This document shows, piece by piece, positions 1-64,000 of a DNA stretch of 64,000 nucleotides. This stretch comes from an uncultured Actinomycetes bacterium (GTDB lineage Bacteria > Actinomycetota > Actinomycetes > Nanopelagicales > Nanopelagicaceae): positions 1 to 64,000 of the forward strand of contig CAILHY010000014.1 of NCBI GenBank assembly GCA_903834145.1, read 5' to 3'. The notes beneath the pieces were generated by a model. The model worked only from the letters and a program-made list of their open reading frames with translations. It was not told the origin of the DNA and made no database searches. The position numbers and the translations under genes were made by a program. Each line of letters begins with the position of its first letter. The stretch's first letter is position 1.

Positions 1-2
1 CA

Positions 3-593
3 CGAGTGCTCTCTGCAACACCGGCGGGAACAATGGTGACTCCGCAAGGGACGTTGCCGCATTACACATTAGACATGTCCGCCTATCCCGATTCGATGGC
101 GGGAAGTCATGGAAAAGATGGCGGAGTACATCCTGATTGGGTCACATATGGTGACTACACAAACTTTAAAGTACCTGCACATTCAGTCATCACGATCACT
201 ATTAAGCAATATGACTCTGGCGCACGTATAACAAACGATTTCTTTGCCATGGTGCATGGGACGTTGGATGGCACTGCACTTGTTAATGGTGCGGCTGTTA
301 AATCCGTAGATCCGCAAGCGGTTGGTCATACATTTACATTGCACGGCCTTGCAGATTCGAAATCACAAATCTTTGTCAGCGTTCCTCTTCCATCTGTTCC
401 TGATTCAAAAGTTCCAGATTCCGGATACACATCCACACCTAACGTGGTGACATTTTCATTCATAACGGGAGATGCCGGTGAGTATGTGTGGAATTGCGAA
501 TATCCATGCGGAGACGGAACAACAGCTCGCTTTGGTGGACCAATGTCTACACAAGGGTATATGGCCGGCAACTTCACTGTAGCGAACGCTTAA
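3..593 (+). CDS. Cupredoxin-like protein, 5' end outside the window
   Basis: The reading frame is open to the left edge, so the N-terminus (probably a signal peptide or membrane anchor) is missing. The first start-like codon inside is GTG at 6, but no ribosome site can be seen. The visible 195 residues look like a beta-sandwich cupredoxin. About 30 residues from the C-terminus is W-N-C-x3-C-G, followed by two Met residues, and a possible His ligand sits in FFAMVHG. The C-x3-C resembles the CuA site of oxidase subunit II, but the CuA His four residues after the second Cys is absent. It ends 13 bases before ctaC, so it probably belongs to the oxidase operon. A role in electron transfer or copper delivery to the oxidase is inference; the family is not firmly recognised. 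Confidence 0.6.
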   Translation, partial: RVLSATPAGTMVTPQGTLPHYTLDMSAYPDSMAGSHGKDGGVHPDWVTYGDYTNFKVPAHSVITITIKQYDSGARITNDFFAMVHGTLDGTALVNGAAVKSVDPQAVGHTFTLHGLADSKSQIFVSVPLPSVPDSKVPDSGYTSTPNVVTFSFITGDAGEYVWNCEYPCGDGTTARFGGPMSTQGYMAGNFTVANA

Positions 594-606
594 GGGGGCG
601 CACATA

Positions 607-1374
607 ATGTCTGAATTAGAAACAGCAAAACGCCTTGCATGGTGGAAGCGTGCCGATGCCAAGAAAGCTGTAGTGCTTTGGGCAATTTTCACTCTCGTGA
701 TTGGCTATGTCGCATCTACCATTCAAACGCGCGTCATGGGATCCGCTGCATCTGAAAATATGTCCAGCACCATCAACATGATCAAAATCTTTACCTGGGC
801 CGCTTCTCCTGTCGCAGGTTTAGTGGCCGCACTAACAATTACTACATTGTTAGGTAAGCGACATTTCGGCGACAACCCTCCACCTGAAGCAGAACACGAA
901 ATTCGCAACAGCCCAAAAGTTGCGGCAACGTGGGTAGTCGTTTCAACATTGCTCTGTCTCTTTGCTGTGATTTACGGAATGGTGCTTGTTCAGAAAGATG
1001 AGAACAATCTTCGCTCGGCAAATTCACTCAATATTGATGTTACTGGCCAACAGTGGGCGTGGAGTTTTAATTATGTAGATAACGGCGGTGCACAAAGCGC
1101 TGATCTTTATCTACCCGTTGATAAGCACGTTGTCTTTCACGTAACGAGCACCGATGTGATGCACTCATTCTGGATAGTTCAAATGGGTATCAAAGTCGAT
1201 GCCAACCCTGGATACATAACCGAGACAGCAACAACACCCAACAAGATTGGTGTGTATGACTTGCGGTGCGCAGAACTGTGCGGCCTCTACCACGCATACA
1301 TGCAGAAACAAGTTCACGTTGTGAGCCAAGCCGATTATGACGCGTGGGTTCAAAGCCAAGGAGGAAAAGCCTGA
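607..1374 (+). CDS. ctaC: Cytochrome c oxidase subunit II
   Basis: Subunit II of the aa3-type oxidase; it accepts electrons from cytochrome c at the CuA centre outside the membrane. There are two N-terminal membrane segments (about residues 20-40 and 60-85, with another hydrophobic stretch near 105-125), then a cupredoxin domain. The QWxWxF motif (QWAWSF) and the CuA signature C221-A-E-L-C225-G-L-Y-H229-A-Y-M232 are intact, with the first His in VMHSFW. The ATG follows GGGGGCG and is 13 bases after the upstream cupredoxin gene. Its stop overlaps the ctaD start (TGATG). There is no fused cytochrome c domain and no obvious lipobox Cys at the N-terminus. Identification is firm. Confidence 0.96.
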   Translation: MSELETAKRLAWWKRADAKKAVVLWAIFTLVIGYVASTIQTRVMGSAASENMSSTINMIKIFTWAASPVAGLVAALTITTLLGKRHFGDNPPPEAEHEIRNSPKVAATWVVVSTLLCLFAVIYGMVLVQKDENNLRSANSLNIDVTGQQWAWSFNYVDNGGAQSADLYLPVDKHVVFHVTSTDVMHSFWIVQMGIKVDANPGYITETATTPNKIGVYDLRCAELCGLYHAYMQKQVHVVSQADYDAWVQSQGGKA

Positions 1375-3251
1375 TGACAACAGTGACAAATCGGCCCGCA
1401 CCAGCAGGTCCAACGGCGCCAAAGAAGGCGCTCATTGAAAGACTCAGCATCATCACCGGCCTACTACTCGGCGTCGTTGGAGCACTTTTGTGCTGGTATC
1501 TCGCCCGTACTTTCCTTCCTGTAAACACTGATGGTTCCTACATCAAAACTCGTATGGATCAAGAAGTATTTATCGCCATGATCGGTTGGTTTGTTGGCTT
1601 CATGACAGGAATGGGCGCACTCATTGGACCATTTCGTTGGTTGCTCGGAAAAGATCTCACACACGATGAGAACATGTTTTATGCCGGCAAAGATCAAGGC
1701 GTAAAGCGTTACTTCCGATACACGACAGATCACAAGGTTGTGGGCATTCAGTATCTTGTCATCACGATGGTCGTCTTCTTTGTAGGTGGCGTTCTTGCGA
1801 TGCTGATCCGCACAGACCTTGGTCACAAAGGTGGCAATTGGTTACAACCACAGACTTACAACACTGTTGTAGGAATGCATGGAATCACCATGGTCGTTGG
1901 CGCCATCATCATGGTCACGGGACCTTTCGGTAACTTCATCATGCCAATCATGATCGGTGCGCGCGATATGGCTTTCCCTCGCCTGAACGCCCTGAGCTTC
2001 TGGTTAGTTGTTGCTGCGGTACCACCACTTCTCTCAGCGCTATGGCTTGGCGGAATTCCTACTGGTTGGTCCGCCTATAACCCATTAGAGAATCAAGCTC
2101 CTCCAGGAATGGATGGATTCATTATGGCCATCTGCATCTTTGCGATTTCTACCATGGTTGCTGGTGCAAATATCACAGCAACGGCAATCAAGATGCGTGC
2201 CAAGGGAATGACATGGAACCGCACCCCGATCTTTATCTACGGTGTTGTTGCATCCGTTGCACTTGCACTTCCTGTCTTTCCGGTCTTCTTCCTTTCCCAA
2301 GTTTTGTCAGGGCTAGATCGGGCAACTGGATCCACGTTCTTTGATGTACGGGGTGGTGGAAGTCCATGGCTCTATGAGAACTTGTTCTGGATCATGGGAC
2401 ACCCTGAGGTCTACGTAATCCTGATTCCTTCACTTGCTGCGTTGATGGAGATGGCGCCAGTATTTACTCGTCGCCCACTCTTTAGTTTCAATTTAGCAAT
2501 CATGGGTATCGCCGGAATTTCAGGTCTCTCTGTTTTGGTCTGGGCTCATCACTTGTACGTCAGTGGCTGGGCTCCACTCCTGAATGGTCCATTTATGTTG
2601 ACGACCGAATTGATTTCGATACCGACGGGAATGCTTTTCCTGGTGTTGATCGGAACTCTTTGGCGAGGGCGGGTCTGGATTACTCTGCCCACCGCTGCCA
2701 TTTATGCAGTTCTCCTTAACTTCACCATCGGTGGAATCACAGGCATCTATCTCTCAGATGTTTCTGCTGATGCAGCGCTGCATGGTTCCTTGTTCGTAAC
2801 GGCGCACTTTCATTACACGTTAATGGGCTCTGGACTCACTGCCGCCATCGGCGCAATGGTCTATTGGTTCCCAAAAATGACAGGGCGCATGTTCGATAAG
2901 AAACTGGGCTGGACTGCATTCTGGATTACTCAAATCGGTTTCCAGATTACTTTCATGGGAATGTTCATGGTTGGTCTTGCCGGACAACCGCGACGCGTTG
3001 GTGCGATTTCTGATTTCTTCCATCAAGGAAACGTCATCGCAACTGCGGGTGCCTACATCATTATGGCGGGAATGTTGGTCTTGCTTCATGGCGTTGTAGT
3101 TTCATGGGTCTGGGGAGTGAAAGCGCCTCAAAATCCTTGGTTCGCTAAATCCCTCGAGTGGAGCGTTGCCAATCCAGTTCCGCTCGAGAACTTTGCTGTT
3201 CTTCCTGTAGTTACTGAAGATGTATACGGTTATGGAAAGGCACAATCATGA
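1374..3251 (+). CDS. ctaD: Cytochrome c oxidase subunit I
   Basis: Catalytic heme-copper subunit of the terminal oxidase. The start at 1374 is chosen because AAGGAGG lies at 1358-1364 and the ATG overlaps the ctaC stop; an in-frame upstream codon at 1344 would run far into ctaC. At 625 residues it is longer than the usual 550-580. The canonical core begins near residue 105 (YTTDHKVVG) and is preceded by an extension with two extra membrane segments. Visible hallmarks are the heme a ligand in GMHGITMV, HPEVY with the CuB His and cross-link Tyr, WAHHLYVSG with the other CuB His pair, and TAHFHYTL with the two heme His. It is co-transcribed with ctaC and ctaE. Confidence 0.97.
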   Translation: MTTVTNRPAPAGPTAPKKALIERLSIITGLLLGVVGALLCWYLARTFLPVNTDGSYIKTRMDQEVFIAMIGWFVGFMTGMGALIGPFRWLLGKDLTHDENMFYAGKDQGVKRYFRYTTDHKVVGIQYLVITMVVFFVGGVLAMLIRTDLGHKGGNWLQPQTYNTVVGMHGITMVVGAIIMVTGPFGNFIMPIMIGARDMAFPRLNALSFWLVVAAVPPLLSALWLGGIPTGWSAYNPLENQAPPGMDGFIMAICIFAISTMVAGANITATAIKMRAKGMTWNRTPIFIYGVVASVALALPVFPVFFLSQVLSGLDRATGSTFFDVRGGGSPWLYENLFWIMGHPEVYVILIPSLAALMEMAPVFTRRPLFSFNLAIMGIAGISGLSVLVWAHHLYVSGWAPLLNGPFMLTTELISIPTGMLFLVLIGTLWRGRVWITLPTAAIYAVLLNFTIGGITGIYLSDVSADAALHGSLFVTAHFHYTLMGSGLTAAIGAMVYWFPKMTGRMFDKKLGWTAFWITQIGFQITFMGMFMVGLAGQPRRVGAISDFFHQGNVIATAGAYIIMAGMLVLLHGVVVSWVWGVKAPQNPWFAKSLEWSVANPVPLENFAVLPVVTEDVYGYGKAQS

Positions 3252-3856
3252 GCGTCGATCATGCACACACCGCACATCACGAACATCCAGATGCAGTCGG
3301 ATCACGAAACCGCCTCGGCGTAGTTCTGATCCTTGTTGCAGATATCGCGTTTGCACTCAGCGTTCTCTTTGTCTACTTCTATCTGCGTGGACAAAATGTC
3401 AATGGGCTCTGGTTACCAAAAGCTAGTTCCACTGCACCTGCAACAATTCCGGTTGCTATTGCTGGCACATGGTATGTCACCATCATCGCGGCCGTGGGTC
3501 TTCTGACTCATCGTTATGCGTTAGCAGGAGCTCGCGCCAAGAATCAAGCGCAACTGAATTTGGGTTCACTGATTGCGTTGATAGCCAGTGTTCTCGCACT
3601 TGCCTATCAAGTGATCTTAATGAACGGCGCTGCATTTACAATCACGATGGGTGCCTACGCATCCTGCTATTACCTCATCGCAGGACTTAACGTCATGCAC
3701 TTGCTCTTCACGGTATTTATCGCGTTGGGTAATTGGAATCGCGCTCGCTTAGGTATCTACGCAGCCGATCATTGGCATGTAGATATCGTCCAAGTGTGGT
3801 GGATCTGGATGACGGTCTCCTCATTGTTTGGAGCATTTGCACTCTCCTTCAAGTAG
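3248..3856 (+). CDS. ctaE: Cytochrome c oxidase subunit III
   Basis: Membrane subunit III of the oxidase, 202 residues with five hydrophobic segments. The conserved end (DHWHVDIVQVWWIWM) is clear, including the His/Asp/Trp-rich WHxVDxVW motif of the family. The N-terminus is His-rich and cytosolic. The ATG overlaps the ctaD stop (ATGA), which indicates translational coupling. This is the last gene of the oxidase unit; a strong inverted repeat follows 20 bases after the stop. Heme O synthase (ctaB) for the same enzyme lies 10 kb downstream. Confidence 0.95.
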   Translation: MSVDHAHTAHHEHPDAVGSRNRLGVVLILVADIAFALSVLFVYFYLRGQNVNGLWLPKASSTAPATIPVAIAGTWYVTIIAAVGLLTHRYALAGARAKNQAQLNLGSLIALIASVLALAYQVILMNGAAFTITMGAYASCYYLIAGLNVMHLLFTVFIALGNWNRARLGIYAADHWHVDIVQVWWIWMTVSSLFGAFALSFK

Positions 3857-3875
3857 ACACCTTTCACCCTCGAGC

Positions 3876-3908
3876 GAAGGCACTGCGCTAACCTTGCGCA
3901 GTGCCTTC
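3876..3908 (+). terminator. Perfect 13-bp hairpin after ctaE
   Basis: GAAGGCACTGCGC (3876-3888) and its exact reverse complement (3896-3908) flank a 7-base loop. Placed just after the oxidase operon it looks like an intrinsic terminator, but the T tract that follows is weak (TTCGTTG). The loop holds the -10 box of the next gene and the right arm contains its start codon, so the structure may also be regulatory. Confidence 0.6.
3889..3894 (+). promoter_or_regulatory. Leaderless-type -10 box (TAACCT) of the DMT transporter
   Basis: TAACCT is followed by exactly six bases (TGCGCA) and then the GTG at 3901. The same spacing recurs at nine other genes in the window. The box lies in the loop of the hairpin at 3876-3908. 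Confidence 0.55.
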
Positions 3909-4800
3909 TTCGTTGAAAAATAAATCCTGGCTTCCGGTATATATCGCTCTTGGAATTGTCTGGGGATGCTCATTCATTTTTATTAAGTTGGGCCTTGAGT
4001 TCCTCACACCTGTTGGGGTCGCCTTTGGGCGCACCGCCCTTGGTGCACTTGCACTAGTTGTTGTCAGTAAATCTCGAAAGATTTCACTACCCACAGATAA
4101 GCGGATATGGGCGCACTTGTGGGTTGTAGCGATGTTGCTCAATGTTGTCCCCGGTGTACTTTTCGGCCTGGCAGAAACTCATGTCACATCGATCTTGGCA
4201 GGAATTATCAACGCGGTAACTCCATTGATGACGTTGTCCGTCATGATGATCGTCTTTCGCGAAGAGAGAGCAAAGAGTTACCAAGTAGGCGGGCTCATAA
4301 TTGGGTTCCTTGGAGTCCTGACGGTTCTAGGTGCATGGCATGGCCTTGGCGCCAATCCAATCTCGGCAATCGTGGCTTTACTTGCCGCAGTGCTTTGTTA
4401 TGGCTTCGCATTTCCGTATTCGCGTAAATTCGTTCTGCCTTACAAACTCAGACCGGAAGCCGCTGCGACAACTCAAGTGTGCTTGGCTGCGGCAACACTC
4501 CTACCGTTCTATTTAATGAACGGCATTGCACGCGATAATTACCGTCCAGGCCCGGTTTTAGCGATGATTGCCCTCGGGGTATTTGGTACGGGATTTGCCT
4601 ACATTTGGAATTTTCAGATCATGGCAGCTGCAGGAAGCGCCATTGCAAGTTCGGTAACGTATGTGACACCTGTTGTTGCAGTGATTGTTGGAATAATTTT
4701 CTTGGGTGAGAATCTTTCTTGGAACGAACCTTTAGGGGGCGTAATCGTTTTACTGGGTGCGGCAATAAGCCAGGGGAGGCTTGGACTTAATCGAGAGTAA
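3901..4800 (+). CDS. EamA/DMT-superfamily transporter
   Basis: Inner-membrane transporter of the drug/metabolite superfamily, 299 residues with ten predicted membrane helices in two EamA repeats (about residues 10-140 and 150-290). It probably exports an amino acid or small metabolite; the substrate cannot be read from sequence. The GTG start at 3901 is supported by a TANNNT box exactly six bases upstream, so translation is probably leaderless; a TTG at 3913 is the alternative. It converges on the NiCoT gene with a 14-base overlap of the 3' ends. Confidence 0.85.
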   Translation: MPSSLKNKSWLPVYIALGIVWGCSFIFIKLGLEFLTPVGVAFGRTALGALALVVVSKSRKISLPTDKRIWAHLWVVAMLLNVVPGVLFGLAETHVTSILAGIINAVTPLMTLSVMMIVFREERAKSYQVGGLIIGFLGVLTVLGAWHGLGANPISAIVALLAAVLCYGFAFPYSRKFVLPYKLRPEAAATTQVCLAAATLLPFYLMNGIARDNYRPGPVLAMIALGVFGTGFAYIWNFQIMAAAGSAIASSVTYVTPVVAVIVGIIFLGENLSWNEPLGGVIVLLGAAISQGRLGLNRE

Positions 4801-5974
4801 AAGCTGCGCGAATGGGACCTAATTCTATGCCAGCTTTTGCGTGATCGGATTGTTCTCCGCGTGTAAGTTGCGATGCATGTGCCTTGTTATGCCAGCGCTC
4901 TTCGATTTTGCCAAAGCGCCAAAGTGCTAGCGCAACGATCCATACAACTGCAAAAAGTCCAACGATGATGTAGCCGGCAGAGTTGAGATTAAATCGTCCC
5001 GCGTAATCCCAGAGGCCACCCGTGAGGTTGAGTTGCTTCACAATCACTTGCAAGATTTCAAGTCCTCCGACAAAGAGCGCAACAGAGACAGATAATCCAG
5101 TAATTACGATGTTGTAGTAAACCTTGCGTACAGGCTTGGAAAATGCCCAACCGTATGCAAAGTTCATAAATGAACCATCGATGGTGTCAAGCAAACTCAT
5201 GCCACCTGCGAAGAAAAACGGCAGCGAAAGAATTGCCCACCAAGGAAGTCCAGCTATAACTGAGGAACCTGCTAGAACCAATAGGCCGATCTCAGTTGCC
5301 GTATCAAATCCGAGCCCAAAGAGAATTCCGAGAGGATACATCTTCCAACTGGCATCAATACGACGGGCAATAGGACCAAAGAAACGCATAAGTAATCCGC
5401 GCGAATTTAGATGCTTCTCCAACTCTTCTTCGTTATACATTCCCTTTCGCATATCAAAGAAAACTCGAAGAATTGAAATAAGAATTACTAAGTTGAGAAT
5501 CGCAATCAACATCAGGAACGCTCCGCTCACGGTTGTACCAATCAGCCCCGTGTAATGGTGCAGTGAAGAATTTTGATCCTTGAGTTGTACACCTAGAGCT
5601 TTAATTCCAAAGTTGAGCAAAATCGCAAGAGTAGCCACGACCGATGAGTGACCAAGAGAGAAGAAGAACCCAACAGCCAAGGGGCGCTTTCCTTCACTCA
5701 TTAATTTGCGAGTGGTGTTATCGATGGCAGAAATATGGTCGGCGTCAAAAGCGTGACGCATGCCCAATGTGTAGGCCAGGGCAGCGGTACCCCAACCAAA
5801 GAGGGAGCCGTCGGAGAGTTTGTAGTGGCCACTGGTGGCAGCGAACATGAGTGCTGCACCTGCAATATGGAGAAAAAGAATGAATCCAAACATTGCGTAG
5901 ATCCTGCGCCATTCATCAGGGGTCAGGCGCTCGCGCAATGGGATGCGCTGGGGTTCTTTAACGAGGATATTCAT
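4787..5974 (-). CDS. NiCoT-family nickel/cobalt permease
   Basis: High-affinity Ni(II)/Co(II) uptake permease of the HoxN/NixA family, 395 residues with about eight membrane helices. The family signature RHAFDADHI (H74-x4-D79-H80) in the second helix is complete, and LGHSSVV (second signature) and GLGFDTATEIG (third signature) are also present. The ATG is preceded by a GAAGGGG ribosome site. A near-perfect Nur-type nickel box lies 34 bases upstream (6009-6025), so I infer repression by a nickel-sensing Fur-family regulator encoded elsewhere. Metal preference (Ni versus Co) cannot be decided from sequence. No nickel enzyme gene is seen in this window. Confidence 0.93.
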   Translation of the reverse strand: MNILVKEPQRIPLRERLTPDEWRRIYAMFGFILFLHIAGAALMFAATSGHYKLSDGSLFGWGTAALAYTLGMRHAFDADHISAIDNTTRKLMSEGKRPLAVGFFFSLGHSSVVATLAILLNFGIKALGVQLKDQNSSLHHYTGLIGTTVSGAFLMLIAILNLVILISILRVFFDMRKGMYNEEELEKHLNSRGLLMRFFGPIARRIDASWKMYPLGILFGLGFDTATEIGLLVLAGSSVIAGLPWWAILSLPFFFAGGMSLLDTIDGSFMNFAYGWAFSKPVRKVYYNIVITGLSVSVALFVGGLEILQVIVKQLNLTGGLWDYAGRFNLNSAGYIIVGLFAVVWIVALALWRFGKIEERWHNKAHASQLTRGEQSDHAKAGIELGPIRAAFTLD

Positions 5975-6008
5975 CTTAAAACCCCTTCTGGAGAGCGACT
6001 TTTCCTAG

Positions 6009-6025
6009 ATGCAAATCGTTTGCAA
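6009..6025 (-). promoter_or_regulatory. Candidate Nur (nickel regulator) box upstream of the NiCoT gene
   Basis: On the minus strand the site reads TTGCAA-ACGAT-TTGCAT. This matches the Streptomyces Nur consensus tTGCaa-N5-ttGCAA at 11 of 12 positions. The core TGCAAA-N3-TTTGCA is a perfect palindrome. It sits 34 bases before the permease start, a position that suits repression. Confidence 0.6.
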
Positions 6026-6172
6026 GTAGTAAGGGTAAAGGGTGATCTTCAACCCGTCCACTTGAAATATGAGCGTATTCACAGCGAAAGCGCCCACCCT
6101 CAATTGGCGCGGGGGGCGCAACCTCCATAATCTTATGAAATACAGGCGTAATAATTAATGAGGAGCAACCCG

Positions 6173-7768
6173 TTGTCTTTGAAATCTAGATCCCCGCTTG
6201 TGGCTGTATTGGGCTGCGCTCTTGTTTTGTCCATGGGAGCGATTCCAACGGCAAACGCTGGCGCCAAATCTGCGGCCTCAGTAGCTTGCGGGTGGGATCG
6301 CGCTACAGGTTGGGTCAAACGCGAAAATCTTAAAGTTGGTGATGCTTCATGGTCGGTAGGAATTCCATTGGAATACAGCGGAGATTACGGATCTAAAGAG
6401 AAGAAGACTTCGCCGATCAAAACCCTCGCTAAGGCTGTGGGAGTAAAAGCGGTGGAAGGATGGCTAGATGCCTCCAGCGCAACGTGTGGAGAGAGCATTG
6501 GATTACACATCACCGGAAATGGTGCCCCTGTAACGGTAAGAGTTTTCAGAATGGGTTATTACGGCGGCACCGGTGCACGATTAGTAGAAACTGCAACAAC
6601 CAAACCCGTCGCCGCAATTCCAACTTCTCAAATATCAGCGTCGCCACAATCAACGGTGACAACCACGTGGCCTGTTGCATGGGATTTCAAGGTTTCAACA
6701 AATACGGTGCCTGGTCAGTATTTATTGAGACTTGATGATGGCGGTGGAGATTCTTCTTTCGTGCCATTAACAATTCTTGACCCACAAGCAAAGAGTGAAA
6801 TAACTCTTGTCTCCTCCGTTCTCACATGGCAGTCCTATAACCAGTGGGGTGGATATTCCTTGTACAAGGGCCCCAATGGCACCCGTTTAACTAAAGCCAA
6901 TGTTGTTTCCTTCAATCGCCCTTATGACGGAGATGGATCTGGCCAATTTAGATATATGGAATACCCGATTTTGAAGTTAGCTGAACAACTGGGCATTGAC
7001 ATGAATTACATCACCGATCTTGAACTCAATAAGGATGCATCAACCCTCAATAACACAAGTTCAATAATTCTTGGTGGGCATGCAGAATATTGGACAACGC
7101 AAATGCGTGCATCGCTGCAATCTGCTGTACATCGAGGCGTCAATCTAGTTTCTTTTGGCGGCAACGCAATTTATAACCGCCCGAGGTATGACGCAAAAAC
7201 CCGAGAGATGATTATGTGGAGAGGCTCCACGTCAGATCCTGGGCGTCTGGATCCGTTGTTGGCAACGACTGAATGGCGAAACGCTCCGATTCATCAGCCA
7301 GAATCAAAGTTACTGGGATCCCAATATGTAGGCCTGGGAGTCGATGGCGATTACACCATCACCCATCCTGATCGTTGGCCTTTCAATACCGAGAGACATC
7401 CGAACGTATTGAAAAATATCGTGGGCCGAGAAGTTGACTCACCACTGTATGCACCAGGTCCGGCTGTTGAAGCCCTTGCTGTTTCGAAAATCAATTTCCG
7501 AGGCAAGGCGATCACAACAATGGCCACGTATTACACAAACCCAAAGGGCGCGGGGATCATTGATATCGGCACGAATGGTTGGACCTGTGTCATTGACGAT
7601 ATTTGCCCTTGGCACCCAAATATTTCAAAAGATACCCAGACCGATTCACGACTCGTCACCCTAGAGATCCTCAAAGGTCTCACCAAGGGCCCTCTAGCTA
7701 ATTGGCGTCCTGCAATCACAGATGTTCCTGCACGAACACAAGGCAAACGCGTTGGTTTGATTGCTTAA
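6173..7768 (+). CDS. Exported N,N-dimethylformamidase large-subunit-like protein
   Basis: About 531 residues. The TTG at 6173 is chosen because GAGGAG (6160-6165) lies 7 bases before it and because the protein then begins with a textbook Sec signal peptide (Lys/Arg, hydrophobic core, cleavage after A-N-A); an in-frame ATG at 6158 is the alternative. The mature part resembles the N,N-dimethylformamidase beta-subunit domain: an N-terminal beta-sandwich (VRVFRMGYYGG), then a glutamine-amidotransferase-like Rossmann part (SYNQWGGYSLY, IILGGHAEYWTTQMR, NLVSFGGNAIYNR). The cytosolic enzyme hydrolyses dimethylformamide with mononuclear iron held by Tyr/Glu; whether those residues remain here I cannot decide. 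An extracytoplasmic hydrolase of unknown substrate is the safest reading. Confidence 0.7.
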   Translation: MSLKSRSPLVAVLGCALVLSMGAIPTANAGAKSAASVACGWDRATGWVKRENLKVGDASWSVGIPLEYSGDYGSKEKKTSPIKTLAKAVGVKAVEGWLDASSATCGESIGLHITGNGAPVTVRVFRMGYYGGTGARLVETATTKPVAAIPTSQISASPQSTVTTTWPVAWDFKVSTNTVPGQYLLRLDDGGGDSSFVPLTILDPQAKSEITLVSSVLTWQSYNQWGGYSLYKGPNGTRLTKANVVSFNRPYDGDGSGQFRYMEYPILKLAEQLGIDMNYITDLELNKDASTLNNTSSIILGGHAEYWTTQMRASLQSAVHRGVNLVSFGGNAIYNRPRYDAKTREMIMWRGSTSDPGRLDPLLATTEWRNAPIHQPESKLLGSQYVGLGVDGDYTITHPDRWPFNTERHPNVLKNIVGREVDSPLYAPGPAVEALAVSKINFRGKAITTMATYYTNPKGAGIIDIGTNGWTCVIDDICPWHPNISKDTQTDSRLVTLEILKGLTKGPLANWRPAITDVPARTQGKRVGLIA

Positions 7769-7855
7769 AACTCTCAATTAATTCTCAGGTTGCGAAGCCT
7801 CTTTCACATGGGGCTCTCACCTGACTTTGCCAGTATTCCCCTCTGTCGAAAACAA

Positions 7856-7875
7856 CCATGTATAAACCATGTATA
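7856..7875 (+). repeat. Tandem direct repeat CCATGTATA in a promoter region
   Basis: CCATGTATA occurs at 7856-7864 and 7867-7875, an 11-base period (one helical turn), immediately before the TATATCT box and the AGGAG ribosome site of the next gene. It could bind a regulator on one face of the DNA. Confidence 0.5.
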
Positions 7876-7891
7876 TATCTAGGAGCCCCAC

Positions 7892-8161
7892 ATGAAGAAG
7901 ACTCTCGCTGCCATTGCACTTGCAACAGGTTTAGTAATTGCAGGAACATCTGTTTCAGTCGCTGCAACCTCGGCGCCATCTATTGCTAAGCCAACTAAGC
8001 CAACTAAGAAGGCAAAAGCAGGAGAAGGCACTGCAACTCACGAAATGAGTGAATCCTCCTCTGGACAAGGCGAAGAAGGAACTTCTAAGCCAAAGAAGAA
8101 TTTGATCAAGAAGAGCCTCATTAAGAAAGCCCCTACAGCGAAGGCAACAAAGAAGCCATAG
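7892..8161 (+). CDS. Small secreted Lys-rich protein of unknown function
   Basis: 89 residues: a clear Sec signal peptide (MKKTLAAIALATGLVIAG...VAA) followed by a low-complexity tail rich in Lys, Thr, Ser, Ala and Pro. The tail has repeats such as KPTKPTKK and KKNLIKKSLIKKAP, plus a short acidic/Ser patch in the middle (GEGTATHEMSESSSGQGEE). AGGAG sits 6 bases before the ATG. No domain is recognised. The basic tail could bind DNA, teichoic or phospholipid anions or the wall, but that is speculation. It is a single-gene unit closed by the hairpin at 8179-8217. Confidence 0.75.
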   Translation: MKKTLAAIALATGLVIAGTSVSVAATSAPSIAKPTKPTKKAKAGEGTATHEMSESSSGQGEEGTSKPKKNLIKKSLIKKAPTAKATKKP

Positions 8162-8178
8162 TTATTTATTTTTCTCAG

Positions 8179-8224
8179 GAAGACCACCACTGTGATTAGT
8201 TCAGAGTCGTGGTCTTCTTTGTTT
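8179..8224. terminator. Bidirectional intrinsic terminator between convergent genes
   Basis: GAAGACCAC (8179-8187) pairs with GTGGTCTTC (8209-8217) and is followed by a T-rich tract (CTTTGTTTC). It ends the small secreted-protein gene. It overlaps the last codons of the convergent MprF-like gene, whose transcript sees an A/T-rich tract on the other side. Confidence 0.7.
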
Positions 8225-9905
8225 CTATTGTGCGGGAGCCGATAAATGCTTCCGCCCGCAGAGTTGCAAGTCCGATCTTTGGTAGATCAGAGTTCTTTCT
8301 AAAGATGATGTAGCGCGGAATCCATTCTGGGCGGAACTTGGAATTAAATCGGTAGAGAGATTCCATTTGTACCCAACGAGAAAGAAAGAGCAAGATGCTT
8401 CGCCAGGATTTAATGATCGGACCAGCACCAAGTTGGGCGCCACGTTCAAATGCGGACCTAAAGGTTGCAAAATTCAGCGATACTTGTTCAATTCCATTTT
8501 CGCGCGCATAGTTAATGGTTGCGTCAATCATTAACTCATTAATACCTGAATCGGCATGAGGTGCTCGGCGCATGAGATCCAATGAGAGCGCCTTCTCTCC
8601 CCACGGAACGTATTGCAAAATGCCCCGCAACTCACCATCTTTTGATGCGGTGACGATCACCAAATCAGGCTCATTTACTTCAGCAATTCTTCCCAACCCC
8701 ATCATGAAACCGCGCTCGGTTGCTCCATCGCGCCACTTCTTGGAATCACGGGTTAATTCAGCGCGCATTTCTGGAGTCATTGCTGCTGTCTTGTACACCT
8801 GCGTCGTGTAGTCCTGTTTGAGAATTCTTCGCACAGATTGTCGAACATTTCGGTACCGTGGATTCTCGAGCTCGTATTCATTGACGTTTACAACGGCTTC
8901 ATCGCCAATTTCTAAAGCGACCATGTTTGTTTCGCGTACCCATATTTCACCGGCCTCTTCGCTACATCCAACAGCACCCGGCGTCCAGCCATTTCTTTGG
9001 CAGAGTTCCATGAAGTCATGCATGACCTGCGGCCACGAATCTGGATTTCCGATTGGATCACCGCTAGAGAGCGCGCACCCTCCTACAACTCGGTAGGTGA
9101 TTGCAGATTTGCGAGTACTCGACCAGATGATGCTTTTATCTTCGCGGAGAGCGAAATACCCCACGGAATCGCGCTCGCCAAACTCCAGTAAGAGTTCGCG
9201 AAGCGCCGATTCATCTTCTTCGCTCATATGTGGTTTAGGAGGGCTTGGTTGCAAGAGCGCCAATAACGGTGAGATCACTGTCAATAATCCAAGACCGGCC
9301 ATTGCGTAGTCGAAGACATCTTGCTCTTTGTGACTCACAAAATATGCGGGACCTGAGAGGCCAATCAAGGAACGAAGAACGGTCTGCGTCATGTGTACCA
9401 AACTAACTTCACCATTAAAGAGACGATCTGGGGCAAAGAGGAGTATCAATCCGATGGTGAAACTCATCAGAGCAAATTGCCCAAAAATGATTGCTGCACG
9501 CGTGAAGACTTTTCGAACTGGTTTTGCGTAGAACTCTTTGCGAATAACGAAGAGGAAAATTGCCAACCCTAGAGCGGCAATTGCAGGGGCGTAGTACAAC
9601 CCTTTGAGAATATCGAAGGCTGCGCTAATCACGAGCAAGATTTCTGTGATGAGATGAGCTAGGTGGTTGCGCCTGGCTACGGCAAAAGAGAGAACTACTA
9701 AGAGGACGCCAACAATGATCGAGCCAGCTGTCGCCAAATTTGGCCAGCCCTTAGGAAGCACGGACTCGATTACATGCAGACGACGATGGAAGGGTTTTGA
9801 AACGCTGGAGGCAATGTTTACAAGCCCAAGAAGCAGGAGAACTCTCGCAGCCAAGCGGACTTTCCAGCGTGAACCTTCTAGTTTTTTCATACCCGTTATG
9901 CTCAC
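8196..9905 (-). CDS. MprF-like phosphatidylglycerol lysyltransferase (LPG synthase C-terminal domain)
   Basis: 569 residues. The first ~230 contain six or seven membrane helices. The C-terminal ~320 form the DUF2156/LPG_synthase_C double-GNAT domain (GDSVGYFALR region, VVGGCALSSGDPIG, QSVRRILKQDY, WRDGATERGFMMGLGR, LQYVPWG, LMRRAPHADSGINELMI, SLNFATFRSAFERG). The family transfers an aminoacyl group from tRNA (usually Lys) to phosphatidylglycerol, lowering membrane negative charge. Mycobacterial LysX fuses this part to a lysyl-tRNA synthetase; here the fusion is absent and lysS is a separate gene at 27756. The GTG at 9905 follows AAGAGACG; ATG at 9890 is an alternative start. It shares a 46-base divergent promoter with the TPR gene. 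Confidence 0.85.
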   Translation of the reverse strand: MSITGMKKLEGSRWKVRLAARVLLLLGLVNIASSVSKPFHRRLHVIESVLPKGWPNLATAGSIIVGVLLVVLSFAVARRNHLAHLITEILLVISAAFDILKGLYYAPAIAALGLAIFLFVIRKEFYAKPVRKVFTRAAIIFGQFALMSFTIGLILLFAPDRLFNGEVSLVHMTQTVLRSLIGLSGPAYFVSHKEQDVFDYAMAGLGLLTVISPLLALLQPSPPKPHMSEEDESALRELLLEFGERDSVGYFALREDKSIIWSSTRKSAITYRVVGGCALSSGDPIGNPDSWPQVMHDFMELCQRNGWTPGAVGCSEEAGEIWVRETNMVALEIGDEAVVNVNEYELENPRYRNVRQSVRRILKQDYTTQVYKTAAMTPEMRAELTRDSKKWRDGATERGFMMGLGRIAEVNEPDLVIVTASKDGELRGILQYVPWGEKALSLDLMRRAPHADSGINELMIDATINYARENGIEQVSLNFATFRSAFERGAQLGAGPIIKSWRSILLFLSRWVQMESLYRFNSKFRPEWIPRYIIFRKNSDLPKIGLATLRAEAFIGSRTIETKKTTTLN

Positions 9906-9916
9906 CGTCTCTTGGC

Positions 9917-9930
9917 TCTAAGTATAGAGT
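9917..9930. promoter_or_regulatory. Divergent promoter region with CTCTA-N4-TAGAG palindrome
   Basis: CTCTAAGTATAGAG forms an inverted repeat. It supplies TATACT as a -10 box for the minus-strand MprF-like gene and TATAGA/TAGAGT for the plus-strand TPR gene. The two promoters therefore overlap back to back. Confidence 0.45.
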
Positions 9931-9951
9931 TCGAAGCGTGATGGGGGTGAA

Positions 9952-10911
9952 ATGAGCGAAGACGACGAAGCAGGCCAGGACGAGCTCATTACCGAGGAGA
10001 TGCTCTGGGATCGCATACCTGAGGTAGATGGCGCCGAACGAGCCAGTACCTATTACGAACTCAGTGCGCGTATTTATGCGCGTGGTCAATATGACGAAGC
10101 GTTAGCGCTGGCCGAAACTGCTTGTGATATTTATTCTGATTTGGGGGCAAACGCTCCCAGTGAAGGTCTTGCTCAGGCCTATTCTGCAATTGGATATAAC
10201 CTCAACCAACTCAAGCGCATGGAAGAAGCCGCTCATGCGATGAGCAAAGCTGTTGAAATTTTGCGTACGAACAAATCACCTATTGCGCTAGAGCTCGCCT
10301 GCACACTCGGGGAATGGTGGTATTCCTCTAAAAATTATCAGAAGGTGATTGACACAATGCGCGAGTGCGCTCAAGAGCATTTAGTCGATGGGGATGAAAT
10401 CGGGGCTGCAAATGATTTACACCTCATCGGATGCGCATATCGCGAAGTTAAGAATTGGGATGACGCGCTCGCAAGTTTTAGCGAGGCTCGTGCTTTATAT
10501 AAAAAGAATCGCGAAGTAATTCACGTGGGCCGCTGTGATCAGAAGATTGCAGGTTGCTTAGTTGAATTAGGCCAGGGCGATTTAGCGCTTGAGACAGCGC
10601 GAAAAGCGCTGGATGTTTTTGAAACAGCACATGATCACTCTCGTGAAACCTTTGCTCTCTTGGAATTTGGCAAAGCTCAAATCTTGTTGGGCAAACTGGA
10701 TGATGGCCTAGCGACCCTTGATCGCGTCCTTCAAACATCTGCCGATGAAGATCCCCGTGATTTTGATTTCATTATTGATGTTGAAACTCGGATGGCTAAT
10801 GTCATGCGCACATTGGGCAGAATTGATGAAGCAGATGAAATTGTGAGGAGACTCGCTTCTGTTTCAGAATTACTTACCGAGGCAGATGCTGCAGAGCCCA
10901 GTGATACATAG
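9952..10911 (+). CDS. TPR-repeat protein of unknown function
   Basis: 319 residues, acidic, with no signal peptide or membrane helix, so cytosolic. From about residue 25 to 300 it consists of tandem tetratricopeptide-like helical pairs with typical A/G/Y spacing (YYELSARIYARGQYDEALALAE, AQAYSAIGYNLNQLKRMEEAAHAM, LHLIGCAYREVKNWDDALASFSEA, DQKIAGCLVELGQGDLALETA). The first ~25 residues are very acidic. The ATG follows GGGGGTG. Such proteins scaffold other proteins; the partner is unknown. Its 3' end overlaps the convergent methyltransferase gene by 38 bases. Confidence 0.8.
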   Translation: MSEDDEAGQDELITEEMLWDRIPEVDGAERASTYYELSARIYARGQYDEALALAETACDIYSDLGANAPSEGLAQAYSAIGYNLNQLKRMEEAAHAMSKAVEILRTNKSPIALELACTLGEWWYSSKNYQKVIDTMRECAQEHLVDGDEIGAANDLHLIGCAYREVKNWDDALASFSEARALYKKNREVIHVGRCDQKIAGCLVELGQGDLALETARKALDVFETAHDHSRETFALLEFGKAQILLGKLDDGLATLDRVLQTSADEDPRDFDFIIDVETRMANVMRTLGRIDEADEIVRRLASVSELLTEADAAEPSDT

Positions 10912-11521
10912 CAATTGCACCAGCTGCTGAGGCGTTCATTGATCTTGTAGATCCATATTGATCGATGGCATACATCACCGAGCACGCCGCTATTCCTTCC
11001 TCAGACATTCCAGCGCCTTCTTGACCAAAGAGGAGTACGCATTTTTCAGGCAATTGAGCGCCTTCTAAGCGCAATGATCCTGGAACGTTGTCGATGCCTA
11101 TTAATGGAAGGCTGTTTTCCTTAGCCCATAACGCGAGGTCTTCAACGGTTGGATGATGCACAACAGTGAGATAGCGATCTGTCACCATTGCTCCACGTTT
11201 ATTCCAATCACGTTTTCCAACAATATGGACCCCAGAAACATTGAACGCGTTAGCCGTGCGCACGATCGAGCCAATATTGAGGTCGTGTTGCCAATTTTCA
11301 ATGGCAATCTGCAACCCATGTCGCTTCGTATTAAGGTCGGCAACAATTGCTTCGACACTCCAGTAGCGGTATTTATCCAAAACATTTCTGCGATCACCAT
11401 TGGCAAGAAGTTCAGGGTCGAAGTGTGCATCACTCGGAAAAGGCTCAGGATGAGGACCAACACCGACAACAGGAAAGAATTCGCCAGGACCTATGGTTGC
11501 TGGTGGAAGCATGAAGGGCAC
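10874..11521 (-). CDS. SpoU/TrmH-family RNA 2'-O-methyltransferase
   Basis: 215 residues of the SPOUT class, which form trefoil-knotted dimers and methylate ribose 2'-OH in tRNA or rRNA using SAM. All three family motifs are visible: NIGSIVRTANAF (motif 1, catalytic Arg), LLFGQEGAGMS (motif 2) and GSTRSMNASAAGAIAMY (motif 3). The N-terminal ~60 residues are a short non-catalytic lead. Sequence alone does not fix the target. The start is GTG, seven bases after a TATTCA box, so perhaps leaderless; an in-frame ATG lies three codons later. The 3' end overlaps the TPR gene. Confidence 0.85.
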   Translation of the reverse strand: MPFMLPPATIGPGEFFPVVGVGPHPEPFPSDAHFDPELLANGDRRNVLDKYRYWSVEAIVADLNTKRHGLQIAIENWQHDLNIGSIVRTANAFNVSGVHIVGKRDWNKRGAMVTDRYLTVVHHPTVEDLALWAKENSLPLIGIDNVPGSLRLEGAQLPEKCVLLFGQEGAGMSEEGIAACSVMYAIDQYGSTRSMNASAAGAIAMYHWALQHLPR

Positions 11522-11576
11522 TCTAAACTGAATACATCGGAAACGCTATTTGCGCACTTGTACTAGGGAGAAATCT

Positions 11577-11951
11577 ATGACTGCACTGGGTTGGGTTAAT
11601 TCGGCATTATTGGGTATTCATATACTTTCAGTCCTAGGACTCTTGGCTTTGTTACTGTTGCAATTCAAGAAGAGCCCTCGGAAGATTCATCCCGGCGCCT
11701 TGCACAGCGCACTTACCGCTTTAGTTGCAGGGCTCGTGATGGTTGGTATCCGAACACCGTTGCATACCCAGAATCCAGATAAGTGGCCCGTATTAAATAA
11801 CGGTTGGGTTGGCGTGAAGTTTGCCGTTCTTGCGGTGATCTTGGTACTGATATTCAGAAATTTCAAGAAATCAGAAATTAAGAATTCGCTGTGGCTCGCA
11901 CTTGTTGGTCTTACATCTTTCAATATCATCATCGCCATCTTCTGGAGGTAG
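11577..11951 (+). CDS. Small integral membrane protein, unknown function
   Basis: 124 residues with four predicted membrane helices (about 5-25, 40-60, 75-95, 102-122) and short polar loops. The ATG at 11577 is chosen because GGGAG lies about 6 bases upstream; an upstream in-frame codon at 11550 would add nine charged, unlikely residues. No family is recognised. The next gene starts three bases after its stop with its ribosome site (GGAGG) inside this gene, so the two are probably co-translated. A link to cell-wall metabolism is suggested only by that neighbour. Confidence 0.7.
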   Translation: MTALGWVNSALLGIHILSVLGLLALLLLQFKKSPRKIHPGALHSALTALVAGLVMVGIRTPLHTQNPDKWPVLNNGWVGVKFAVLAVILVLIFRNFKKSEIKNSLWLALVGLTSFNIIIAIFWR

Positions 11952-11954
11952 TTC

Positions 11955-13103
11955 TTGACGAAGAGGTGGACTGCGTTCTCTTTAGCGGGGCTTGTTCTAT
12001 TAGCAACTATTAGCCCTGCCGATGGCTCCACCGTTCTTTCAGGCGCAGCTATTCCTAAGTATTTTGCTCAGATTTCGATGTCACCGACGTTGGCCAATCC
12101 CGCACTTCTCCTCATCGACGAATCTACCGGGGCTGTCGTCTATGAGAAAGATGCGGATGCATTAAGGCGCCCCGCTTCGGTTCTGAAAATGTTTTCTGCA
12201 GCAGCGGCCCTTGAATATCTGAGCCCGGATCTGAGATATACAACAAAGCTCTCCCAAGGCGCGACTGCAACGTCATTTATCCTCACCGGCAATTTTGATC
12301 CGTGGATGACTAATAGTTATTCGGATGCACAGAAATATCACCGTGCTTGGATTTCCTATTTAGTAAATAAAACTATTTCCGAATTGCAGAGGAACTCGAC
12401 TTCGCATGCTGTTTCAATTTCATATCATGGGGTTTATTCACAAGATGTTCTTGTGATGCAGGCCGCCCTTCATCTCAAAGGAATCAACGCTTCTATAGCG
12501 GAAATCCCAGCTGCGGCCGCTGACTCGAATACTGGAGCAGAAATTGCGTCAACGCTTTCTCCAACAGTTTCGGACATGTTGAAATTCGCTTTGACCTACA
12601 GTGACAACTTAGTGGCGGAAAGGCTTGCTCGCGCAGCAGCAAACGCCGCAGGGTTTGGAATGAATGAGGTGGGCGTTGACCAGGTAATTCGCGCAACATT
12701 GGACACACTTGGCGTTGCAACAACTGGCATGTACATCCATGATGGAAGTGGATATTCCAAAGAGAATCGTCTCAATGCTCGTTTAATTGGAAGCTTCCTT
12801 GTGAAGATAAGAAATGATCCGCGATTTACTTCCCTCTATGAAGGGTTACCAATTTCAGGGGTTACCGGAACTCTGGAATATCGCTATCGCACAACAGCTC
12901 CGCAAGCCGTGGGCCTAGTGCATGCAAAAACCGGCACACTTGATGGCACGGTGAGTTTGGCTGGCTATGTTGAATCCGGAACGCATGAATATGTGTTCGT
13001 GGGAATCGCAGACCATATCCGAGTAGGAAATCTTCCTACAGATCAGGCGCGAACAACGTTGGATCAATTAGTGGGAAAACTAGCAGCACCTAAAGTTTTG
13101 TAA
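11955..13103 (+). CDS. dacB: D-alanyl-D-alanine carboxypeptidase, PBP4/S13 family
   Basis: Exported penicillin-binding protein that trims D-Ala from peptidoglycan stem peptides or cleaves D-Ala-mDAP crosslinks. It has a signal peptide in residues 1-25 and then the catalytic triad motifs: S75-V-L-K78 (SxxK), SDN in YSDNLVAERL, and KTG in HAKTGTLDG. At 382 residues it is shorter than E. coli PBP4 (477), which fits actinobacterial forms with reduced insert domains. The start is TTG, with GGAGG (11944-11948) at proper distance inside the end of the upstream gene. In mycobacteria a dacB homologue also lies near tilS-hpt-ftsH, so synteny supports the call. Confidence 0.9.
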   Translation: MTKRWTAFSLAGLVLLATISPADGSTVLSGAAIPKYFAQISMSPTLANPALLLIDESTGAVVYEKDADALRRPASVLKMFSAAAALEYLSPDLRYTTKLSQGATATSFILTGNFDPWMTNSYSDAQKYHRAWISYLVNKTISELQRNSTSHAVSISYHGVYSQDVLVMQAALHLKGINASIAEIPAAAADSNTGAEIASTLSPTVSDMLKFALTYSDNLVAERLARAAANAAGFGMNEVGVDQVIRATLDTLGVATTGMYIHDGSGYSKENRLNARLIGSFLVKIRNDPRFTSLYEGLPISGVTGTLEYRYRTTAPQAVGLVHAKTGTLDGTVSLAGYVESGTHEYVFVGIADHIRVGNLPTDQARTTLDQLVGKLAAPKVL

Positions 13104-13120
13104 GGTGCCACGAGATTGCA

Positions 13121-13462
13121 TTAGTCGTCGTTCTCTTCGCCTTCAGAATTAGCTACTCGGTTTGTAGGTTGAGCAATAGAAATCGTCTTTGACGAAGCAG
13201 GGGCAACCACCTTTGTAGAAGCGTTTGAAGGTGCGCTTGTCGTGCTTTGAGCGCTCACTGCAGGTGCGCTGACTTCCGAGGCCAAAGCGGTGCCTTCACT
13301 GGTGGCGCCGGAATACAAGAATCCGCCTGCCACAAGAAGGGCGGGAAGGGAGAATGCCACGATGCGTCCACGGCGGGTTATCCGGCTACGACGGGCAAAT
13401 GCGCCCTCATTGTCGGCATCTGCCAGTTCAAACCACTCAGGTTTTGGAGTATTCGTTGTCAT
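13121..13462 (-). CDS. Single-pass membrane protein with Ser/Thr/Ala-rich outer domain
   Basis: 113 residues: a charged cytosolic N-terminus (about 1-33, ending RRSRITRRGR), one membrane helix (about 34-52), and a low-complexity extracytoplasmic tail rich in Ser, Thr, Ala, Val and Pro that ends in acidic residues (SEGEENDD). The ATG is preceded by AAAGGAAGAG. No homology is recognised. The tail looks disordered and could span the cell wall. It converges on dacB with a 17-base gap and is divergent from ctaB. Confidence 0.7.
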   Translation of the reverse strand: MTTNTPKPEWFELADADNEGAFARRSRITRRGRIVAFSLPALLVAGGFLYSGATSEGTALASEVSAPAVSAQSTTSAPSNASTKVVAPASSKTISIAQPTNRVANSEGEENDD

Positions 13463-13539
13463 GGTCTCTTCCTTTCGTTAGGTGAAAATTAACCCCAATC
13501 TCTGTGAGAAACCTGGGAACGCCGTAGTACGTTGCTGAG

Positions 13540-13545
13540 TAATCT
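13540..13545 (+). promoter_or_regulatory. Leaderless-type -10 box (TAATCT) of ctaB
   Basis: TAATCT, then exactly six bases (TCTCTA), then the ATG at 13552. No Shine-Dalgarno sequence lies between. Confidence 0.6.
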
Positions 13546-13551
13546 TCTCTA

Positions 13552-14445
13552 ATGACAATCCCCACGCGTGTGCCCGTGCAAGAAAAAGCCCGCGGATATC
13601 TCGATCTCATGAAATTGAGGGTTGTCGAGCTTTTACTTATATCCACGTTACCTGCAATGGTCTTGGCTAACAAAGGGTTACCCGGTTGGGGAGTAACACT
13701 TGCAGCAATCGGTGGCGGAACTCTTGCTGCAGGTTCAGCGAATGCTTTCAATATGGTGATCGAAAAAGATTTAGATCAACTCATGGCACGAACCGCTAAA
13801 CGGCCACTTGTTACTGGCGTGTTAAACACACCGGAAGCATTTATTTTCGCAAGTTTTATTGGGATTCTTTCTTTGGTCATCTTCTGGTTATTTACAACTC
13901 CCATGGCAACACTTTTAACTTTTATTGCAATCGCCTTTTATGTTGTCGTTTACACGATGGGGCTAAAGCGTCGAACTGCCCAGAACATTGTGTGGGGCGG
14001 GGCCGCGGGATGTATGCCTGTGTTTATCGGTTGGGCAGCGATTACTAATTCACTTTCTGTATCGGCGCTCGCATTCTTTTTAGTTATCTTCTTTTGGACT
14101 CCACCACATTTTTGGGCTCTGGCAATTAAATATAAAGATGATTACGCAGCTGCGGGAGTTCCCATGTTGCCCGTTGTTGCAACCCGTGCACGTGTGCGAG
14201 TTGAGATGTGGTTCCACACTATCGCCATGATCATTTCTTCGATCGTGCTGATTGAAACCGCCAAGCTTCCTATTTGGGCGCTAATAATCACGGTCGCATT
14301 GGGTTTGGTTTTTGCTTATCAACTATTGCAATTGCGCGACAACTCTGACTCATACGCGAAGACTGCAGGAAAGATCTTCCATTGGTCCATCACCTATTTG
14401 AGTTTATATTCGGTGCTCTTAGTAGTGGCGCAACTAGTAATTTAG
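13552..14445 (+). CDS. ctaB: Protoheme IX farnesyltransferase (heme O synthase)
   Basis: UbiA-family membrane prenyltransferase that adds farnesyl diphosphate to heme B, giving heme O for the aa3 oxidase encoded at the left of the window. It has 297 residues and about nine helices. The first Asp-rich motif is N-M-V-I-E-K-D-L-D-Q-L-M-A-R-T followed by KRPL; the second is in YKDDYAAAGVPMLP. The start has no ribosome site but a TANNNT box six bases upstream, indicating a leaderless mRNA. The 3' end overlaps metZ by four bases. Heme A synthase (ctaA) is not in the window. Confidence 0.95.
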   Translation: MTIPTRVPVQEKARGYLDLMKLRVVELLLISTLPAMVLANKGLPGWGVTLAAIGGGTLAAGSANAFNMVIEKDLDQLMARTAKRPLVTGVLNTPEAFIFASFIGILSLVIFWLFTTPMATLLTFIAIAFYVVVYTMGLKRRTAQNIVWGGAAGCMPVFIGWAAITNSLSVSALAFFLVIFFWTPPHFWALAIKYKDDYAAAGVPMLPVVATRARVRVEMWFHTIAMIISSIVLIETAKLPIWALIITVALGLVFAYQLLQLRDNSDSYAKTAGKIFHWSITYLSLYSVLLVVAQLVI

Positions 14446-15659
14446 AGGGCTTGTTCAATATCTCTGAGCAGATCGGCGGGATGTTCCAATCCAACTGAAA
14501 GTCGCAAAACGGATTCAGTGATGCCCATCTCTGCCTGAACTTCTGGCGTCAAACGTCTATGGGTACTTGAAGCTGGATGTGTAATGAGTGATTTGCTATC
14601 ACCTAAGTTATTGGAGATATCAATAATGCTTAAGGCATTCATAAAAGCAAAGGTATCTGCCTGTTTTCCAGCAAATTCAATACCTATGGTGGAACCACCA
14701 CCCACCATCTGTTTTTGCGAAACAGCGTAGCCGGGATGAGATTTCAAGCCGGGATATCGAACGCTCTTAATTTCAGGGCGAGTTTCCAAGAATTCTGCAA
14801 TTAGTTGCGCGCTTGAATTCATACGTTCTACGCGCATACTCATTGTCTCTAAGGATTTAACGAGCACCCATGCGTTAAATGGACTCAAGGAAGGTCCTGT
14901 GTGGCGGATGAATGGATTGAGTTTTTCTTTAATGTAGGAAGCACTTCCCAGGATTGCTCCAGCAAGGACTCGACCTTGACCATCAATATGTTTAGTTGCT
15001 GAATACATCACCACATCTGCGCCATGTTGTAGCGGCTTTTGTAATACGGGGGATGCCATAACGTTATCGATGATCACAGTGGCGCCAACTTGATGCGCTA
15101 GATCGCTCACCATTTGGATATCCACGACATCCAACATTGGATTGCTCGGTGTTTCCAGAAAGACCACTTTGGTTGGTTTTGATAAAGCCTTGGCCCAGAC
15201 CTCAGGATCATTGCCTTGAACGAGCTCTGTCGTGATTCCCCACTTGGGAAGAATTTCCATTAAAACAACGTAACAAGAGCTAAACATTGAGGCCGATGCA
15301 ACTATGTGGTCTCCTGCGCTGACCATGCATGCAACAGAGGCAAACATCGCTGACATTCCAGATCCTGTACCCACGCACATTTCTGCACCTTCGATGGCTG
15401 CAAGGCGTTGTTCAAACATAGAAATTGTTGGGTTAGCAAAACGGCCGTAGAGAAAATGGTCAGTCTCTTCAGCAAAAGAGGATTCGGCTTGTTCCGCGCT
15501 GGAATAGGTAAATCCGCTATTGAGATAAAGCGCTTCAGAAGTCTCACCAAAACCTGATCGAGCGAGTCCCGTTCGGATTGCGTGGGTATCTGGGTGTACT
15601 TCCCATGATGGCTCCGGACGTTCATTTTGCGGCTGATAGCCCCATGGGCGTTTTCTCAT
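14442..15659 (-). CDS. metZ: O-succinylhomoserine sulfhydrylase
   Basis: PLP-dependent enzyme of the Cys/Met metabolism family that makes homocysteine from an activated homoserine and sulfide, in direct-sulfhydrylation methionine synthesis. It has about 405 residues. Family marks are YGRFANPT near residue 70, the substrate/PLP region ETPSNPMLDVVD, and the Schiff-base Lys in YSATKHIDGQGR. The NSGFTYSSAEQAE and SATKHIDGQGR forms favour MetZ over MetB or MetY, but O-acetyl- versus O-succinyl-homoserine use cannot be proved. The ATG at 15659 is preferred to 15683 because a TACACT box lies exactly six bases upstream and the longer form would overlap the divergent ABC gene. Confidence 0.88.
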   Translation of the reverse strand: MRKRPWGYQPQNERPEPSWEVHPDTHAIRTGLARSGFGETSEALYLNSGFTYSSAEQAESSFAEETDHFLYGRFANPTISMFEQRLAAIEGAEMCVGTGSGMSAMFASVACMVSAGDHIVASASMFSSCYVVLMEILPKWGITTELVQGNDPEVWAKALSKPTKVVFLETPSNPMLDVVDIQMVSDLAHQVGATVIIDNVMASPVLQKPLQHGADVVMYSATKHIDGQGRVLAGAILGSASYIKEKLNPFIRHTGPSLSPFNAWVLVKSLETMSMRVERMNSSAQLIAEFLETRPEIKSVRYPGLKSHPGYAVSQKQMVGGGSTIGIEFAGKQADTFAFMNALSIIDISNNLGDSKSLITHPASSTHRRLTPEVQAEMGITESVLRLSVGLEHPADLLRDIEQAL

Positions 15660-15665
15660 GTGGCA

Positions 15666-15675
15666 AGTGTAAGGT
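15666..15675. promoter_or_regulatory. Overlapping divergent leaderless-type -10 boxes
   Basis: AGTGTAAGGT contains TAAGGT on the plus strand (15670-15675, six bases before the ATG at 15682). On the minus strand it contains TACACT (15671-15666, six bases before the metZ ATG at 15659). The boxes share two base pairs, and the start codons are only 22 bases apart. Confidence 0.6.
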
Positions 15676-15681
15676 GCGAGC

Positions 15682-16605
15682 ATGTCTACTCAATCAAATC
15701 CAGAACTGGCGATTTCGGTCAAGGACCTCACCAAAATCTACGGCGACCGGCCAGCCGTATCCCACGCTAATTTCGAAGTCCCACTTGGTACGGTCTGCGG
15801 ATTCGTAGGTCCCAATGGCTCGGGCAAGACCACAACTATGCGCATGCTTTTAGGGCTAATTACACCAACGGGCGGCACCGGCGTGATTTTGGGCCAACCG
15901 ATCAATCATCCAGAGCGCTATCTACATCGCGTTGGCGCCATGATTGAAGGCCCTGCTTTTTACCCTGCACTATCAGGTGCAGAAAATCTCCGAGTGCTTG
16001 CAACTTTGGGCGGTTATGAAACTGATCAGGTTCAAGGATTGCTCGAACGCGTGGGCCTTGGTGATCGAGGGGATTCCAAATACAAAACGTATTCACTAGG
16101 CATGAAGCAACGTTTAGGAATTGCCGCCGCGCTATTGCCCAACCCACAACTACTCATGCTTGATGAACCGACAAACGGTTTGGATCCTGCAGGTATTCAA
16201 GAGATCCGCGAATTACTTCGCGACCTTGCTAATGAGGGAACTACGGTTTTTGTTTCCTCTCACTTACTTTCTGAAATTGAAATGATAAGCGATTCTTTAG
16301 TGATGCTTCGCAAGGGTGAAGTGATCTTTGCTGGCAAGACTCAAGATTTATTGCTTCGTCAACAACCAACAATTATTGCTAAGAGTTCTGACCCGCAAGA
16401 TCTCACTAAGTTGTTGGAGATCGCGCACAATGCTGGTCACGAAGGAACAATCATTGACGGGGCCGCGCACATTCTTGGCCCTACAGATTGGGCACCCATT
16501 CTCAACAAGATGGCATTTGATGCAGGAATCACGTTATCGCAACTTGCACCGATGCTTCCATCCCTTGAGGAAACTTTCTTTGAAATGACAGGAGACTCCG
16601 AATGA
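15682..16605 (+). CDS. ABC-2 type exporter, ATP-binding subunit
   Basis: 307 residues. Walker A is GPNGSGKTTTMR, the Q-loop region follows, the signature is YSLGMKQRLGIAAAL, Walker B is LLMLDEPTNGLDP, and the H-switch is FVSSHLLSEIE. The ~80-residue C-terminal extension is typical of BcrA/CcmA-like exporter ATPases. It pairs with the overlapping permease gene downstream (ATGA). The substrate is unknown; drug, lipid or peptide export are the usual roles. The start is fixed by a TANNNT box six bases upstream rather than by a ribosome site. Confidence 0.92.
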   Translation: MSTQSNPELAISVKDLTKIYGDRPAVSHANFEVPLGTVCGFVGPNGSGKTTTMRMLLGLITPTGGTGVILGQPINHPERYLHRVGAMIEGPAFYPALSGAENLRVLATLGGYETDQVQGLLERVGLGDRGDSKYKTYSLGMKQRLGIAAALLPNPQLLMLDEPTNGLDPAGIQEIRELLRDLANEGTTVFVSSHLLSEIEMISDSLVMLRKGEVIFAGKTQDLLLRQQPTIIAKSSDPQDLTKLLEIAHNAGHEGTIIDGAAHILGPTDWAPILNKMAFDAGITLSQLAPMLPSLEETFFEMTGDSE

Positions 16606-17393
16606 TTCGCGTATTTTTCGCTGAATGGCGCAAACTTCGTCGCCCAACACTTTTCTTGGGAACGATGGGCGCCGTTGCTGCAGTAACAGCGCTAGTAACT
16701 TCAGTTCTCTTTCTCTTGATCGATTCCAGAAATGGAAATGGCCGCGAAGGCAGAACAATTACTCGACAGACTCTTGAACTTCCTCATGGGTTAAGTTTGG
16801 GATTTAGTACTTCTGCCGGGCTTTTAGGTCTTGTAGCTTTATGTATCTTTGCTTCTCAAACAGCGCAGGAATATACCCACGGAACTCTTCGCAATCTTCT
16901 AGTACGTCAACCTAAAAGACTCACATTGCTCCTTGGGAAATTTATTTCCATGGTCTCTTTCGCAATGGTTACTGTGATTATTTCAGCAGTGGTAAGTATC
17001 AGCCTCGCATTTGGTCTTTCAGGTAAGGCAAAGGTCATTACTACTGCATGGACTACAGGTGATGCTCGCATTGCATTCCTTCATACATTTATCAACGTCT
17101 TTCTCTCGGTGATTGCTTATGGCACCGTCGGAATGATTCTTGGATTGATATTCCGCGCGCCGATCCCTGCAATTTCGCTGGGAGTTGCCTGGTTGTTAAT
17201 TGTAGAAAATATTATTGCGGCGACAGTTAAACATTCTGGAAGATGGATGCCAGGGCAACTGATCACAACAATTTCCTCAGGTGGCGACATCACCGCGTCC
17301 TACTTGCATGCAATGTGGGTCGTTTCTGCTTATCTCGTTCTGGGAGTTGTTGTTGTGTCTGTGCTCTTTAGGCGTAGAGATGTGGCCAACTAG
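16602..17393 (+). CDS. ABC-2 type exporter, permease subunit
   Basis: 263 residues with about six membrane helices and a charged N-terminal lead (MIRVFFAEWRKLRRPTLF) of the kind found in ABC-2 permeases such as BcrB or YtrF-like proteins. TAQEYTHGTLRNLLVRQPKR after the second helix is the conserved coupling segment of the family. It overlaps the ATPase gene by four bases, so the two form one transporter. Substrate unknown. Confidence 0.9.
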   Translation: MIRVFFAEWRKLRRPTLFLGTMGAVAAVTALVTSVLFLLIDSRNGNGREGRTITRQTLELPHGLSLGFSTSAGLLGLVALCIFASQTAQEYTHGTLRNLLVRQPKRLTLLLGKFISMVSFAMVTVIISAVVSISLAFGLSGKAKVITTAWTTGDARIAFLHTFINVFLSVIAYGTVGMILGLIFRAPIPAISLGVAWLLIVENIIAATVKHSGRWMPGQLITTISSGGDITASYLHAMWVVSAYLVLGVVVVSVLFRRRDVAN

Positions 17394-17474
17394 GGACACG
17401 ATCTATATCTAGCGCTTATCTACCGCTCATTGTGAGCCAGATGATTTAGCATTATGCCCTCAGGAGGTTCCCCA

Positions 17475-18677
17475 GTGAGACGCACACGTTTGATTGTTAT
17501 TGCCATGGTTGCAGGATTGCTCTGCAGTTCAACTCCGGCATACGCCAAATCTCCCAAGCCAACGCTTGCTCAAATTGAGGCAGCAAAAAAGGCGGAGGCA
17601 GTGAAGAAGTCCGCCGCCGATAAAGCTGCCGCAGTTCTCAGCGCTGCAAATCAAACTTTACGAACCTTGACTTCAAAATCTGACGCAGCACGAGCGCTTT
17701 ATCAAAGAGCGCAGAATGAATTGAATGTTGCAACTTTGGCTTCTCTTGCAGCCGCCGCGCATGCGAAATTAACAGCGGATGCAGTTGCAGCGGCACATCG
17801 CACTATCGGCAAACTCGCGGCCAACGCCTACATCATGGGCGGGGGACTCACGGATATCGAACCACTTTTGAGTTCGAATGGACCACAAGATCTTGCTGAT
17901 CGACTTTCAATCTTAGGAACACTCGGTGCTCAAAATTCCACGGCACTTAACCGGTATACAGCCGCTGAAGTAGCAGCTCGTGCAGCTAAACAACAAGCCG
18001 ATGATGCAAAAGCGGCTCAACAAGTGGCCACCGATAAAGTTGCCGCCGCCAAGAAGATTGCCGATGCAGCAAAAGCTGCCCAACAGGTTGAAGTCAGTAA
18101 ATTGCAAAAGGTTCAAGATCAATTGATGAAGGAATTAGCCAGCGCTAAAAAGGTCCGTACAACTTTGGAGCAGCAACGTCAGCTCGCGCTATTGGAAGAA
18201 GCCAACGCAAATCAGGCTGCTCAAACCCCCGGTCAAAAGAAGGTGTGGCCAGATACAGGATTTAAGGGGCGCTCCACAATTCGGTCGACCGAAGCACAAC
18301 GACTCAAAGCGGTTGCTTACGCGAAGAAACAAGTTCTTGCACGCAAGCCATATGTGTGGGGCGCACAAGGGCCAAACTCCTTTGATTGCTCCGGACTTGT
18401 CTACGCCGCATACAAATCTGCCGGCCTTGGTTACCCAGGTTGGGATCGACTCAACGCAGCTTTGTATTCCGTAGCCACTATGCACGTGAAATTTGCAGAC
18501 CTAGTTCCTGGGGATCTTCTCTTCTATTCATTTAACGGAACAGTTAGTTCAATTCACCACATCACAATTTATGCAGGTAATGGGATGATGTGGGAGGCAA
18601 ATTCTCGGAGCAAGGGTTTGATTTACTCCAATATGTATAGCGTTGCCGGGCTTATGCCATTTGGTGGTCGGGTCTAG
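17475..18677 (+). CDS. Secreted NlpC/P60 peptidoglycan endopeptidase with coiled-coil domain
   Basis: About 400 residues. The GTG at 17475 is chosen because AGGAGG (17462-17467) is 7 bases before it and the product then starts with a clean signal peptide (RRTRLIVIAMVAGLLCSS...AYA); an upstream ATG at 17454 lacks a ribosome site. Residues ~30-240 are an Ala/Lys/Gln-rich coiled coil as in RipA-type hydrolases. The C-terminal ~130 residues are an NlpC/P60 fold with catalytic Cys in FDCSGLVYAAYK and His in SIHHITIYAGNG. The family cleaves D-Glu-mDAP bonds in stem peptides during cell division; the coiled coil may hold the enzyme inactive or bind a divisome partner. Confidence 0.92.
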   Translation: MRRTRLIVIAMVAGLLCSSTPAYAKSPKPTLAQIEAAKKAEAVKKSAADKAAAVLSAANQTLRTLTSKSDAARALYQRAQNELNVATLASLAAAAHAKLTADAVAAAHRTIGKLAANAYIMGGGLTDIEPLLSSNGPQDLADRLSILGTLGAQNSTALNRYTAAEVAARAAKQQADDAKAAQQVATDKVAAAKKIADAAKAAQQVEVSKLQKVQDQLMKELASAKKVRTTLEQQRQLALLEEANANQAAQTPGQKKVWPDTGFKGRSTIRSTEAQRLKAVAYAKKQVLARKPYVWGAQGPNSFDCSGLVYAAYKSAGLGYPGWDRLNAALYSVATMHVKFADLVPGDLLFYSFNGTVSSIHHITIYAGNGMMWEANSRSKGLIYSNMYSVAGLMPFGGRV

Positions 18678-18680
18678 TCT
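18675..18680 (+). promoter_or_regulatory. Leaderless-type -10 box (TAGTCT) of tilS
   Basis: TAGTCT, seven bases, then ATG at 18688. The TAG is also the stop codon of the NlpC/P60 gene. Confidence 0.45.
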
Positions 18681-18687
18681 TATCTCC

Positions 18688-19668
18688 ATGATGGCCTCGA
18701 GCGCGATGGTGAAAATCCGAAGCGCGGTAAGACATGAATTGACGCAATCTTCCGCTGGTGAAAAAGTGATTGTTGCCTGCTCGGGTGGAGCCGACTCGTT
18801 GGCAATGAGTTATGCGATTGCGATTGAGGCAAAGAAACTAGCGATCCAAGTAATTGGTGTGACGATTGATCACCAACTGCAAGAGGGATCACAGAACCAA
18901 GCACAATTAGTTCTCCAACAGTTGACCAAGATGGGAATTGATACTCGCGAGATAGTCCAGGTACATGTTGACGTCACTGATGGCATGGAAGCATCTGCTC
19001 GTCGTGCGCGCTATGGAGCTCTTGATCAGTGTGCTCGAAAATATGGCGCCGCGAAGATCTTCTTAGGCCACACTCTTAATGATCAAGCCGAAGGCGTTCT
19101 TCTGGGATTGGCGCGGGGTTCAGGGGCGCGCTCACTTTCAGGGATGGCGAAAAGCAATGGACCATATTCGCGGCCATTGTTGGAGATCACACGCAAAGAA
19201 ACCATCCAAGCCTGCGAAGAAGTTGGGCTTACACCTTGGAATGATCCACAAAACCAGATTGATGCCTATCTTCGAGTTCGTGTGCGTCGGACGCTTTTGC
19301 CGATCCTTGAAGATTCACTGGGACCCGGAGTTTCACAGGCGTTGGCACGTAGCGCCGATCTGCTTCGCGATGATGCCGATGCGTTGGATGACTGGGCATC
19401 TCGAGAATTTGCCCAGTTAGACCCAACATCCTTAGAAATTTCTCACTTAAGTGCGCTTCCCAAGGCGGTTCGAACGAGGGTACTTCGCATGGCGATTTAC
19501 TCACTGGGAGCCCCTCAAGGCTCGATTAGCGCCGATCATGTGAGCGCAATTGAGGCGCTGGTCACTTCTTGGCACGGCCAAGGCGTCTCAAGCCTTCCCG
19601 GCGGTGTGAAGGTTGAGCGATTATCAGGCAGACTTTCGCTCTTAGCCCCAACATCCGACCCGACTTGA
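18688..19668 (+). CDS. tilS: tRNA(Ile)-lysidine synthetase
   Basis: ATP-dependent enzyme that converts C34 of the AUA-reading tRNA-Ile to lysidine; essential in most bacteria. The PP-loop motif ACSGGADSLAMS is at the N-terminus, with conserved LGHTLNDQAEGVLLGLARGSG downstream. The C-terminal ~110 residues are a helical TilS substrate-binding region, shorter than in E. coli. About 326 residues. I place the start at ATG 18688, since the upstream in-frame codon at 18643 lies inside the NlpC/P60 gene and a TANNNT box precedes 18688 by seven bases. The order tilS-hpt-ftsH is conserved in actinobacteria. Confidence 0.93.
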   Translation: MMASSAMVKIRSAVRHELTQSSAGEKVIVACSGGADSLAMSYAIAIEAKKLAIQVIGVTIDHQLQEGSQNQAQLVLQQLTKMGIDTREIVQVHVDVTDGMEASARRARYGALDQCARKYGAAKIFLGHTLNDQAEGVLLGLARGSGARSLSGMAKSNGPYSRPLLEITRKETIQACEEVGLTPWNDPQNQIDAYLRVRVRRTLLPILEDSLGPGVSQALARSADLLRDDADALDDWASREFAQLDPTSLEISHLSALPKAVRTRVLRMAIYSLGAPQGSISADHVSAIEALVTSWHGQGVSSLPGGVKVERLSGRLSLLAPTSDPT

Positions 19669-19683
19669 GAGCAGCGAGGCACC

Positions 19684-20235
19684 GTGGATCTATCAGCTAT
19701 TGGTAACGACGTAGAACGCGTTATCGTCAACGAAGAAGACCTACAGGCAAAAATTAAAGAATTAGCAGCGCGTATTGATACTGATTACGCGGATCGCGAT
19801 CTCTTATTAGTAGGTGTGCTTAAAGGTGCAGTGATGGCGATGGCGGATTTAGCTCGCGCGCTGCAACGCCATGTTGAAATGGATTGGATGGCAGTTTCTT
19901 CTTACGGCTCTGGTACGAAATCAAGTGGTGTTGTACGTATCTTGAAAGATCTTGATCGTGACATTACCGGACGCGAAGTCTTGATCGTTGAAGACATCGT
20001 TGATTCAGGATTGACTCTGTCATGGCTGAAATCTAACCTTGAATCGCGCGGAGCCAAGAGCGTTGAAATACTTGCAGTGCTACGTAAACCAGATGCTGCA
20101 AAAGTTGAAGTTCCAGTGAAGTATGTTGGCTTTGAAATTCCATCTGACTTTGTTGTCGGTTACGGATTAGATTTCAATGAAAAGTATCGAAACCTCCCAT
20201 TTGTTGGCGTCCTGGCCAAGCACATCTACTCCTAA
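19684..20235 (+). CDS. hpt: Hypoxanthine phosphoribosyltransferase
   Basis: Purine salvage enzyme that converts hypoxanthine (and guanine) plus PRPP to IMP/GMP. It has 183 residues. The PRPP-binding motif VLIVEDIVDSGLTL is complete, with the flexible-loop region SSYGSGTKSSG and the purine-binding end GFEIPSDFVVGYGLDFNEKYRNLP. The GTG start follows GCGAGG and is 15 bases after tilS. It is part of the conserved tilS-hpt-ftsH run. Confidence 0.95.
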   Translation: MDLSAIGNDVERVIVNEEDLQAKIKELAARIDTDYADRDLLLVGVLKGAVMAMADLARALQRHVEMDWMAVSSYGSGTKSSGVVRILKDLDRDITGREVLIVEDIVDSGLTLSWLKSNLESRGAKSVEILAVLRKPDAAKVEVPVKYVGFEIPSDFVVGYGLDFNEKYRNLPFVGVLAKHIYS

Positions 20236-20256
20236 GAGAAGAGTTCACAAAAAATC

Positions 20257-22275
20257 ATGGCGGATGAGAAAAAGATCTCCAAAAATATAAAGCCAAAGAA
20301 ACCCCTGACTCGTTATCAGCGAATTCTTCGTGGACCACTCTTTTGGATTCTCGCTGCCATTATTGGTGTAACAATCTTTGGACAAATTTCTAGCGCGGGT
20401 AACCAGTACACCCAGGTGAGCACGTCACAAATATTAGATGCCATTTCTAAGAGCCAAGTTGATTCGGTGGTTTTGGTCGATAAAGACCAGAAAATTCAAG
20501 CAATCCTTAAATCGGGAAATGCCATCAAAGGTTCAACAAAAGTTCAAGCTTCGTACATAACAGGTGAAGAGCCAACCCTGGTGGATGCGCTCACAAGTAA
20601 CCCACCTCCGGGATCGTGGACAGTCAAGGTTGCAACTCAGTCGCTACTAGTCTCTCTTTTCTTTTCCTTCGGACCAATACTCATTATCGGTTTCCTCTTT
20701 TTCTTAATGATGAGTCAAGCAAACGGTGGAAATCGTGCATTCTCATTTGGAAAATCCCGCGCAAAATTGCAAGGCAACGATGTTCCTAAAACTACCTTTG
20801 CCGATGTAGCGGGTGCACAAGAAGCAGTCGCAGAATTGATGGAAATTAAAGACTTCCTTGCCAACCCACCTAAATACGTGGCGCTCGGTGCGAAGATTCC
20901 TAAAGGAGTGCTGCTCTACGGCCCTCCAGGAACGGGAAAGACACTTCTGGCCCGCGCCGTTGCGGGAGAGGCGAATGTTCCCTTCTATTCGATCTCCGGA
21001 TCAGACTTTGTGGAAATGTTTGTTGGTGTTGGAGCCGCTCGCGTTCGCGACCTCTTTAATCAAGCGAAAGAGAATGCACCTGCAATTGTTTTCGTTGACG
21101 AAATTGATGCAGTGGGTCGCCAGCGCGGGGCTGGCCTAGGTGGTGGCCATGATGAGCGCGAGCAAACCTTGAACGCGCTCCTTGTGGAAATGGATGGTTT
21201 TGAAAGTAACGGCTCTGTCATTTTGATAGCGGCAACGAACCGTCCCGATGTATTAGATCCTGCACTTCTACGTCCAGGACGATTTGATCGTCAGATTCCG
21301 GTGGAGCGTCCAGATCTAAAAGGCCGCGAAGCCATTCTTGCAGTGCATGCAAAAGGTAAGCCGATTGCGAAAGATGTTGAACTTCTTGCTTATGCTCGTC
21401 GGACACCGGGTTTCACTGGCGCTGACTTGGCAAATGTTTTGAATGAAGCAGCGCTGCTCACCGCACGCGAGGAAAAGAAAGTTATTGGCAACTCTGAACT
21501 AGATGAAGCGATTGACCGCGTTATGGCAGGACCACAGCGTAAGAGTCGTTTAATGAGCGAAGAAGAACGTCGCGTTACTGCCTATCACGAAGCAGGACAT
21601 GCACTCGTTGCGCACGCGATGCCACACACGGATCCGGTTCACAAAATCACGATCATGCCTCGTGGACGTGCACTGGGTTACACAATGGTCTTGCCGGATG
21701 AAGATAAGTATTCCGTCACGCGTAATCAATTGTTGGATCAGTTGGCGTACTCATTGGGTGGACGCGCAGCTGAGGAACTGATTTTTCACGATCCCTCAAC
21801 AGGTGCAAGCAATGACATTGAAAAGGCAACTTCTCTTGCCCGTGCGATGGTCACTCAATATGGAATGACAGAAGCAATTGGCGCCATCAAATTGGGCAGT
21901 GATGCATCTGAACCATTCATGGGTCGCGACTACGGACACACTCGTGACTTCTCCGAAAGTATTGCTGCAGTTGTCGATACAGAAATCCGCAGATTGATTG
22001 AGAATGCGCATCAGGAGGCCTACGACATTCTGGAGCAGAATCGAACCATCCTTGATGAAATGGTTCTGCAGCTCCTCGAGCGCGAAACACTCAATAAAGA
22101 GGAGATTGCCGAGATCTTTGCGAAAGTGAAGACCTGGGATAAACGACCCGCCTGGACTGGTTCTCCCACACGAATTCCATCCATCGTTCCACCAATTCCA
22201 ACACAACCAGCTCTTGCACCTGTTGAAGATGCCCCCGTTAAGAAAACTCGAAAGGTGAAAAAACCTAGTGAGTGA
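20257..22275 (+). CDS. ftsH: ATP-dependent zinc metalloprotease FtsH
   Basis: Membrane-anchored AAA+ protease that degrades misfolded membrane proteins and some regulators. It has 672 residues: two N-terminal membrane helices (about 27-45 and 130-152) around an outer domain, Walker A GPPGTGKT, Walker [36 protein letters not shown], and zinc site HEAGH with the distal Asp region ([18 protein letters not shown]). The C-terminal ~45 residues are a Pro/Lys-rich tail. The last bases overlap folE. Complete. Confidence 0.97.
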
Positions 22276-22879
22276 TATTTCGCCGATTTCGATGGGACCC
22301 AGCGATGGTCGCGCAACGAGCGAATTTAACCAAGCGCGCGCCGAAGCTGCGGTTAAAGAACTTCTCCTATCTATTGGAGAAGATCCCGATCGTGATGGTC
22401 TGCGCGACACACCAGCGCGAGTTGCTCGAGCTTTCGCAGAAAACTTTGCTGGGCTTTGGCAATCTCCTGAAGATGTTCTCACGACAACTTTTGATATTGG
22501 CCATGAAGAGTTAGTGATTGTTCGAGACATCGATGTTTTCTCTCATTGCGAACACCACCTCACTCCCTTCCACGGAGTTGCCCATGTTGGATATATCCCA
22601 TCGGGGCGCGTTACTGGACTTTCGAAAATTGCCAGACTCGTCGATCTCTATGCACGTCGCCCCCAAGTTCAAGAACGCATGACTTCGCAGATCGCCGATG
22701 CGTTGGTAGAAATTCTCAATCCTGCAGGAGTAATTGTCATCATCGAATGCGAGCACCTTTGCATGTCTATGAGAGGTGTCCGAAAAACAGAAGCACGAAC
22801 TATTACTAGTGCCGTGCGTGGAGTATTGAGAGATTCTACGACTCGCGCCGAAGCGATCAGCCTTATTACAAAAAGGTAA
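22268..22879 (+). CDS. folE: GTP cyclohydrolase I
   Basis: First step of tetrahydrofolate synthesis: GTP to 7,8-dihydroneopterin triphosphate. It has 203 residues. Zn ligands are visible (Cys and His in [12 protein letters not shown]; Cys in [10 protein letters not shown]), plus [23 protein letters not shown]. It starts with GTG inside the ftsH stop region, so translation is coupled. First gene of the fol block. Confidence 0.96.
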
Positions 22880-22885
22880 ATACAG

Positions 22886-23698
22886 ATGAGCATCCTTGGG
22901 CTACCAACAAATCGCATGATTGTCATGGGAATTCTCAATGTGACTCCCGATTCATTCGCCGATGGTGGAAGATTCAACACAACTGAACTGGCTGTAAATC
23001 GCGCTTTTGCAATGATTGATGAAGGCGTTGACATCATTGATATTGGTGGGGAATCAACGAGACCAGGTGCCGAAAGAATTTCAGCGCAAGAAGAGCAATC
23101 TCGTGTACTACCTGTCATTGAGGCGTTAAGCAAAGCAAATGTCATCATGAGTATTGATACCAAGCAGGCAGATACTGCCCGCAAAGCGATAGAACGTGGC
23201 GCCCATATTGTTAATGATGTCAGCGCAGGCTTGGCAGATTCGCAGATGCTTTCATCAGTTGCTGCTTTGGGTTGCCCTTTCATCGCAATGCATTCTCGAG
23301 GAAATTCACAAGAAATGGGTTCTCTTGCGGTGTATCAGGATGTCGTGAAAGAAGTTGTTGTCGAACTCACTCAACGAGTTGAGGAAGCAATTTCTGCTGG
23401 CATCCATTCATCGAATCTCATTCTTGATCCAGGATTGGGCTTTGCAAAAGAGGCTCACCACAACTGGGCACTCTTGAATGATCTAGAAGCAATAAAGGCA
23501 ATCGGATATCCCGTGTTGATTGGGGCATCTAGAAAGCGATTTCTGGGAAGCGCCGTCAATGCGCAAACTCCTGATGAACGCGAGGAAGCGACAGTCGCTC
23601 TGACTGCGCTGATTGCCAACAAAGGCATATGGGGAGTTAGAGTTCACAGCGTGAAGCCACATAGAGACGCTATTTCCATCGCGGGGTTCATGTCATGA
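22886..23698 (+). CDS. folP: Dihydropteroate synthase
   Basis: Condenses 6-hydroxymethyl-dihydropterin diphosphate with p-aminobenzoate; the sulfonamide target. It has 270 residues in a TIM barrel with signature loops GILNVTPDSFADGG and DIGGESTRPGA, IVNDVSAG, the DPGLGFAK strand, and GASRKRFLG (pterin-binding Lys/Arg). Starts six bases after folE and overlaps folB. Confidence 0.96.
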   Translation: MSILGLPTNRMIVMGILNVTPDSFADGGRFNTTELAVNRAFAMIDEGVDIIDIGGESTRPGAERISAQEEQSRVLPVIEALSKANVIMSIDTKQADTARKAIERGAHIVNDVSAGLADSQMLSSVAALGCPFIAMHSRGNSQEMGSLAVYQDVVKEVVVELTQRVEEAISAGIHSSNLILDPGLGFAKEAHHNWALLNDLEAIKAIGYPVLIGASRKRFLGSAVNAQTPDEREEATVALTALIANKGIWGVRVHSVKPHRDAISIAGFMS

Positions 23699-24057
23699 GC
23701 GACGCAATCACAATCACGGGTATTCGCGGATTTGGGTATCACGGTGTATTTGAGCATGAGACCAAGAATGGTCAAGAGTTCTATGTAGACCTAGTGCTTC
23801 GAGCCAATCTCACCCAAGCTTCGCACAGTGATGCGCTGGTAGATACCGTTGATTACGGAGCCATTTGCGATCTGGCAGTGCGCCATATTTGTGGTGTGCC
23901 CGTTCAACTCATTGAGAAACTTGCTGGAAGCATCGCACAAGAGATTCTTAATACTTTTTTATTAATTGATGGTGTCACCGTGACGGTTCATAAACCACAG
24001 GCGCCAGTGGGTGTCGAGGTACTAGATATTTCGGTTTCGATTGAGCGCACTCGATGA
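23695..24057 (+). CDS. folB: Dihydroneopterin aldolase
   Basis: Makes 6-hydroxymethyl-dihydropterin from dihydroneopterin. It has 120 residues. The family core is GIRGFGYHGVFEHETKNGQEFYVD (catalytic Tyr/Glu region) and VDYGAICDL, with the late Lys in VHKPQAPV. It overlaps both neighbours by ATGA, showing coupling with folP and folK. Confidence 0.94.
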   Translation: MSDAITITGIRGFGYHGVFEHETKNGQEFYVDLVLRANLTQASHSDALVDTVDYGAICDLAVRHICGVPVQLIEKLAGSIAQEILNTFLLIDGVTVTVHKPQAPVGVEVLDISVSIERTR

Positions 24058-24512
24058 AGGCCGTAGTCGCACTTGGAGCAAACCTTGATGATCCTGCATC
24101 AGCAATGCAACTTGCTGTTGCCTTGTTGCGTGAGGCAACGCAAGTTCTGGCAGTTTCTACTTTCCACCAGACCAAACCCGTAGGTGGACCTCCACAGCCA
24201 GACTATCTAAACGCCGCGTGTATCATTGAAAGCGAACTCACACCAGGAGAATTATTAAGTCTCCTGCACGGAATAGAGAAAAGCATGGGCCGCGTACGAA
24301 TTGAACAATGGGGACCACGTGTCATTGATTTAGATCTCATCACTTTCGGCGATTTAGTAAGTGATGACCCCACCGTTGTGTTGCCACATCCTCGTGCACA
24401 CGAAAGAGAATTTGTTTTAGCACCGTGGTTAGAGATCGATCCTGATGCAGAAATCCCTAGTAAGGGTCGCGTAGATCAACTTCTTTTTGCACTGCAGGAG
24501 AACTCGCCGTGA
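24054..24512 (+). CDS. folK: 6-hydroxymethyl-dihydropterin pyrophosphokinase (HPPK)
   Basis: Activates the pterin for folP by pyrophosphate transfer from ATP. It has 152 residues. Motifs are ALGANLDDP, FHQTKPVGGPPQPDYLNAA, and GPRVIDLDLITFGD with the two Mg-binding Asp, then LPHPRAHEREFVLAPW. It ends the folate run and overlaps nadB by four bases (GTGA). Confidence 0.95.
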   Translation: MKAVVALGANLDDPASAMQLAVALLREATQVLAVSTFHQTKPVGGPPQPDYLNAACIIESELTPGELLSLLHGIEKSMGRVRIEQWGPRVIDLDLITFGDLVSDDPTVVLPHPRAHEREFVLAPWLEIDPDAEIPSKGRVDQLLFALQENSP

Positions 24513-26122
24513 AATTGCTAGCACCTAAACCTGGATGGACTGCATCTGCCGATGTGATTGTTGTGGGCTCTGGTGTTGCCGGTTTAACGACGGCGCTACA
24601 AATTCGAACTTACGGTCTCTCTGTATTGCTTGTTACAAAAGCAAGCGTGGATGAAGGATCCACAAAATGGGCACAAGGTGGAATTGCAGCAGCGCTTGGA
24701 CCTGGTGACACTCCGGACCAACACGAAAAGGACACACTCGTTGCCGGCGCTGATTTATGCGATATCGAAGCGGTAAGAGTGCTTGTAACAGAAGGTCCTG
24801 CAGCGGTCAGAAAACTTATTGCACGTGGTGCAGTCTTTGATAAAGAATCAACGGGAGAAATAGCGCTCACTCGTGAAGGTGGACATCTACGTAATCGCAT
24901 TTTGCATGCTGGTGGAGATGCCACAGGCGCTGAAGTTTCACGAGCACTCTTGGCTGCGGTTCATAATGATCCAGAGATTGAAGTTGTTGAAAACGCGCTC
25001 GTTTTAGATGCCCTGAAGAACGCCACTGGCGCGGTATGCGGCGTTACTTTGCACGTTATCGGTGCAGGAACGCGCGATGGAGTAGGTCAAGCGATGGCTC
25101 GTGCTGTTGTTCTTGCAACGGGTGGCTTAGGCCAAGTTTTTGCACAAACTACAAACCCTTCTGTATCAACAGGAGATGGAGTTGCTTTAGCACTTCGCGC
25201 TGGCGCACATGTGGCTGATGTTGAATTCATTCAATTCCATCCAACGGTCTTGTGGTTGGGGGGAGGATCTCAAGGACAGCAACCACTTATAAGTGAGGCA
25301 GTTCGTGGTGAAGGTGCCTACCTTGTCGATGACGAAGGTCTTCGATTTATGCAGGGTGTGCATCAGCTTGCTGAATTAGCTCCTCGAGATGTTGTTGCCA
25401 AAGCAATCATGCGTCACATGAACGAAACTGGTGCACAGCATGTTTGGTTGGACGTTCGACATATTGAAGGCTTTGCAGAACGCTTTCCAACGATTTATGC
25501 CTCATGCATGGCCCATGGAATAGATCCCTTGACGAAGTTAATTCCCGTGGCACCGGCTTCGCATTACGCGTCAGGTGGAGTTCGAGTTGATCTCAATGGA
25601 CATACGAGTGTTGAAGGTCTTTATGCGTGTGGTGAGACCGCATGTTCTGGGGTTCACGGAGCAAACCGCCTAGCTTCGAATTCATTGCTCGAAGGATTAG
25701 TCTTCAGCGCTCGCATTGCCGCTGACATCGCGCTGAACAAGAGAAAATTTACTCAACCAGTAATTATTGACGAACCGACTTTTCTTTTGGATCCGCAAAT
25801 TCGAAAGCAAATTCAGGCAACCATGAGTCGCGGTGCTGGCGTTTTGCGCTCTCGCGAATCACTGTCGAAGACGGAAACAGATCTTTCGGAAATCAGAAAA
25901 CACAGAAGTGATGGCCCATGTGTTGAAGCATGGGAGACAACTAACCTTTTTCAGTTAGCACAAGCAATCGTTCGTTCTGCGCTGCAACGTGAAGAAACCC
26001 GTGGTTCACATTGGCGCGAAGATTTTCCTGAGAAGCTGCCTTCATGGTCCAAGCGCATCCTTCAACAGATGGATAAAGCCGGGAATTGGAGCACTACATA
26101 CCAAGAAGTGAATAAGTCGTGA
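24509..26122 (+). CDS. nadB: L-aspartate oxidase
   Basis: FAD enzyme that oxidises L-Asp to iminoaspartate, the first step of de novo NAD synthesis. It has 537 residues. The FAD-binding VVGSGVAGLTTALQ comes near residue 20, with KWAQGGIAAALGPGDTPDQH, the catalytic Arg/His segments (REGGHLRNRILHAGGDATG, FHPTVLW, HYASGGVRVDLNG), and ACGETACSGVHGANRLASNSLLEGLVF. It overlaps nadC by GTGA. Quinolinate synthase (nadA), normally the next enzyme, is not present in the window. Confidence 0.95.
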   Translation: MKLLAPKPGWTASADVIVVGSGVAGLTTALQIRTYGLSVLLVTKASVDEGSTKWAQGGIAAALGPGDTPDQHEKDTLVAGADLCDIEAVRVLVTEGPAAVRKLIARGAVFDKESTGEIALTREGGHLRNRILHAGGDATGAEVSRALLAAVHNDPEIEVVENALVLDALKNATGAVCGVTLHVIGAGTRDGVGQAMARAVVLATGGLGQVFAQTTNPSVSTGDGVALALRAGAHVADVEFIQFHPTVLWLGGGSQGQQPLISEAVRGEGAYLVDDEGLRFMQGVHQLAELAPRDVVAKAIMRHMNETGAQHVWLDVRHIEGFAERFPTIYASCMAHGIDPLTKLIPVAPASHYASGGVRVDLNGHTSVEGLYACGETACSGVHGANRLASNSLLEGLVFSARIAADIALNKRKFTQPVIIDEPTFLLDPQIRKQIQATMSRGAGVLRSRESLSKTETDLSEIRKHRSDGPCVEAWETTNLFQLAQAIVRSALQREETRGSHWREDFPEKLPSWSKRILQQMDKAGNWSTTYQEVNKS

Positions 26123-26967
26123 GCACGAATCCGGTATCACTAACAACGATCGATCTCATTGCGCGAGCAATAGCGGAAGATTTAGCAGGTGGAGAAGATG
26201 TCACCTCTGTTTCCACTGTTGACGCAACACAGCGTGCAGTTGCCCATTTCGTTGCTCGCAAAGAAGGAGTAATAGCTGGGCTGGATGTTGCTCGGGCGAC
26301 TCTCACCTTTCTAGGAATTTTGGAAGTCGAACTGTTGGTCAACGATGGAGACTTCGTTAGCGCGGGCACGGAAATATTGCGCGCCAGTGGGCTTACTCGA
26401 AATCTTCTTTTGGCCGAACGAACAGCGCTCAATTTTCTTGGCCACCTGAGCGGAATTGCAACACTTACTCGTACCTGGGTGGACGCTGTTGATGGTTTTA
26501 CAACTCAAATTCGCGACACGCGCAAAACAACTCCTGGACTTCGAGAATTGGAAAAGTACGCAGTCAGAATGGGTGGAGGAACAAATCACCGAATGTCTTT
26601 AAGTGAATCCGCCTTGATCAAAGATAATCACATTGAAGCGGCCGGAAGTGTCACCGAAGCTTTCAAGCGGGTCCGAAACTCTTTTCCGAATATTGATATC
26701 GAAATCGAAGTCGATACCTTGCAGCAGTTGAGCGAGATTCTGGAATATCAGCCAGATCTAGTTTTGCTTGACAATATGACTCCGGTGCAATGTGGGCAGG
26801 CCTTTGAGATCGTGGCGGGGCGTTGCAAGTTGGAAGCATCCGGCGGAATCTCTTTAGAAAACGCGAAGGCATATGCGGCATCAGGGGTTGATTACATAGC
26901 CATTGGCGCCCTCTCACATTCTGCGCCAGTATTAGACATCGGACTCGACCTTAAGGCGGAGATCTAA
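26119..26967 (+). CDS. nadC: Nicotinate-nucleotide pyrophosphorylase (quinolinate phosphoribosyltransferase)
   Basis: Converts quinolinate and PRPP to nicotinate mononucleotide in de novo NAD synthesis. It has 282 residues. Visible are AERTALNFLGHLSGIAT, RDTRKTTPGLRELEKYAVRMGGGTNHR (substrate Arg/Lys), KDNHI, VDTLQQLSEIL, LLDNMTP and EASGGISLENAKAYAASGVDYIAIGALSHS. It directly abuts coaX, with no bases between stop and start. Confidence 0.96.
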   Translation: MSTNPVSLTTIDLIARAIAEDLAGGEDVTSVSTVDATQRAVAHFVARKEGVIAGLDVARATLTFLGILEVELLVNDGDFVSAGTEILRASGLTRNLLLAERTALNFLGHLSGIATLTRTWVDAVDGFTTQIRDTRKTTPGLRELEKYAVRMGGGTNHRMSLSESALIKDNHIEAAGSVTEAFKRVRNSFPNIDIEIEVDTLQQLSEILEYQPDLVLLDNMTPVQCGQAFEIVAGRCKLEASGGISLENAKAYAASGVDYIAIGALSHSAPVLDIGLDLKAEI

Positions 26968-27735
26968 ATGTTATTAACCATTGATGTAGGAAATACCAAC
27001 ACGGTCCTCGGAGTTTTTTCAGGTGCAGACTTAGTGCGCTCGTGGAGAGTGAAAACAGATCCACGTAATACTGCTGATGAACTATGGCTTCAATTTGGCG
27101 CCCTTGTAGCTGGATACGATGTTGACGGACTCTCTGTTTGTTCTACGGTTCCGGCAACGCTTCGCGAATTGCGCACCATGATCACGAATTATTTTCCAGA
27201 TATCCAAGTGACAATAGTTGAACCAGGAATCAAAACGGGAGTTCCACTTCTGGTTGATAATCCAAAAGAAATTGGTGCAGATCGGATAGTTAATACTTTG
27301 GCTGCCCATACGCTCTACCCAGAAGGTTCGGCGATAGTTGTTGATTTCGGTACATCAACAAATCTTGATGTAGTTTCACCCAAAGGTGAATTTCTCGGTG
27401 GTGCACTGGCTCCAGGTATTGAAATCTCCGTTGATGCGCTGGCAGCCCGCGCAGCACAATTGCGCAAAGTAGAACTTGTTGTTCCTCGCTCGGTTATTGG
27501 TAAGAACACCGTTGAGGCTCTTCAATCGGGCACAATCTACGGATTTGCTGGACAAGTAGATGGACTGGTGCATCGGATCAGTAGAGAACTCAACCTCACA
27601 TACCCAGGATTGCCCAACGTCATTGCAACTGGTGGGCTTGCTCCCCTTGTCCTGGGAATATCAGAAACTATTAATCATCACGAACCTGACCTCACACTGA
27701 TTGGACTTCGCCTAATTCACGAGAGAAACGCCTGA
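26968..27735 (+). CDS. coaX: Type III pantothenate kinase
   Basis: First enzyme of coenzyme A synthesis, ASKHA fold, 255 residues. The N-terminal phosphate loop is DVGNTNTVLG, the catalytic Asp strand is GADRIVN, then VVDFGTSTNLDVV, GGALAPGIEIS and ATGGLAPL. It sits between nadC and lysS, the place it holds in many actinobacteria. The pantothenate-synthesis genes panC and panD that usually come just before it are absent here. Confidence 0.95.
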   Translation: MLLTIDVGNTNTVLGVFSGADLVRSWRVKTDPRNTADELWLQFGALVAGYDVDGLSVCSTVPATLRELRTMITNYFPDIQVTIVEPGIKTGVPLLVDNPKEIGADRIVNTLAAHTLYPEGSAIVVDFGTSTNLDVVSPKGEFLGGALAPGIEISVDALAARAAQLRKVELVVPRSVIGKNTVEALQSGTIYGFAGQVDGLVHRISRELNLTYPGLPNVIATGGLAPLVLGISETINHHEPDLTLIGLRLIHERNA

Positions 27736-27740
27736 ATAGG

Positions 27741-27746
27741 TAGAGT
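27741..27746 (+). promoter_or_regulatory. Candidate -10 box (TAGAGT) of lysS
   Basis: TAGAGT followed by nine bases and the ATG at 27756. The expected mRNA leader is only about 2-3 bases. Confidence 0.4.
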
Positions 27747-27755
27747 TCTCCCACT

Positions 27756-29258
27756 ATGACTCAAAATCCAAGCATCGAAGATGACCTACCCGAGCAACTA
27801 CGTATTCGTCGGGAAAAGCGGGCCAGCCTGATTGAAAAAGGTGTTGAGCCTTATCCCGTGAGCGTTGCACGGACAAAGTCATTAGCCGATATCAGACTTG
27901 CTTATGTCGGGCTTGAAGTTGATGTTGCAACGGGCGATATCGAGAGCGTTACTGGTCGAATTATTTTCAAGCGCGATACCGGCAAATTGTGTTTTGCTAC
28001 TTTACGCGAAGGCGATGGCACCGAACTTCAAGCAATGTTCTCATTGGATAAAGTTGGTGAAGAGTCGTTAGATTCCTGGAAGAGTGAAATCGATCTCGGT
28101 GACATCGTGAGTGTCACTGGAGAAATCATCACATCAAAGCGTGGCGAACTTTCCATTCTTGCAACGGCTTGGCAGTTGGCATCTAAATCTTTGCGTCCAC
28201 TTCCGAATGATCACAAACCAATGTCTGAGGAGACCCGCGTTCGCATGCGTTACGTGGACCTTATTGTGCGTCCTGAGGCGCGTTCGAATGCGCGCATGAG
28301 GCCAGCGGTAATGCGCTCACTTCGCGAGACTTTTCACGCGAGAAATTACCTTGAAGTTGAAACTCCTATGTTGCAGGTGCAACATGGTGGAGCGGCCGCT
28401 CGACCATTTAAGACGTATAGCAATGCCTATGACATGGATTTGTTCATGCGTATCGCCCCCGAGCTCTTTCTTAAACGCTGCGTTGTTGGTGGAATTGAAC
28501 GTGTCTTTGAAATAAACCGAAATTTCCGCAATGAAGGCGCAGACTCAAGCCACTCACCAGAATTTGCCATGATTGAAAGCTATGAAGCATATGGGGATTG
28601 GCGCACCGTTGCCGATGTTGCGCGAGCACTCGTACAAGATTCGGCAACTGCAATTTTCGGTTCTCATGTTGCACTGCATCACGATGGTCGTGAATCCGAT
28701 TTGGGAGGTACCTGGAAAGAGATTTCCTTGTATGACGCCATCTCTGAAGGAGTCGGAGAACATGTCACCGCTCTAACTCCAATTGCAGAATTAAGACGCC
28801 TTGCTGAGAAGTTAGGAATCAAGATTGATCCTAATTGGGTGACAGGAAAATTGGCTGAAGAAATCTTCGAGCATGTTATTTCTGGAAAACTTAATGAACC
28901 AACCTTTGTCATGGGATTCCCAGTAGATAACGCACCCCTTGTACGAGGGCATCGCGAACTTCCTGGAGTTGTTGAAAAGTGGGATCTCTACGTTGATGGT
29001 TTTGAACTTGCCACGGGTTATTCAGAACTTATCGATCCAGTTATTCAACGTCAGCGACTTGTAGAGCAGGCAACTCTTGGTGCCAAGGGTGATTTCGAAG
29101 CAATGAGCGTCGATGAAGATTTCTTACGGGCGATGGAATTTGGAATGCCACCTATGGGCGGACTTGGCATGGGAGTCGATCGATTGCTTATGGCACTCAC
29201 TGGCCTTGGAATTCGCGAAACTATTCTCTTTCCACTTGTAAAGCCCGAGAGTGAATAG
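27756..29258 (+). CDS. lysS: Lysyl-tRNA synthetase, class II
   Basis: Charges tRNA-Lys. It has 500 residues: an OB-fold anticodon-binding domain (about 55-165), then the class II catalytic core with motif 1 (MRSLRETFHARNYLEVETPML), motif 2 (FEINRNFRNEG...HSPEFAMIESYEAYGDW) and motif 3 (GMGVDRLLMALTG). No membrane or LPG-synthase domain is fused, unlike LysX. The start is set by the short distance to a TAGAGT box. An argA-like gene follows two bases after the stop. Confidence 0.96.
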   Translation: MTQNPSIEDDLPEQLRIRREKRASLIEKGVEPYPVSVARTKSLADIRLAYVGLEVDVATGDIESVTGRIIFKRDTGKLCFATLREGDGTELQAMFSLDKVGEESLDSWKSEIDLGDIVSVTGEIITSKRGELSILATAWQLASKSLRPLPNDHKPMSEETRVRMRYVDLIVRPEARSNARMRPAVMRSLRETFHARNYLEVETPMLQVQHGGAAARPFKTYSNAYDMDLFMRIAPELFLKRCVVGGIERVFEINRNFRNEGADSSHSPEFAMIESYEAYGDWRTVADVARALVQDSATAIFGSHVALHHDGRESDLGGTWKEISLYDAISEGVGEHVTALTPIAELRRLAEKLGIKIDPNWVTGKLAEEIFEHVISGKLNEPTFVMGFPVDNAPLVRGHRELPGVVEKWDLYVDGFELATGYSELIDPVIQRQRLVEQATLGAKGDFEAMSVDEDFLRAMEFGMPPMGGLGMGVDRLLMALTGLGIRETILFPLVKPESE

Positions 29259-29260
29259 AA

Positions 29261-29755
29261 ATGATCGAGATACGTCCCGCAAAATCCACAGACATCAAGG
29301 GGATTCGAAAGATCATTGATACCTATGCACCGCAACGTCGCCTGCTTTCAAAGGAGACCGTTACCTTGTATGAAAGCGTTCAGGAATTTACCGTGGCTAT
29401 TGAAAATGAAGAGGTTGTTGGTTGCGGTGCACTGCATGTGCTCTGGGAGGATTTAGCAGAAGTTCGCACTGTCGGAGTGGCCGAGCACCTGCGTGGTAAA
29501 GGCGTTGGACATTTACTCCTGGAAGCGATTATTGAACGGGCTAAAGACCTTGGTGTCTCGCGGATTTTTTGTCTTACCTTTGAAACGGAATTCTTCGGTC
29601 GTCATGGCTTCCAGGAAATCGAAGGAACTCCGGTGGAGCCAGATGTATACAAACAACTTCTCCACTCCTACGACACCGGTATTGCTGAGTTCCTGGATTT
29701 GGAGAGCGTCAAGCCAAATACTCTAGGTAACACTCGGATGCTCAAATATCTCTAA
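29261..29755 (+). CDS. argA: GNAT amino-acid N-acetyltransferase (N-acetylglutamate synthase, actinobacterial ArgA type)
   Basis: Single-domain GNAT protein of 164 residues. Its sequence closely follows mycobacterial ArgA (Rv2747) from memory: VTLYESVQEFTVA, VVGCGALHVLWEDLAEVRTVGV, the acetyl-CoA loop HLRGKGVGHLLLE, FCLTFETEFFGRHGF and KPNTLGNTRMLKYL. The role is acetyl transfer to glutamate, the committed step of arginine synthesis. It starts two bases after lysS, in the slot where many actinobacteria carry lsr2. Acceptor identity rests on family resemblance. Confidence 0.87.
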   Translation: MIEIRPAKSTDIKGIRKIIDTYAPQRRLLSKETVTLYESVQEFTVAIENEEVVGCGALHVLWEDLAEVRTVGVAEHLRGKGVGHLLLEAIIERAKDLGVSRIFCLTFETEFFGRHGFQEIEGTPVEPDVYKQLLHSYDTGIAEFLDLESVKPNTLGNTRMLKYL

Positions 29756-29856
29756 ACCCCCGCTAGATCTGCCTGTAATTGGGGCATAAATCGCCCATAT
29801 CTTGGGTTGTAGAGGTGACGGATAAGCCCGCCTCGCAGCACTACCCTGCGTGGCAT

Positions 29857-29862
29857 TAGGCT
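29857..29862 (+). promoter_or_regulatory. Candidate -10 box (TAGGCT) of clpC
   Basis: TAGGCT lies 34 bases before the clpC ATG in a 141-base spacer; AAGGAG at 29886-29891 is the ribosome site. The same hexamer serves three minus-strand genes elsewhere in the window. I saw no clear ClgR or HspR operator in the spacer. Confidence 0.35.
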
Positions 29863-29896
29863 TAGCAACTAGCCAGTTTTACATGAAGGAGTCCTG

Positions 29897-32398
29897 ATGT
29901 TTGAGCGCTTTACAGACCGAGCCCGCCGAGTTGTCGTCCTGGCTCAAGAAGAAGCACGCATGCTCAACCACAACTACATCGGCACCGAGCACATCCTTTT
30001 GGGTTTGATCCACGAGGGCGAAGGCGTTGCAGCAAAGGCGCTCGAATCTTTGGGTATCTCCCTTGAGGCGGTGCGCTCGCAAGTTGAAGAGATCATCGGT
30101 CAAGGCCAGCAAGCCCCTAGTGGACATATTCCTTTTACTCCGCGCGCCAAGAAAGTTCTTGAACTTTCCCTTCGCGAAGCGTTGCAGTTAGGACATAACT
30201 ACATCGGCACTGAACATATTTTGCTCGGACTTATTCGTGAAGGCGAAGGCGTTGCTGCCCAGGTATTAATGAAATTGGGAGCAGATCTTGCTCGAGTACG
30301 CCAGCAAGTTATTCAACTTCTTTCTGGCTATCAAGGGAAAGAGACCGTTACAACAGGTGGTCCAGCAGAAGGTACCCCAGCGACTTCACTCATTCTTGAT
30401 CAATTTGGTCGCAATCTGACCCAAGCTGCACGCGAAGGTAAATTAGATCCTGTCATCGGTCGCGAAAAAGAGATCGAACGCGTCATGCAGGTTCTCTCTC
30501 GTCGCACCAAGAACAACCCCGTACTTATTGGCGAACCAGGCGTTGGAAAAACTGCAGTTGTTGAAGGTTTGGCACAAGCAATTGTTCGTGGCGATGTTCC
30601 TGAAACCCTTAAAGACAAGCAGTTATATTCCTTAGACCTTGGCGCACTCGTTGCCGGAAGTCGCTACCGCGGAGATTTTGAAGAGCGCTTGAAGAAAGTT
30701 CTTAAAGAAATTCGTACTCGCGGAGACATCATTTTGTTCATCGATGAAATTCACACCCTTGTTGGTGCAGGAGCCGCAGAAGGTGCAATTGATGCTGCAA
30801 GCATCTTGAAGCCAATGTTGGCACGTGGTGAACTCCAGACTATTGGTGCAACAACACTTGATGAGTATCGCAAGCACCTAGAAAAGGATGCCGCATTAGA
30901 ACGTCGCTTCCAACCTATTCAAGTTGCTGAACCTTCACTCGAACACACCATTGAAATTCTCAAAGGCCTGCGCGATCGTTACGAGACACATCACCGAGTT
31001 TCGATTTCTGATGCGGCCCTTGTATCAGCTGCAACACTTGCCGATCGATATGTATCGGATCGTTTCTTGCCGGATAAAGCAATCGACCTCATTGATGAAG
31101 CTGGATCACGTTTGCGCATTCGCCGAATGACTGCTCCTCCTGAGCTTCGTGAATTCGATGACAAGATTGCAGAGGTTCGTAAAGAAAAAGAATCTGCAAT
31201 TGACGGTCAAGATTTCGAGAAGGCCGCGGCTCTTCGCGACACCGAAAAGAATTTAATGCTCGAAAAAGCAGATCGTGAAAAAACTTGGAAAGCGGGAGAT
31301 CTCGACATGGTTACTGAGGTTGATGAAGAACTCATCGCCGAAGTACTTTCTATTGCCACAGGTATCCCTGTCTTTAAATTAACTGAAGAAGAAACCGCAC
31401 GTTTGCTTCGTATGGAAGACGAACTTCATCGCCGCGTTATTGGTCAAGATCAGGCAATCAAGGCGCTTTCTCAAGCAATTCGACGTACGCGTGCTGGGCT
31501 TAAAGACCCTAAGCGCCCAGGCGGATCCTTTATTTTTGCTGGCCCATCTGGAGTTGGTAAGACGGAACTTTCACGCACTTTGGCAGCATTCCTATTTGGA
31601 AGTGCGGATTCACTTATTCAATTGGATATGTCTGAATACTCCGAGCGCCACACAGCATCACGCCTTTTCGGTGCACCTCCCGGATATGTCGGCTACGACG
31701 AAGGTGGCCAACTCACCGAGAAGGTACGTCGTAAGCCTTTCTCTGTTGTGCTCTTTGATGAAATCGAAAAGGCACATCCAGATATTTTCAACTCCCTACT
31801 TCAGGTTCTTGAAGATGGCCGCTTAACAGATTCTCAAGGTCGCGTCGTTGACTTTAAGAACACGGTAATCATCATGACGACTAACTTGGGTACTCGCGAT
31901 ATTTCCAAAGGTGCGGGCCTTGGATTTGCGAACTCTGAAGACGAGCTCAGCAATTACGAGCGCATGAAGGGCAAAGTTGGAGATGAACTCAAAACTCATT
32001 TCCGCCCTGAGTTCCTCAACCGTATCGATGACATCATCGTCTTCCATCAATTGACCAAGCCAGAGATTATCCAGATCGTAGATTTGATGATCACGAATCT
32101 TGATGATCGCTTGAAGGCTAAAGATATGGGCATCGAGTTAACGCCTGCAGCCAAGGAGTTACTCGCAACGCGTGGCTATGACCCATTGATGGGTGCGCGG
32201 CCACTTCGCCGCACAATCCAACGCGAAATCGAAGATGCTCTCTCTGAAAAGATTCTCTTTGGAGAACTCAAGGCTGGCGAGATCATTGTTGTCGATGTTG
32301 AAGGAGAAGGCGCTGAAGCGAAATTTACTTTCGCAGGTTCACCGAAAGCGCTTATGCCTGACACGCCTGGAGATCTGACTGAGGCGCCAACTGCTTAA
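29897..32398 (+). CDS. clpC: ATP-dependent Clp protease ATP-binding subunit ClpC
   Basis: AAA+ unfoldase that feeds proteins to ClpP. It has 833 residues: two N-terminal Clp-N repeats ([27 protein letters not shown] occurs twice), first AAA domain with [10 protein letters not shown] and [12 protein letters not shown], a middle UVR-type coiled coil (about 410-460), second AAA domain with [12 protein letters not shown] and [15 protein letters not shown], and a C-terminal Clp-B domain ([15 protein letters not shown]). Complete. It is preceded by a strong AAGGAG site and a 141-base regulatory spacer; no ctsR/mcsAB partners are adjacent, as usual in actinobacteria. Confidence 0.97.
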
Positions 32399-32952
32399 GT
32401 TTGCGCCTTCCATTTCACATTTCCTAGGGCCACAAGCCCGACGATAAAAGTCACTTGCAGCGCAATGGCTTGCGGTGAAGTCATCTCTCGAGAAATCAGC
32501 GCTCCTAGAGATGTCGAACTGAGTGCTCGTGCACCTGAAACGTAAAACGAGTAACTCAGGATTCGGCCAAGAGCGAAAACAAATAGCAGTGGTTTTAGCG
32601 CCACTTGTTTAATAATGCCTGCCGCTTCAAATAATTGCGCCGAGGTAATTGGGGAGACAAAGAACAGCAAGAGAAGTCCGCGTGCGCTGCGCGAATCAGT
32701 ATTTACTCGACTTCCTAAACGTTCAAGGTTTGCCACATATCCCCGTGGGAGCATGGGTGAAATTTTGCGAAAGGCAAGGGCAAGGCCACCTCTTCCCAAT
32801 GTGGCGCACGTGACCCCAATGAGAACCAGAAGAGCAGGATTCATATGCTCTCTGAATACAAAATAGACGAGGATTGACCATGTGGGTGGAGCAAATGCTG
32901 GCATCACGTTTGCGAGCAAGATAACGAGTCCTGCCAACAGGTAACTCGACAT
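32395..32952 (-). CDS. Small multi-pass membrane protein, unknown function
   Basis: 185 residues with about five hydrophobic segments. A polar stretch in the middle (RKISPMLPRGYVANLERLGSRVNTDSRS) is followed by LFFVSPITSAQLFEAAGI and LGRILSYSFYVSGARAL. The layout faintly recalls VTT/DedA-type or small multidrug-export proteins, but I cannot assign it. The ATG at 32952 is supported by a TAGGCT box exactly six bases upstream. The stop overlaps the clpC stop codon in the convergent direction. Confidence 0.7.
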   Translation of the reverse strand: MSSYLLAGLVILLANVMPAFAPPTWSILVYFVFREHMNPALLVLIGVTCATLGRGGLALAFRKISPMLPRGYVANLERLGSRVNTDSRSARGLLLLFFVSPITSAQLFEAAGIIKQVALKPLLFVFALGRILSYSFYVSGARALSSTSLGALISREMTSPQAIALQVTFIVGLVALGNVKWKAQT

Positions 32953-32958
32953 GTACTT

Positions 32959-32964
32959 AGCCTA
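32959..32964 (-). promoter_or_regulatory. Leaderless-type -10 box (TAGGCT) of the membrane protein gene
   Basis: Minus-strand TAGGCT, six bases (AAGTAC), then ATG at 32952. Confidence 0.55.
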
Positions 32965-33031
32965 GAACGTATGGCCAAAGTTTCCAAAACTCTGTTTGCG
33001 CCTTATCCTTTCCTGACAACGAAAGGCTTTC

Positions 33032-33949
33032 ATGACACACGGCACTGATGACGCATCCTTAGGACAATTGCGCACTGAACAAGTAGATGCGAAATTTCAT
33101 CTACTTGATGTCATGTCTGTAGCTGAACTCTTGCAAGCAATGAATGAAAGCGATTCTGAAGTTCCTAAAGCTGTTGCACGAGTTCTTCCAAATATTGAAT
33201 CTGCAATCGAGGCAATAGTTGAACGAATGATTCAAGGCGGAAGGCTTATCTATATTGGAGCAGGAACATCAGGTCGACTTGGTGTTTTGGATGCTGCCGA
33301 ATGTGGACCAACATTTTCTGTAACCGAAGAGCAAGTTCTGGCATTTATTGCTGGTGGCGATCGAGCCATGAAGCACGCAGTTGAAGGCGCCGAAGATGAT
33401 TTCGGTGCAGGGGGGCAAGAATTAGCTCAAGCAAAATTGTCGGAAAAAGATTGCGTTGTTGGAATCGCCGCGAGTGGGCGTACCCCGTACGTGATGGGCG
33501 CGCTTGCCTATGCTAAGAAAATTGGAGCGCTCACAATAAGTCTCACTTGTAACCCCAATTCAGAAATGTCGAAAAATGTAGATCACCCCATTGAAGTTGA
33601 TTCAGGCCCTGAACTCCTTGCTGGATCTACACGTTTGAAATCCGGCACCGCTCAAAAACTTGTTCTGAATATGATTTCTACAATCTCGATGGTGCGCTTA
33701 GGAAAGACTTTTGGAAATCTCATGGTGGATTTACAAGTGACCAATGAAAAACTCCAAGACCGAGCCATTCGGATTATTGAAAAGGCCACAGGAGCACCTC
33801 GATCTGAGGCGAAGAAAGCTCTCCTGGATTCTGGGAATGAAGTGAAAGTCGCCATTTTGATGCTCCTATTAAGCCTGGATGCACCTGCGGCGAAAGATCG
33901 ACTTCAGGGCGCATCTAATCGCGTACGCCAAGCCCTTGCCACCGAATAG
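33032..33949 (+). CDS. murQ: N-acetylmuramic acid 6-phosphate etherase
   Basis: Cleaves the lactyl ether of MurNAc-6-phosphate to GlcNAc-6-phosphate and D-lactate, the key step of MurNAc catabolism. It has 305 residues with a SIS fold: GGRLIYIGAGTSGRLGVLDAAECGPTF (substrate-binding loop with catalytic Glu), AVEGAEDD, VVGIAASGRTPYVMGAL and STRLKSGTAQKLVLNMIST. GAAAGG lies about 8 bases before the ATG. It opens the peptidoglycan-fragment locus that continues to 48261. Substrate would come from AnmK (39458) or the kinase at 47383. Confidence 0.96.
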   Translation: MTHGTDDASLGQLRTEQVDAKFHLLDVMSVAELLQAMNESDSEVPKAVARVLPNIESAIEAIVERMIQGGRLIYIGAGTSGRLGVLDAAECGPTFSVTEEQVLAFIAGGDRAMKHAVEGAEDDFGAGGQELAQAKLSEKDCVVGIAASGRTPYVMGALAYAKKIGALTISLTCNPNSEMSKNVDHPIEVDSGPELLAGSTRLKSGTAQKLVLNMISTISMVRLGKTFGNLMVDLQVTNEKLQDRAIRIIEKATGAPRSEAKKALLDSGNEVKVAILMLLLSLDAPAAKDRLQGASNRVRQALATE

Positions 33950-33981
33950 GCGTTATTCACTCATTTGTAACAACTTCGTGA

Positions 33982-34021
33982 CCGAAATCGGCTTGACCTT
34001 CGCTACGTTTAAGGCGATGAT
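33982..34021 (+). promoter_or_regulatory. Candidate promoter of the peptide ABC operon
   Basis: TTGACC (33993-33998) and GATGAT (34016-34021) are 17 bases apart. The palindrome CCGAAATCGG (33982-33991) directly precedes the -35 box and could be an operator. The mRNA leader of about 75 bases also holds an ATGAA...TTCAT dyad around a run of eight T. Confidence 0.35.
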
Positions 34022-34103
34022 TTACACAGTCGGTGTCAATCGATGAAGTTTTTTTTCATGGCATTGTGTCCTCCATGGTTTCATCCTTGAAAGGGGAAAT
34101 TAA

Positions 34104-35615
34104 GTGAAGTTAAGAAAGAAACTCGCAGTCGTTGGCGTTGCCACCGCACTGGTTGCAGGCGTGGTGCTCGTGGCACCTGCCCAGGCAGCAAGCAAGGATC
34201 TCGTTGTTGGTATCACTCTTGATATCGACAAGCTCGATCCACAAGGCGCAACAAGTTTCTCAACGGTTCGCGCCCTTGGATTGGTCTACGGATCACTTGT
34301 TGAAGTAGGTCCAAAGCTTCAGATTCGTCCAGGTCTAGCAACTTCTTGGGGCTTTAACGCAACAGGAACGCAGTTGCGCTTGCACCTTCGCAAGGGCGTC
34401 AAGTTCCAAGACGGAACACCATTTGATGCACAGGATGTAAAGGCATCACTCGAGCGCATTCTTGATCCTGCTAGCAAGGCCGCGGCTCGTGCAAACATTG
34501 CAACGATCAAATCGATCACTGCATCTGGACTTGATGTCACTCTCAACTTGACCATTCCAAACGTTCCAATTCTCGCCGCACTTGATGGTGTGAACATGGC
34601 AATGCTTTCCAAGAAAGATATTGCAGCTGGAAACATTGGAAAGACTGTCAACGGAACCGGCCCATTCAAGTACGTTTCTTGGGATGCTGGTCAATCAGTC
34701 AAGTTGATCAAGAACCCAACATACTGGGGCGGGGCTCCAAAGTTAGATAGCGTGACATTCCGCGTTATCCCAACTGAAGCTTCAATTCTTTCAGCACTCA
34801 ATGCAGGAACAGTTCAGTTTGCTGTTATCACTTCACCACTCGTTGCAAAGCAAGTTGGTTCAAACTTGACCATGTACAAGACCCCTGGCCTTGCTTACAT
34901 GGCACTTCAAATCAACGCTCGTCAAGCACCGTTTAATAACCTCAACGTCCGTTTGGCGCTTCAGTGTGCAATCAGTCGTGCAGAAGTTATTAAGACTGCA
35001 GCCTCCGGAGATGGATCCGTTATTGGACCAATCACAAGCCCTGCATACAAGTCCGATCCAAAGGCTCGCCCATGTCCAGAAGCAGATATTGCGAAGGCTA
35101 AGGCGTATCTCACTGCTGGTGGATATCCAAACGGATTAACAATCAAGACCATGGTTGCACCAACCCAACAAGCAACAATCGCTGGCATTGGCCAGAGCTT
35201 GAAGTCACAGTTGGCCAAGGCTGGAATCACTATGGAACTTGATGTCGTTGATGATTCAACTTATGTTTCACGTTGGTTGGCTGCAGACTTCGGTACTGCA
35301 ATTGCAAACAACGGTGGAAAAATTGATCCAGATACGATGTACACCCGTTACTTCACATCAACAGGTAACTTGAACAAGGTTGCTGGATATTCATCTGCAA
35401 CTCTTGATTCACTATTCATCCAGGGTAAGTCATCTGGAAGCGTTACACAGCGCACAGCCATCTACAAGGCAATCTCAGCAGAACTTGAGAACAACGCCGC
35501 GTGGGTCTGGCTATTTGCGCCACTTGAGTATCGCGTCACCGCTAAGAATGTAACTGGCTTCATCCCACTCGCTACAGGTTCACTTCTTGAACTTCGTAAG
35601 GTGGACATGAACTAA
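34104..35615 (+). CDS. Extracellular solute-binding protein, family 5 (peptide/muropeptide type)
   Basis: Binding component of the ABC importer encoded at 34104-39461. It has 503 residues. A Sec signal peptide ends in A-Q-A-A; there is no lipobox Cys, so it is not a standard lipoprotein. The mature part is a DppA/OppA-type fold (LDIDKLDPQGATSFSTVRALGLVYGSLVEVG, FKYVSWDAGQSVKLIKNPTYWGG, LRKGVKFQDGTPFDAQDVKASLERILDP). The GTG follows AAGGGG. A 75-base leader precedes it and a strong hairpin follows the stop. Context (murQ upstream, anmK and epimerase downstream) suggests stem peptides or muropeptides as ligand; plain dipeptides are the alternative. Confidence 0.88.
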   Translation: MKLRKKLAVVGVATALVAGVVLVAPAQAASKDLVVGITLDIDKLDPQGATSFSTVRALGLVYGSLVEVGPKLQIRPGLATSWGFNATGTQLRLHLRKGVKFQDGTPFDAQDVKASLERILDPASKAAARANIATIKSITASGLDVTLNLTIPNVPILAALDGVNMAMLSKKDIAAGNIGKTVNGTGPFKYVSWDAGQSVKLIKNPTYWGGAPKLDSVTFRVIPTEASILSALNAGTVQFAVITSPLVAKQVGSNLTMYKTPGLAYMALQINARQAPFNNLNVRLALQCAISRAEVIKTAASGDGSVIGPITSPAYKSDPKARPCPEADIAKAKAYLTAGGYPNGLTIKTMVAPTQQATIAGIGQSLKSQLAKAGITMELDVVDDSTYVSRWLAADFGTAIANNGGKIDPDTMYTRYFTSTGNLNKVAGYSSATLDSLFIQGKSSGSVTQRTAIYKAISAELENNAAWVWLFAPLEYRVTAKNVTGFIPLATGSLLELRKVDMN

Positions 35616-35622
35616 TTGAACT

Positions 35623-35658
35623 GTGGTGGTGCGTGGGTTAAAGCCTGCGCACCACCAC
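35623..35658 (+). terminator. Hairpin between binding-protein and permease genes
   Basis: GTGGTGGTGCG (35623-35633) and CGCACCACCAC (35648-35658) are exact reverse complements, with further GGG/CCT pairing inside. It lies 8 bases after the binding-protein stop and has only a weak T tract. I read it as an intra-operon attenuator or mRNA-stabilising stem that raises binding-protein yield. Confidence 0.6.
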
Positions 35659-35705
35659 TCTTCATTTCTCGTCCTTTTAAACAACTAACCAGGAGGCTCA
35701 TCGCA

Positions 35706-36686
35706 ATGCAGGGTATAAGCACACTGCGGCGATTGTTCTTCTCCTCAACGTTCATTCGCATTGCAAGTGCCATCACAACTCTTTTTGGAATTTCTATCTT
35801 TGTCTTTCTGGTACTTCGCGTTATTCCGGGTAACACCATTACCGGAGCATTTGGAATTGAAACAGGGGCACTGAATCCTCAGCAGATCGCAGAATTGCGT
35901 CATTATTATGGAATAGATCAACCCATGATCATGCAATATTTTTCATGGATTAGTAGTTTTCTCAGCGGAAATTTTGGTTACTCCTATGCAACGGGACGTT
36001 CTGTTTTTGCTCTTACAAAAGTGGCCTTGCCCGTTACTATCGAGCTAGCCTTTATTGGAACGATATTAGGTGTCATCATGGGCATCGCGATCGGAATGTT
36101 TAGTGCGCGCAAACCCGGTAGTTTCCGCGACTTCGGAGGGCAATTATTCGGCCTTCTCGCTCTGGCAATTCCCGGCTTCGTATTAAGTACTGCCATCGTT
36201 ACGATCATGGCCAATAAATTTCACTATTTTCCCAACAGTCTTGAATATATGGCTCCATGGAAAGATCCTTGGATGAATTTCCAGCAGATGATGTTTCCTG
36301 GACTCGTCCTTGGCATCGCAGTGGCTGCCCCCGTAATGCGCACGACCAGATCAGCGCTCTTAGAGACTATTGATAAAGATTTCGTGCGCACAGCCTTAGG
36401 TAAAGGTGTGCCTGCTCGCAAAGTTCAATTCAAACATGTTCTGCGCAACTCATTAATTCCGATTGTGACTATGACCGGAATTCAATTTGGGTATTTGCTT
36501 GGCGGTGCAGTTATTGTGGAAAAGATCTTTGCCATGCCAGGCATGGGTCGACAAGTGCTCGAAGCGATCACCCGGAGAGAATATGCAACGGTGCAAAGTA
36601 GCGTCATGGTCTTTGCCATTATGTTCGTGACGATCAATATATTGACCGATTTGGTGTATCGACGAGTAGATCCGCGGATCAAATAA
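35706..36686 (+). CDS. Peptide ABC transporter permease, DppB type
   Basis: 326 residues, six membrane helices. Signature parts are FVFLVLRVIPGNTI, YYGIDQPMIMQYFSWISSFLSGNFGYSY, and the EAA loop RTALGKGVPARKVQFKHVLRNSLIPIVT. The ATG at 35706 is chosen because AGGAGG lies about 10 bases upstream; the longer frame from 35616 would begin inside the hairpin region. It overlaps the next permease gene (TAATG). Confidence 0.93.
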   Translation: MQGISTLRRLFFSSTFIRIASAITTLFGISIFVFLVLRVIPGNTITGAFGIETGALNPQQIAELRHYYGIDQPMIMQYFSWISSFLSGNFGYSYATGRSVFALTKVALPVTIELAFIGTILGVIMGIAIGMFSARKPGSFRDFGGQLFGLLALAIPGFVLSTAIVTIMANKFHYFPNSLEYMAPWKDPWMNFQQMMFPGLVLGIAVAAPVMRTTRSALLETIDKDFVRTALGKGVPARKVQFKHVLRNSLIPIVTMTGIQFGYLLGGAVIVEKIFAMPGMGRQVLEAITRREYATVQSSVMVFAIMFVTINILTDLVYRRVDPRIK

Positions 36687-37546
36687 TGGCCAAGAAAAAG
36701 GAAGTCAGTCAACGGGGCGCAATCCACTATTACCTACAAAGCACCAGTGGAATAGTCGGGGCAGTTCTATTGCTTTTTATGATCGTCGTTTCTATTTGTG
36801 CCGCCATGGGATGGCTCCCCCACAACCCGCTCGACCAAAATGTAGATAACTTGCTACATGCACCTTCAAGCAAGTTCTGGTTTGGCACTGACGATTTCGG
36901 AAGAGATGTCTTTTCCAGAACCCTCGATGGTATGCGTCGATCTCTCACCGTTTCAATTACTGCGGTCTCACTCGCCGCCATCGTTGGAATCACGCTAGGA
37001 ATCCTGGGTGGATACCTGGGCAAATGGTTTGACATGGTTATCACTCGCGTTAGCGATGTCTTCTTCGCATTCCCGGCAATCTTGCTGGCCCTTGCGATCG
37101 TGGCCAGTCTTGGAAACGCTTGGTATGAAACTTCTCTTGCCATCGCCATTGTTTACACGCCTATATTTATTCGAGTGGCGCGTGGACCAGTATTGAGCGT
37201 GAAAGAAATGGATTACATAAAAGTTTCTCGAATACTTGGGTTTTCATCCCCGCGGATTTTAATCAAGCACATTTTGCCAAACGTGTTTGCTCCGATTGTT
37301 GTGCAGATAGCCCTTTCGTTGTCGTGGGCGATTTTGACTGAATCTGGATTGAGCTTTCTTGGCCTCGGAACCCAACCACCAAATGCATCACTGGGGCTCA
37401 TGGTTTCTGATGCACAGCCATTGGCGGCCTTTGCTTGGTGGACTCTTGTATTCCCATCACTTTTCATCACGATCGTAGTTGTTGGTCTCAATCTGGTGGG
37501 CGATGGACTGCGCGATGCGCTCGATCCTGCAAGGAGAAGTTCATGA
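36686..37546 (+). CDS. Peptide ABC transporter permease, DppC type
   Basis: 286 residues with six helices. It opens with a cytosolic lead, then an early helix and FGTDDFGRDVFSRTLDGMRRSL, diagnostic of the DppC/OppC side of the pair, and ends LVGDGLRDALDPARR. The EAA loop is YIKVSRILGFSSPRILIKHILPN. It overlaps both neighbours, so its stoichiometry with DppB and DppD is translationally fixed. Confidence 0.94.
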   Translation: MAKKKEVSQRGAIHYYLQSTSGIVGAVLLLFMIVVSICAAMGWLPHNPLDQNVDNLLHAPSSKFWFGTDDFGRDVFSRTLDGMRRSLTVSITAVSLAAIVGITLGILGGYLGKWFDMVITRVSDVFFAFPAILLALAIVASLGNAWYETSLAIAIVYTPIFIRVARGPVLSVKEMDYIKVSRILGFSSPRILIKHILPNVFAPIVVQIALSLSWAILTESGLSFLGLGTQPPNASLGLMVSDAQPLAAFAWWTLVFPSLFITIVVVGLNLVGDGLRDALDPARRSS

Positions 37547-38511
37547 GTCAACCTCTTCTTTCCGTAAGGGATCTATCCATTTCTACTGTGCAAGATCCCC
37601 GAATACTGGTCAACGATGTGAGTTTTGAAATTCACGCAGGAGAAGCTGTCGGCGTTGTTGGTGAGAGCGGATCCGGTAAAACCCTTTCAGCCCTTTCGGT
37701 TCTGGGCTTATTGCCTCGGGGTGTCGAAGTTTCGGCAGGAACTATAGATTTTGACGGAAACAATTTGCTCTCAATGGATCAAGAGTCTCTGCGCAAATTG
37801 CGAGGACTAGATATCTCGATGGTGTATCAAGATCCAATGACGGCGCTTAACCCCGTTATGAAAATTGGAAAGCAACTTTTGGAAGTCATTGAATCTCACG
37901 AAGAGCTCAACGAGAACTCACTCGATCGAGTACGTCAAGCACTTGAAGAAGTAGGAATTCCAGATGTAAATCGTGCAATGGAAAGTTACCCGCACGAATT
38001 CTCTGGTGGCATGCGCCAGCGGGTTATGATCGCGATGGCACTGATTCTTTCTCCGAAGTTGCTTATTGCCGATGAGCCAACAACGGCACTCGACGTCACC
38101 ATCCAGCAGCAAATACTTGCTCTCGTCGCCGAGGAGCGACAGAAGCGGAACATGTCGATGCTCTGGATCACTCACGATTTAGGTGTTGTTGCCAACCTAG
38201 TTGATCGTCTCGTCGTTATGTACGCAGGCAGAATTGTAGAATCGGGAAGTGTTAAAGAAATCTTTACCAATCCGCAGCACCCATATACTTCGGGGCTTCT
38301 CTCTTCTCTTCCCACCACGACGGATAAAACGCGAAAGAGATTGACATCGATCGCTGGGGTTCCTGAGAAACCTTGGCTAGTCGGTAATACATGTGCTTTT
38401 GCACCACGCTGTTCTTTCGCAACGCAAGAATGTAGGAGCCAAGCGCCTCATCTAGTGGGAACTCTCGAAAAGAGTGTTTCCTGCTTTCACCCCGTTGGGA
38501 GGGCGCGATGA
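37543..38511 (+). CDS. Peptide ABC transporter ATPase, DppD type
   Basis: 322 residues. Walker A GESGSGKTLSAL, signature FSGGMRQRVMIAMAL, Walker B LLIADEPTTALDVT. The C-terminal oligopeptide/dipeptide extension carries Cys residues (CAFAPRCSFATQEC...CFHP), which in this family bind an Fe-S cluster. The ATG at 37543 overlaps the permease stop (ATGA) and follows AAGGAG; a longer frame from 37435 is a shadow of the permease gene. Confidence 0.94.
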   Translation: MSQPLLSVRDLSISTVQDPRILVNDVSFEIHAGEAVGVVGESGSGKTLSALSVLGLLPRGVEVSAGTIDFDGNNLLSMDQESLRKLRGLDISMVYQDPMTALNPVMKIGKQLLEVIESHEELNENSLDRVRQALEEVGIPDVNRAMESYPHEFSGGMRQRVMIAMALILSPKLLIADEPTTALDVTIQQQILALVAEERQKRNMSMLWITHDLGVVANLVDRLVVMYAGRIVESGSVKEIFTNPQHPYTSGLLSSLPTTTDKTRKRLTSIAGVPEKPWLVGNTCAFAPRCSFATQECRSQAPHLVGTLEKSVSCFHPVGRAR

Positions 38512-39461
38512 GCCTCAAGATCGCTGATGTTCGAAAGCAATACAAGATTCAAGCAACGGGAAGTCTGATTAATGCCCTCAACGGGATATCTGTCACCGTC
38601 GAGAAAGGGCAAACTCTCGGCATCGTTGGCGAAAGTGGCTGCGGAAAGTCCACACTGGCTCGTCTTATTTCAGGGCTGGAGCGCACGACATCGGGGGATA
38701 TCTCGTGGTCTGATCAGGCGATGACAGATAAGGCGAGAAATCTCTTTCGAGCTCGTCGCTCCGTGGTCCAATTGGTTTTTCAGGATCCGTACTCATCTCT
38801 CAATCCACGGCAGAAGATAGGTGAGTCCATTTCCGAAATTTTGGAAGTGCACAAACTAGTTCCAGCAAAGGCCATCGATGCTCGCGTAACAGAGCTCCTC
38901 ACGATTGTTGGTTTAGCGGATGATTTAAAACATCGCTATCCACATCAACTCTCGGGCGGACAGAGGCAACGTGTCAGTATTGCGCGTGCATTAGCTGCCG
39001 AACCACAACTTCTTATTTTAGATGAACCAGTTTCAGCCTTGGATGTATCAGTCCGTGCCGAAGTAATGAACTTACTTATTGACCTTCGTGAAAAATTTGG
39101 CTTAACATATATCTTCATTAGCCATGATTTAGCGATGATCCGCTATATCAGCGATGTCATCGCGGTGATGTACCTTGGAAAAATTGTAGAGTTTGGTACA
39201 TGGGAGCAGATTATTGATCGCCCTCAACATCCGTATACGCAAGCTCTTATTGCAGCAATGCCAGATCACAGCATCATCGGCAACCCTGAGACACTTTCGA
39301 AAACACTCAAAGGCGAAGTTCCAGATCCTGCACATCTTCCCACCGGTTGCTCTTTCCATGTACGTTGCCCGAAGGCGGTAGCGTCTTGCATGGTGACGGG
39401 TCCTGAACTTATTGAGATTTCACCCAATCATTTAGTGGCATGTACGGAGGTAGAGCGATGA
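38508..39461 (+). CDS. Peptide ABC transporter ATPase, DppF type
   Basis: 317 residues. Walker A GESGCGKSTLARL, signature LSGGQRQRVSIARAL, Walker B LLILDEPVSALDVS, and the family C-terminal Cys segment (CSFHVRCPKAVASC...C). It completes a five-gene importer of one binding protein, two permeases and two ATPases. It overlaps anmK by four bases, so kinase and importer are on one mRNA. Confidence 0.94.
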   Translation: MSLKIADVRKQYKIQATGSLINALNGISVTVEKGQTLGIVGESGCGKSTLARLISGLERTTSGDISWSDQAMTDKARNLFRARRSVVQLVFQDPYSSLNPRQKIGESISEILEVHKLVPAKAIDARVTELLTIVGLADDLKHRYPHQLSGGQRQRVSIARALAAEPQLLILDEPVSALDVSVRAEVMNLLIDLREKFGLTYIFISHDLAMIRYISDVIAVMYLGKIVEFGTWEQIIDRPQHPYTQALIAAMPDHSIIGNPETLSKTLKGEVPDPAHLPTGCSFHVRCPKAVASCMVTGPELIEISPNHLVACTEVER

Positions 39462-40624
39462 AAATAATTGGCATGATTTCTGGTACTTCATATGATGGCA
39501 TCGATGTTGCTTGTTGCGAATTTACGCAAGTAGATGATGTCATCGAGGTAGTTCAGCATGGATTCACCTCACTTGAGTACACACCCGAATTACATGACAT
39601 GATTGCTGATTCAATGCCTCCCCGTCCGGTAACGATGGAGCGCGTCTGCGTTCTGGATACTCACATTGGGCAAGCATTTTCTCAAGCTGCTCAAAAGGCG
39701 ATCACTGATTTCGATTTCCAACCGGACCTTATTGTTTCCCACGGTCAAACTCTCTTTCATTGGATCGATGCAGATCACAAAGCCCAAGGCACCTTGCAAT
39801 TGGGAGAGGTTTCGTGGATCGCTGAAGAGACAGGTGTACCTGTGCTCTCCAATGTTCGATCCCGCGATGTAGCTGCCGGTGGTCATGGAGCACCTCTCGT
39901 GAGTTTGCTGGATCAACTTCTATTAGGACACTCTGAAAACCCAGAAGGTGCGCTCAATCTAGGCGGAATTTCAAATATCACCATTGCTGGCGCCAACCTT
40001 GCTCCATTGGCATATGACATTGGACCTGCAAATGGGTTATTGGATTCGGCAATTTCTGCTTACAGCAAAGGTGAAAAATCCTACGATGAGGGCGGCAAGA
40101 TCGCTGCCTCTGGCACAGTGGATCTCGCGCTACTTGCTGAGTTTCTTGATGAACCGTATTACTCGCTACCGGCACCGAAATCCACTGGTAAAGAGCTATT
40201 CCACCTTCCATATTTGATCGAGAAGATCGGGCAAGTGCCTACGTGGAATATTGAAAATGTCATGGCGACTCTTTTAGAACTGACTGTCGAAACGGTTGCC
40301 CGTGAAGTTGAGAAATACCATTTAGCAAAGTTGTACATAGCTGGAGGTGGTTCCGCCAATCCAGTGATGATGGCGCGCTTACAGGAACGTTTAGGTTCCT
40401 GCGCAGTGCTCTCGATGGTGGAGTTAGGTATTGATCCTCGGGCAAAAGAAGGTCTCACCTTTGCCTTGATTGGATTTCTATCCATGCACGGCTTAGCGGG
40501 TCAAGTGCCAAGTTGTACTGGCGCTCGCGGTGAGCGCATCCTTGGATCACTCACCCCCGGGAAAGATCCTCTGCGATTACCGCAACCAAGTACCGTCAAA
40601 CCAATACGTGTAAGAGTTCTTTAA
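39458..40624 (+). CDS. anmK: Anhydro-N-acetylmuramic acid kinase
   Basis: Opens the 1,6-anhydro ring and phosphorylates anhydro-MurNAc to MurNAc-6-phosphate, the MurQ substrate. It has 388 residues in an ASKHA fold: N-terminal GMISGTSYDGIDVA, VSHGQTLFHW (catalytic Asp region nearby), TGVPVLSNVRSRDVAAGGHGAPLVSLLD, NLGGISNIT, YDIGPANGLLDS and GGGSANPVMM. The ATG at 39458 is chosen because GGAGG precedes it and it overlaps dppF by ATGA. Anhydro-MurNAc is made by lytic transglycosylases, which points to scavenged or self-released wall fragments. It converges on the GNAT gene with overlapping 3' ends. Confidence 0.95.
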   Translation: MKIIGMISGTSYDGIDVACCEFTQVDDVIEVVQHGFTSLEYTPELHDMIADSMPPRPVTMERVCVLDTHIGQAFSQAAQKAITDFDFQPDLIVSHGQTLFHWIDADHKAQGTLQLGEVSWIAEETGVPVLSNVRSRDVAAGGHGAPLVSLLDQLLLGHSENPEGALNLGGISNITIAGANLAPLAYDIGPANGLLDSAISAYSKGEKSYDEGGKIAASGTVDLALLAEFLDEPYYSLPAPKSTGKELFHLPYLIEKIGQVPTWNIENVMATLLELTVETVAREVEKYHLAKLYIAGGGSANPVMMARLQERLGSCAVLSMVELGIDPRAKEGLTFALIGFLSMHGLAGQVPSCTGARGERILGSLTPGKDPLRLPQPSTVKPIRVRVL

Positions 40625-41124
40625 CCCTTCGATGTTTGCAGCATCTGGATCTCTGGAATCTTCCAGCGTTCATCAATGCGCTCAATTCCCGTTACAGCAA
40701 AACCTTCTTTTTCGTATAGCCCGAGTGCGCTGGAGTTGCTCTTGAAGACCCAGAGCGTTATTTCCGAAAAACCTTTGACATGCAATCGTTCAATTGCATT
40801 CTTGAGCAATGATTTCCCAATTCCTCTGCCAGCAAGGTCAGGATGGACATATAGTGAAAACAAATGTCCACGAAGGGGATCCTGGATATCTTGGCCGATG
40901 CGTGCAACTCCCACTACGGAGTGCTCTACAACTGCCACCAAGGTTTCTCGTTCAGGATGTGGTCCGAGTGCAGATATCCAAAGAGCATGCGCTGCATCTA
41001 GTGTCATTGCATCGCGAACATCCTCTGGTAGCAAATCTCGATACGAGGTAAGCCAGCAGGCACGAAAGGTTGCGACGACGGCATCTAGATCAGTTGCTAT
41101 CCCGTTGCGAATAATGATTTCCAC
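40621..41124 (-). CDS. GNAT-family N-acetyltransferase
   Basis: 167 residues, RimI-like single GNAT domain. Acetyl-CoA loop HPDLAGRGIGKSLL near residue 95 and SSALGLYEKEGFAVTG at the C-terminus are clear. The acceptor is unknown. It is the only minus-strand gene inside the peptidoglycan-fragment locus. The start is GTG at 41124, seven bases after a TAGAGT box, so probably leaderless. It is divergent from the epimerase gene with 12 bases between starts. A role on amino sugars or stem-peptide amines is possible by context only. Confidence 0.82.
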   Translation of the reverse strand: MEIIIRNGIATDLDAVVATFRACWLTSYRDLLPEDVRDAMTLDAAHALWISALGPHPERETLVAVVEHSVVGVARIGQDIQDPLRGHLFSLYVHPDLAGRGIGKSLLKNAIERLHVKGFSEITLWVFKSNSSALGLYEKEGFAVTGIERIDERWKIPEIQMLQTSKG

Positions 41125-41131
41125 GGGTGCA

Positions 41132-41137
41132 ACTCTA
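41132..41137 (-). promoter_or_regulatory. Leaderless-type -10 box (TAGAGT) of the GNAT gene
   Basis: Minus-strand TAGAGT, seven bases (TGCACCC), then GTG at 41124. The box overlaps the first base of the divergent epimerase start codon at 41137. Confidence 0.45.
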
Positions 41138-42165
41138 TGACACGAATCGTTAACGCCTTCTCACGTGTAAGCCCGCGTCCTTTGAGAAATACATTCTCGA
41201 CAGCTCTTCGAAGTGTGAGCGAACTCGAGGTCATTGCATATTGCATCGAAACAGATGATGGCATTCAAGCGTGGGGAGAAAGTGTTGAAACTCCCGCCAT
41301 CACTGGAGATACCAACGTTGCGATACAAAATGCACTCGCGAAGGAAATTCCGATGGCGCTTATCGGAACCGAATTTCATAGCGCTCGTGCCACCTGGAAC
41401 TCGGCAATTAGCCCACTTGATGTTGTCGCGAGTGCCAAGGCTGCAGTTGATCTAGCCCTGTATGACCTTGAAGCGCAATTGGCCGAAGTTTCAATGAATA
41501 CGCTCTTGGGGTGCAAGGTGGAAAGCGTTGCCACCGATGTAACTGTCCCGATTGCGTCCTTGTCGGAAATTGAATCACTTGTTTCCATCCGCTTGGCAGA
41601 AGGTTTTTCCAGTTATAAAGTGAAGTTAGGAATGGAGGACCTCACTCTCTCGTTAGAGAAGTTGCTTCTTATACGCTCACTTATTGGCAATGACAGCGGA
41701 TTGCGAGTAGATGCAAACCAAGCATGGAGCGTGGAGCATTCCATAGAATTCTTGCAAAGTAGCAGTGACCTGAATATTGAATATCTGGAGCAACCCATAA
41801 TTTCGGCAAATAAAAGAGGGTTAGCGATAATTTCTAAGGCTTCCGACACGAAAATCATGGCAGATGAATCATGTTTCACAATGGGAGACATGAACGAATT
41901 GATTGACCTGGGAAGCGCTGATCTCGTCAATCTTAAAGTGCTAAAAAGCGGTGGTATTACCCCGCTATTGGAGATCGCTCAACGAGCAGAACAAGCCGGA
42001 ATGGGAATCTCGATTGGCTCAATGATGGAAGGTGACCGCGGGGTTACCGTGGCTTCGATTCTTGCTGGAGCCCTTGCACCCACTCTTGTGCATGACCTCG
42101 ATGCGGCTTGGTGGGCTAAGGAAAGCACGATTAAATACTCAGATGGGAGAGTGTGGCTTTTATGA
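41137..42165 (+). CDS. Dipeptide epimerase (L-Ala-D/L-Glu epimerase, enolase superfamily)
   Basis: Converts L-Ala-D-Glu from peptidoglycan stems to L-Ala-L-Glu so that ordinary peptidases can use it. It has 342 residues: capping domain, then TIM barrel. The catalytic KxK is in FSSYKVKLGM, the metal ligands are in RVDANQAW, EYLEQP and MADESCF, and the second catalytic Lys is in NLKVLKSGGI. These match the muconate-lactonizing subgroup with dipeptide activity. It overlaps the serine hydrolase gene by ATGA. Exact dipeptide specificity is inferred from context. Confidence 0.9.
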   Translation: MTRIVNAFSRVSPRPLRNTFSTALRSVSELEVIAYCIETDDGIQAWGESVETPAITGDTNVAIQNALAKEIPMALIGTEFHSARATWNSAISPLDVVASAKAAVDLALYDLEAQLAEVSMNTLLGCKVESVATDVTVPIASLSEIESLVSIRLAEGFSSYKVKLGMEDLTLSLEKLLLIRSLIGNDSGLRVDANQAWSVEHSIEFLQSSSDLNIEYLEQPIISANKRGLAIISKASDTKIMADESCFTMGDMNELIDLGSADLVNLKVLKSGGITPLLEIAQRAEQAGMGISIGSMMEGDRGVTVASILAGALAPTLVHDLDAAWWAKESTIKYSDGRVWLL

Positions 42166-43199
42166 ATAGTGAATTGACATCTCTCATTGAGTCCGGAATT
42201 CCTGGATTAGTTTTTGCGAGCTCTCATGAAGGCAGACGAAGTACCACATCAATCGGAAATCGTTCCAGCCTAGATCTAGCTTCGCCATTACTTATGACTA
42301 ACGAGACTTCATTTGATCTTGGCTCGTTGACAAAGATTATAATTACAACCTCGGCTCTTATGGATTTAGTACACGAGAAGAAGATATCTCTAGAAGATAA
42401 AATTTCTAAATATATCTCACAGTGGAACATATCTGAGAAATCTGAAATCACGATCCGAGAACTTCTTCAACATCGTGGGGGATTGTGGGAGTGGCGTCCG
42501 CTCTATATTTCTTTGCAGGATCCAAGTGAAGTTGTTGATTACATCGCGAGATTGCCATTGCGTTATCCCGTGAATCAGAACAGGCACTACTCGGATCTTG
42601 GCTTCATAACTTTAGGTAACGTTGTGGCAAGAATCTTGGGAACTGGTTTGGAAAGTTTGGAGTTCGCACATACTAAGTTTGGCGCGCCAGATGATAAAAG
42701 TGATGTTGCAGCGACTTCCCGAGGTGATCGGTTGGAAAGGGAAATGGTGGGATCCCATGCGCCCTATCCTGTTCCAGAAAAAGTCGAGGACTTCAATCAG
42801 TGGCGCACCCACGTACTCAGTGGCGAAGTTAATGATGGCAACTCCTTTCATCTCATGGGCTCAGTTTCTGGACATGCTGGCCTGTTCTCCACCGCAGAGG
42901 ATCTTTTAGATTTTGGCGAAAGAATCGAGCGACATCCTCAATTTGAAATCTTCACAAGGAGCGGAGCTGATGCGGACGCTCATCTTGGTTTTCGCAGTTG
43001 GGTTGATACCTTCGAAGGGTGCGCAGATAGGTTCTATGGACATACAGGATTCCCCGGGACCGTTCTTGGGATCTCATCTCGACATAAGGCGGTAGCAACT
43101 CTGCTCACCAACCGCCTCCATGTGGAGGGAGCGCCTAGGCCAACGGAGGAGCTGTGGCGCCCAATTTTGCGCTCATTTCACCAGAGTCTGCATCGATAA
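42162..43199 (+). CDS. Class C beta-lactamase-fold serine hydrolase (AmiE-like, cytosolic)
   Basis: 345 residues. Motifs are S-L-T-K (GSLTKIII; nucleophile Ser and Lys), Y-S-D (HYSDLGFITLGN) and H-T-G (GHTGFPGT) in place of KTG. There is no signal peptide, so it acts in the cytosol and is not a resistance beta-lactamase. Bacillus AmiE (YbbE), which I recall as a related protein encoded beside murQ/murR, is a MurNAc-L-Ala amidase; the same role would release stem peptide from imported muropeptides here. A D-amino-acid peptidase or esterase is the alternative. ATGA overlap with the epimerase gene supports a joint pathway. Confidence 0.82.
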   Translation: MNSELTSLIESGIPGLVFASSHEGRRSTTSIGNRSSLDLASPLLMTNETSFDLGSLTKIIITTSALMDLVHEKKISLEDKISKYISQWNISEKSEITIRELLQHRGGLWEWRPLYISLQDPSEVVDYIARLPLRYPVNQNRHYSDLGFITLGNVVARILGTGLESLEFAHTKFGAPDDKSDVAATSRGDRLEREMVGSHAPYPVPEKVEDFNQWRTHVLSGEVNDGNSFHLMGSVSGHAGLFSTAEDLLDFGERIERHPQFEIFTRSGADADAHLGFRSWVDTFEGCADRFYGHTGFPGTVLGISSRHKAVATLLTNRLHVEGAPRPTEELWRPILRSFHQSLHR

Positions 43200-43216
43200 A
43201 TCATCCTCAAAAAGGG

Positions 43217-43245
43217 TTGACGGATACCGCCAGTTTGGCAATAAT
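43217..43245 (+). promoter_or_regulatory. Sigma70-type promoter with internal dyad upstream of the RpiR regulator
   Basis: TTGACG (43217-43222), a 17-base spacer and AATAAT (43240-43245) form one of the best -35/-10 pairs in the window. The spacer holds the dyad GCCA-GTT-TGGC (43229-43239), a plausible operator for the MurR-like repressor encoded just downstream. The leader is about 50 bases with AAAGGAG. Confidence 0.55.
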
Positions 43246-43300
43246 TTTCGCCTACAAGAGATTTGTCTGAAGGATTTTTTCACCATCAAAGGAGCCGGCA

Positions 43301-44269
43301 ATGGCAAAGAAGCCCCCTGCCCTACAAGTTGTCGGTAAAAACTATCGAGACCTCCTGGGTGAAATTGGCAACTCTTTTCCATCTTTCCACGCAAGTGAAG
43401 CCGCTATAGCGCACACCGTTCTTGATAATCCCGAACTTGTGGCCACGATGAATATCTCACAACTTGCACTCGCGAGTTCTACCTCTGTCGCATCAGTCGT
43501 GAGATTTAGCAAAGCTGTGGGATTTAAGGGCTATCCAGAGTTTCGTATGGCGCTCGTGAGTGAGTTAAGTCGCTTGGCGCACACTGGAATTGAAACCTCC
43601 GAGCTCGACGGCGGAATTACTGTCAATGATTCCGCTGCAGATGTTATTCGCAAGATCGCACAAGCCGACGCACGTGCCATTCAATCAACTGCCGAAAGAC
43701 TTGATGTTGCAAGTTTTACCGCGACAATCGATGCTTGGGAAAAAGCAAAAATTGTTGGTGTTTTCGGTGTTGCTTCAGGAGCCTACGTAGCTATGGATTT
43801 ACAACTAAAACTTAATCGCCTCGGCAAGAATTCTGTTGCCTGGAAAGATGCACACATGGCTCTTACTTCCATTGCTCTACTTGGCAAAGGCGATGTTCTC
43901 GTTGCCATTAGCCATAGTGGCACCACTGTTGATGTAGTTGACGTCATGACCGAATTCAAAGCAAGAGGCGTAAAAATTATTCTCATCACAAATACGCTAC
44001 GCAGTCCATCTACTGCTATTGCTGATCTTGTTCTCTATACATCTGCTCGGGAAACCACTTTCCGAAGCGGAGCGACCGCCAGTCGCATTGCTCAACTAAC
44101 AGTGGTTGATTGTCTCTGCGTTGCATTAGCGCAGAGAAACTGGAGCGCAACTAAAAGCGCTTTAGATCTTTCAAGAGAGGCAATCGGAAGCCGAACTGGA
44201 AAGAAAGTGCACGATGAAGGAATGCATGCAAGTAGTACCCCAACCCGCTCTCGAGGAGGAAATAAGTGA
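43301..44269 (+). CDS. RpiR/MurR-family transcriptional regulator
   Basis: 322 residues: N-terminal HTH_6 domain (about 25-100; SEAAIAHTVLDNPELVATMNISQLALASSTSVASVVRFSKAVGFKGYPEFR), then a SIS sugar-phosphate sensor domain (about 140-285; VGVFGVASGAYVAMDLQLKL, VLVAISHSGTTVDVVDVM, LITNT). MurR of E. coli senses MurNAc-6-phosphate, and its gene also lies beside murQ. Here the gene heads the sugar-transporter operon and overlaps the binding-protein gene by ATGA. The ~35-residue C-terminal tail is Lys/Ser-rich. The sensed ligand is probably MurNAc-6P or GlcNAc-6P by context. Confidence 0.9.
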   Translation: MAKKPPALQVVGKNYRDLLGEIGNSFPSFHASEAAIAHTVLDNPELVATMNISQLALASSTSVASVVRFSKAVGFKGYPEFRMALVSELSRLAHTGIETSELDGGITVNDSAADVIRKIAQADARAIQSTAERLDVASFTATIDAWEKAKIVGVFGVASGAYVAMDLQLKLNRLGKNSVAWKDAHMALTSIALLGKGDVLVAISHSGTTVDVVDVMTEFKARGVKIILITNTLRSPSTAIADLVLYTSARETTFRSGATASRIAQLTVVDCLCVALAQRNWSATKSALDLSREAIGSRTGKKVHDEGMHASSTPTRSRGGNK

Positions 44270-45549
44270 GAAAGACACAACGCCGCGGTCGCGGCTTGGT
44301 GGCCGCGATTCTTGCAGCCAGTGCGATAGCTGTTCCAGTAATGGCAGCGATTCCTGCACATGCAGCAACAGAACTTTCGTTCTGGAGCTGGCGCCCTGAA
44401 GATAAAGTCTTCTATGAAGCCCAAGCTGCTGATTTCTTGGCTGCTACAGGTATCGCAGTTAAGTTCACTCCATATGTTGCCACTGAGTACAACGCAACGC
44501 TGGCAACCGCTCTTACCGCAGGTAAGGGTCCAGATGTAATGCAGATCCGTGCTTATGGTGGAATGGCGAACCTTTCCGATGCTGGCAATTTCTTGCCATT
44601 AACATCGAAGTTGGTTCCAGCCCTTGCAAAGATTCCTGCCGGAACTCTTGCTGGTGCTCAGGGATACACCGACAAGCACCAATTCGGGCTCCCTTATGCC
44701 ACTTCCGTTTTGGGAGTTATGTATAACCCAGCACTCCTTAAGAAAGCTGGCATTAAAGCCCTTCCAACAACATGGGATTCATTCCTTGGCGTTCTCTCAC
44801 GTGTGAAGTCCGCAGGAATCATGCCTCTTGGAAATGGAACAGGCTATGCACCAGGACTTGAACAACTCTGGGGCGCAGTAGGTCCAGCGTTCTACGGTGG
44901 AACTGCTTTCTACAAGGATGTAGTTGCTGGCAACCGCACCTTCACGGATAAGAACTTCGTAGCATCACTTCAAGCCGTTAAGGACCTTGTTGCATATATG
45001 CCAGCAGGAGCCGAAGGTTTGGATTACAACACTGCACGTGGCCTCTTCGCTAACGAAAAAGCCGCGTTCTATATCGGTGGAAACTATGAAATCTCCTATT
45101 TCCGCAGCTTGAATCCATCACTCAGCGTTGGCTGGATTCCTGCACCTTCAGCATCCGCAGGATCACCTCGCTATGTCACTAACTGGGCAGATGGTGCTTT
45201 TGCAATTAATGCGAAGACCACTCATAAGACTGAAGCACTCAAGTTCCTGAACTTCTTGGCAAGCAAAGACTTTAATCAAGCAGCAGCTGATCAGCTTGGT
45301 TGGATTCCTACCGTTTCCGGAATCAAGGTAACTGATCCTGCAGTGATCGCAATGCAACGTGCAATCCCTACTTTGGGAACGCCATTCCTATCACTCGTTG
45401 GATTCCGTTATGGAACCCCAACAAGTTCATCCATTATGCAACCAGGATTCCAAAAGGTTGCAGCCGGTACGAAAACTTCTGCTGATTTGGCAAAAGATAT
45501 TCAAGCTGGTGTTGCATCTTGGTATAAGCCACTAACAGGTAAGGCCTAA
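44266..45549 (+). CDS. Extracellular sugar-binding protein, family 1
   Basis: Binding protein of the carbohydrate importer at 44266-47379. It has 427 residues. A Sec signal peptide ends A-H-A-A, again without a lipobox Cys. The mature part has the MalE-like layout (LSFWSWRPEDKVFYEAQAADF, GKGPDVMQIRAYGGMANL, FGLPYATSVLGVMYNPALLKKAGI, FANEKAAFYIGGNYEIS). Trp/Tyr-rich stretches suit a sugar ligand. Regulator upstream and amino-sugar kinase downstream point to GlcNAc, MurNAc or GlcNAc-MurNAc. A strong terminator-like hairpin follows the stop. Confidence 0.9.
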   Translation: MRKTQRRGRGLVAAILAASAIAVPVMAAIPAHAATELSFWSWRPEDKVFYEAQAADFLAATGIAVKFTPYVATEYNATLATALTAGKGPDVMQIRAYGGMANLSDAGNFLPLTSKLVPALAKIPAGTLAGAQGYTDKHQFGLPYATSVLGVMYNPALLKKAGIKALPTTWDSFLGVLSRVKSAGIMPLGNGTGYAPGLEQLWGAVGPAFYGGTAFYKDVVAGNRTFTDKNFVASLQAVKDLVAYMPAGAEGLDYNTARGLFANEKAAFYIGGNYEISYFRSLNPSLSVGWIPAPSASAGSPRYVTNWADGAFAINAKTTHKTEALKFLNFLASKDFNQAAADQLGWIPTVSGIKVTDPAVIAMQRAIPTLGTPFLSLVGFRYGTPTSSSIMQPGFQKVAAGTKTSADLAKDIQAGVASWYKPLTGKA

Positions 45550-45558
45550 GAAATAGGG

Positions 45559-45593
45559 CTGGGCGCAGGGGTAAAACTCTGCGCCCAGTTTTT
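45559..45593 (+). terminator. Terminator-like hairpin after the sugar-binding-protein gene
   Basis: CTGGGCGCAG (45559-45568) and CTGCGCCCAG (45579-45588) are exact reverse complements, followed by TTTTT (45589-45593). It stands inside the operon, 10 bases after the binding-protein stop and before the permease genes, so partial termination would leave the binding-protein mRNA in excess. Confidence 0.8.
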
Positions 45594-45634
45594 CTTAACA
45601 TCACCACTAATTCTAAATAATCTAGAGGAGCGCT

Positions 45635-46555
45635 GTGTCCAAGACTGGGTTGCAAAGAGAGCAGAGGAAATTCACTTTTCTGCTCCTAGCCCCAGGCTTG
45701 TTGACCATTATTATTTTCACCAGTATCCCCGCGCTCACCACTTTGAGTTACGCCTTCTTTCATTGGAAAGGTTTTCAACGAGGCTCCTTTGCTGGCTTTG
45801 AGAATTTCCATCGTCTCTTTAGTTTTCCATTCAAGGATCAATTCCTTATGGCGCTGCGTCACAACCTCCTAGTCTTTGTCGGGATTTTTACCTTGCAGAC
45901 CGCCGCGGGAATACTTATCGCCTACAGTCTTTATCGGATGATCAAGGGTCAACGATTCTTTAGAACGGTGACTTTTCTCCCTGTGATTTTTTCTCTGGTC
46001 ATTGTTGGATATATGTGGCAAGCACTTCTGGATCCTTTTTATGGACCAGTAAATAATATTCTTCATAGCATCGGGCTCGATTCGCTCGCCCGCACGTGGC
46101 TCGGAAGCACCAGCACTGCACTGCCTACTTTGGTTTTCATCAACCTATGGCGCTGGGTTGGCTTTCCGGCAATTATTTTTCTCTCCGGGTTTAACGCAAT
46201 TAATCAGGAATACCTAGAGGCCGCCAGAATTGATGGCGCTTCTGAGGGTCAAATATTTCGTAAAGTTATGTTCCCTTTACTTGCTCCATCTATGACCATC
46301 GTCGCCATTCTTACTTTTATTGGCGCCTTCGAATGGTTTGACCTGCCGTATGTGCTTGGAGGTTCCAGTGGAGGACCAGCGGGTGCAACGGACACGTTGG
46401 CGCTGATGTTCTATCGCCTCTCATTCGGATCCGTTGATTCTGGTGCCAATGAGATCGGAATTGGTTCAGCTCTCGGCGTTCTTATCTTCTCCATAGTCGG
46501 AGTCGGCGCAGCATTTGGCTCTAAATACTTACGAAGCCGCGAGGTAGATGTGTGA
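45635..46555 (+). CDS. Sugar ABC transporter permease, MalF/UgpA type
   Basis: 306 residues, six membrane helices. The EAA coupling loop is EYLEAARIDGASEGQIFRKVMFPLLAPS. The start is GTG with AGAGGAG at 45624-45630. It overlaps the second permease gene (GTGTGA). No ATPase gene accompanies the pair, so the importer must use a shared ATPase of the MsiK/UgpC type encoded elsewhere. Confidence 0.93.
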   Translation: MSKTGLQREQRKFTFLLLAPGLLTIIIFTSIPALTTLSYAFFHWKGFQRGSFAGFENFHRLFSFPFKDQFLMALRHNLLVFVGIFTLQTAAGILIAYSLYRMIKGQRFFRTVTFLPVIFSLVIVGYMWQALLDPFYGPVNNILHSIGLDSLARTWLGSTSTALPTLVFINLWRWVGFPAIIFLSGFNAINQEYLEAARIDGASEGQIFRKVMFPLLAPSMTIVAILTFIGAFEWFDLPYVLGGSSGGPAGATDTLALMFYRLSFGSVDSGANEIGIGSALGVLIFSIVGVGAAFGSKYLRSREVDV

Positions 46556-47379
46556 TTAAAGCGCTTTCGTCACGAATCTTCTTCCGATCAATTTTGATTT
46601 TCAATGCGGTAATGGTTTTGGTGCCCGTTCTCTTCCTCATTAACTCATCGCTTCGTGAAACTAATGATTTTGCGCGCAATCCGATCAAGTTGGCCACCTC
46701 GCCACATTGGGCGAATTTCAGTAGCGTCTGGGCCAACGGCGCCTTCGCAACCTATTTAAAGAATTCTCTTATTATTACCGTTGGATCAACCATCCTGATT
46801 CTGACACTTGCTCTTGGTGCAGGTTTTGTTCTCGGGCGATACACCTTTAAAGGTCAAAACTTCATCATGGGATTCATTCTTTCTGGAATGTTGGTCCCTG
46901 CGAAATTAGCGATCTTGCCTCTTTTTATTCAACTGAAATGGATGCATCTCCTTGATTCACATCTTGGATTAATCTTGGTTTACACATCAGGTGCGCTACC
47001 AGCCGCAATATTTATCATGAGTGGTTTCTTCAGATCGCTGCCTGCTGATCTAGATAGCGCAGCTCGAATAGATGGTGCTTCAGAATTTCAGCTACTACGA
47101 AGAGTCTTGGCACCACTAGTTCGTCCTGGGTTATCGATTGTTGCTATTTACTCGGCAATCCCCATCTGGAATGACTTCTTCTTGCCTTTAGTCTTTCTAC
47201 AAACGCCCGAGAAGAAGACCATCATGCAAGGTCTTACAGTTTTCTTTGGCGAGTATTCATCCCAGTGGGGAATCATCTTCGCGGGGCTGACTTTGGCAGC
47301 ACTTCCGCTCATCGTTCTTTATTTAATTCTTTCCGAGCAATTTATTAAAGGCCTTACAGCCGGCGCAGTGAAAGGGTAA
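46552..47379 (+). CDS. Sugar ABC transporter permease, MalG/UgpE type
   Basis: 275 residues, six membrane helices. The EAA loop is DLDSAARIDGASEFQLLRRVLAPLVRPG, and the family C-terminus (SEQFIKGLTAGAVKG) is intact. The GTG start overlaps the first permease stop. It is followed after three bases by the kinase gene, so transported sugar and kinase are coupled on one mRNA. Confidence 0.93.
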   Translation: MIKALSSRIFFRSILIFNAVMVLVPVLFLINSSLRETNDFARNPIKLATSPHWANFSSVWANGAFATYLKNSLIITVGSTILILTLALGAGFVLGRYTFKGQNFIMGFILSGMLVPAKLAILPLFIQLKWMHLLDSHLGLILVYTSGALPAAIFIMSGFFRSLPADLDSAARIDGASEFQLLRRVLAPLVRPGLSIVAIYSAIPIWNDFFLPLVFLQTPEKKTIMQGLTVFFGEYSSQWGIIFAGLTLAALPLIVLYLILSEQFIKGLTAGAVKG

Positions 47380-47382
47380 AGA

Positions 47383-48261
47383 ATGTTGTCGCTAGGAATT
47401 GATGCAGGTGCTTCATCCACAAAATGGGCACTTTTGAACGACAAGGGAGTCTTTCGAGAAGGTTCCCTCTTGGCAATGGATGGACACATAAACAAAGCGC
47501 CGTCTCGAGCTCGGATGATCCATGTGCTCGAAGAAATTGTTGCACTAGCCATGCCTGAAAAAATCACCTCAATATATGCAGGAATTACAGGTATCGCTGA
47601 AACCGAATCAGGTTCGGCAGCAATAAAGTCAATCTTTACAAGCATTTTTGGGGATATCCCAATTGATTTGGTATCAGATATTGAACTTGGTTATCGCGCA
47701 AATTTTGAACCTGGTGAAGGGATTTTCCTTTACGCCGGAACGGGATCGATCGCAATGTATATAGACGAAAACGAAAAGATCTTTCGGGCAGGTGGCTGGG
47801 GATATTTGCTCGGTGATGAAGGCGCCGGCTATTGGATCGGGCGAGAAGCAATACGCCAAGTGCTCACGACACTTGAAAGTGGAACGTCATTTACATCGGA
47901 TTCGTTTGAGTCAGAGATCTTGGGATCTATCCATTGCAAAGACTGGAAAGACATTAAGTCATTTGTATATTCCGACGACAGGGCAAAGATCGCTGAACTT
48001 TCACGGCTCGTTGCCTCTCTCGCGATCCATGGTGATGCAAAAGCGCTAAAGATCCTCATAAGTGCAGGGAGCGCCCTCGCAAATTTAGTCTGGAGACTTG
48101 AAGAAATTGTCAGGAAAGGCAACTTGCGCGTGATTTTTGCTGGGGGACTCAATGCACCAGAGAGTCCACTTTCGAGCGAACTCATCAAACAGATAGCTCG
48201 CCCCGTAGAGGTTTCTCACGTGAGAGCAGCAAATCGGGCTGCAGAGTTAGCTAGGAAGTGA
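47383..48261 (+). CDS. BadF/BadG-family amino-sugar kinase (GlcNAc or MurNAc kinase)
   Basis: 292 residues, ASKHA fold. The phosphate-1 loop is GIDAGASSTKWAL, phosphate-2 is YAGTGSIAMY, and FRAGGWGYLLGDEGAGYWIGREAIR is the hallmark segment of N-acetylglucosamine kinases. The adenosine loop is FAGGLNAPESP. Clostridial MurK, which phosphorylates both MurNAc and GlcNAc, belongs to the same superfamily. With murQ and a MurR-like regulator in the locus, MurNAc is a credible substrate next to GlcNAc. The end overlaps convergent mutY by 15 bases. Confidence 0.88.
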   Translation: MLSLGIDAGASSTKWALLNDKGVFREGSLLAMDGHINKAPSRARMIHVLEEIVALAMPEKITSIYAGITGIAETESGSAAIKSIFTSIFGDIPIDLVSDIELGYRANFEPGEGIFLYAGTGSIAMYIDENEKIFRAGGWGYLLGDEGAGYWIGREAIRQVLTTLESGTSFTSDSFESEILGSIHCKDWKDIKSFVYSDDRAKIAELSRLVASLAIHGDAKALKILISAGSALANLVWRLEEIVRKGNLRVIFAGGLNAPESPLSSELIKQIARPVEVSHVRAANRAAELARK

Positions 48262-49098
48262 GTACGAACTTTTTGTTTTCTTGTGAATAAGCCCATCTGC
48301 AATGAGCGTTTCGAGGGCCTTTTCTACTTGTGAATCATCATGCCAAAGTTTCTTTAATAGTTTTTCCGTAAGCCATTCATTCTCTCGGAGTGCTTGAAGG
48401 ATCGTTCCTCGACATTGTCGATCACTCCCATGCCACGTTTGTGTTTTACGAATTGTTGTTGATTTCGGAAAACCCGCTTTGCGCCATTGGCACACATTCG
48501 CTACGGGGCACATTTCACAATGGGGGTTTCGCGCAGTGCACACAAGGGCACCGAGTTCCATAGTTGCCGCTGCCCAAATGTGAGCACCATCTTTAGGTAT
48601 CAATTCTTTCCGAACCGCTTTCTCAGTTTTTGAGGTAGAGGAAGTAGGGGATTCCTGCCCGTCGAATAGGCGAACAAAGAGCCGTCGAATATTTACATCT
48701 AAAACCAGTGAACTCTCTTTATAGGCAAAGGCAGTGATGGCCGCTGCCGTGTATTCGCCAACGCCAGGTAAAGTTCTTAGAAGATGCTCGCTAGTGGGAA
48801 CCTTGTTATTAAATTCAGTCGCGATAATTTTTGCGCTTTCATGTAGCCGAAGTGCACGACGTGGATAGCCTAAACGGCCCCATGCAGTAATCACTTCGGC
48901 CGTTGGCGCTAGTGCAAGATCGGCGGCCGTTGGCCAGCGCTGCATCCACTCATTCCATTTCGGTAGTACCCGATTGACCGGCGTTTGTTGGAGCATGAAC
49001 TCACTGACCATTACGCCCCACGGGGTTGTATTTCTCCAAGGTAGGTCGCGCTTGTTGCTCTCAAACCAGGAAATGATTTCCTTTTCTACTGCGCTCAT
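48247..49098 (-). CDS. mutY: A/G-specific adenine glycosylase
   Basis: Removes adenine mispaired with 8-oxoguanine. It has 283 residues. The catalytic Glu is in VMVSEFMLQQTPV, the helix-hairpin-helix is LPGVGEYTAAAI, and the catalytic Asp is in VLDVNIRR. The 4Fe-4S site C-x6-C-x2-C-x5-C is complete (CTARNPHCEMCPVANVC). The Nudix-like 8-oxoG-recognition domain of E. coli MutY is replaced by a short ~60-residue tail. Its start overlaps the radA stop (ATGA), so both repair genes are co-translated. Confidence 0.93.
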   Translation of the reverse strand: MSAVEKEIISWFESNKRDLPWRNTTPWGVMVSEFMLQQTPVNRVLPKWNEWMQRWPTAADLALAPTAEVITAWGRLGYPRRALRLHESAKIIATEFNNKVPTSEHLLRTLPGVGEYTAAAITAFAYKESSLVLDVNIRRLFVRLFDGQESPTSSTSKTEKAVRKELIPKDGAHIWAAATMELGALVCTARNPHCEMCPVANVCQWRKAGFPKSTTIRKTQTWHGSDRQCRGTILQALRENEWLTEKLLKKLWHDDSQVEKALETLIADGLIHKKTKSSYSLPS

Positions 49099-50462
49099 TC
49101 TCCAGAGATCTTGACTCGGCTCAAAGCTTGATCTAGTCGAGAAACTTCTACGATTTCCATTCCTTCAATCTTCGTATCGCTTCCCAATGGCACTAGGGCT
49201 CTCTTGAATCCCAATCGATAAGCTTCGGCCAAGCGGCGACCTACCCCACTTACTTTTCGGATTTCACCAGCAAGACCCACCTCACCAATGGCAACAAGAT
49301 CACCGGGAAGTGCCAAACCTTTGGCCGCCGATGCAACGGCAAGTGCTAAAGCAAGATCTGCTGCAGGTTCGGTCATCTTCATTCCGCCAACAGTTGCTGC
49401 ATAGACATCTCGTCCTGCAATGCGAATATTTGCTCGAAGTTCAAGGACTGCCAAGGTCATCGAAGTCCGAGCAGCATCGAGTCCGCTCGTCACTCGCCTG
49501 GCATTGCCGTAATCGTTATCGCGCCCAAGACCAACGAGCGCTTGAATTTCGGCCAAGAGTGGACGTCGACCTTCGAGCGTCACAGTCACGCAAGTGCCAG
49601 GGACTGGTTCGGTATGCCGAGTTGTGAAGAGGCCAGTGGGATCGGCGACACTTTCGATTCCGCCATCATGCAAATCAAAACATCCAACTTCATCACTTGC
49701 ACCAAAACGATTCTTGGTTGCTCGGATAAGTCGTAGCCGTGAATGACGTTCGCCTTCAAATTGCAAAACTACATCCACGATATGTTCCAACAATCGAGGA
49801 CCAGCGATAGATCCATCTTTGGTGACGTGACCAACTAAGAGCAAAGTTATATCGCGATCTTTTGCTAAGCGAATGAGCGCTCCGGCAACTTCACGCACTT
49901 GAGTTACTCCGCCCGCAGCGCCATCTGCAGCGCCACTGCTCATTGTTTGGATACTGTCGATGATTAATAAGTTTGGTTTGACCGTGTCAATGTGTGAAAT
50001 GACCGCGCCTAAATCATTTTCTGAAGCGAGCCACAAAAGTGGGTCCACTGCTCCAATGCGTTCGGCTCGAAGTCGGACTTGCGAGGCTGATTCTTCCCCG
50101 CTTATGTAAAGCGCCCGGATTCCTCGCGAAGCGCTTTGTGCTGCAACGGTAAGCAAGAGAGTGGATTTACCAACACCTGGTTCTCCAGCTAGCAATATCG
50201 CAGCCCCGGGTACAAGTCCTCCGCCCAAAACTCTATCGAGTTCAGTGACACCGGTAGAGCGCGCTGAGGCACTGGAAAGATCGACTTCACCGATAGGTGT
50301 TGCAACGTGAGTTACTGCACCAGGAACTAACGACAATCGTTTCGGCGCTGCGATTTCTTCAACACTGCCCCAGACCTGACATTCGCCACATCGGCCCACC
50401 CATTTATTTGTGGTCCATCCGCATTCAACGCAACGGAATGGGTCTTTCTCGGGTTTGGCCAT
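49095..50462 (-). CDS. radA: DNA repair protein RadA (Sms)
   Basis: Branch-migration ATPase for recombination intermediates. It has 455 residues: N-terminal zinc finger (CVECGWTTNKWVGRCGEC), RecA-type core with GEPGVGKSTLL, the RadA-specific KNRFG motif, and a C-terminal Lon-protease-like domain (about 300-450). The start is fixed by a TAGGCT box six bases upstream. disA, the usual radA neighbour in actinobacteria, is missing; the next gene is a Cys-rich protein read in the same direction. Confidence 0.96.
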   Translation of the reverse strand: MAKPEKDPFRCVECGWTTNKWVGRCGECQVWGSVEEIAAPKRLSLVPGAVTHVATPIGEVDLSSASARSTGVTELDRVLGGGLVPGAAILLAGEPGVGKSTLLLTVAAQSASRGIRALYISGEESASQVRLRAERIGAVDPLLWLASENDLGAVISHIDTVKPNLLIIDSIQTMSSGAADGAAGGVTQVREVAGALIRLAKDRDITLLLVGHVTKDGSIAGPRLLEHIVDVVLQFEGERHSRLRLIRATKNRFGASDEVGCFDLHDGGIESVADPTGLFTTRHTEPVPGTCVTVTLEGRRPLLAEIQALVGLGRDNDYGNARRVTSGLDAARTSMTLAVLELRANIRIAGRDVYAATVGGMKMTEPAADLALALAVASAAKGLALPGDLVAIGEVGLAGEIRKVSGVGRRLAEAYRLGFKRALVPLGSDTKIEGMEIVEVSRLDQALSRVKISGE

Positions 50463-50468
50463 AGGGAT

Positions 50469-50474
50469 AGCCTA
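50469..50474 (-). promoter_or_regulatory. Leaderless-type -10 box (TAGGCT) of radA-mutY
   Basis: Minus-strand TAGGCT, six bases (ATCCCT), then the radA ATG at 50462. Confidence 0.6.
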
Positions 50475-50488
50475 GAGCGAAGTGCTGA

Positions 50489-51298
50489 CTATTTACCTGC
50501 ACCCAAGGTGGCTGGGTGAGTGATGACAAAAAGTGGGAGCGAACGTCGAGCAAGTTCCTTAATTGCAGCTACGCGATCTTCGCAGTGGCGAGCCAAAATG
50601 TCGTAGGCCTCTTGGCTCATGAGTGCAACAAGTTCAGTGCGATTAGAAATGTAGACCGGCTCAATTCCAACGTGTGCTTCAGTATTACTGGTGCAATACC
50701 AATCGAAATCTTCTCCGCCATCGCCCCATGCAAGGCGTTCGTATTCGCCGATGACTGTGACCGAGTATTCGCGCTCGCCGACTTCACGTGTTTCAAAACT
50801 ACGGCGTAACGGTAATTGCCAACATACATCTGGCTTTGTATCAACGAAATGTTTGCCCTCTTTTTGGGCTAAGTGGTGAAGTACACAACCGAAGGATCCA
50901 GTGAAACCTTCTGCCTGGTACCCCTTTCGATTTAGGAAGATGCAGGATCCATCGATAGTCCGAGTCTTGCGTTCGTTATCTTCATCTCGCTCGCTAATGC
51001 GAAGTTGTCCGCGAGCTTTTTTAGGTTGAGCTTGATCAAAGAATTGCCACATCTCAGGTGTCAGGCTTGCAGCGGTGGCAAGAACTTTCGCCTCATCGCT
51101 TTCGTCTGTGTACATCGCACCTTCAGTGCAACAACCATCATTGGGGCGATCAGCAAAAACTCCCTTGCAACCATCGCCGTAGATACAACTCCAATAGGAA
51201 GTGAGCCAGGTGAGATCACACTTGAAGATACCTACTTCGTCGTTGGGATCAGTAAATTCAATCCAATCACGGGCGAATCCTGGCTTAACTTCAGACAT
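50489..51298 (-). CDS. Cys-rich cytosolic protein of unknown function
   Basis: 269 residues, no signal peptide or membrane helix. The N-terminal third holds a Cys cluster spaced C-x10-C-x4-C-x11-C-C (residues about 27-56), and further Cys follow in GSCIFLNRKG, SFGCVLHHLA and PDVCWQLPLRR. The pattern suggests a bound metal or Fe-S cluster and loosely resembles the CxxCxxCC/DUF3109-type families, but I do not recognise it firmly. The ATG is eight bases after a TAGGCT box. It lies between proC (divergent) and radA-mutY, so a link to DNA repair or redox is only positional. Confidence 0.7.
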   Translation of the reverse strand: MSEVKPGFARDWIEFTDPNDEVGIFKCDLTWLTSYWSCIYGDGCKGVFADRPNDGCCTEGAMYTDESDEAKVLATAASLTPEMWQFFDQAQPKKARGQLRISERDEDNERKTRTIDGSCIFLNRKGYQAEGFTGSFGCVLHHLAQKEGKHFVDTKPDVCWQLPLRRSFETREVGEREYSVTVIGEYERLAWGDGGEDFDWYCTSNTEAHVGIEPVYISNRTELVALMSQEAYDILARHCEDRVAAIKELARRSLPLFVITHPATLGAGK

Positions 51299-51306
51299 AG
51301 TCGCAG

Positions 51307-51312
51307 AGCCTA
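51307..51312 (-). promoter_or_regulatory. -10 box (TAGGCT) of the Cys-rich protein gene
   Basis: Minus-strand TAGGCT, eight bases, then ATG at 51298; leader of 0-2 bases expected. Confidence 0.45.
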
Positions 51313-51347
51313 CGGGTTATTCCATGAATGCGCACATCAGTACAAGG

Positions 51348-51353
51348 TAACCT
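51348..51353 (+). promoter_or_regulatory. Leaderless-type -10 box (TAACCT) of proC
   Basis: TAACCT, six bases (TTGCCT), then the ATG at 51360. This decides the proC start against an in-frame TTG at 51354, which falls inside the spacer. Confidence 0.6.
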
Positions 51354-51359
51354 TTGCCT

Positions 51360-52172
51360 ATGACGAGCGACTTCACACCTTCGGCAATTGGCGTCATTGG
51401 CGCCGGCATTATGGGCGAGGCACTTATTAGTGCGCTCATTTCTTCTGGTGTAGCGCCAGCAACGATCACGATTTCTGAGAAGCGTGAAGAACGAGCTCGC
51501 GAATTGATGTCGAAGTATGAAGTTCATAGCGCTGAACTTCTTGCCAATGTTGCAAGTGCACAAGTTCTCTTACTTGTCGTGAAACCTCAAGACATGGCAG
51601 GGGTACTTGAAGAAATCAAAGGTGCGCTCAATCCTGATGCACTTATCGTGACCTTTGCTGCTGGTAAGAAGATCGACTTCATTGCCTCGATCCTAGGAGG
51701 CAAGCGCTCGATCATTCGCGTTATGCCAAATACCCCAGCGCTTGTGGGTGAAGGGATGGCAGCGATCTCAAGCGGGCCTGAAGTGTTACCGGCACACACG
51801 CACTTTGTTCGAGGATTTCTTGAGGCGACAGGTCAAGTAGTAGAAGTAGAAGAGGCGCTACAGGACGCAGTCACAGCGGTAAGTGGCTCTGGCCCTGCCT
51901 ATTTCTTTGCTTTTATTGAGGCCATGGTGAGCGCTGGCATAGATCTTGGGCTCTCTCAAGAAGTGGCGACGCAGTTGAGTGTTCAAACAATGGTCGGCGC
52001 CGCAAAACTCTTGGCTACTTCGGATAAAAGTGCAACAACCTTGCGCGAAAATGTGACAAGTCCAAACGGGACAACCGCCGCAGCGCTTGCATCATTTAGT
52101 CAAGACGAACTCGGAAAGATAGTGAATACTGCGATGCGCGCAGCACGAGATCGATCACAAGAATTGGCATGA
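51360..52172 (+). CDS. proC: Pyrroline-5-carboxylate reductase
   Basis: Last step of proline synthesis, NADPH-dependent. It has 270 residues. Rossmann motif GVIGAGIMGEALISAL, then VLLLVVKPQDM, RVMPNTPALVGEGM, VSGSGPAYFFAFIEAM and the C-terminal dimer domain with TSPNGTTAAAL. The start at 51360 is given by the TANNNT box. The next gene begins directly after the stop with no gap. Confidence 0.95.
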   Translation: MTSDFTPSAIGVIGAGIMGEALISALISSGVAPATITISEKREERARELMSKYEVHSAELLANVASAQVLLLVVKPQDMAGVLEEIKGALNPDALIVTFAAGKKIDFIASILGGKRSIIRVMPNTPALVGEGMAAISSGPEVLPAHTHFVRGFLEATGQVVEVEEALQDAVTAVSGSGPAYFFAFIEAMVSAGIDLGLSQEVATQLSVQTMVGAAKLLATSDKSATTLRENVTSPNGTTAAALASFSQDELGKIVNTAMRAARDRSQELA

Positions 52173-53396
52173 ATGCGAAAATCAGTTGTAGTTAGTGCAC
52201 TGATCTGTTTTAGCCTGCTCGCCTCTTTCTCGCTTTCACAAGCAGCAACAAAAGTAATAGTTGTTAAACCCATGACCTTTCTATCGACCCTACCTAGTGA
52301 ACAAAACGTTGCGGGAGCCCTTGCCAATGGAAAATCGATCTATATTTTTGGAACAGTCGCAACTGCAACCGGAACAGATGGATTTATCAGTTCTCAAGAC
52401 TCCAACGGAAGTACCCAATGGACACTTCCACTTCACGAAGGTGAAGCAAATATTCTCACGTCGCTCACGGTAGATGCTTCGGGAAACCTCATAGTTTTTG
52501 GAGCGACTTCAAAACCAACAGTTGTTTCGGTCCCTCCTTCAGCGATTGATTTTCAAAATCCTGATTCAGTGACGGTTGATACGCAGGTACCGCAAAGAAA
52601 TGACATAACCGAGGCAATTATTTGGAGTGTTTCAGCTAGTGGTCAATTGAATTCAAAGGTGGCTCTCGATCTGAAATCTCCAGTGCTCGTGACTGCAGGG
52701 GCGATCACTTCTTCAGGATATGCATTGGTGGGAAACATCAGCACCGCATCTGGCATGGCAGGTTTTGTCGTGACAACTACAACTGCTGGAATATTTTCTA
52801 AACCGCTTTACCTTGGTAAAAGTGATACAGAAATAAATGCCATTGTTGCCAAAGCAAAGGGATTGCTCATTGTTGGAGCAAGTTCAGAAACGATTGTCTC
52901 GCGTCCCCTTAAGGGGAAACGAGATGGATTGCTCATATCCCTGAACTCGTTGGGGAAGATTTCGGCAGTAGTGCGAAGCACTAACCTCGGAGCAATGCGA
53001 AGTTGGAAAAGCACCACAGCTTCATATTTCATGGGCGGCCTTAGTGTCACAGGAAATAAGGTCGAAGCCGTTGTCACTCAATTCAATTCCTCCCTAGCGC
53101 CACTGTGGACTATGCGTTTTCTTGCCTTAGGGGGAGCGATTACAGCAGATCTTTCAGCAACTTCACGAGTTGCCTTTTTCGCATCGACCTCAGCGATTAC
53201 TGGGCTATCGGGATGGAAAGCAAGCAAAGGGGCAGGCTTGGCGCTGGTATTTGGTACCAATGGCGTGCTTACTGGGGGTTATAGCGCTACGGCGATTACC
53301 GCGCCCATCTCATTGACCTTTAGCCCAGATTTGGGGCTGATCGCGGTCGGTTCCGGGCCAAAAGGCGTTTCGGTCTTTCGTGTACTTCCAAGGTAA
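52173..53396 (+). CDS. Exported beta-propeller-like protein, unknown function
   Basis: 407 residues. Signal peptide in residues 1-24 (RKSVVVSALICFSLLASFSLSQAA). The rest is built of short beta-strand repeats with G/S-rich turns (GKSIYIFGTVATATGTDGF, GNLIVFGATSKP, SSGYALVGNISTASGMAGF, KGLLIVGASSETI), suggesting a propeller of six or seven blades. No enzyme motif is recognised. It starts at the base after the proC stop, so translation is probably coupled; no functional link is evident. Confidence 0.75.
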   Translation: MRKSVVVSALICFSLLASFSLSQAATKVIVVKPMTFLSTLPSEQNVAGALANGKSIYIFGTVATATGTDGFISSQDSNGSTQWTLPLHEGEANILTSLTVDASGNLIVFGATSKPTVVSVPPSAIDFQNPDSVTVDTQVPQRNDITEAIIWSVSASGQLNSKVALDLKSPVLVTAGAITSSGYALVGNISTASGMAGFVVTTTTAGIFSKPLYLGKSDTEINAIVAKAKGLLIVGASSETIVSRPLKGKRDGLLISLNSLGKISAVVRSTNLGAMRSWKSTTASYFMGGLSVTGNKVEAVVTQFNSSLAPLWTMRFLALGGAITADLSATSRVAFFASTSAITGLSGWKASKGAGLALVFGTNGVLTGGYSATAITAPISLTFSPDLGLIAVGSGPKGVSVFRVLPR

Positions 53397-53447
53397 CCTA
53401 ACTCCCTTGGGGTTCTTTGCCCTAACAGCATAAGGAGATCGTGGCGT

Positions 53448-53549
53448 ATGGGTTCAGTTATCAAGAAGCGACGTAAGCGGATGGCTAAGAAGAAGCATAA
53501 GAAACTTCTGAAGAAGACCCGCATTCAGCGTCGCAACGCCAAGAAGTAG
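53448..53549 (+). CDS. Small ribosomal subunit protein bS22 (AURKAIP1/COX24-domain), 33 residues
   Basis: A 33-codon gene reading [20 protein letters not shown] and ending QRRNAKK. It nearly matches the mycobacterial bS22 protein, which binds the small ribosomal subunit near the decoding region. More than half the residues are Lys or Arg. AAGGAG (53432-53437) lies 10 bases before the ATG, and a T-rich tract follows the stop. It is transcribed alone between the propeller-like gene and the convergent protease. Actinobacteria keep this gene, so it supports the taxonomic call. Automated callers often miss it. Confidence 0.9.
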
Positions 53550-53554
53550 TTTTT

Positions 53555-55966
53555 CTAACTTTTTACTAGTGCGAGCTTTCCAGAAATGCTTGTCACTGCG
53601 TAGCGCACTTTATTCAGCACAAGCCAGGAAACATCGGCGCGGGAACTGTTGCGTACCCCCGAAACTAATTTCATTGATGGGCTTATCGCGCCTGCGTTGA
53701 GATCGAGGGAACAGACCCTTGTCTGACATCCGAAGATCATGGTCTTTGTATCAACACTCATGGGGGTTGATGGCGCTCCATAGTTATCTGGATTCACGGT
53801 GTTGATACGAGAATCCGCATCTAAGTTCATCCATCGAATCTGAACTGGATTGGGAATAGATGCGCTTGTCGCGCCAAGCCAGGAAGCAATGAGTCCATCT
53901 GCTGTTTTGTTGAGCGAAACGCCATAGCCAACAACTGCAACATCCGCCGATGAAGTATCAAGAGTTTTATAGCTCCAACCAGTGGGTGATGCCGTAGTTC
54001 TAGTAGCAAGACGAATCTCGCCCACCGTGGCTTGCTTTTGTTGATTCACGGCAAGGTTTGAATCATAAATAACGCTTACCTTGGCTCCGACGGTAACGGC
54101 ACGTATATGAAATGCGACATCGCCTGTCGTTCGACCATCTGTTTTTCGATCCCCGTCGACTAATTCGTAATTCCATTTACCTGCGGCAGTGCGATCGGCG
54201 CCAAGCAAAATACCTTGGCTCTCATCCCGGTAAAAGACTTGGATTCCTGCCGAAGTAACTGCGCAGGCATTGCTGGCACTTACATCACTGGATGTACGTA
54301 CACGAACCGGTTGGTCGTAGTTATTTACTGCAGGACCATTGCCATCAACGATTTCGTACTTGAAATTAGCGCTATCAAATGTTGCATAACGGAGATCTTT
54401 ATCAACCAAATCAGAGTAGAAAATATGCATGACTTGCTTTGCACCGAGACCGCTAATACACACCGAAACTGGTCCGGCAACATTGTGTGCCGTTCGCCCG
54501 GCAGTTCCCCCACGTCCATCGACTGTAATTTTCTTCCACGTCTTGCCATTCCACAGTGCCAGTTTGAGAGCACCGGTTGCGCTATCTGTATAGGCAATTG
54601 CTGGTTGATTGCGAAATGAGACGACCGATAAATACTTGGCATCTGCAGTAGTGTCCAAGTAGGTGGGCACGAGCGTTGTTTGCGGGGAGACACTGCCAGT
54701 AATAGAAGCAGGAGATGAACCCAACGTGTTAACAGCGGTAATCGAAAATGAGTAATTAACGCCGTTCTTTAAGCCAGAAATAAAGGCAGGGCTTGTAGCG
54801 GTGCTTTGTAGGGCACCAGTTTGAATATTCTTGATCGAATAGCTAGTAACTTGAGCAGCGCGCACATTTGCTGGGGGATCAAAAGTTATAACGGCAGACT
54901 TATCTGCGACAAGAGCCACGGCATTTCTTGGCGCTTCCGGTAGCGCAATCGCAATTCCAGCTGGTGGTTTATTGCGTAGGTCATCCATCATCGCTAAAAG
55001 CAATGGTCCTGGATCATGAAAAATTTCTCCGGCATCCAAATTTGGAGTCATCACAGAATTGGGCCCGGCAGCTGAATATGTCGCCTCGTCAAGGTGGCTA
55101 ACGGAGGATCCATCTGAATATCGCGATGGCGTATAAAGCAACGGTTTGATACCGGCATTCGCTTTGATTCCGAGCGGGCCAGACCACACCAAAGTGTTTG
55201 TGAGGGCTTGGCCTAATTCCAAAGAAGGAGATGGAATATCTGAAAGTCGTCGGCCATCAGGTAGTTGCGCGTAAGCATCGAATGCTGTTGGTTGATCAAT
55301 GTTCCCAAATTTATATGTGGAATAAGCGGGATTTGAGTCGTACGAATCTGTCGAAAGAAATCCGAGTCCATGACCTAGTTCATGAACAAAGACTGATTCA
55401 AGATCGTATTCGGTTGTAGAAGGCACTCCATCATTGCGTTGATCCCAATTCGCCGCTGAGTTAACTTGGATTACAATTTCTGGATTGTTTTTATCTAAAT
55501 CTGATCCGGCAAGTGCATTTGCGAGAGCTGAGGGATACCACAGCGTTGAATCTGGGGCGTTGGGAAAATTAATGAAGTAGTTACCGGGGCGTGCGCTGCC
55601 GAGTACTCCATATACGGCCGAGCGCCCCCATGTTGCATCTACCGAAATTGGAACTGGCGATGCAAAATTTTGAGCCCAGACATCGATTGCTGCTTGAACA
55701 TCAGTCTTGGCCCAGTCTGGAAAATTGTTGTAATTAACAACGAAGTGACTTTTGGCAACAGTTCGAGCCCCACCGGGTTGAGTGAGAGAAAATGTTTTAT
55801 TGGAGACAGGGCCGGCATATGTATGTCCCCATACAGTAGAAGGAGCCTCGCGAGTGAGAGAAAGGGCGTTGGCATATGGAGCCGCAATAAGGCCAGCGAG
55901 TACCGCAACAATTGCGATCCCACTTCCAAGCGGGCCTTTACCCTTGGTAAACATATTGGTAAACAT
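53555..55966 (-). CDS. Large secreted metzincin-like metalloprotease with fibronectin III and propeller-like domains
   Basis: 803 residues. Signal peptide about 1-35. The metalloprotease domain (about 60-335) has H195-E-L-G-H199-x2-G202, and a Met-turn in NSVMTPNL, typical of metzincins. The third zinc ligand expected at residue 205 is Ser; Asp207 or another residue must serve. A fibronectin type III domain follows (about 345-435; SAVITFDPP...VNYSFSITAVNTLGSSPAS), then ~360 residues of beta-repeat (LSVVSFRNQPAIAYTDSATGALKLALW, KQVMHIFYSDLVDKDLRYATF) with a few Cys. Probably degrades protein outside the cell. The first 24 bases contain a near-duplicate (ATGTTTACCA twice), so ATG at 55954 is a second possible start. 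Confidence 0.82.
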   Translation of the reverse strand: MFTNMFTKGKGPLGSGIAIVAVLAGLIAAPYANALSLTREAPSTVWGHTYAGPVSNKTFSLTQPGGARTVAKSHFVVNYNNFPDWAKTDVQAAIDVWAQNFASPVPISVDATWGRSAVYGVLGSARPGNYFINFPNAPDSTLWYPSALANALAGSDLDKNNPEIVIQVNSAANWDQRNDGVPSTTEYDLESVFVHELGHGLGFLSTDSYDSNPAYSTYKFGNIDQPTAFDAYAQLPDGRRLSDIPSPSLELGQALTNTLVWSGPLGIKANAGIKPLLYTPSRYSDGSSVSHLDEATYSAAGPNSVMTPNLDAGEIFHDPGPLLLAMMDDLRNKPPAGIAIALPEAPRNAVALVADKSAVITFDPPANVRAAQVTSYSIKNIQTGALQSTATSPAFISGLKNGVNYSFSITAVNTLGSSPASITGSVSPQTTLVPTYLDTTADAKYLSVVSFRNQPAIAYTDSATGALKLALWNGKTWKKITVDGRGGTAGRTAHNVAGPVSVCISGLGAKQVMHIFYSDLVDKDLRYATFDSANFKYEIVDGNGPAVNNYDQPVRVRTSSDVSASNACAVTSAGIQVFYRDESQGILLGADRTAAGKWNYELVDGDRKTDGRTTGDVAFHIRAVTVGAKVSVIYDSNLAVNQQKQATVGEIRLATRTTASPTGWSYKTLDTSSADVAVVGYGVSLNKTADGLIASWLGATSASIPNPVQIRWMNLDADSRINTVNPDNYGAPSTPMSVDTKTMIFGCQTRVCSLDLNAGAISPSMKLVSGVRNSSRADVSWLVLNKVRYAVTSISGKLALVKS

Positions 55967-55974
55967 ATTGGGAA

Positions 55975-55980
55975 ACCGTA
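55975..55980 (-). promoter_or_regulatory. Candidate extended -10 box (TGATACGGT) of the metalloprotease gene
   Basis: Minus-strand TACGGT with an upstream TGA (extended -10), eight bases before the ATG at 55966. Confidence 0.4.
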
Positions 55981-56072
55981 TCAGGGTGAGAAGATAAGAC
56001 CATGGCTCAGGTTGGCGAAGTACCCGAATCGGCAGAAGTCTCAGGCTATTTTAAGGCGCAGGATGGATCCCC

Positions 56073-56327
56073 ATGCCAAATGTCGTAACTATCTATTCAC
56101 GCCCGGGATGTCATTTGTGTGATGTCGCTTTGGATGTTCTGGTTAATCTCCAAGAGGAATTGGATTTCGAGATTGAGAAACTTTCTATCGAGGGGGATCC
56201 CGAATTAGAGTTGAAATACGGAGATAAAATTCCGGTCATAAAAATTGATGGATCCCACCACGATTTCTACCGGGTTGACCCAGATCGCTTTAGAGTTTCC
56301 CTTGCGAGACATCGTCAGCATCAATGA
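56073..56327 (+). CDS. Glutaredoxin-like (DUF836-type) thiol protein
   Basis: 84 residues, one thioredoxin-fold domain. The redox site is YSRPGCHLCDVA (C-H-L-C) and the cis-Pro segment is KIPVIKID. It probably reduces disulfides or mixed disulfides in the cytosol; partners are unknown. GGATGG lies before the ATG. Its 3' end overlaps the convergent XPB helicase gene by 38 bases. Confidence 0.85.
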   Translation: MPNVVTIYSRPGCHLCDVALDVLVNLQEELDFEIEKLSIEGDPELELKYGDKIPVIKIDGSHHDFYRVDPDRFRVSLARHRQHQ

Positions 56328-57939
56328 TTTTGTATGAGTAACCCTGTTCAGCGAGAAAACGTTGACGATTCTGAGCAAAATCCTGATCGATAGTGTCTCG
56401 GGAAACGACAGAGTAGAAGCGGGCAGTGCGACCATCTGATTTAGGTCGCAGGATTCGACCTAATCTTTGGGCTTCCTCCTGGCGCGATCCAAAGGCACCG
56501 GAGACTTGAATGGCAACCGTTGCATCAGGCAAATCGATAGAAAAGTTTGCAACTTTAGATACGACTAAACATTTAACTTCGCCCGCGCGAAAGAGATTAA
56601 ATAGGCGCTCGCGTTCATTCACTGGAGTATCGCCCTTAATAAGGGGTACGCCCAATACTTCAGATAACTCATCTAGTTGGTCGATGTATTGACCAATTAC
56701 TAACACCTGATCATCTTTATGATGTTTGGTGAGCAACTCAACGATGGCTCGTTTGGTTTTTGTCGTTGCGCATTGCCGATACCGATTTTCTGGTTCTGCA
56801 GTGGCATAGAGCAACCTTTCGGCTTCCGTGAGAGTTACACGAACTTCGATGCATTCAGCAGGTGCGATATAGCCTTGCGCCTCAATCTCTTTCCATGGAA
56901 CATCAAAGCGTTTAGGCCCGATCAATGAGAAGACTTCGCCTTCGAGCCCATCCTCGCGCACGAGTGTCGCGGTTAATCCAAGACGGCGGCGCGATTGAAT
57001 ATCAGCGGTGAAGCGGAAAATTGGAGCAGGAAGTAAGTGCACCTCATCGTAAATAATCAAGCCCCAGTCGTGGGTGTCAAAGAGATCCAAGTGCGCATAG
57101 GTGCCATTTTTTTTCTTAGTCATCACTTGATAAGTTGCAATCGTTACGGGACGAATTTCTTTCTTGGCACCAGAGTATTCGCCAATCTCATCCTCATTGA
57201 GAGTGGTGCGCTGTAACAATTCTTCTCGCCATTGTCGTGCAGCAATGGTGTTAGTGACCAGAATAAGCGTCGTTGCTTTTGCGTGCGCCATGGCGGCGGC
57301 ACCGACGATAGTTTTACCAGCACCGCAAGGAAGAACAACAACACCAGATCCACCATGCCAAAATCCCTCTGCAGCAAGTTCTTGGTAGGGGCGAATCTTC
57401 CAACCGTTTTGGACAAGGTCGATTTCATGATGTTGACCGTCCACGTATCCAGCAAAATCTTCTGCTGGCCAGCCAAGGCGCAAGAGGGATTGCTTGATAT
57501 GTCCGCGTTGGCTGGGGTGGACCGCAATGGTTTCAGCATCGATGCGGATTCCCAATAGTGGAGCAATTTTCTTGGCGCGAATTACTTCTTCAAGGACTGC
57601 GGTATCAGTTGTTATCAGCACTAATCCATGAATGGGGTCTGCCTCTAAACGAAGGCGCCCATAGCGAGACATGATCTCTGCAACGTCCACCAAAATGGAA
57701 TGAGGAACCGCATAACGTGAGTATTTAAGAAGTGTGTCGATTACCATTTCCGCATCGTGACCAGCTGCTCGTGCATTCCAAAGACCAAGGGAGGTCAAAC
57801 GGTATGTATGAATATGCTCCGGAGAGCGCTCGAGTTCGGCAAATGGCGCAATGGCTCGCCGACATTCAGTACTTAAAACATGATCAATATCTAGCAGAAG
57901 TGTTTTGTCACTCTGGACGATAAGTGGACCATCAGTCAT
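56290..57939 (-). CDS. DNA repair helicase XPB-like (SF2)
   Basis: 549 residues. N-terminal damage-recognition-like domain (about 1-190), then SF2 motifs: I PCGAGKT, II YDEVH, III GLTATLVRED (containing the XPB RED motif), VI QRLGRILRPK. The C-terminal SRDTIDQDFAQNRQRFLAEQGY is typical of bacterial XPB. Actinobacterial XPB is a 3'-5' helicase proposed to act in nucleotide excision repair. The ATG at 57939 overlaps the stop of the M20 peptidase gene by 8 bases; a longer frame from 57993 would enter that gene without support. Confidence 0.93.
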   Translation of the reverse strand: MTDGPLIVQSDKTLLLDIDHVLSTECRRAIAPFAELERSPEHIHTYRLTSLGLWNARAAGHDAEMVIDTLLKYSRYAVPHSILVDVAEIMSRYGRLRLEADPIHGLVLITTDTAVLEEVIRAKKIAPLLGIRIDAETIAVHPSQRGHIKQSLLRLGWPAEDFAGYVDGQHHEIDLVQNGWKIRPYQELAAEGFWHGGSGVVVLPCGAGKTIVGAAAMAHAKATTLILVTNTIAARQWREELLQRTTLNEDEIGEYSGAKKEIRPVTIATYQVMTKKKNGTYAHLDLFDTHDWGLIIYDEVHLLPAPIFRFTADIQSRRRLGLTATLVREDGLEGEVFSLIGPKRFDVPWKEIEAQGYIAPAECIEVRVTLTEAERLLYATAEPENRYRQCATTKTKRAIVELLTKHHKDDQVLVIGQYIDQLDELSEVLGVPLIKGDTPVNERERLFNLFRAGEVKCLVVSKVANFSIDLPDATVAIQVSGAFGSRQEEAQRLGRILRPKSDGRTARFYSVVSRDTIDQDFAQNRQRFLAEQGYSYKIIDADDVSQGKL

Positions 57940-58999
57940 TGAGAAGGTCCAGAATAAATGCGTGAAGGAGGTTGGTTCGTTCTTGTATTGCACTTACGCT
58001 CGTCCATTCACTGTGAGCGTGTGCACCGTGTCCAACCGCGCCGAGACCATCGAGAACCTTTGCTCCAGCTGCTGCAGCAAAATTTCCATCACTGGCTCCA
58101 CCCACTGCGGCATGGTCCAACTTCATTCCGAGCTTTTCCGCGACTTTTGCTGCTCGCTCGTACAGGTCTTTCGTTGAACTAATTTCAAGTGGTGGTCGAT
58201 TTAAACCGCCGACGATTTCCACACCTGCACCTGGATGTTGTGTTGCAAATGCTCGGATTGCGTTATCGACTCGGAGTAAATCTGCCTGCAAGAAAGAGCG
58301 TGCATCAACATCCAATACTGCTAGATCAGGAACCGTGTTGGACGTATTGCCTGAGCGCATAACAGTTGGCACGACCGTTGTTCCATGTTCGGCATTTTCT
58401 AACGCTGCAAGTTGTAGGACTAAATGTGCAATCTCCACGGTTGCATTAATTCCCTTTTCTGGCTCCAAGCCCGCATGGGAAGCTTTTCCGTGAACAGTGA
58501 TGTTGTACATCGACGTTCCTTTTCTGCCAGTTTTTACCTTGCCATCGATTGCAGCCTCAAGAACAAGAACAGCCTTTGCTTTTCTGGAAAGATCTTTAAT
58601 AAATTCTTTGGAAGTTGCGCTTCCTGTTTCTTCGTCGGTGGTAGCTATGAGTGCAACTGATCCGTGAATATTTTGCATCGCGTATAGGCCTTGTATAAAC
58701 CCAGCCTTCATGTCATAAATTCCTGGACCTCGCGCAACATCCCCCTCAACGTTCCATATCGGAGCGAATGAACCGTGTGGCCAGACGGTATCTAGATGGG
58801 CAAGGAGTACAACATCAGGATCTTTAGCTCCCCACCAAAAAACAGGACGACCCTCTACCTGCAAGATCGTGGCTGGTGAACCTAGTACTTCGGTTGCCAA
58901 CTCGCTGGCAAGGTTGATTACGGCGATGCAAGAACCAAGATCTTCAGTAGGAGATTCGCATCGCACAAGTTTTTCGAGGGCTTCAAGGGGCGTAATCAT
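57932..58999 (-). CDS. M20-family metallopeptidase (glutamate carboxypeptidase-like)
   Basis: 355 residues with the two-zinc M20 site: AHLDTVWP (His, Asp), GPGIYDMKAG (bridging Asp), TDEETGS (catalytic Glu and ligand Glu), VLEAA and HGAHAHSEW (His). The lid dimerisation domain (about 170-285) is present. Closest in feel to carboxypeptidase G2/M20A glutamate carboxypeptidases, which remove C-terminal Glu from folates or peptides. The ATG at 58999 is used; the frame upstream enters the helicase-associated gene. It lies between the XPB helicase and its usual partner gene, all on one strand. Confidence 0.9.
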   Translation of the reverse strand: MITPLEALEKLVRCESPTEDLGSCIAVINLASELATEVLGSPATILQVEGRPVFWWGAKDPDVVLLAHLDTVWPHGSFAPIWNVEGDVARGPGIYDMKAGFIQGLYAMQNIHGSVALIATTDEETGSATSKEFIKDLSRKAKAVLVLEAAIDGKVKTGRKGTSMYNITVHGKASHAGLEPEKGINATVEIAHLVLQLAALENAEHGTTVVPTVMRSGNTSNTVPDLAVLDVDARSFLQADLLRVDNAIRAFATQHPGAGVEIVGGLNRPPLEISSTKDLYERAAKVAEKLGMKLDHAAVGGASDGNFAAAAGAKVLDGLGAVGHGAHAHSEWTSVSAIQERTNLLHAFILDLLND

Positions 59000-59033
59000 G
59001 GGGTCAAGTCTGCCGTATTTCGCTTTTTGGCGC

Positions 59034-61229
59034 TCACAACGGCGATACGCCTGTAATACGTGGAATTCTAAAAGACTGAACTTTACCCGTTGCATGATCT
59101 CGAGCCAACAATGATCCAGCAGAAATGCTGAGCGGGTCAATGATTCTGTGGGTCGCAGAACCGTTGTTATCGGCATATCCGATGGAGAGCGTGCGTTGCT
59201 CTTTGATGAATGTATTGAGAATTTCTAAAGTTTCATTTGCCGTTGTGCGAGGAACAGAACCAAGAGCCTTGGCAGCAACATCTCTCAAAGATGTTTGCTT
59301 GTGGCTTGAGCGCTCACCCGTACGAATAGCGCGCACTGCAGCCAAAAGAGTTTCTTGCGTTGGTGTTTCAATCTCACCAATAATTCTTGGAGGACGTGGC
59401 CTGGACTTTGCACGATTAAGTTTCAATCCCGACAGCAAAATTCCTGAGCCAGATTCTGCTGCGGGCATGTATCCGGCTTCACGCAACGTTGTTATCAATT
59501 CATTTGCCTCATGATCACAAACTAAAACCTCAGGGGCAATTCTTCGCAGCCCTAAACCTTCTACTTTTCGATCACTTAAGATTTGAGTGAGGATGCTTGG
59601 GTCTTCGCAGCGAATGTAGGCCGTTGTATTTCCGACTCGAAGACGCCCGTGTCGTTTAGCAACATCGGCAATGAGATATTCAAGAGGTTGTGGCATGGGA
59701 GTCTTAGAAGTCTTTCGTAAAAATTCTTTAATCTCTTCACCTGTTTTGCCATGGTCTAAACCGCGTCGGATAGTGGCTTCACTGAAACGATAAACAGTGG
59801 CACCACCTCGGCTTTCAATGTCGGCGATCGAATCAAGCACTCGAGCTACTTCAATCTCGAGTGGGCCGGGTGCGATGGCGGTGTTATCGCTCTGCAAAAG
59901 AATGTGATCTACAGGCTTAGGTAAATCTTCGGCGATGCCAAGAACATCTTCTTCATGAAGAAATGCAGCGCCGTAACGCGAAAGGCCACCTTGTCCAGTG
60001 ATACCAAGCCATTCCGCTTCGCGCAAAGTCCACTGAACTAATTCGCGTTGAAGCGTGGAACTGCGCCGTGATGGCGCCCTCCATTTAGTAACTGCTAGAA
60101 AGGAGTCGTGTTCAGGAGAGAGGTAAGGGTTTTCCGCAAGTATTTGGAGCGCAAGTTTTCTAGCACTGGCGGCGTTGACGCGATCGAGTTCGGGACCGAG
60201 AGCGGAAATATGTTTTGAATCTGCTCGACCAACTAGACCGCTCACGCGCGATGTAATGAGCCACAAAGAAGCCAGAGTTCTCCAACGGGTCTCATGATCT
60301 TGGGTCAGCCACAAATCAAAGGAGTGGGTGGGCAAAATTCGATCATCCGCATCGATCACTACAAGGCCTGCAAGAAAGACCAATTCAGCAATGAAGGCAG
60401 CGCAATTCTCATCGACACCGAGATGTTCGGCAGCGGCTTTCAAATCGCGAACGCCAACTCCGCCAGCTCGAAGGGAGCTAGGGGCTTCTTCGGACCAGAA
60501 ATTGAGAATCTCCTCTGACCACCGAAGAACTGTCGCAACATTCGCTATCGCTGCACGATTAACAGTTGTTTCCTTGCCAGCCGTGCCTTTTACAAGGGGA
60601 GGATTTGGTTGCGGATTCTTATGCACTTTCCCGCCACGCAAATGCAGTGCGACTTCACGCGGAAGTACAACAGTGCGTTGATCAAGAGGAATCAGAAAAT
60701 TCTCTTTAAGTAACCAAGCGATTCCGGGTCCAGGATTTCGGATATCGCCAACACTTCCACGTGGTGGTCCCCATGTAAGTCTTTCGAGCACCTTCTTGGA
60801 GGACTCGGGTGCTTCATCTAATTTACTCATGGAAAGTTTTGCCATCGATGAAGGCCCAAGTCCAGCAACTTCATTTCCTAACACTTCGCGCAAAGAATTT
60901 GGCAACCAGTACCCATGTGAATCTCCGTAAATAAGTGCAAGGTCCACTAGTCGTGGGATGACGAATTTCGCGGAGGTATCCGTTAGGGCAATGATCGATT
61001 TTTCGGCGAAAGGCTCAGTGAGCGAGGCACATGCTTCGAGAATCTGAAACTGCCATTTGTTGAGTGAATCAACTGCCCTGGCCAAACTAGGAGCTGAACT
61101 AGCCCGGATCCCAAGGGATGATATTTCGGGCGGAACTGGGGAAACTAAATCTGGTCGCAATGCGAAAAGGTTCAGCAACGCCTCATCATCAAGGGCGCGC
61201 AAGTAATCTGCAAAGGATCGTGTTTCCAT
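59034..61229 (-). CDS. Helicase-associated protein (actinobacterial XPB-partner, Rv0862c type)
   Basis: 731 residues, no signal or membrane helix. It opens METRSFADYLRALDDEALLNLFALRPDL, as in the Rv0862c family that stands beside XPB in mycobacteria. An internal helicase C-terminal/XPB-N-like region (about 430-570; LLQSDNTAIAPGPLEIEVARVLDSIADIESRGGATVYRFSEATIR) is followed by a WYL-like end (LSIGYADNNGSATHRIIDPLSISAGSLLARDHATGKVQSFRIPRI). No ATPase motif. It probably modulates the XPB helicase. The ATG is preceded by TAATGT and AGGAAAG. It starts the three-gene unit that ends with XPB. Confidence 0.86.
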   Translation of the reverse strand: METRSFADYLRALDDEALLNLFALRPDLVSPVPPEISSLGIRASSAPSLARAVDSLNKWQFQILEACASLTEPFAEKSIIALTDTSAKFVIPRLVDLALIYGDSHGYWLPNSLREVLGNEVAGLGPSSMAKLSMSKLDEAPESSKKVLERLTWGPPRGSVGDIRNPGPGIAWLLKENFLIPLDQRTVVLPREVALHLRGGKVHKNPQPNPPLVKGTAGKETTVNRAAIANVATVLRWSEEILNFWSEEAPSSLRAGGVGVRDLKAAAEHLGVDENCAAFIAELVFLAGLVVIDADDRILPTHSFDLWLTQDHETRWRTLASLWLITSRVSGLVGRADSKHISALGPELDRVNAASARKLALQILAENPYLSPEHDSFLAVTKWRAPSRRSSTLQRELVQWTLREAEWLGITGQGGLSRYGAAFLHEEDVLGIAEDLPKPVDHILLQSDNTAIAPGPLEIEVARVLDSIADIESRGGATVYRFSEATIRRGLDHGKTGEEIKEFLRKTSKTPMPQPLEYLIADVAKRHGRLRVGNTTAYIRCEDPSILTQILSDRKVEGLGLRRIAPEVLVCDHEANELITTLREAGYMPAAESGSGILLSGLKLNRAKSRPRPPRIIGEIETPTQETLLAAVRAIRTGERSSHKQTSLRDVAAKALGSVPRTTANETLEILNTFIKEQRTLSIGYADNNGSATHRIIDPLSISAGSLLARDHATGKVQSFRIPRITGVSPL

Positions 61230-61265
61230 AACTTTCCTACATTAGTGGCACTTTGACCTGGGTGC

Positions 61266-62042
61266 TTACCGTTCTTTCGAGCGGCCCCAACGAGGAGTCA
61301 AAAGCGCGCCTAGGGCAACGATCCTGCTGACGAGTGGACCAAGAATTCTGTTGAGCACGCGGGCCCTGCGAAAATCGTGGATGGGCCAACCGTCGCGAAG
61401 TGCCCGGATTCGTAGGATCGCATCGGGATTTATGGTGCTGGGAAATCCCACACCGAGAAGTAAAGGCAGATCGTTATGGGAATCTGAATATGCATAACAC
61501 TGGGTGAGATCAAAGCCCCGCTCGAGAGCGAGCTCATTGATCGCAGTTGCTTTCTCTTTACCGTGCAAGAGATTTCCGACCATTCCCCCCGTATAGACGC
61601 CGTCTTTAGCCTCGGCCTTGCTACCCAGGGCGCCAGTAAAACCTAATCGCTGGGCAATCAGACAAGCCATTTCCGCGGGCGCCGCCGTTACTAGCCACAC
61701 TTCTTCGTCGTTACTTAAATGTGTTTGTGCGATATCGATAGTTCCTTGCCATAACGCAGGAGAGACATATTGGTCATAAACATCTTGAGCCATGAGACCA
61801 ATGTCGGCCACGTTATGACCGCCGATGAATTCGCATGCCCCGTCTTGCCAACGTTTAATCTCTTCGGGATTTTCTTTCCCTGTTAAACGAAAACGTAGGT
61901 TCGCTAGGACAAATCGAGAAATATCCGCCTTGGAAAAGAATCCACGTTGATACATTCCGCGGCCGAGAAAATAGAGGGTAGAGCCACGAATGAGCGTGTT
62001 ATCGACATCAAAAAATGCCGCGCGTTTCGGGGTGGCTTCCAT
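61266..62042 (-). CDS. HAD-IB family phosphatase (SerB-like)
   Basis: 258 residues. HAD motif I is FFDVDNTLIRGST (nucleophile Asp), motif II is VTAAPAEM, and motif III/IV is CYAYSDSHNDLPLL. The helical cap after motif I matches HAD subfamily IB, which includes phosphoserine phosphatase and CicA-like proteins. A C-terminal basic/hydrophobic segment (about 225-250) could touch the membrane. The substrate is not certain; phosphoserine or a lysophosphatidate are candidates. The start has a TAAGGT box exactly six bases upstream. Divergent from the phosphoglycerate-mutase-like gene with 50 bases between starts. Confidence 0.86.
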   Translation of the reverse strand: MEATPKRAAFFDVDNTLIRGSTLYFLGRGMYQRGFFSKADISRFVLANLRFRLTGKENPEEIKRWQDGACEFIGGHNVADIGLMAQDVYDQYVSPALWQGTIDIAQTHLSNDEEVWLVTAAPAEMACLIAQRLGFTGALGSKAEAKDGVYTGGMVGNLLHGKEKATAINELALERGFDLTQCYAYSDSHNDLPLLLGVGFPSTINPDAILRIRALRDGWPIHDFRRARVLNRILGPLVSRIVALGALLTPRWGRSKER

Positions 62043-62048
62043 GTATCA

Positions 62049-62054
62049 ACCTTA
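62049..62054 (-). promoter_or_regulatory. Leaderless-type -10 box (TAAGGT) of the HAD phosphatase gene
   Basis: Minus-strand TAAGGT, six bases (TGATAC), then ATG at 62042. Confidence 0.6.
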
Positions 62055-62080
62055 GCGAGGCGGGGGTTCTCCCAGACGTT

Positions 62081-62086
62081 TATGCT
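62081..62086 (+). promoter_or_regulatory. Leaderless-type -10 box (TATGCT) of the histidine-phosphatase/ccd operon
   Basis: TATGCT, six bases (TGGCCT), then ATG at 62093. It excludes the longer in-frame start at 62015, which would overlap the divergent HAD gene. Confidence 0.6.
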
Positions 62087-62092
62087 TGGCCT

Positions 62093-62716
62093 ATGCCTTC
62101 AACAGTTCATGTCATCCGTCACGGAGAAGTCGAGAATCCCCACAAGATCCTTTATGGACGCCAACCTGGCTGGCGCCTTTCAGAGCGTGGACAAGAGATG
62201 GCCACAACCATCGGTGAATGGTCTAAGGATATTGATCTAGGTGCGCTGCATGTTTCTCCGCTGCAAAGAGCACAGGAGACTGCCGCCCCAATTGCTCGTG
62301 CACATGGAATTGAGATCACGACCGATGAGAGATTAATCGAGGCAGCAAATATATTTGAAGGTCAACCATTTGGAATTGGTGATGGAGTGTTGCGCCATCC
62401 CAGTGCATGGCGTCATCTCTGGAATCCATGGAAACCTTCTTGGGGCGAGCCCTATGTTGAACAGATTAACCGAATGCTCGCGGCCGTCTTTAACGCCCAT
62501 GAAGCCGCGAACGGCAAAGATGCCATTTGTGTATCCCACCAACTTCCGATCTGGATCCTTCGAAGTGCAATCGAAGAGCGCCCGATGTTTCATGATCCAA
62601 GAAAACGCGAATGCTCACTGGCATCTGTAACAAGTATCCACTTCGATGACGAGAATGTTATTTCTGGCATTACATATTCAGAACCCGCTCGCCACTTACT
62701 GCCTCCAAAGAAGTAA
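62093..62716 (+). CDS. Histidine phosphatase family (phosphoglycerate-mutase-like) protein
   Basis: 207 residues. N-terminal VIRHGEV (catalytic His), then GWRLSERGQEMA, SPLQRAQETA and CVSHQLPIW (second His). The active-site set is complete, but substrate is unknown; most of this group are small-molecule phosphatases, not glycolytic mutases. It overlaps the thioredoxin-like gene by one base, and a homologue stands in the same place in mycobacteria (the Rv0525 to Rv0529 order), so it travels with the cytochrome c maturation genes. Confidence 0.88.
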   Translation: MPSTVHVIRHGEVENPHKILYGRQPGWRLSERGQEMATTIGEWSKDIDLGALHVSPLQRAQETAAPIARAHGIEITTDERLIEAANIFEGQPFGIGDGVLRHPSAWRHLWNPWKPSWGEPYVEQINRMLAAVFNAHEAANGKDAICVSHQLPIWILRSAIEERPMFHDPRKRECSLASVTSIHFDDENVISGITYSEPARHLLPPKK

Positions 62717-63264
62717 TGAAGAGCCGCATAGCTTTTCTTTCACCTCTACTTCTTGGTGCACTCTTATTGACTTCGTGCGGCGGTAGTGGTGCAACTACTG
62801 GTGAAAAAAGTTTTGTAGCAGGAAACGGAACTGTCACATTTTTATCAGCCGGAAGTCGAGTTATGGCGCCGACTATTCATGGAGCCACTTTGGAGGGCAC
62901 AAATTATGTGCTTGCTGCAGGTTCGGTAGCCGTTGTGAATGTGTGGGCGTCGTGGTGTGCGCCATGTCGTGCTGAAGCGCCAACACTTGCAGCTCTGTCG
63001 TTGAAATATCCAATGGTAAGTTTCATCGGCATTCTTACACGCGACAATGTCTCTACTGCAAATGCTTTCATAAAGAGGTTTAGTATTCCTTACCCATCAC
63101 TTAAAGATGACTCAATTCTTTTAGGTTTTCACAACTCACTTATTGCAAACGCAATTCCATCGACAGTTATTATTGATAAGCAAGGCAAAGTTGCAGCTCG
63201 AATATCAGGCGAAGTTACGGTTGCATCCTTAACAGACCTTATCGATCGTGTGGTTGCAGAATGA
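62716..63264 (+). CDS. TlpA/ResA-like thiol-disulfide oxidoreductase, lipoprotein
   Basis: 182 residues. Lipobox LLTSC at residues 17-21 anchors it outside the membrane, and a thioredoxin fold follows with W-A-S-W-C-A-P-C and cis-Pro in NAIPSTVII. It reduces apocytochrome c haem-binding Cys using electrons from CcdA, encoded next. Overlaps ccdA by four bases (ATGA). It is the only clear lipobox protein I found in the window. Confidence 0.93.
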   Translation: MKSRIAFLSPLLLGALLLTSCGGSGATTGEKSFVAGNGTVTFLSAGSRVMAPTIHGATLEGTNYVLAAGSVAVVNVWASWCAPCRAEAPTLAALSLKYPMVSFIGILTRDNVSTANAFIKRFSIPYPSLKDDSILLGFHNSLIANAIPSTVIIDKQGKVAARISGEVTVASLTDLIDRVVAE

Positions 63265-63986
63265 AAAGTTTTTTCGTCGATCAAATCCTTAGTGGAATGC
63301 TCGTTGCTGCCTTTCCCATTTCAATCATCGCTGGACTTATTTCATTTCTTTCACCATGTGTTTTGCCTTTAGTTCCTGGATATCTGTCATTTGCAGCCGG
63401 CCTCTCTCGCAATCGCGGGAAAGTTTTATTAGGTTCCATACTTTTCGTTTCTGGATTTACGGCGCTCTTCGTCTCCTATGGTGCACTCTTTGGCGGACTT
63501 GGTTCCAAGATTTTGATTCACGAAGGCATCATCACTCGGATACTGGGAGTCTTCACTATTGCCCTCGGTGTGATCTTTATGGGCGCATTCCCAATGATGC
63601 CCACGTATAAGCCCCGAATGTCCGTAGTTGGTGGTCTTGTCGGCGCGCCCGTACTGGGATTTCTCTTCGGAGTCGGATGGACCCCATGTATTGGCCCAGC
63701 CCTTGCCGCGGTTGAAACTCTGGCGTTTGAGCAGGCAAGTGCTTGGCGAGGCGCCGTACTTTCCCTTGGTTATTGCATTGGCCTAGGGACGCCCTTCATT
63801 CTTTCGGGTCTCTTTTTGGATCGTTCAGTGAAACTTCGCCGCTTCCTTACTCGTCGCGGAAATATCATTACGAATATTGGCGGTGGGCTATTAGTTGTTA
63901 TCGGCCTGATGCAAGTTTTTGGTTTGTGGAGTGAAGTTATGAATTCCTTAAGATCTTTCATCTCAGACTTTATCCCGGTGGTATAG
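63261..63986 (+). CDS. ccdA: Cytochrome c biogenesis protein CcdA
   Basis: 241 residues with six membrane helices. Conserved SPCVLPLVPGYLSF near residue 32 and GVGWTPCIGPALAAV near residue 135 carry the two redox Cys. It moves reducing power from cytosolic thioredoxin to the TlpA/ResA-like lipoprotein. The stop is one base before the next ATG at the window edge. Part of the system II (ResB/CcsA-type) maturation operon serving the cytochromes that feed the oxidase at 607-3856. Confidence 0.95.
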   Translation: MKSFFVDQILSGMLVAAFPISIIAGLISFLSPCVLPLVPGYLSFAAGLSRNRGKVLLGSILFVSGFTALFVSYGALFGGLGSKILIHEGIITRILGVFTIALGVIFMGAFPMMPTYKPRMSVVGGLVGAPVLGFLFGVGWTPCIGPALAAVETLAFEQASAWRGAVLSLGYCIGLGTPFILSGLFLDRSVKLRRFLTRRGNIITNIGGGLLVVIGLMQVFGLWSEVMNSLRSFISDFIPVV

Positions 63987-64000
63987 ATGAGCAACGAGAA
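63987..64000 (+). CDS. Start of a further gene, probably resB (cut by the window edge)
   Basis: ATG at 63987 follows the ccdA stop directly and reads M-S-N-E before the window ends. By the conserved actinobacterial order the next gene should be ResB of cytochrome c maturation. Only position supports this. Confidence 0.35.

Follow-up and report, generated by a model that had tools for sequence, protein, structure and literature searches.

A predicted leaderless promoter nested in an RNA hairpin that may insulate a transporter gene from the upstream cytochrome c oxidase operon

Results

The window analysed here, a 64-kb stretch of DNA from an actinobacterial genome assembly of 1.75 Mb, carries a cytochrome c oxidase operon followed on the same strand by the gene of an EamA/DMT-family transporter (Table 1). 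Between the end of the ctaE stop codon (3856) and the transporter lie a 19-base gap and then a perfect 13-bp inverted repeat. Its arms, GAAGGCACTGCGC (3876-3888) and GCGCAGTGCCTTC (3896-3908), are fully complementary around the loop TAACCTT (3889-3895), and the right arm carries the GTG start of the transporter. This anatomy can be read directly from the DNA, and it confirms the preliminary description, in which a perfect 13-bp repeat with this loop, and with the GTG in its right arm, had been placed after ctaE.

Table 1. Features of the ctaE-transporter junction in the 64-kb window.
Feature	Position	Strand	Supporting observation
Cytochrome c oxidase operon (ctaC, ctaD, ctaE), the transcription unit upstream	607..3856	+	Pfam COX2, COX1, COX3; ctaE stop 3854-3856
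Hairpin left arm	3876..3888	+	Unchanged in 6/6 carrier species
-10 hexamer TAACCT (TANNNT type) of the predicted transporter promoter, in the loop	3889..3894	+	TANNNT enrichment; position kept in orthologues
6-nt spacer, hexamer to start codon	3895..3900	+	Exactly 6 nt in 51/72 orthologues
Hairpin right arm, with GTG start, coding for V-P-S	3896..3908	+	
Start codon GTG, where a leaderless mRNA is predicted to begin	3901..3903	+	Sole in-frame start in G020, G009, G019
EamA/DMT-family transporter gene, 299 aa	3901..4800	+	PF00892, E 3.7e-33
U-rich stretch TTCTTCGTT, possible weak terminator tail, also encoding Ser-Ser-Leu	3906..3914	+	T at 5 of 8 bases; score of +7.0 (d'Aubenton type)

The repeat at 3876-3908 is the longest perfect inverted repeat of the window; in 10 Markov-randomised windows the longest measured 0-12 bp (0 meaning none of at least 9 bp). 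The region 3857-3930 folds with -31.9 kcal/mol (z -7.0). The same palindrome is present in six of the 21 genomes of the genus (hereafter the carriers), every time between ctaE and the transporter, and an extra match with three mismatches in G011 is unrelated. Scanning about 85,000 species genomes with a degenerate pattern retrieved the five other carriers and nothing else, the repeat-bearing relatives being actinobacterial MAGs. No second copy was found in the source genome with up to three mismatches allowed, and a dispersed palindromic repeat or a multi-site operator was discarded on the basis of one copy per genome. A search for a phage origin of the palindrome gave no match, and comparison with structured RNAs in Rfam gave sub-threshold matches only, none above the gathering score.

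Six of the seven loop bases belong to the hexamer TAACCT. In the window together with about 310 kb of stretches from relatives, 300 first starts were compared with internal ATG or GTG codons, and TANNNT stands exactly 6 nt ahead of 15.3% of the former and 0.4% of the latter; the enrichment is found at offset 6 only, with no comparable peak elsewhere. When hexamers were accepted as [TC]ANNNT, the order hexamer, six bases and start codon was kept in 51 of 72 transporter orthologues, including 14 of 15 within the genus, although the hexamers themselves vary (TAACCT, TATTGT, TACTAT, TACTGT and CATCAT). Several more distant genera have Shine-Dalgarno-like sequences at the transporter instead. GTG 3901 shows the hexamer placement of a leaderless TANNNT promoter, no Shine-Dalgarno sequence lies ahead of it, and in three of the six carriers no other codon could serve as start. 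Initiation further on, at TTG 3913, was rejected, since that codon is TTA in three carriers, which offer no alternative. As judged from these sequence patterns, the transporter promoter is very probably leaderless. The earlier identification of the loop as the -10 box of the DMT transporter is thus upheld by both the enrichment at offset 6 and the conservation among orthologues.

Folding predictions gave the GTG an unpaired probability of 0.00 in the read-through RNA of all six carriers. The same value was obtained for G018, in which an unrelated 8-bp stem without a U-tract is likewise predicted to bury the GTG. By comparison, 52 other leaderless-type starts had a mean unpaired probability of 0.36, and 6% of them were equally closed. 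In the predicted leaderless RNA, from which the left arm is absent, the GTG is mostly open, with values from 0.29 (G019) to 0.98. The proposal that a read-through transcript would hide the start codon and a leaderless one would not is therefore borne out at the level of predicted unpaired probabilities. It is not the case that leaderless promoters generally lie inside hairpins: among 68 leaderless-type starts, stems of at least 8 bp enclosing the hexamer occur only at the seven that belong to the transporter gene, and those of other genes reach at most 5 bp.

These predictions point to the following arrangement. RNA polymerase would read TAACCT (3889-3894) on the DNA and initiate at the G of GTG 3901 or at an adjacent base. 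The resulting mRNA would be leaderless and would lack the left arm, and its start codon would consequently be mostly free. RNA of the cta operon, on the other hand, would carry both arms and fold into a hairpin of 13-17 bp, burying the GTG, so that the transporter would not be translated when its message comes from read-through; the hairpin may also promote termination directly after the stem. With the start buried in read-through RNA only, and with termination as a possible addition, the element would insulate the transporter from oxidase expression. We consider this leaderless promoter nested in an insulating RNA hairpin, with or without termination, to be probable, if by no means secure. 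Shielding of the start codon, and thereby insulation, is the most likely role of the hairpin.

Conservation of the hairpin block is strong. Across the six carrier species 31 of 35 positions are invariant; of the 111 four-fold sites of the transporter, 6 are (Fisher p 2e-21). Identity at four-fold sites among carriers is about 30-56%, close to saturation, with the exception of the close pair G009/G019, and the bases from the ctaE stop to the repeat show no conservation. The loop reads TAACCTT in five carrier species and TAGTCTT in the sixth, where TANNNT is retained; a fixed loop is what a promoter placed within it predicts. Variation in the stem nearly always preserves G.U pairing, with 98.9% of cells paired, and the lone unpaired cell (G000) lies in the outermost part, outside the 13-bp stem. 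Within the 13-bp stem, changes are one-sided and pairing is kept in all six carriers. Compensatory stem changes, which the preliminary description had named as a check, were sought in this comparison and did not appear, the tolerated variation being all one-sided. Covariation as proof of pairing thus failed, with zero two-sided changes among carriers; the stem variation is compatible with RNA pairing, yet offers no covariation.

Loss of the repeat in close relatives at unchanged gene order had been named beforehand as an observation that would refute the proposal, and the outcome is divided. Seven members of the genus keep the order of ctaE, or its tail, and transporter without the repeat, which indicates that insulation is not essential, while the six carriers keep the repeat almost unchanged.

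The position of the hairpin about 20 nt past the ctaE stop, its GC-rich stem and its U-rich tail would also suit a cta operon closed by an ordinary intrinsic terminator, overlapping by chance with a compact promoter, start occlusion having no role. The core stem in the carriers (-17.2 to -20.5 kcal/mol) is that of a stable GC-rich hairpin following a gene. Related oxidase operons often close with terminator-like hairpins, classical terminators follow ctaE in more distant members of the family, and the ctaE-transporter junction of G015 contains a separate strong hairpin whose end runs into the -10 of that genome; termination is thus plausible, though unproven. Conservation of the stem would be no obstacle, as ordinary terminator stems are conserved too: the strong classical terminator between two genes at 45559-45588 of the window keeps its stem sequence in G020 and G005, with a varying loop. 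The terminator scores, a rule of thumb based on the d'Aubenton Carafa formula, are less favorable, being borderline in all six carriers (-4.8 to +7.0) compared to +41.8 for the terminator at 45559. The hairpin at 3876-3908 was not called by a simple terminator scan. In addition, the hairpin of G018 buries the GTG without having a U-tract. A terminator and nothing more is, in our judgment, quite improbable, and termination of the oxidase operon by the hairpin is plausible but weakly supported. The preliminary description had let termination and initiation use the same 33 bases; its promoter and start stand, and its terminator is not established, the score being borderline and the U-rich tail coding. 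If termination occurs, it would fall roughly between +5 and +15 relative to the transporter start, in which case we infer that termination and initiation exclude each other at any moment.

The symmetry might also be read on the DNA. In the carriers the dyad has as its exact axis the fourth base within the -10 hexamer, and two dyads of unrelated sequence have their axes on the same hexamer base: CTTTCACC-N15-GGTGAAAG in G018, with 8-bp arms, and the perfect 8-bp palindrome TTAGTTAC-T-GTAACTAA in G008 (L082 9400-9430), which lies between divergent genes and has TANNNT on both strands. Among 51 orthologous promoters, no others have 8-bp arms at any of 64 centres. A putative dimeric regulator could bind such a dyad over the -10 and repress the transporter, the RNA hairpin being a by-product. 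The common axis of three unrelated dyads, together with G008, where the upstream gene is divergent and there is consequently nothing to terminate, is the strongest point for this operator or for another role centred on the promoter. The near-invariance of both arms fits sequence-specific recognition, and that of the left arm could come from a DNA-binding protein instead of RNA pairing. Several observations nevertheless argue against the operator. The variable inner positions of the right arm break DNA symmetry and keep RNA pairing, and the three dyads share no half-site sequence beyond the start codon. Neither of the two marks of a dimeric repressor, additional binding sites elsewhere in the genome or a regulator encoded nearby, was found: the palindrome is a single copy, its outer half-sites are not clearly above chance level either, and the nearest genes, which were scanned for domains, encode no regulator domain. 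We therefore hold a DNA operator to be unlikely. That same-axis dyads arose at least three times (carriers, G018 and G008), with selection repeatedly favoring symmetry at the promoter of this one gene, recognised as DNA by a regulator, as RNA or in both forms, is a tentative suggestion that we put forward with considerable doubt.

A dyad of another kind, TGCAA-N5-TTGCA, was observed at 6010-6024 of the window, upstream of a NicO nickel-transport gene (start 5974, - strand). It is also found at L070 7920-7942 and L085 6680-6706, and is extended to TAGATGCAAATCGTTTGCATCTA in G013. It resembles the sequence to which the nickel regulator Nur binds.

The junction retains traces of its history. In genomes of the sister genus, the 3' end of ctaE contains both a CATCAT -10 and the GTG of the transporter, and G310 reads CATTGCTCGGTGCCTTC at the site where carriers read CCTTGCGTGGTGCCTTC, a likeness which suggests that the right half of the hairpin descends from the ctaE-internal promoter of the sister genus. 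In L092, L093, L094, L096, L107, L114 and L146, ctaE is undetectable upstream, and a stub of its last codons with CATCAT-N6-GTG is retained. Trees of the transporter and of NicO place five carriers together and G007 apart, whereas the ctaD tree scatters the carriers, implying that the hairpin remained attached to the transporter as the oxidase genes were exchanged or diverged. With G007 outside the other five and the ctaD tree scattered, a single-clade origin of the repeat is unsupported. The sister-genus arrangement and the likeness of G310 would also suit a historical accident, the right half being a remnant of an earlier ctaE copy whose 3' end included the transporter promoter and start, and the repeat being functionless today. 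As a statement of function this is unlikely, and the conservation of the hairpin across nearly saturated synonymous divergence makes it extremely improbable that the repeat is such a relic.

Discussion

The arrangement favored here, a start codon shielded in read-through RNA and free in RNA from its own nested promoter, has counterparts in well-known systems. In mobile elements of the IS10/IS50 type, the transposase is protected from outside transcription by an inverted repeat that hides the start in read-through RNA only. The transporter hairpin is predicted to occlude its start in the same manner, but it is not a mobile element and is present as a single copy at one junction.

A closer relative is gene e (lysozyme) of phage T4, whose start is hidden by folding in the long early RNAs but not in those initiated at a promoter inside the structure; the mechanism was shown experimentally and also applies to soc, 49 and I-TevI (PMC3014915). 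Here, too, transcripts from the internal promoter, which lack the 5' arm, would be readable and long upstream transcripts would be occluded, the computed folds having the start paired in the long RNA and mostly free in the RNA from the internal promoter. Differences are that the gene lies on a bacterial chromosome, that its mRNA is predicted to be leaderless, and that the hairpin, perhaps also a terminator, holds the -10 in its loop and the start codon in its stem. It is a predicted cellular version of the phage T4 trick, in actinobacteria that probably belong to the freshwater acI/Nanopelagicales group.

The promoter itself belongs with a described class of actinobacterial leaderless arrangements, in which, according to the available portions of the two sources, a TANNNT -10 is set so that transcription begins at the start codon (PMC3898074, PMC3160421). 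What would distinguish the present case is the hairpin built around the hexamer, of which those portions make no mention. With intrinsic terminators it shares a GC-rich stem past a stop codon and a U-rich tail, but the tail is weak and doubles as coding sequence, and the loop, unlike theirs, is fixed because it is the promoter. A literature search, which given its limited coverage is weak evidence, found no promoter inside a terminator loop in these bacteria.

If nested promoter and shield are both real, 33 bases would combine a promoter, a start site, N-terminal codons and a start-codon shield, perhaps with a terminator as well, and compact genomes could insulate neighbouring genes without intergenic space. 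Such insulation would be unusually simple for leaderless genes, in which it is the promoter itself that determines the accessibility of the start codon. The junctions of the orthologues, with a ctaE-internal promoter, a separate promoter, a hairpin, or a decayed ctaE and its stub, would then provide a natural series for the uncoupling of genes.

Elsewhere in the window, at 15657-15684, the leaderless-type promoters of two divergent genes share two bases of their -10 hexamers, TAAGGT on the + strand (15670-15675) and TACACT on the - strand (15666-15671). Their start codons are 22 bp apart, making this a very compact bidirectional promoter.
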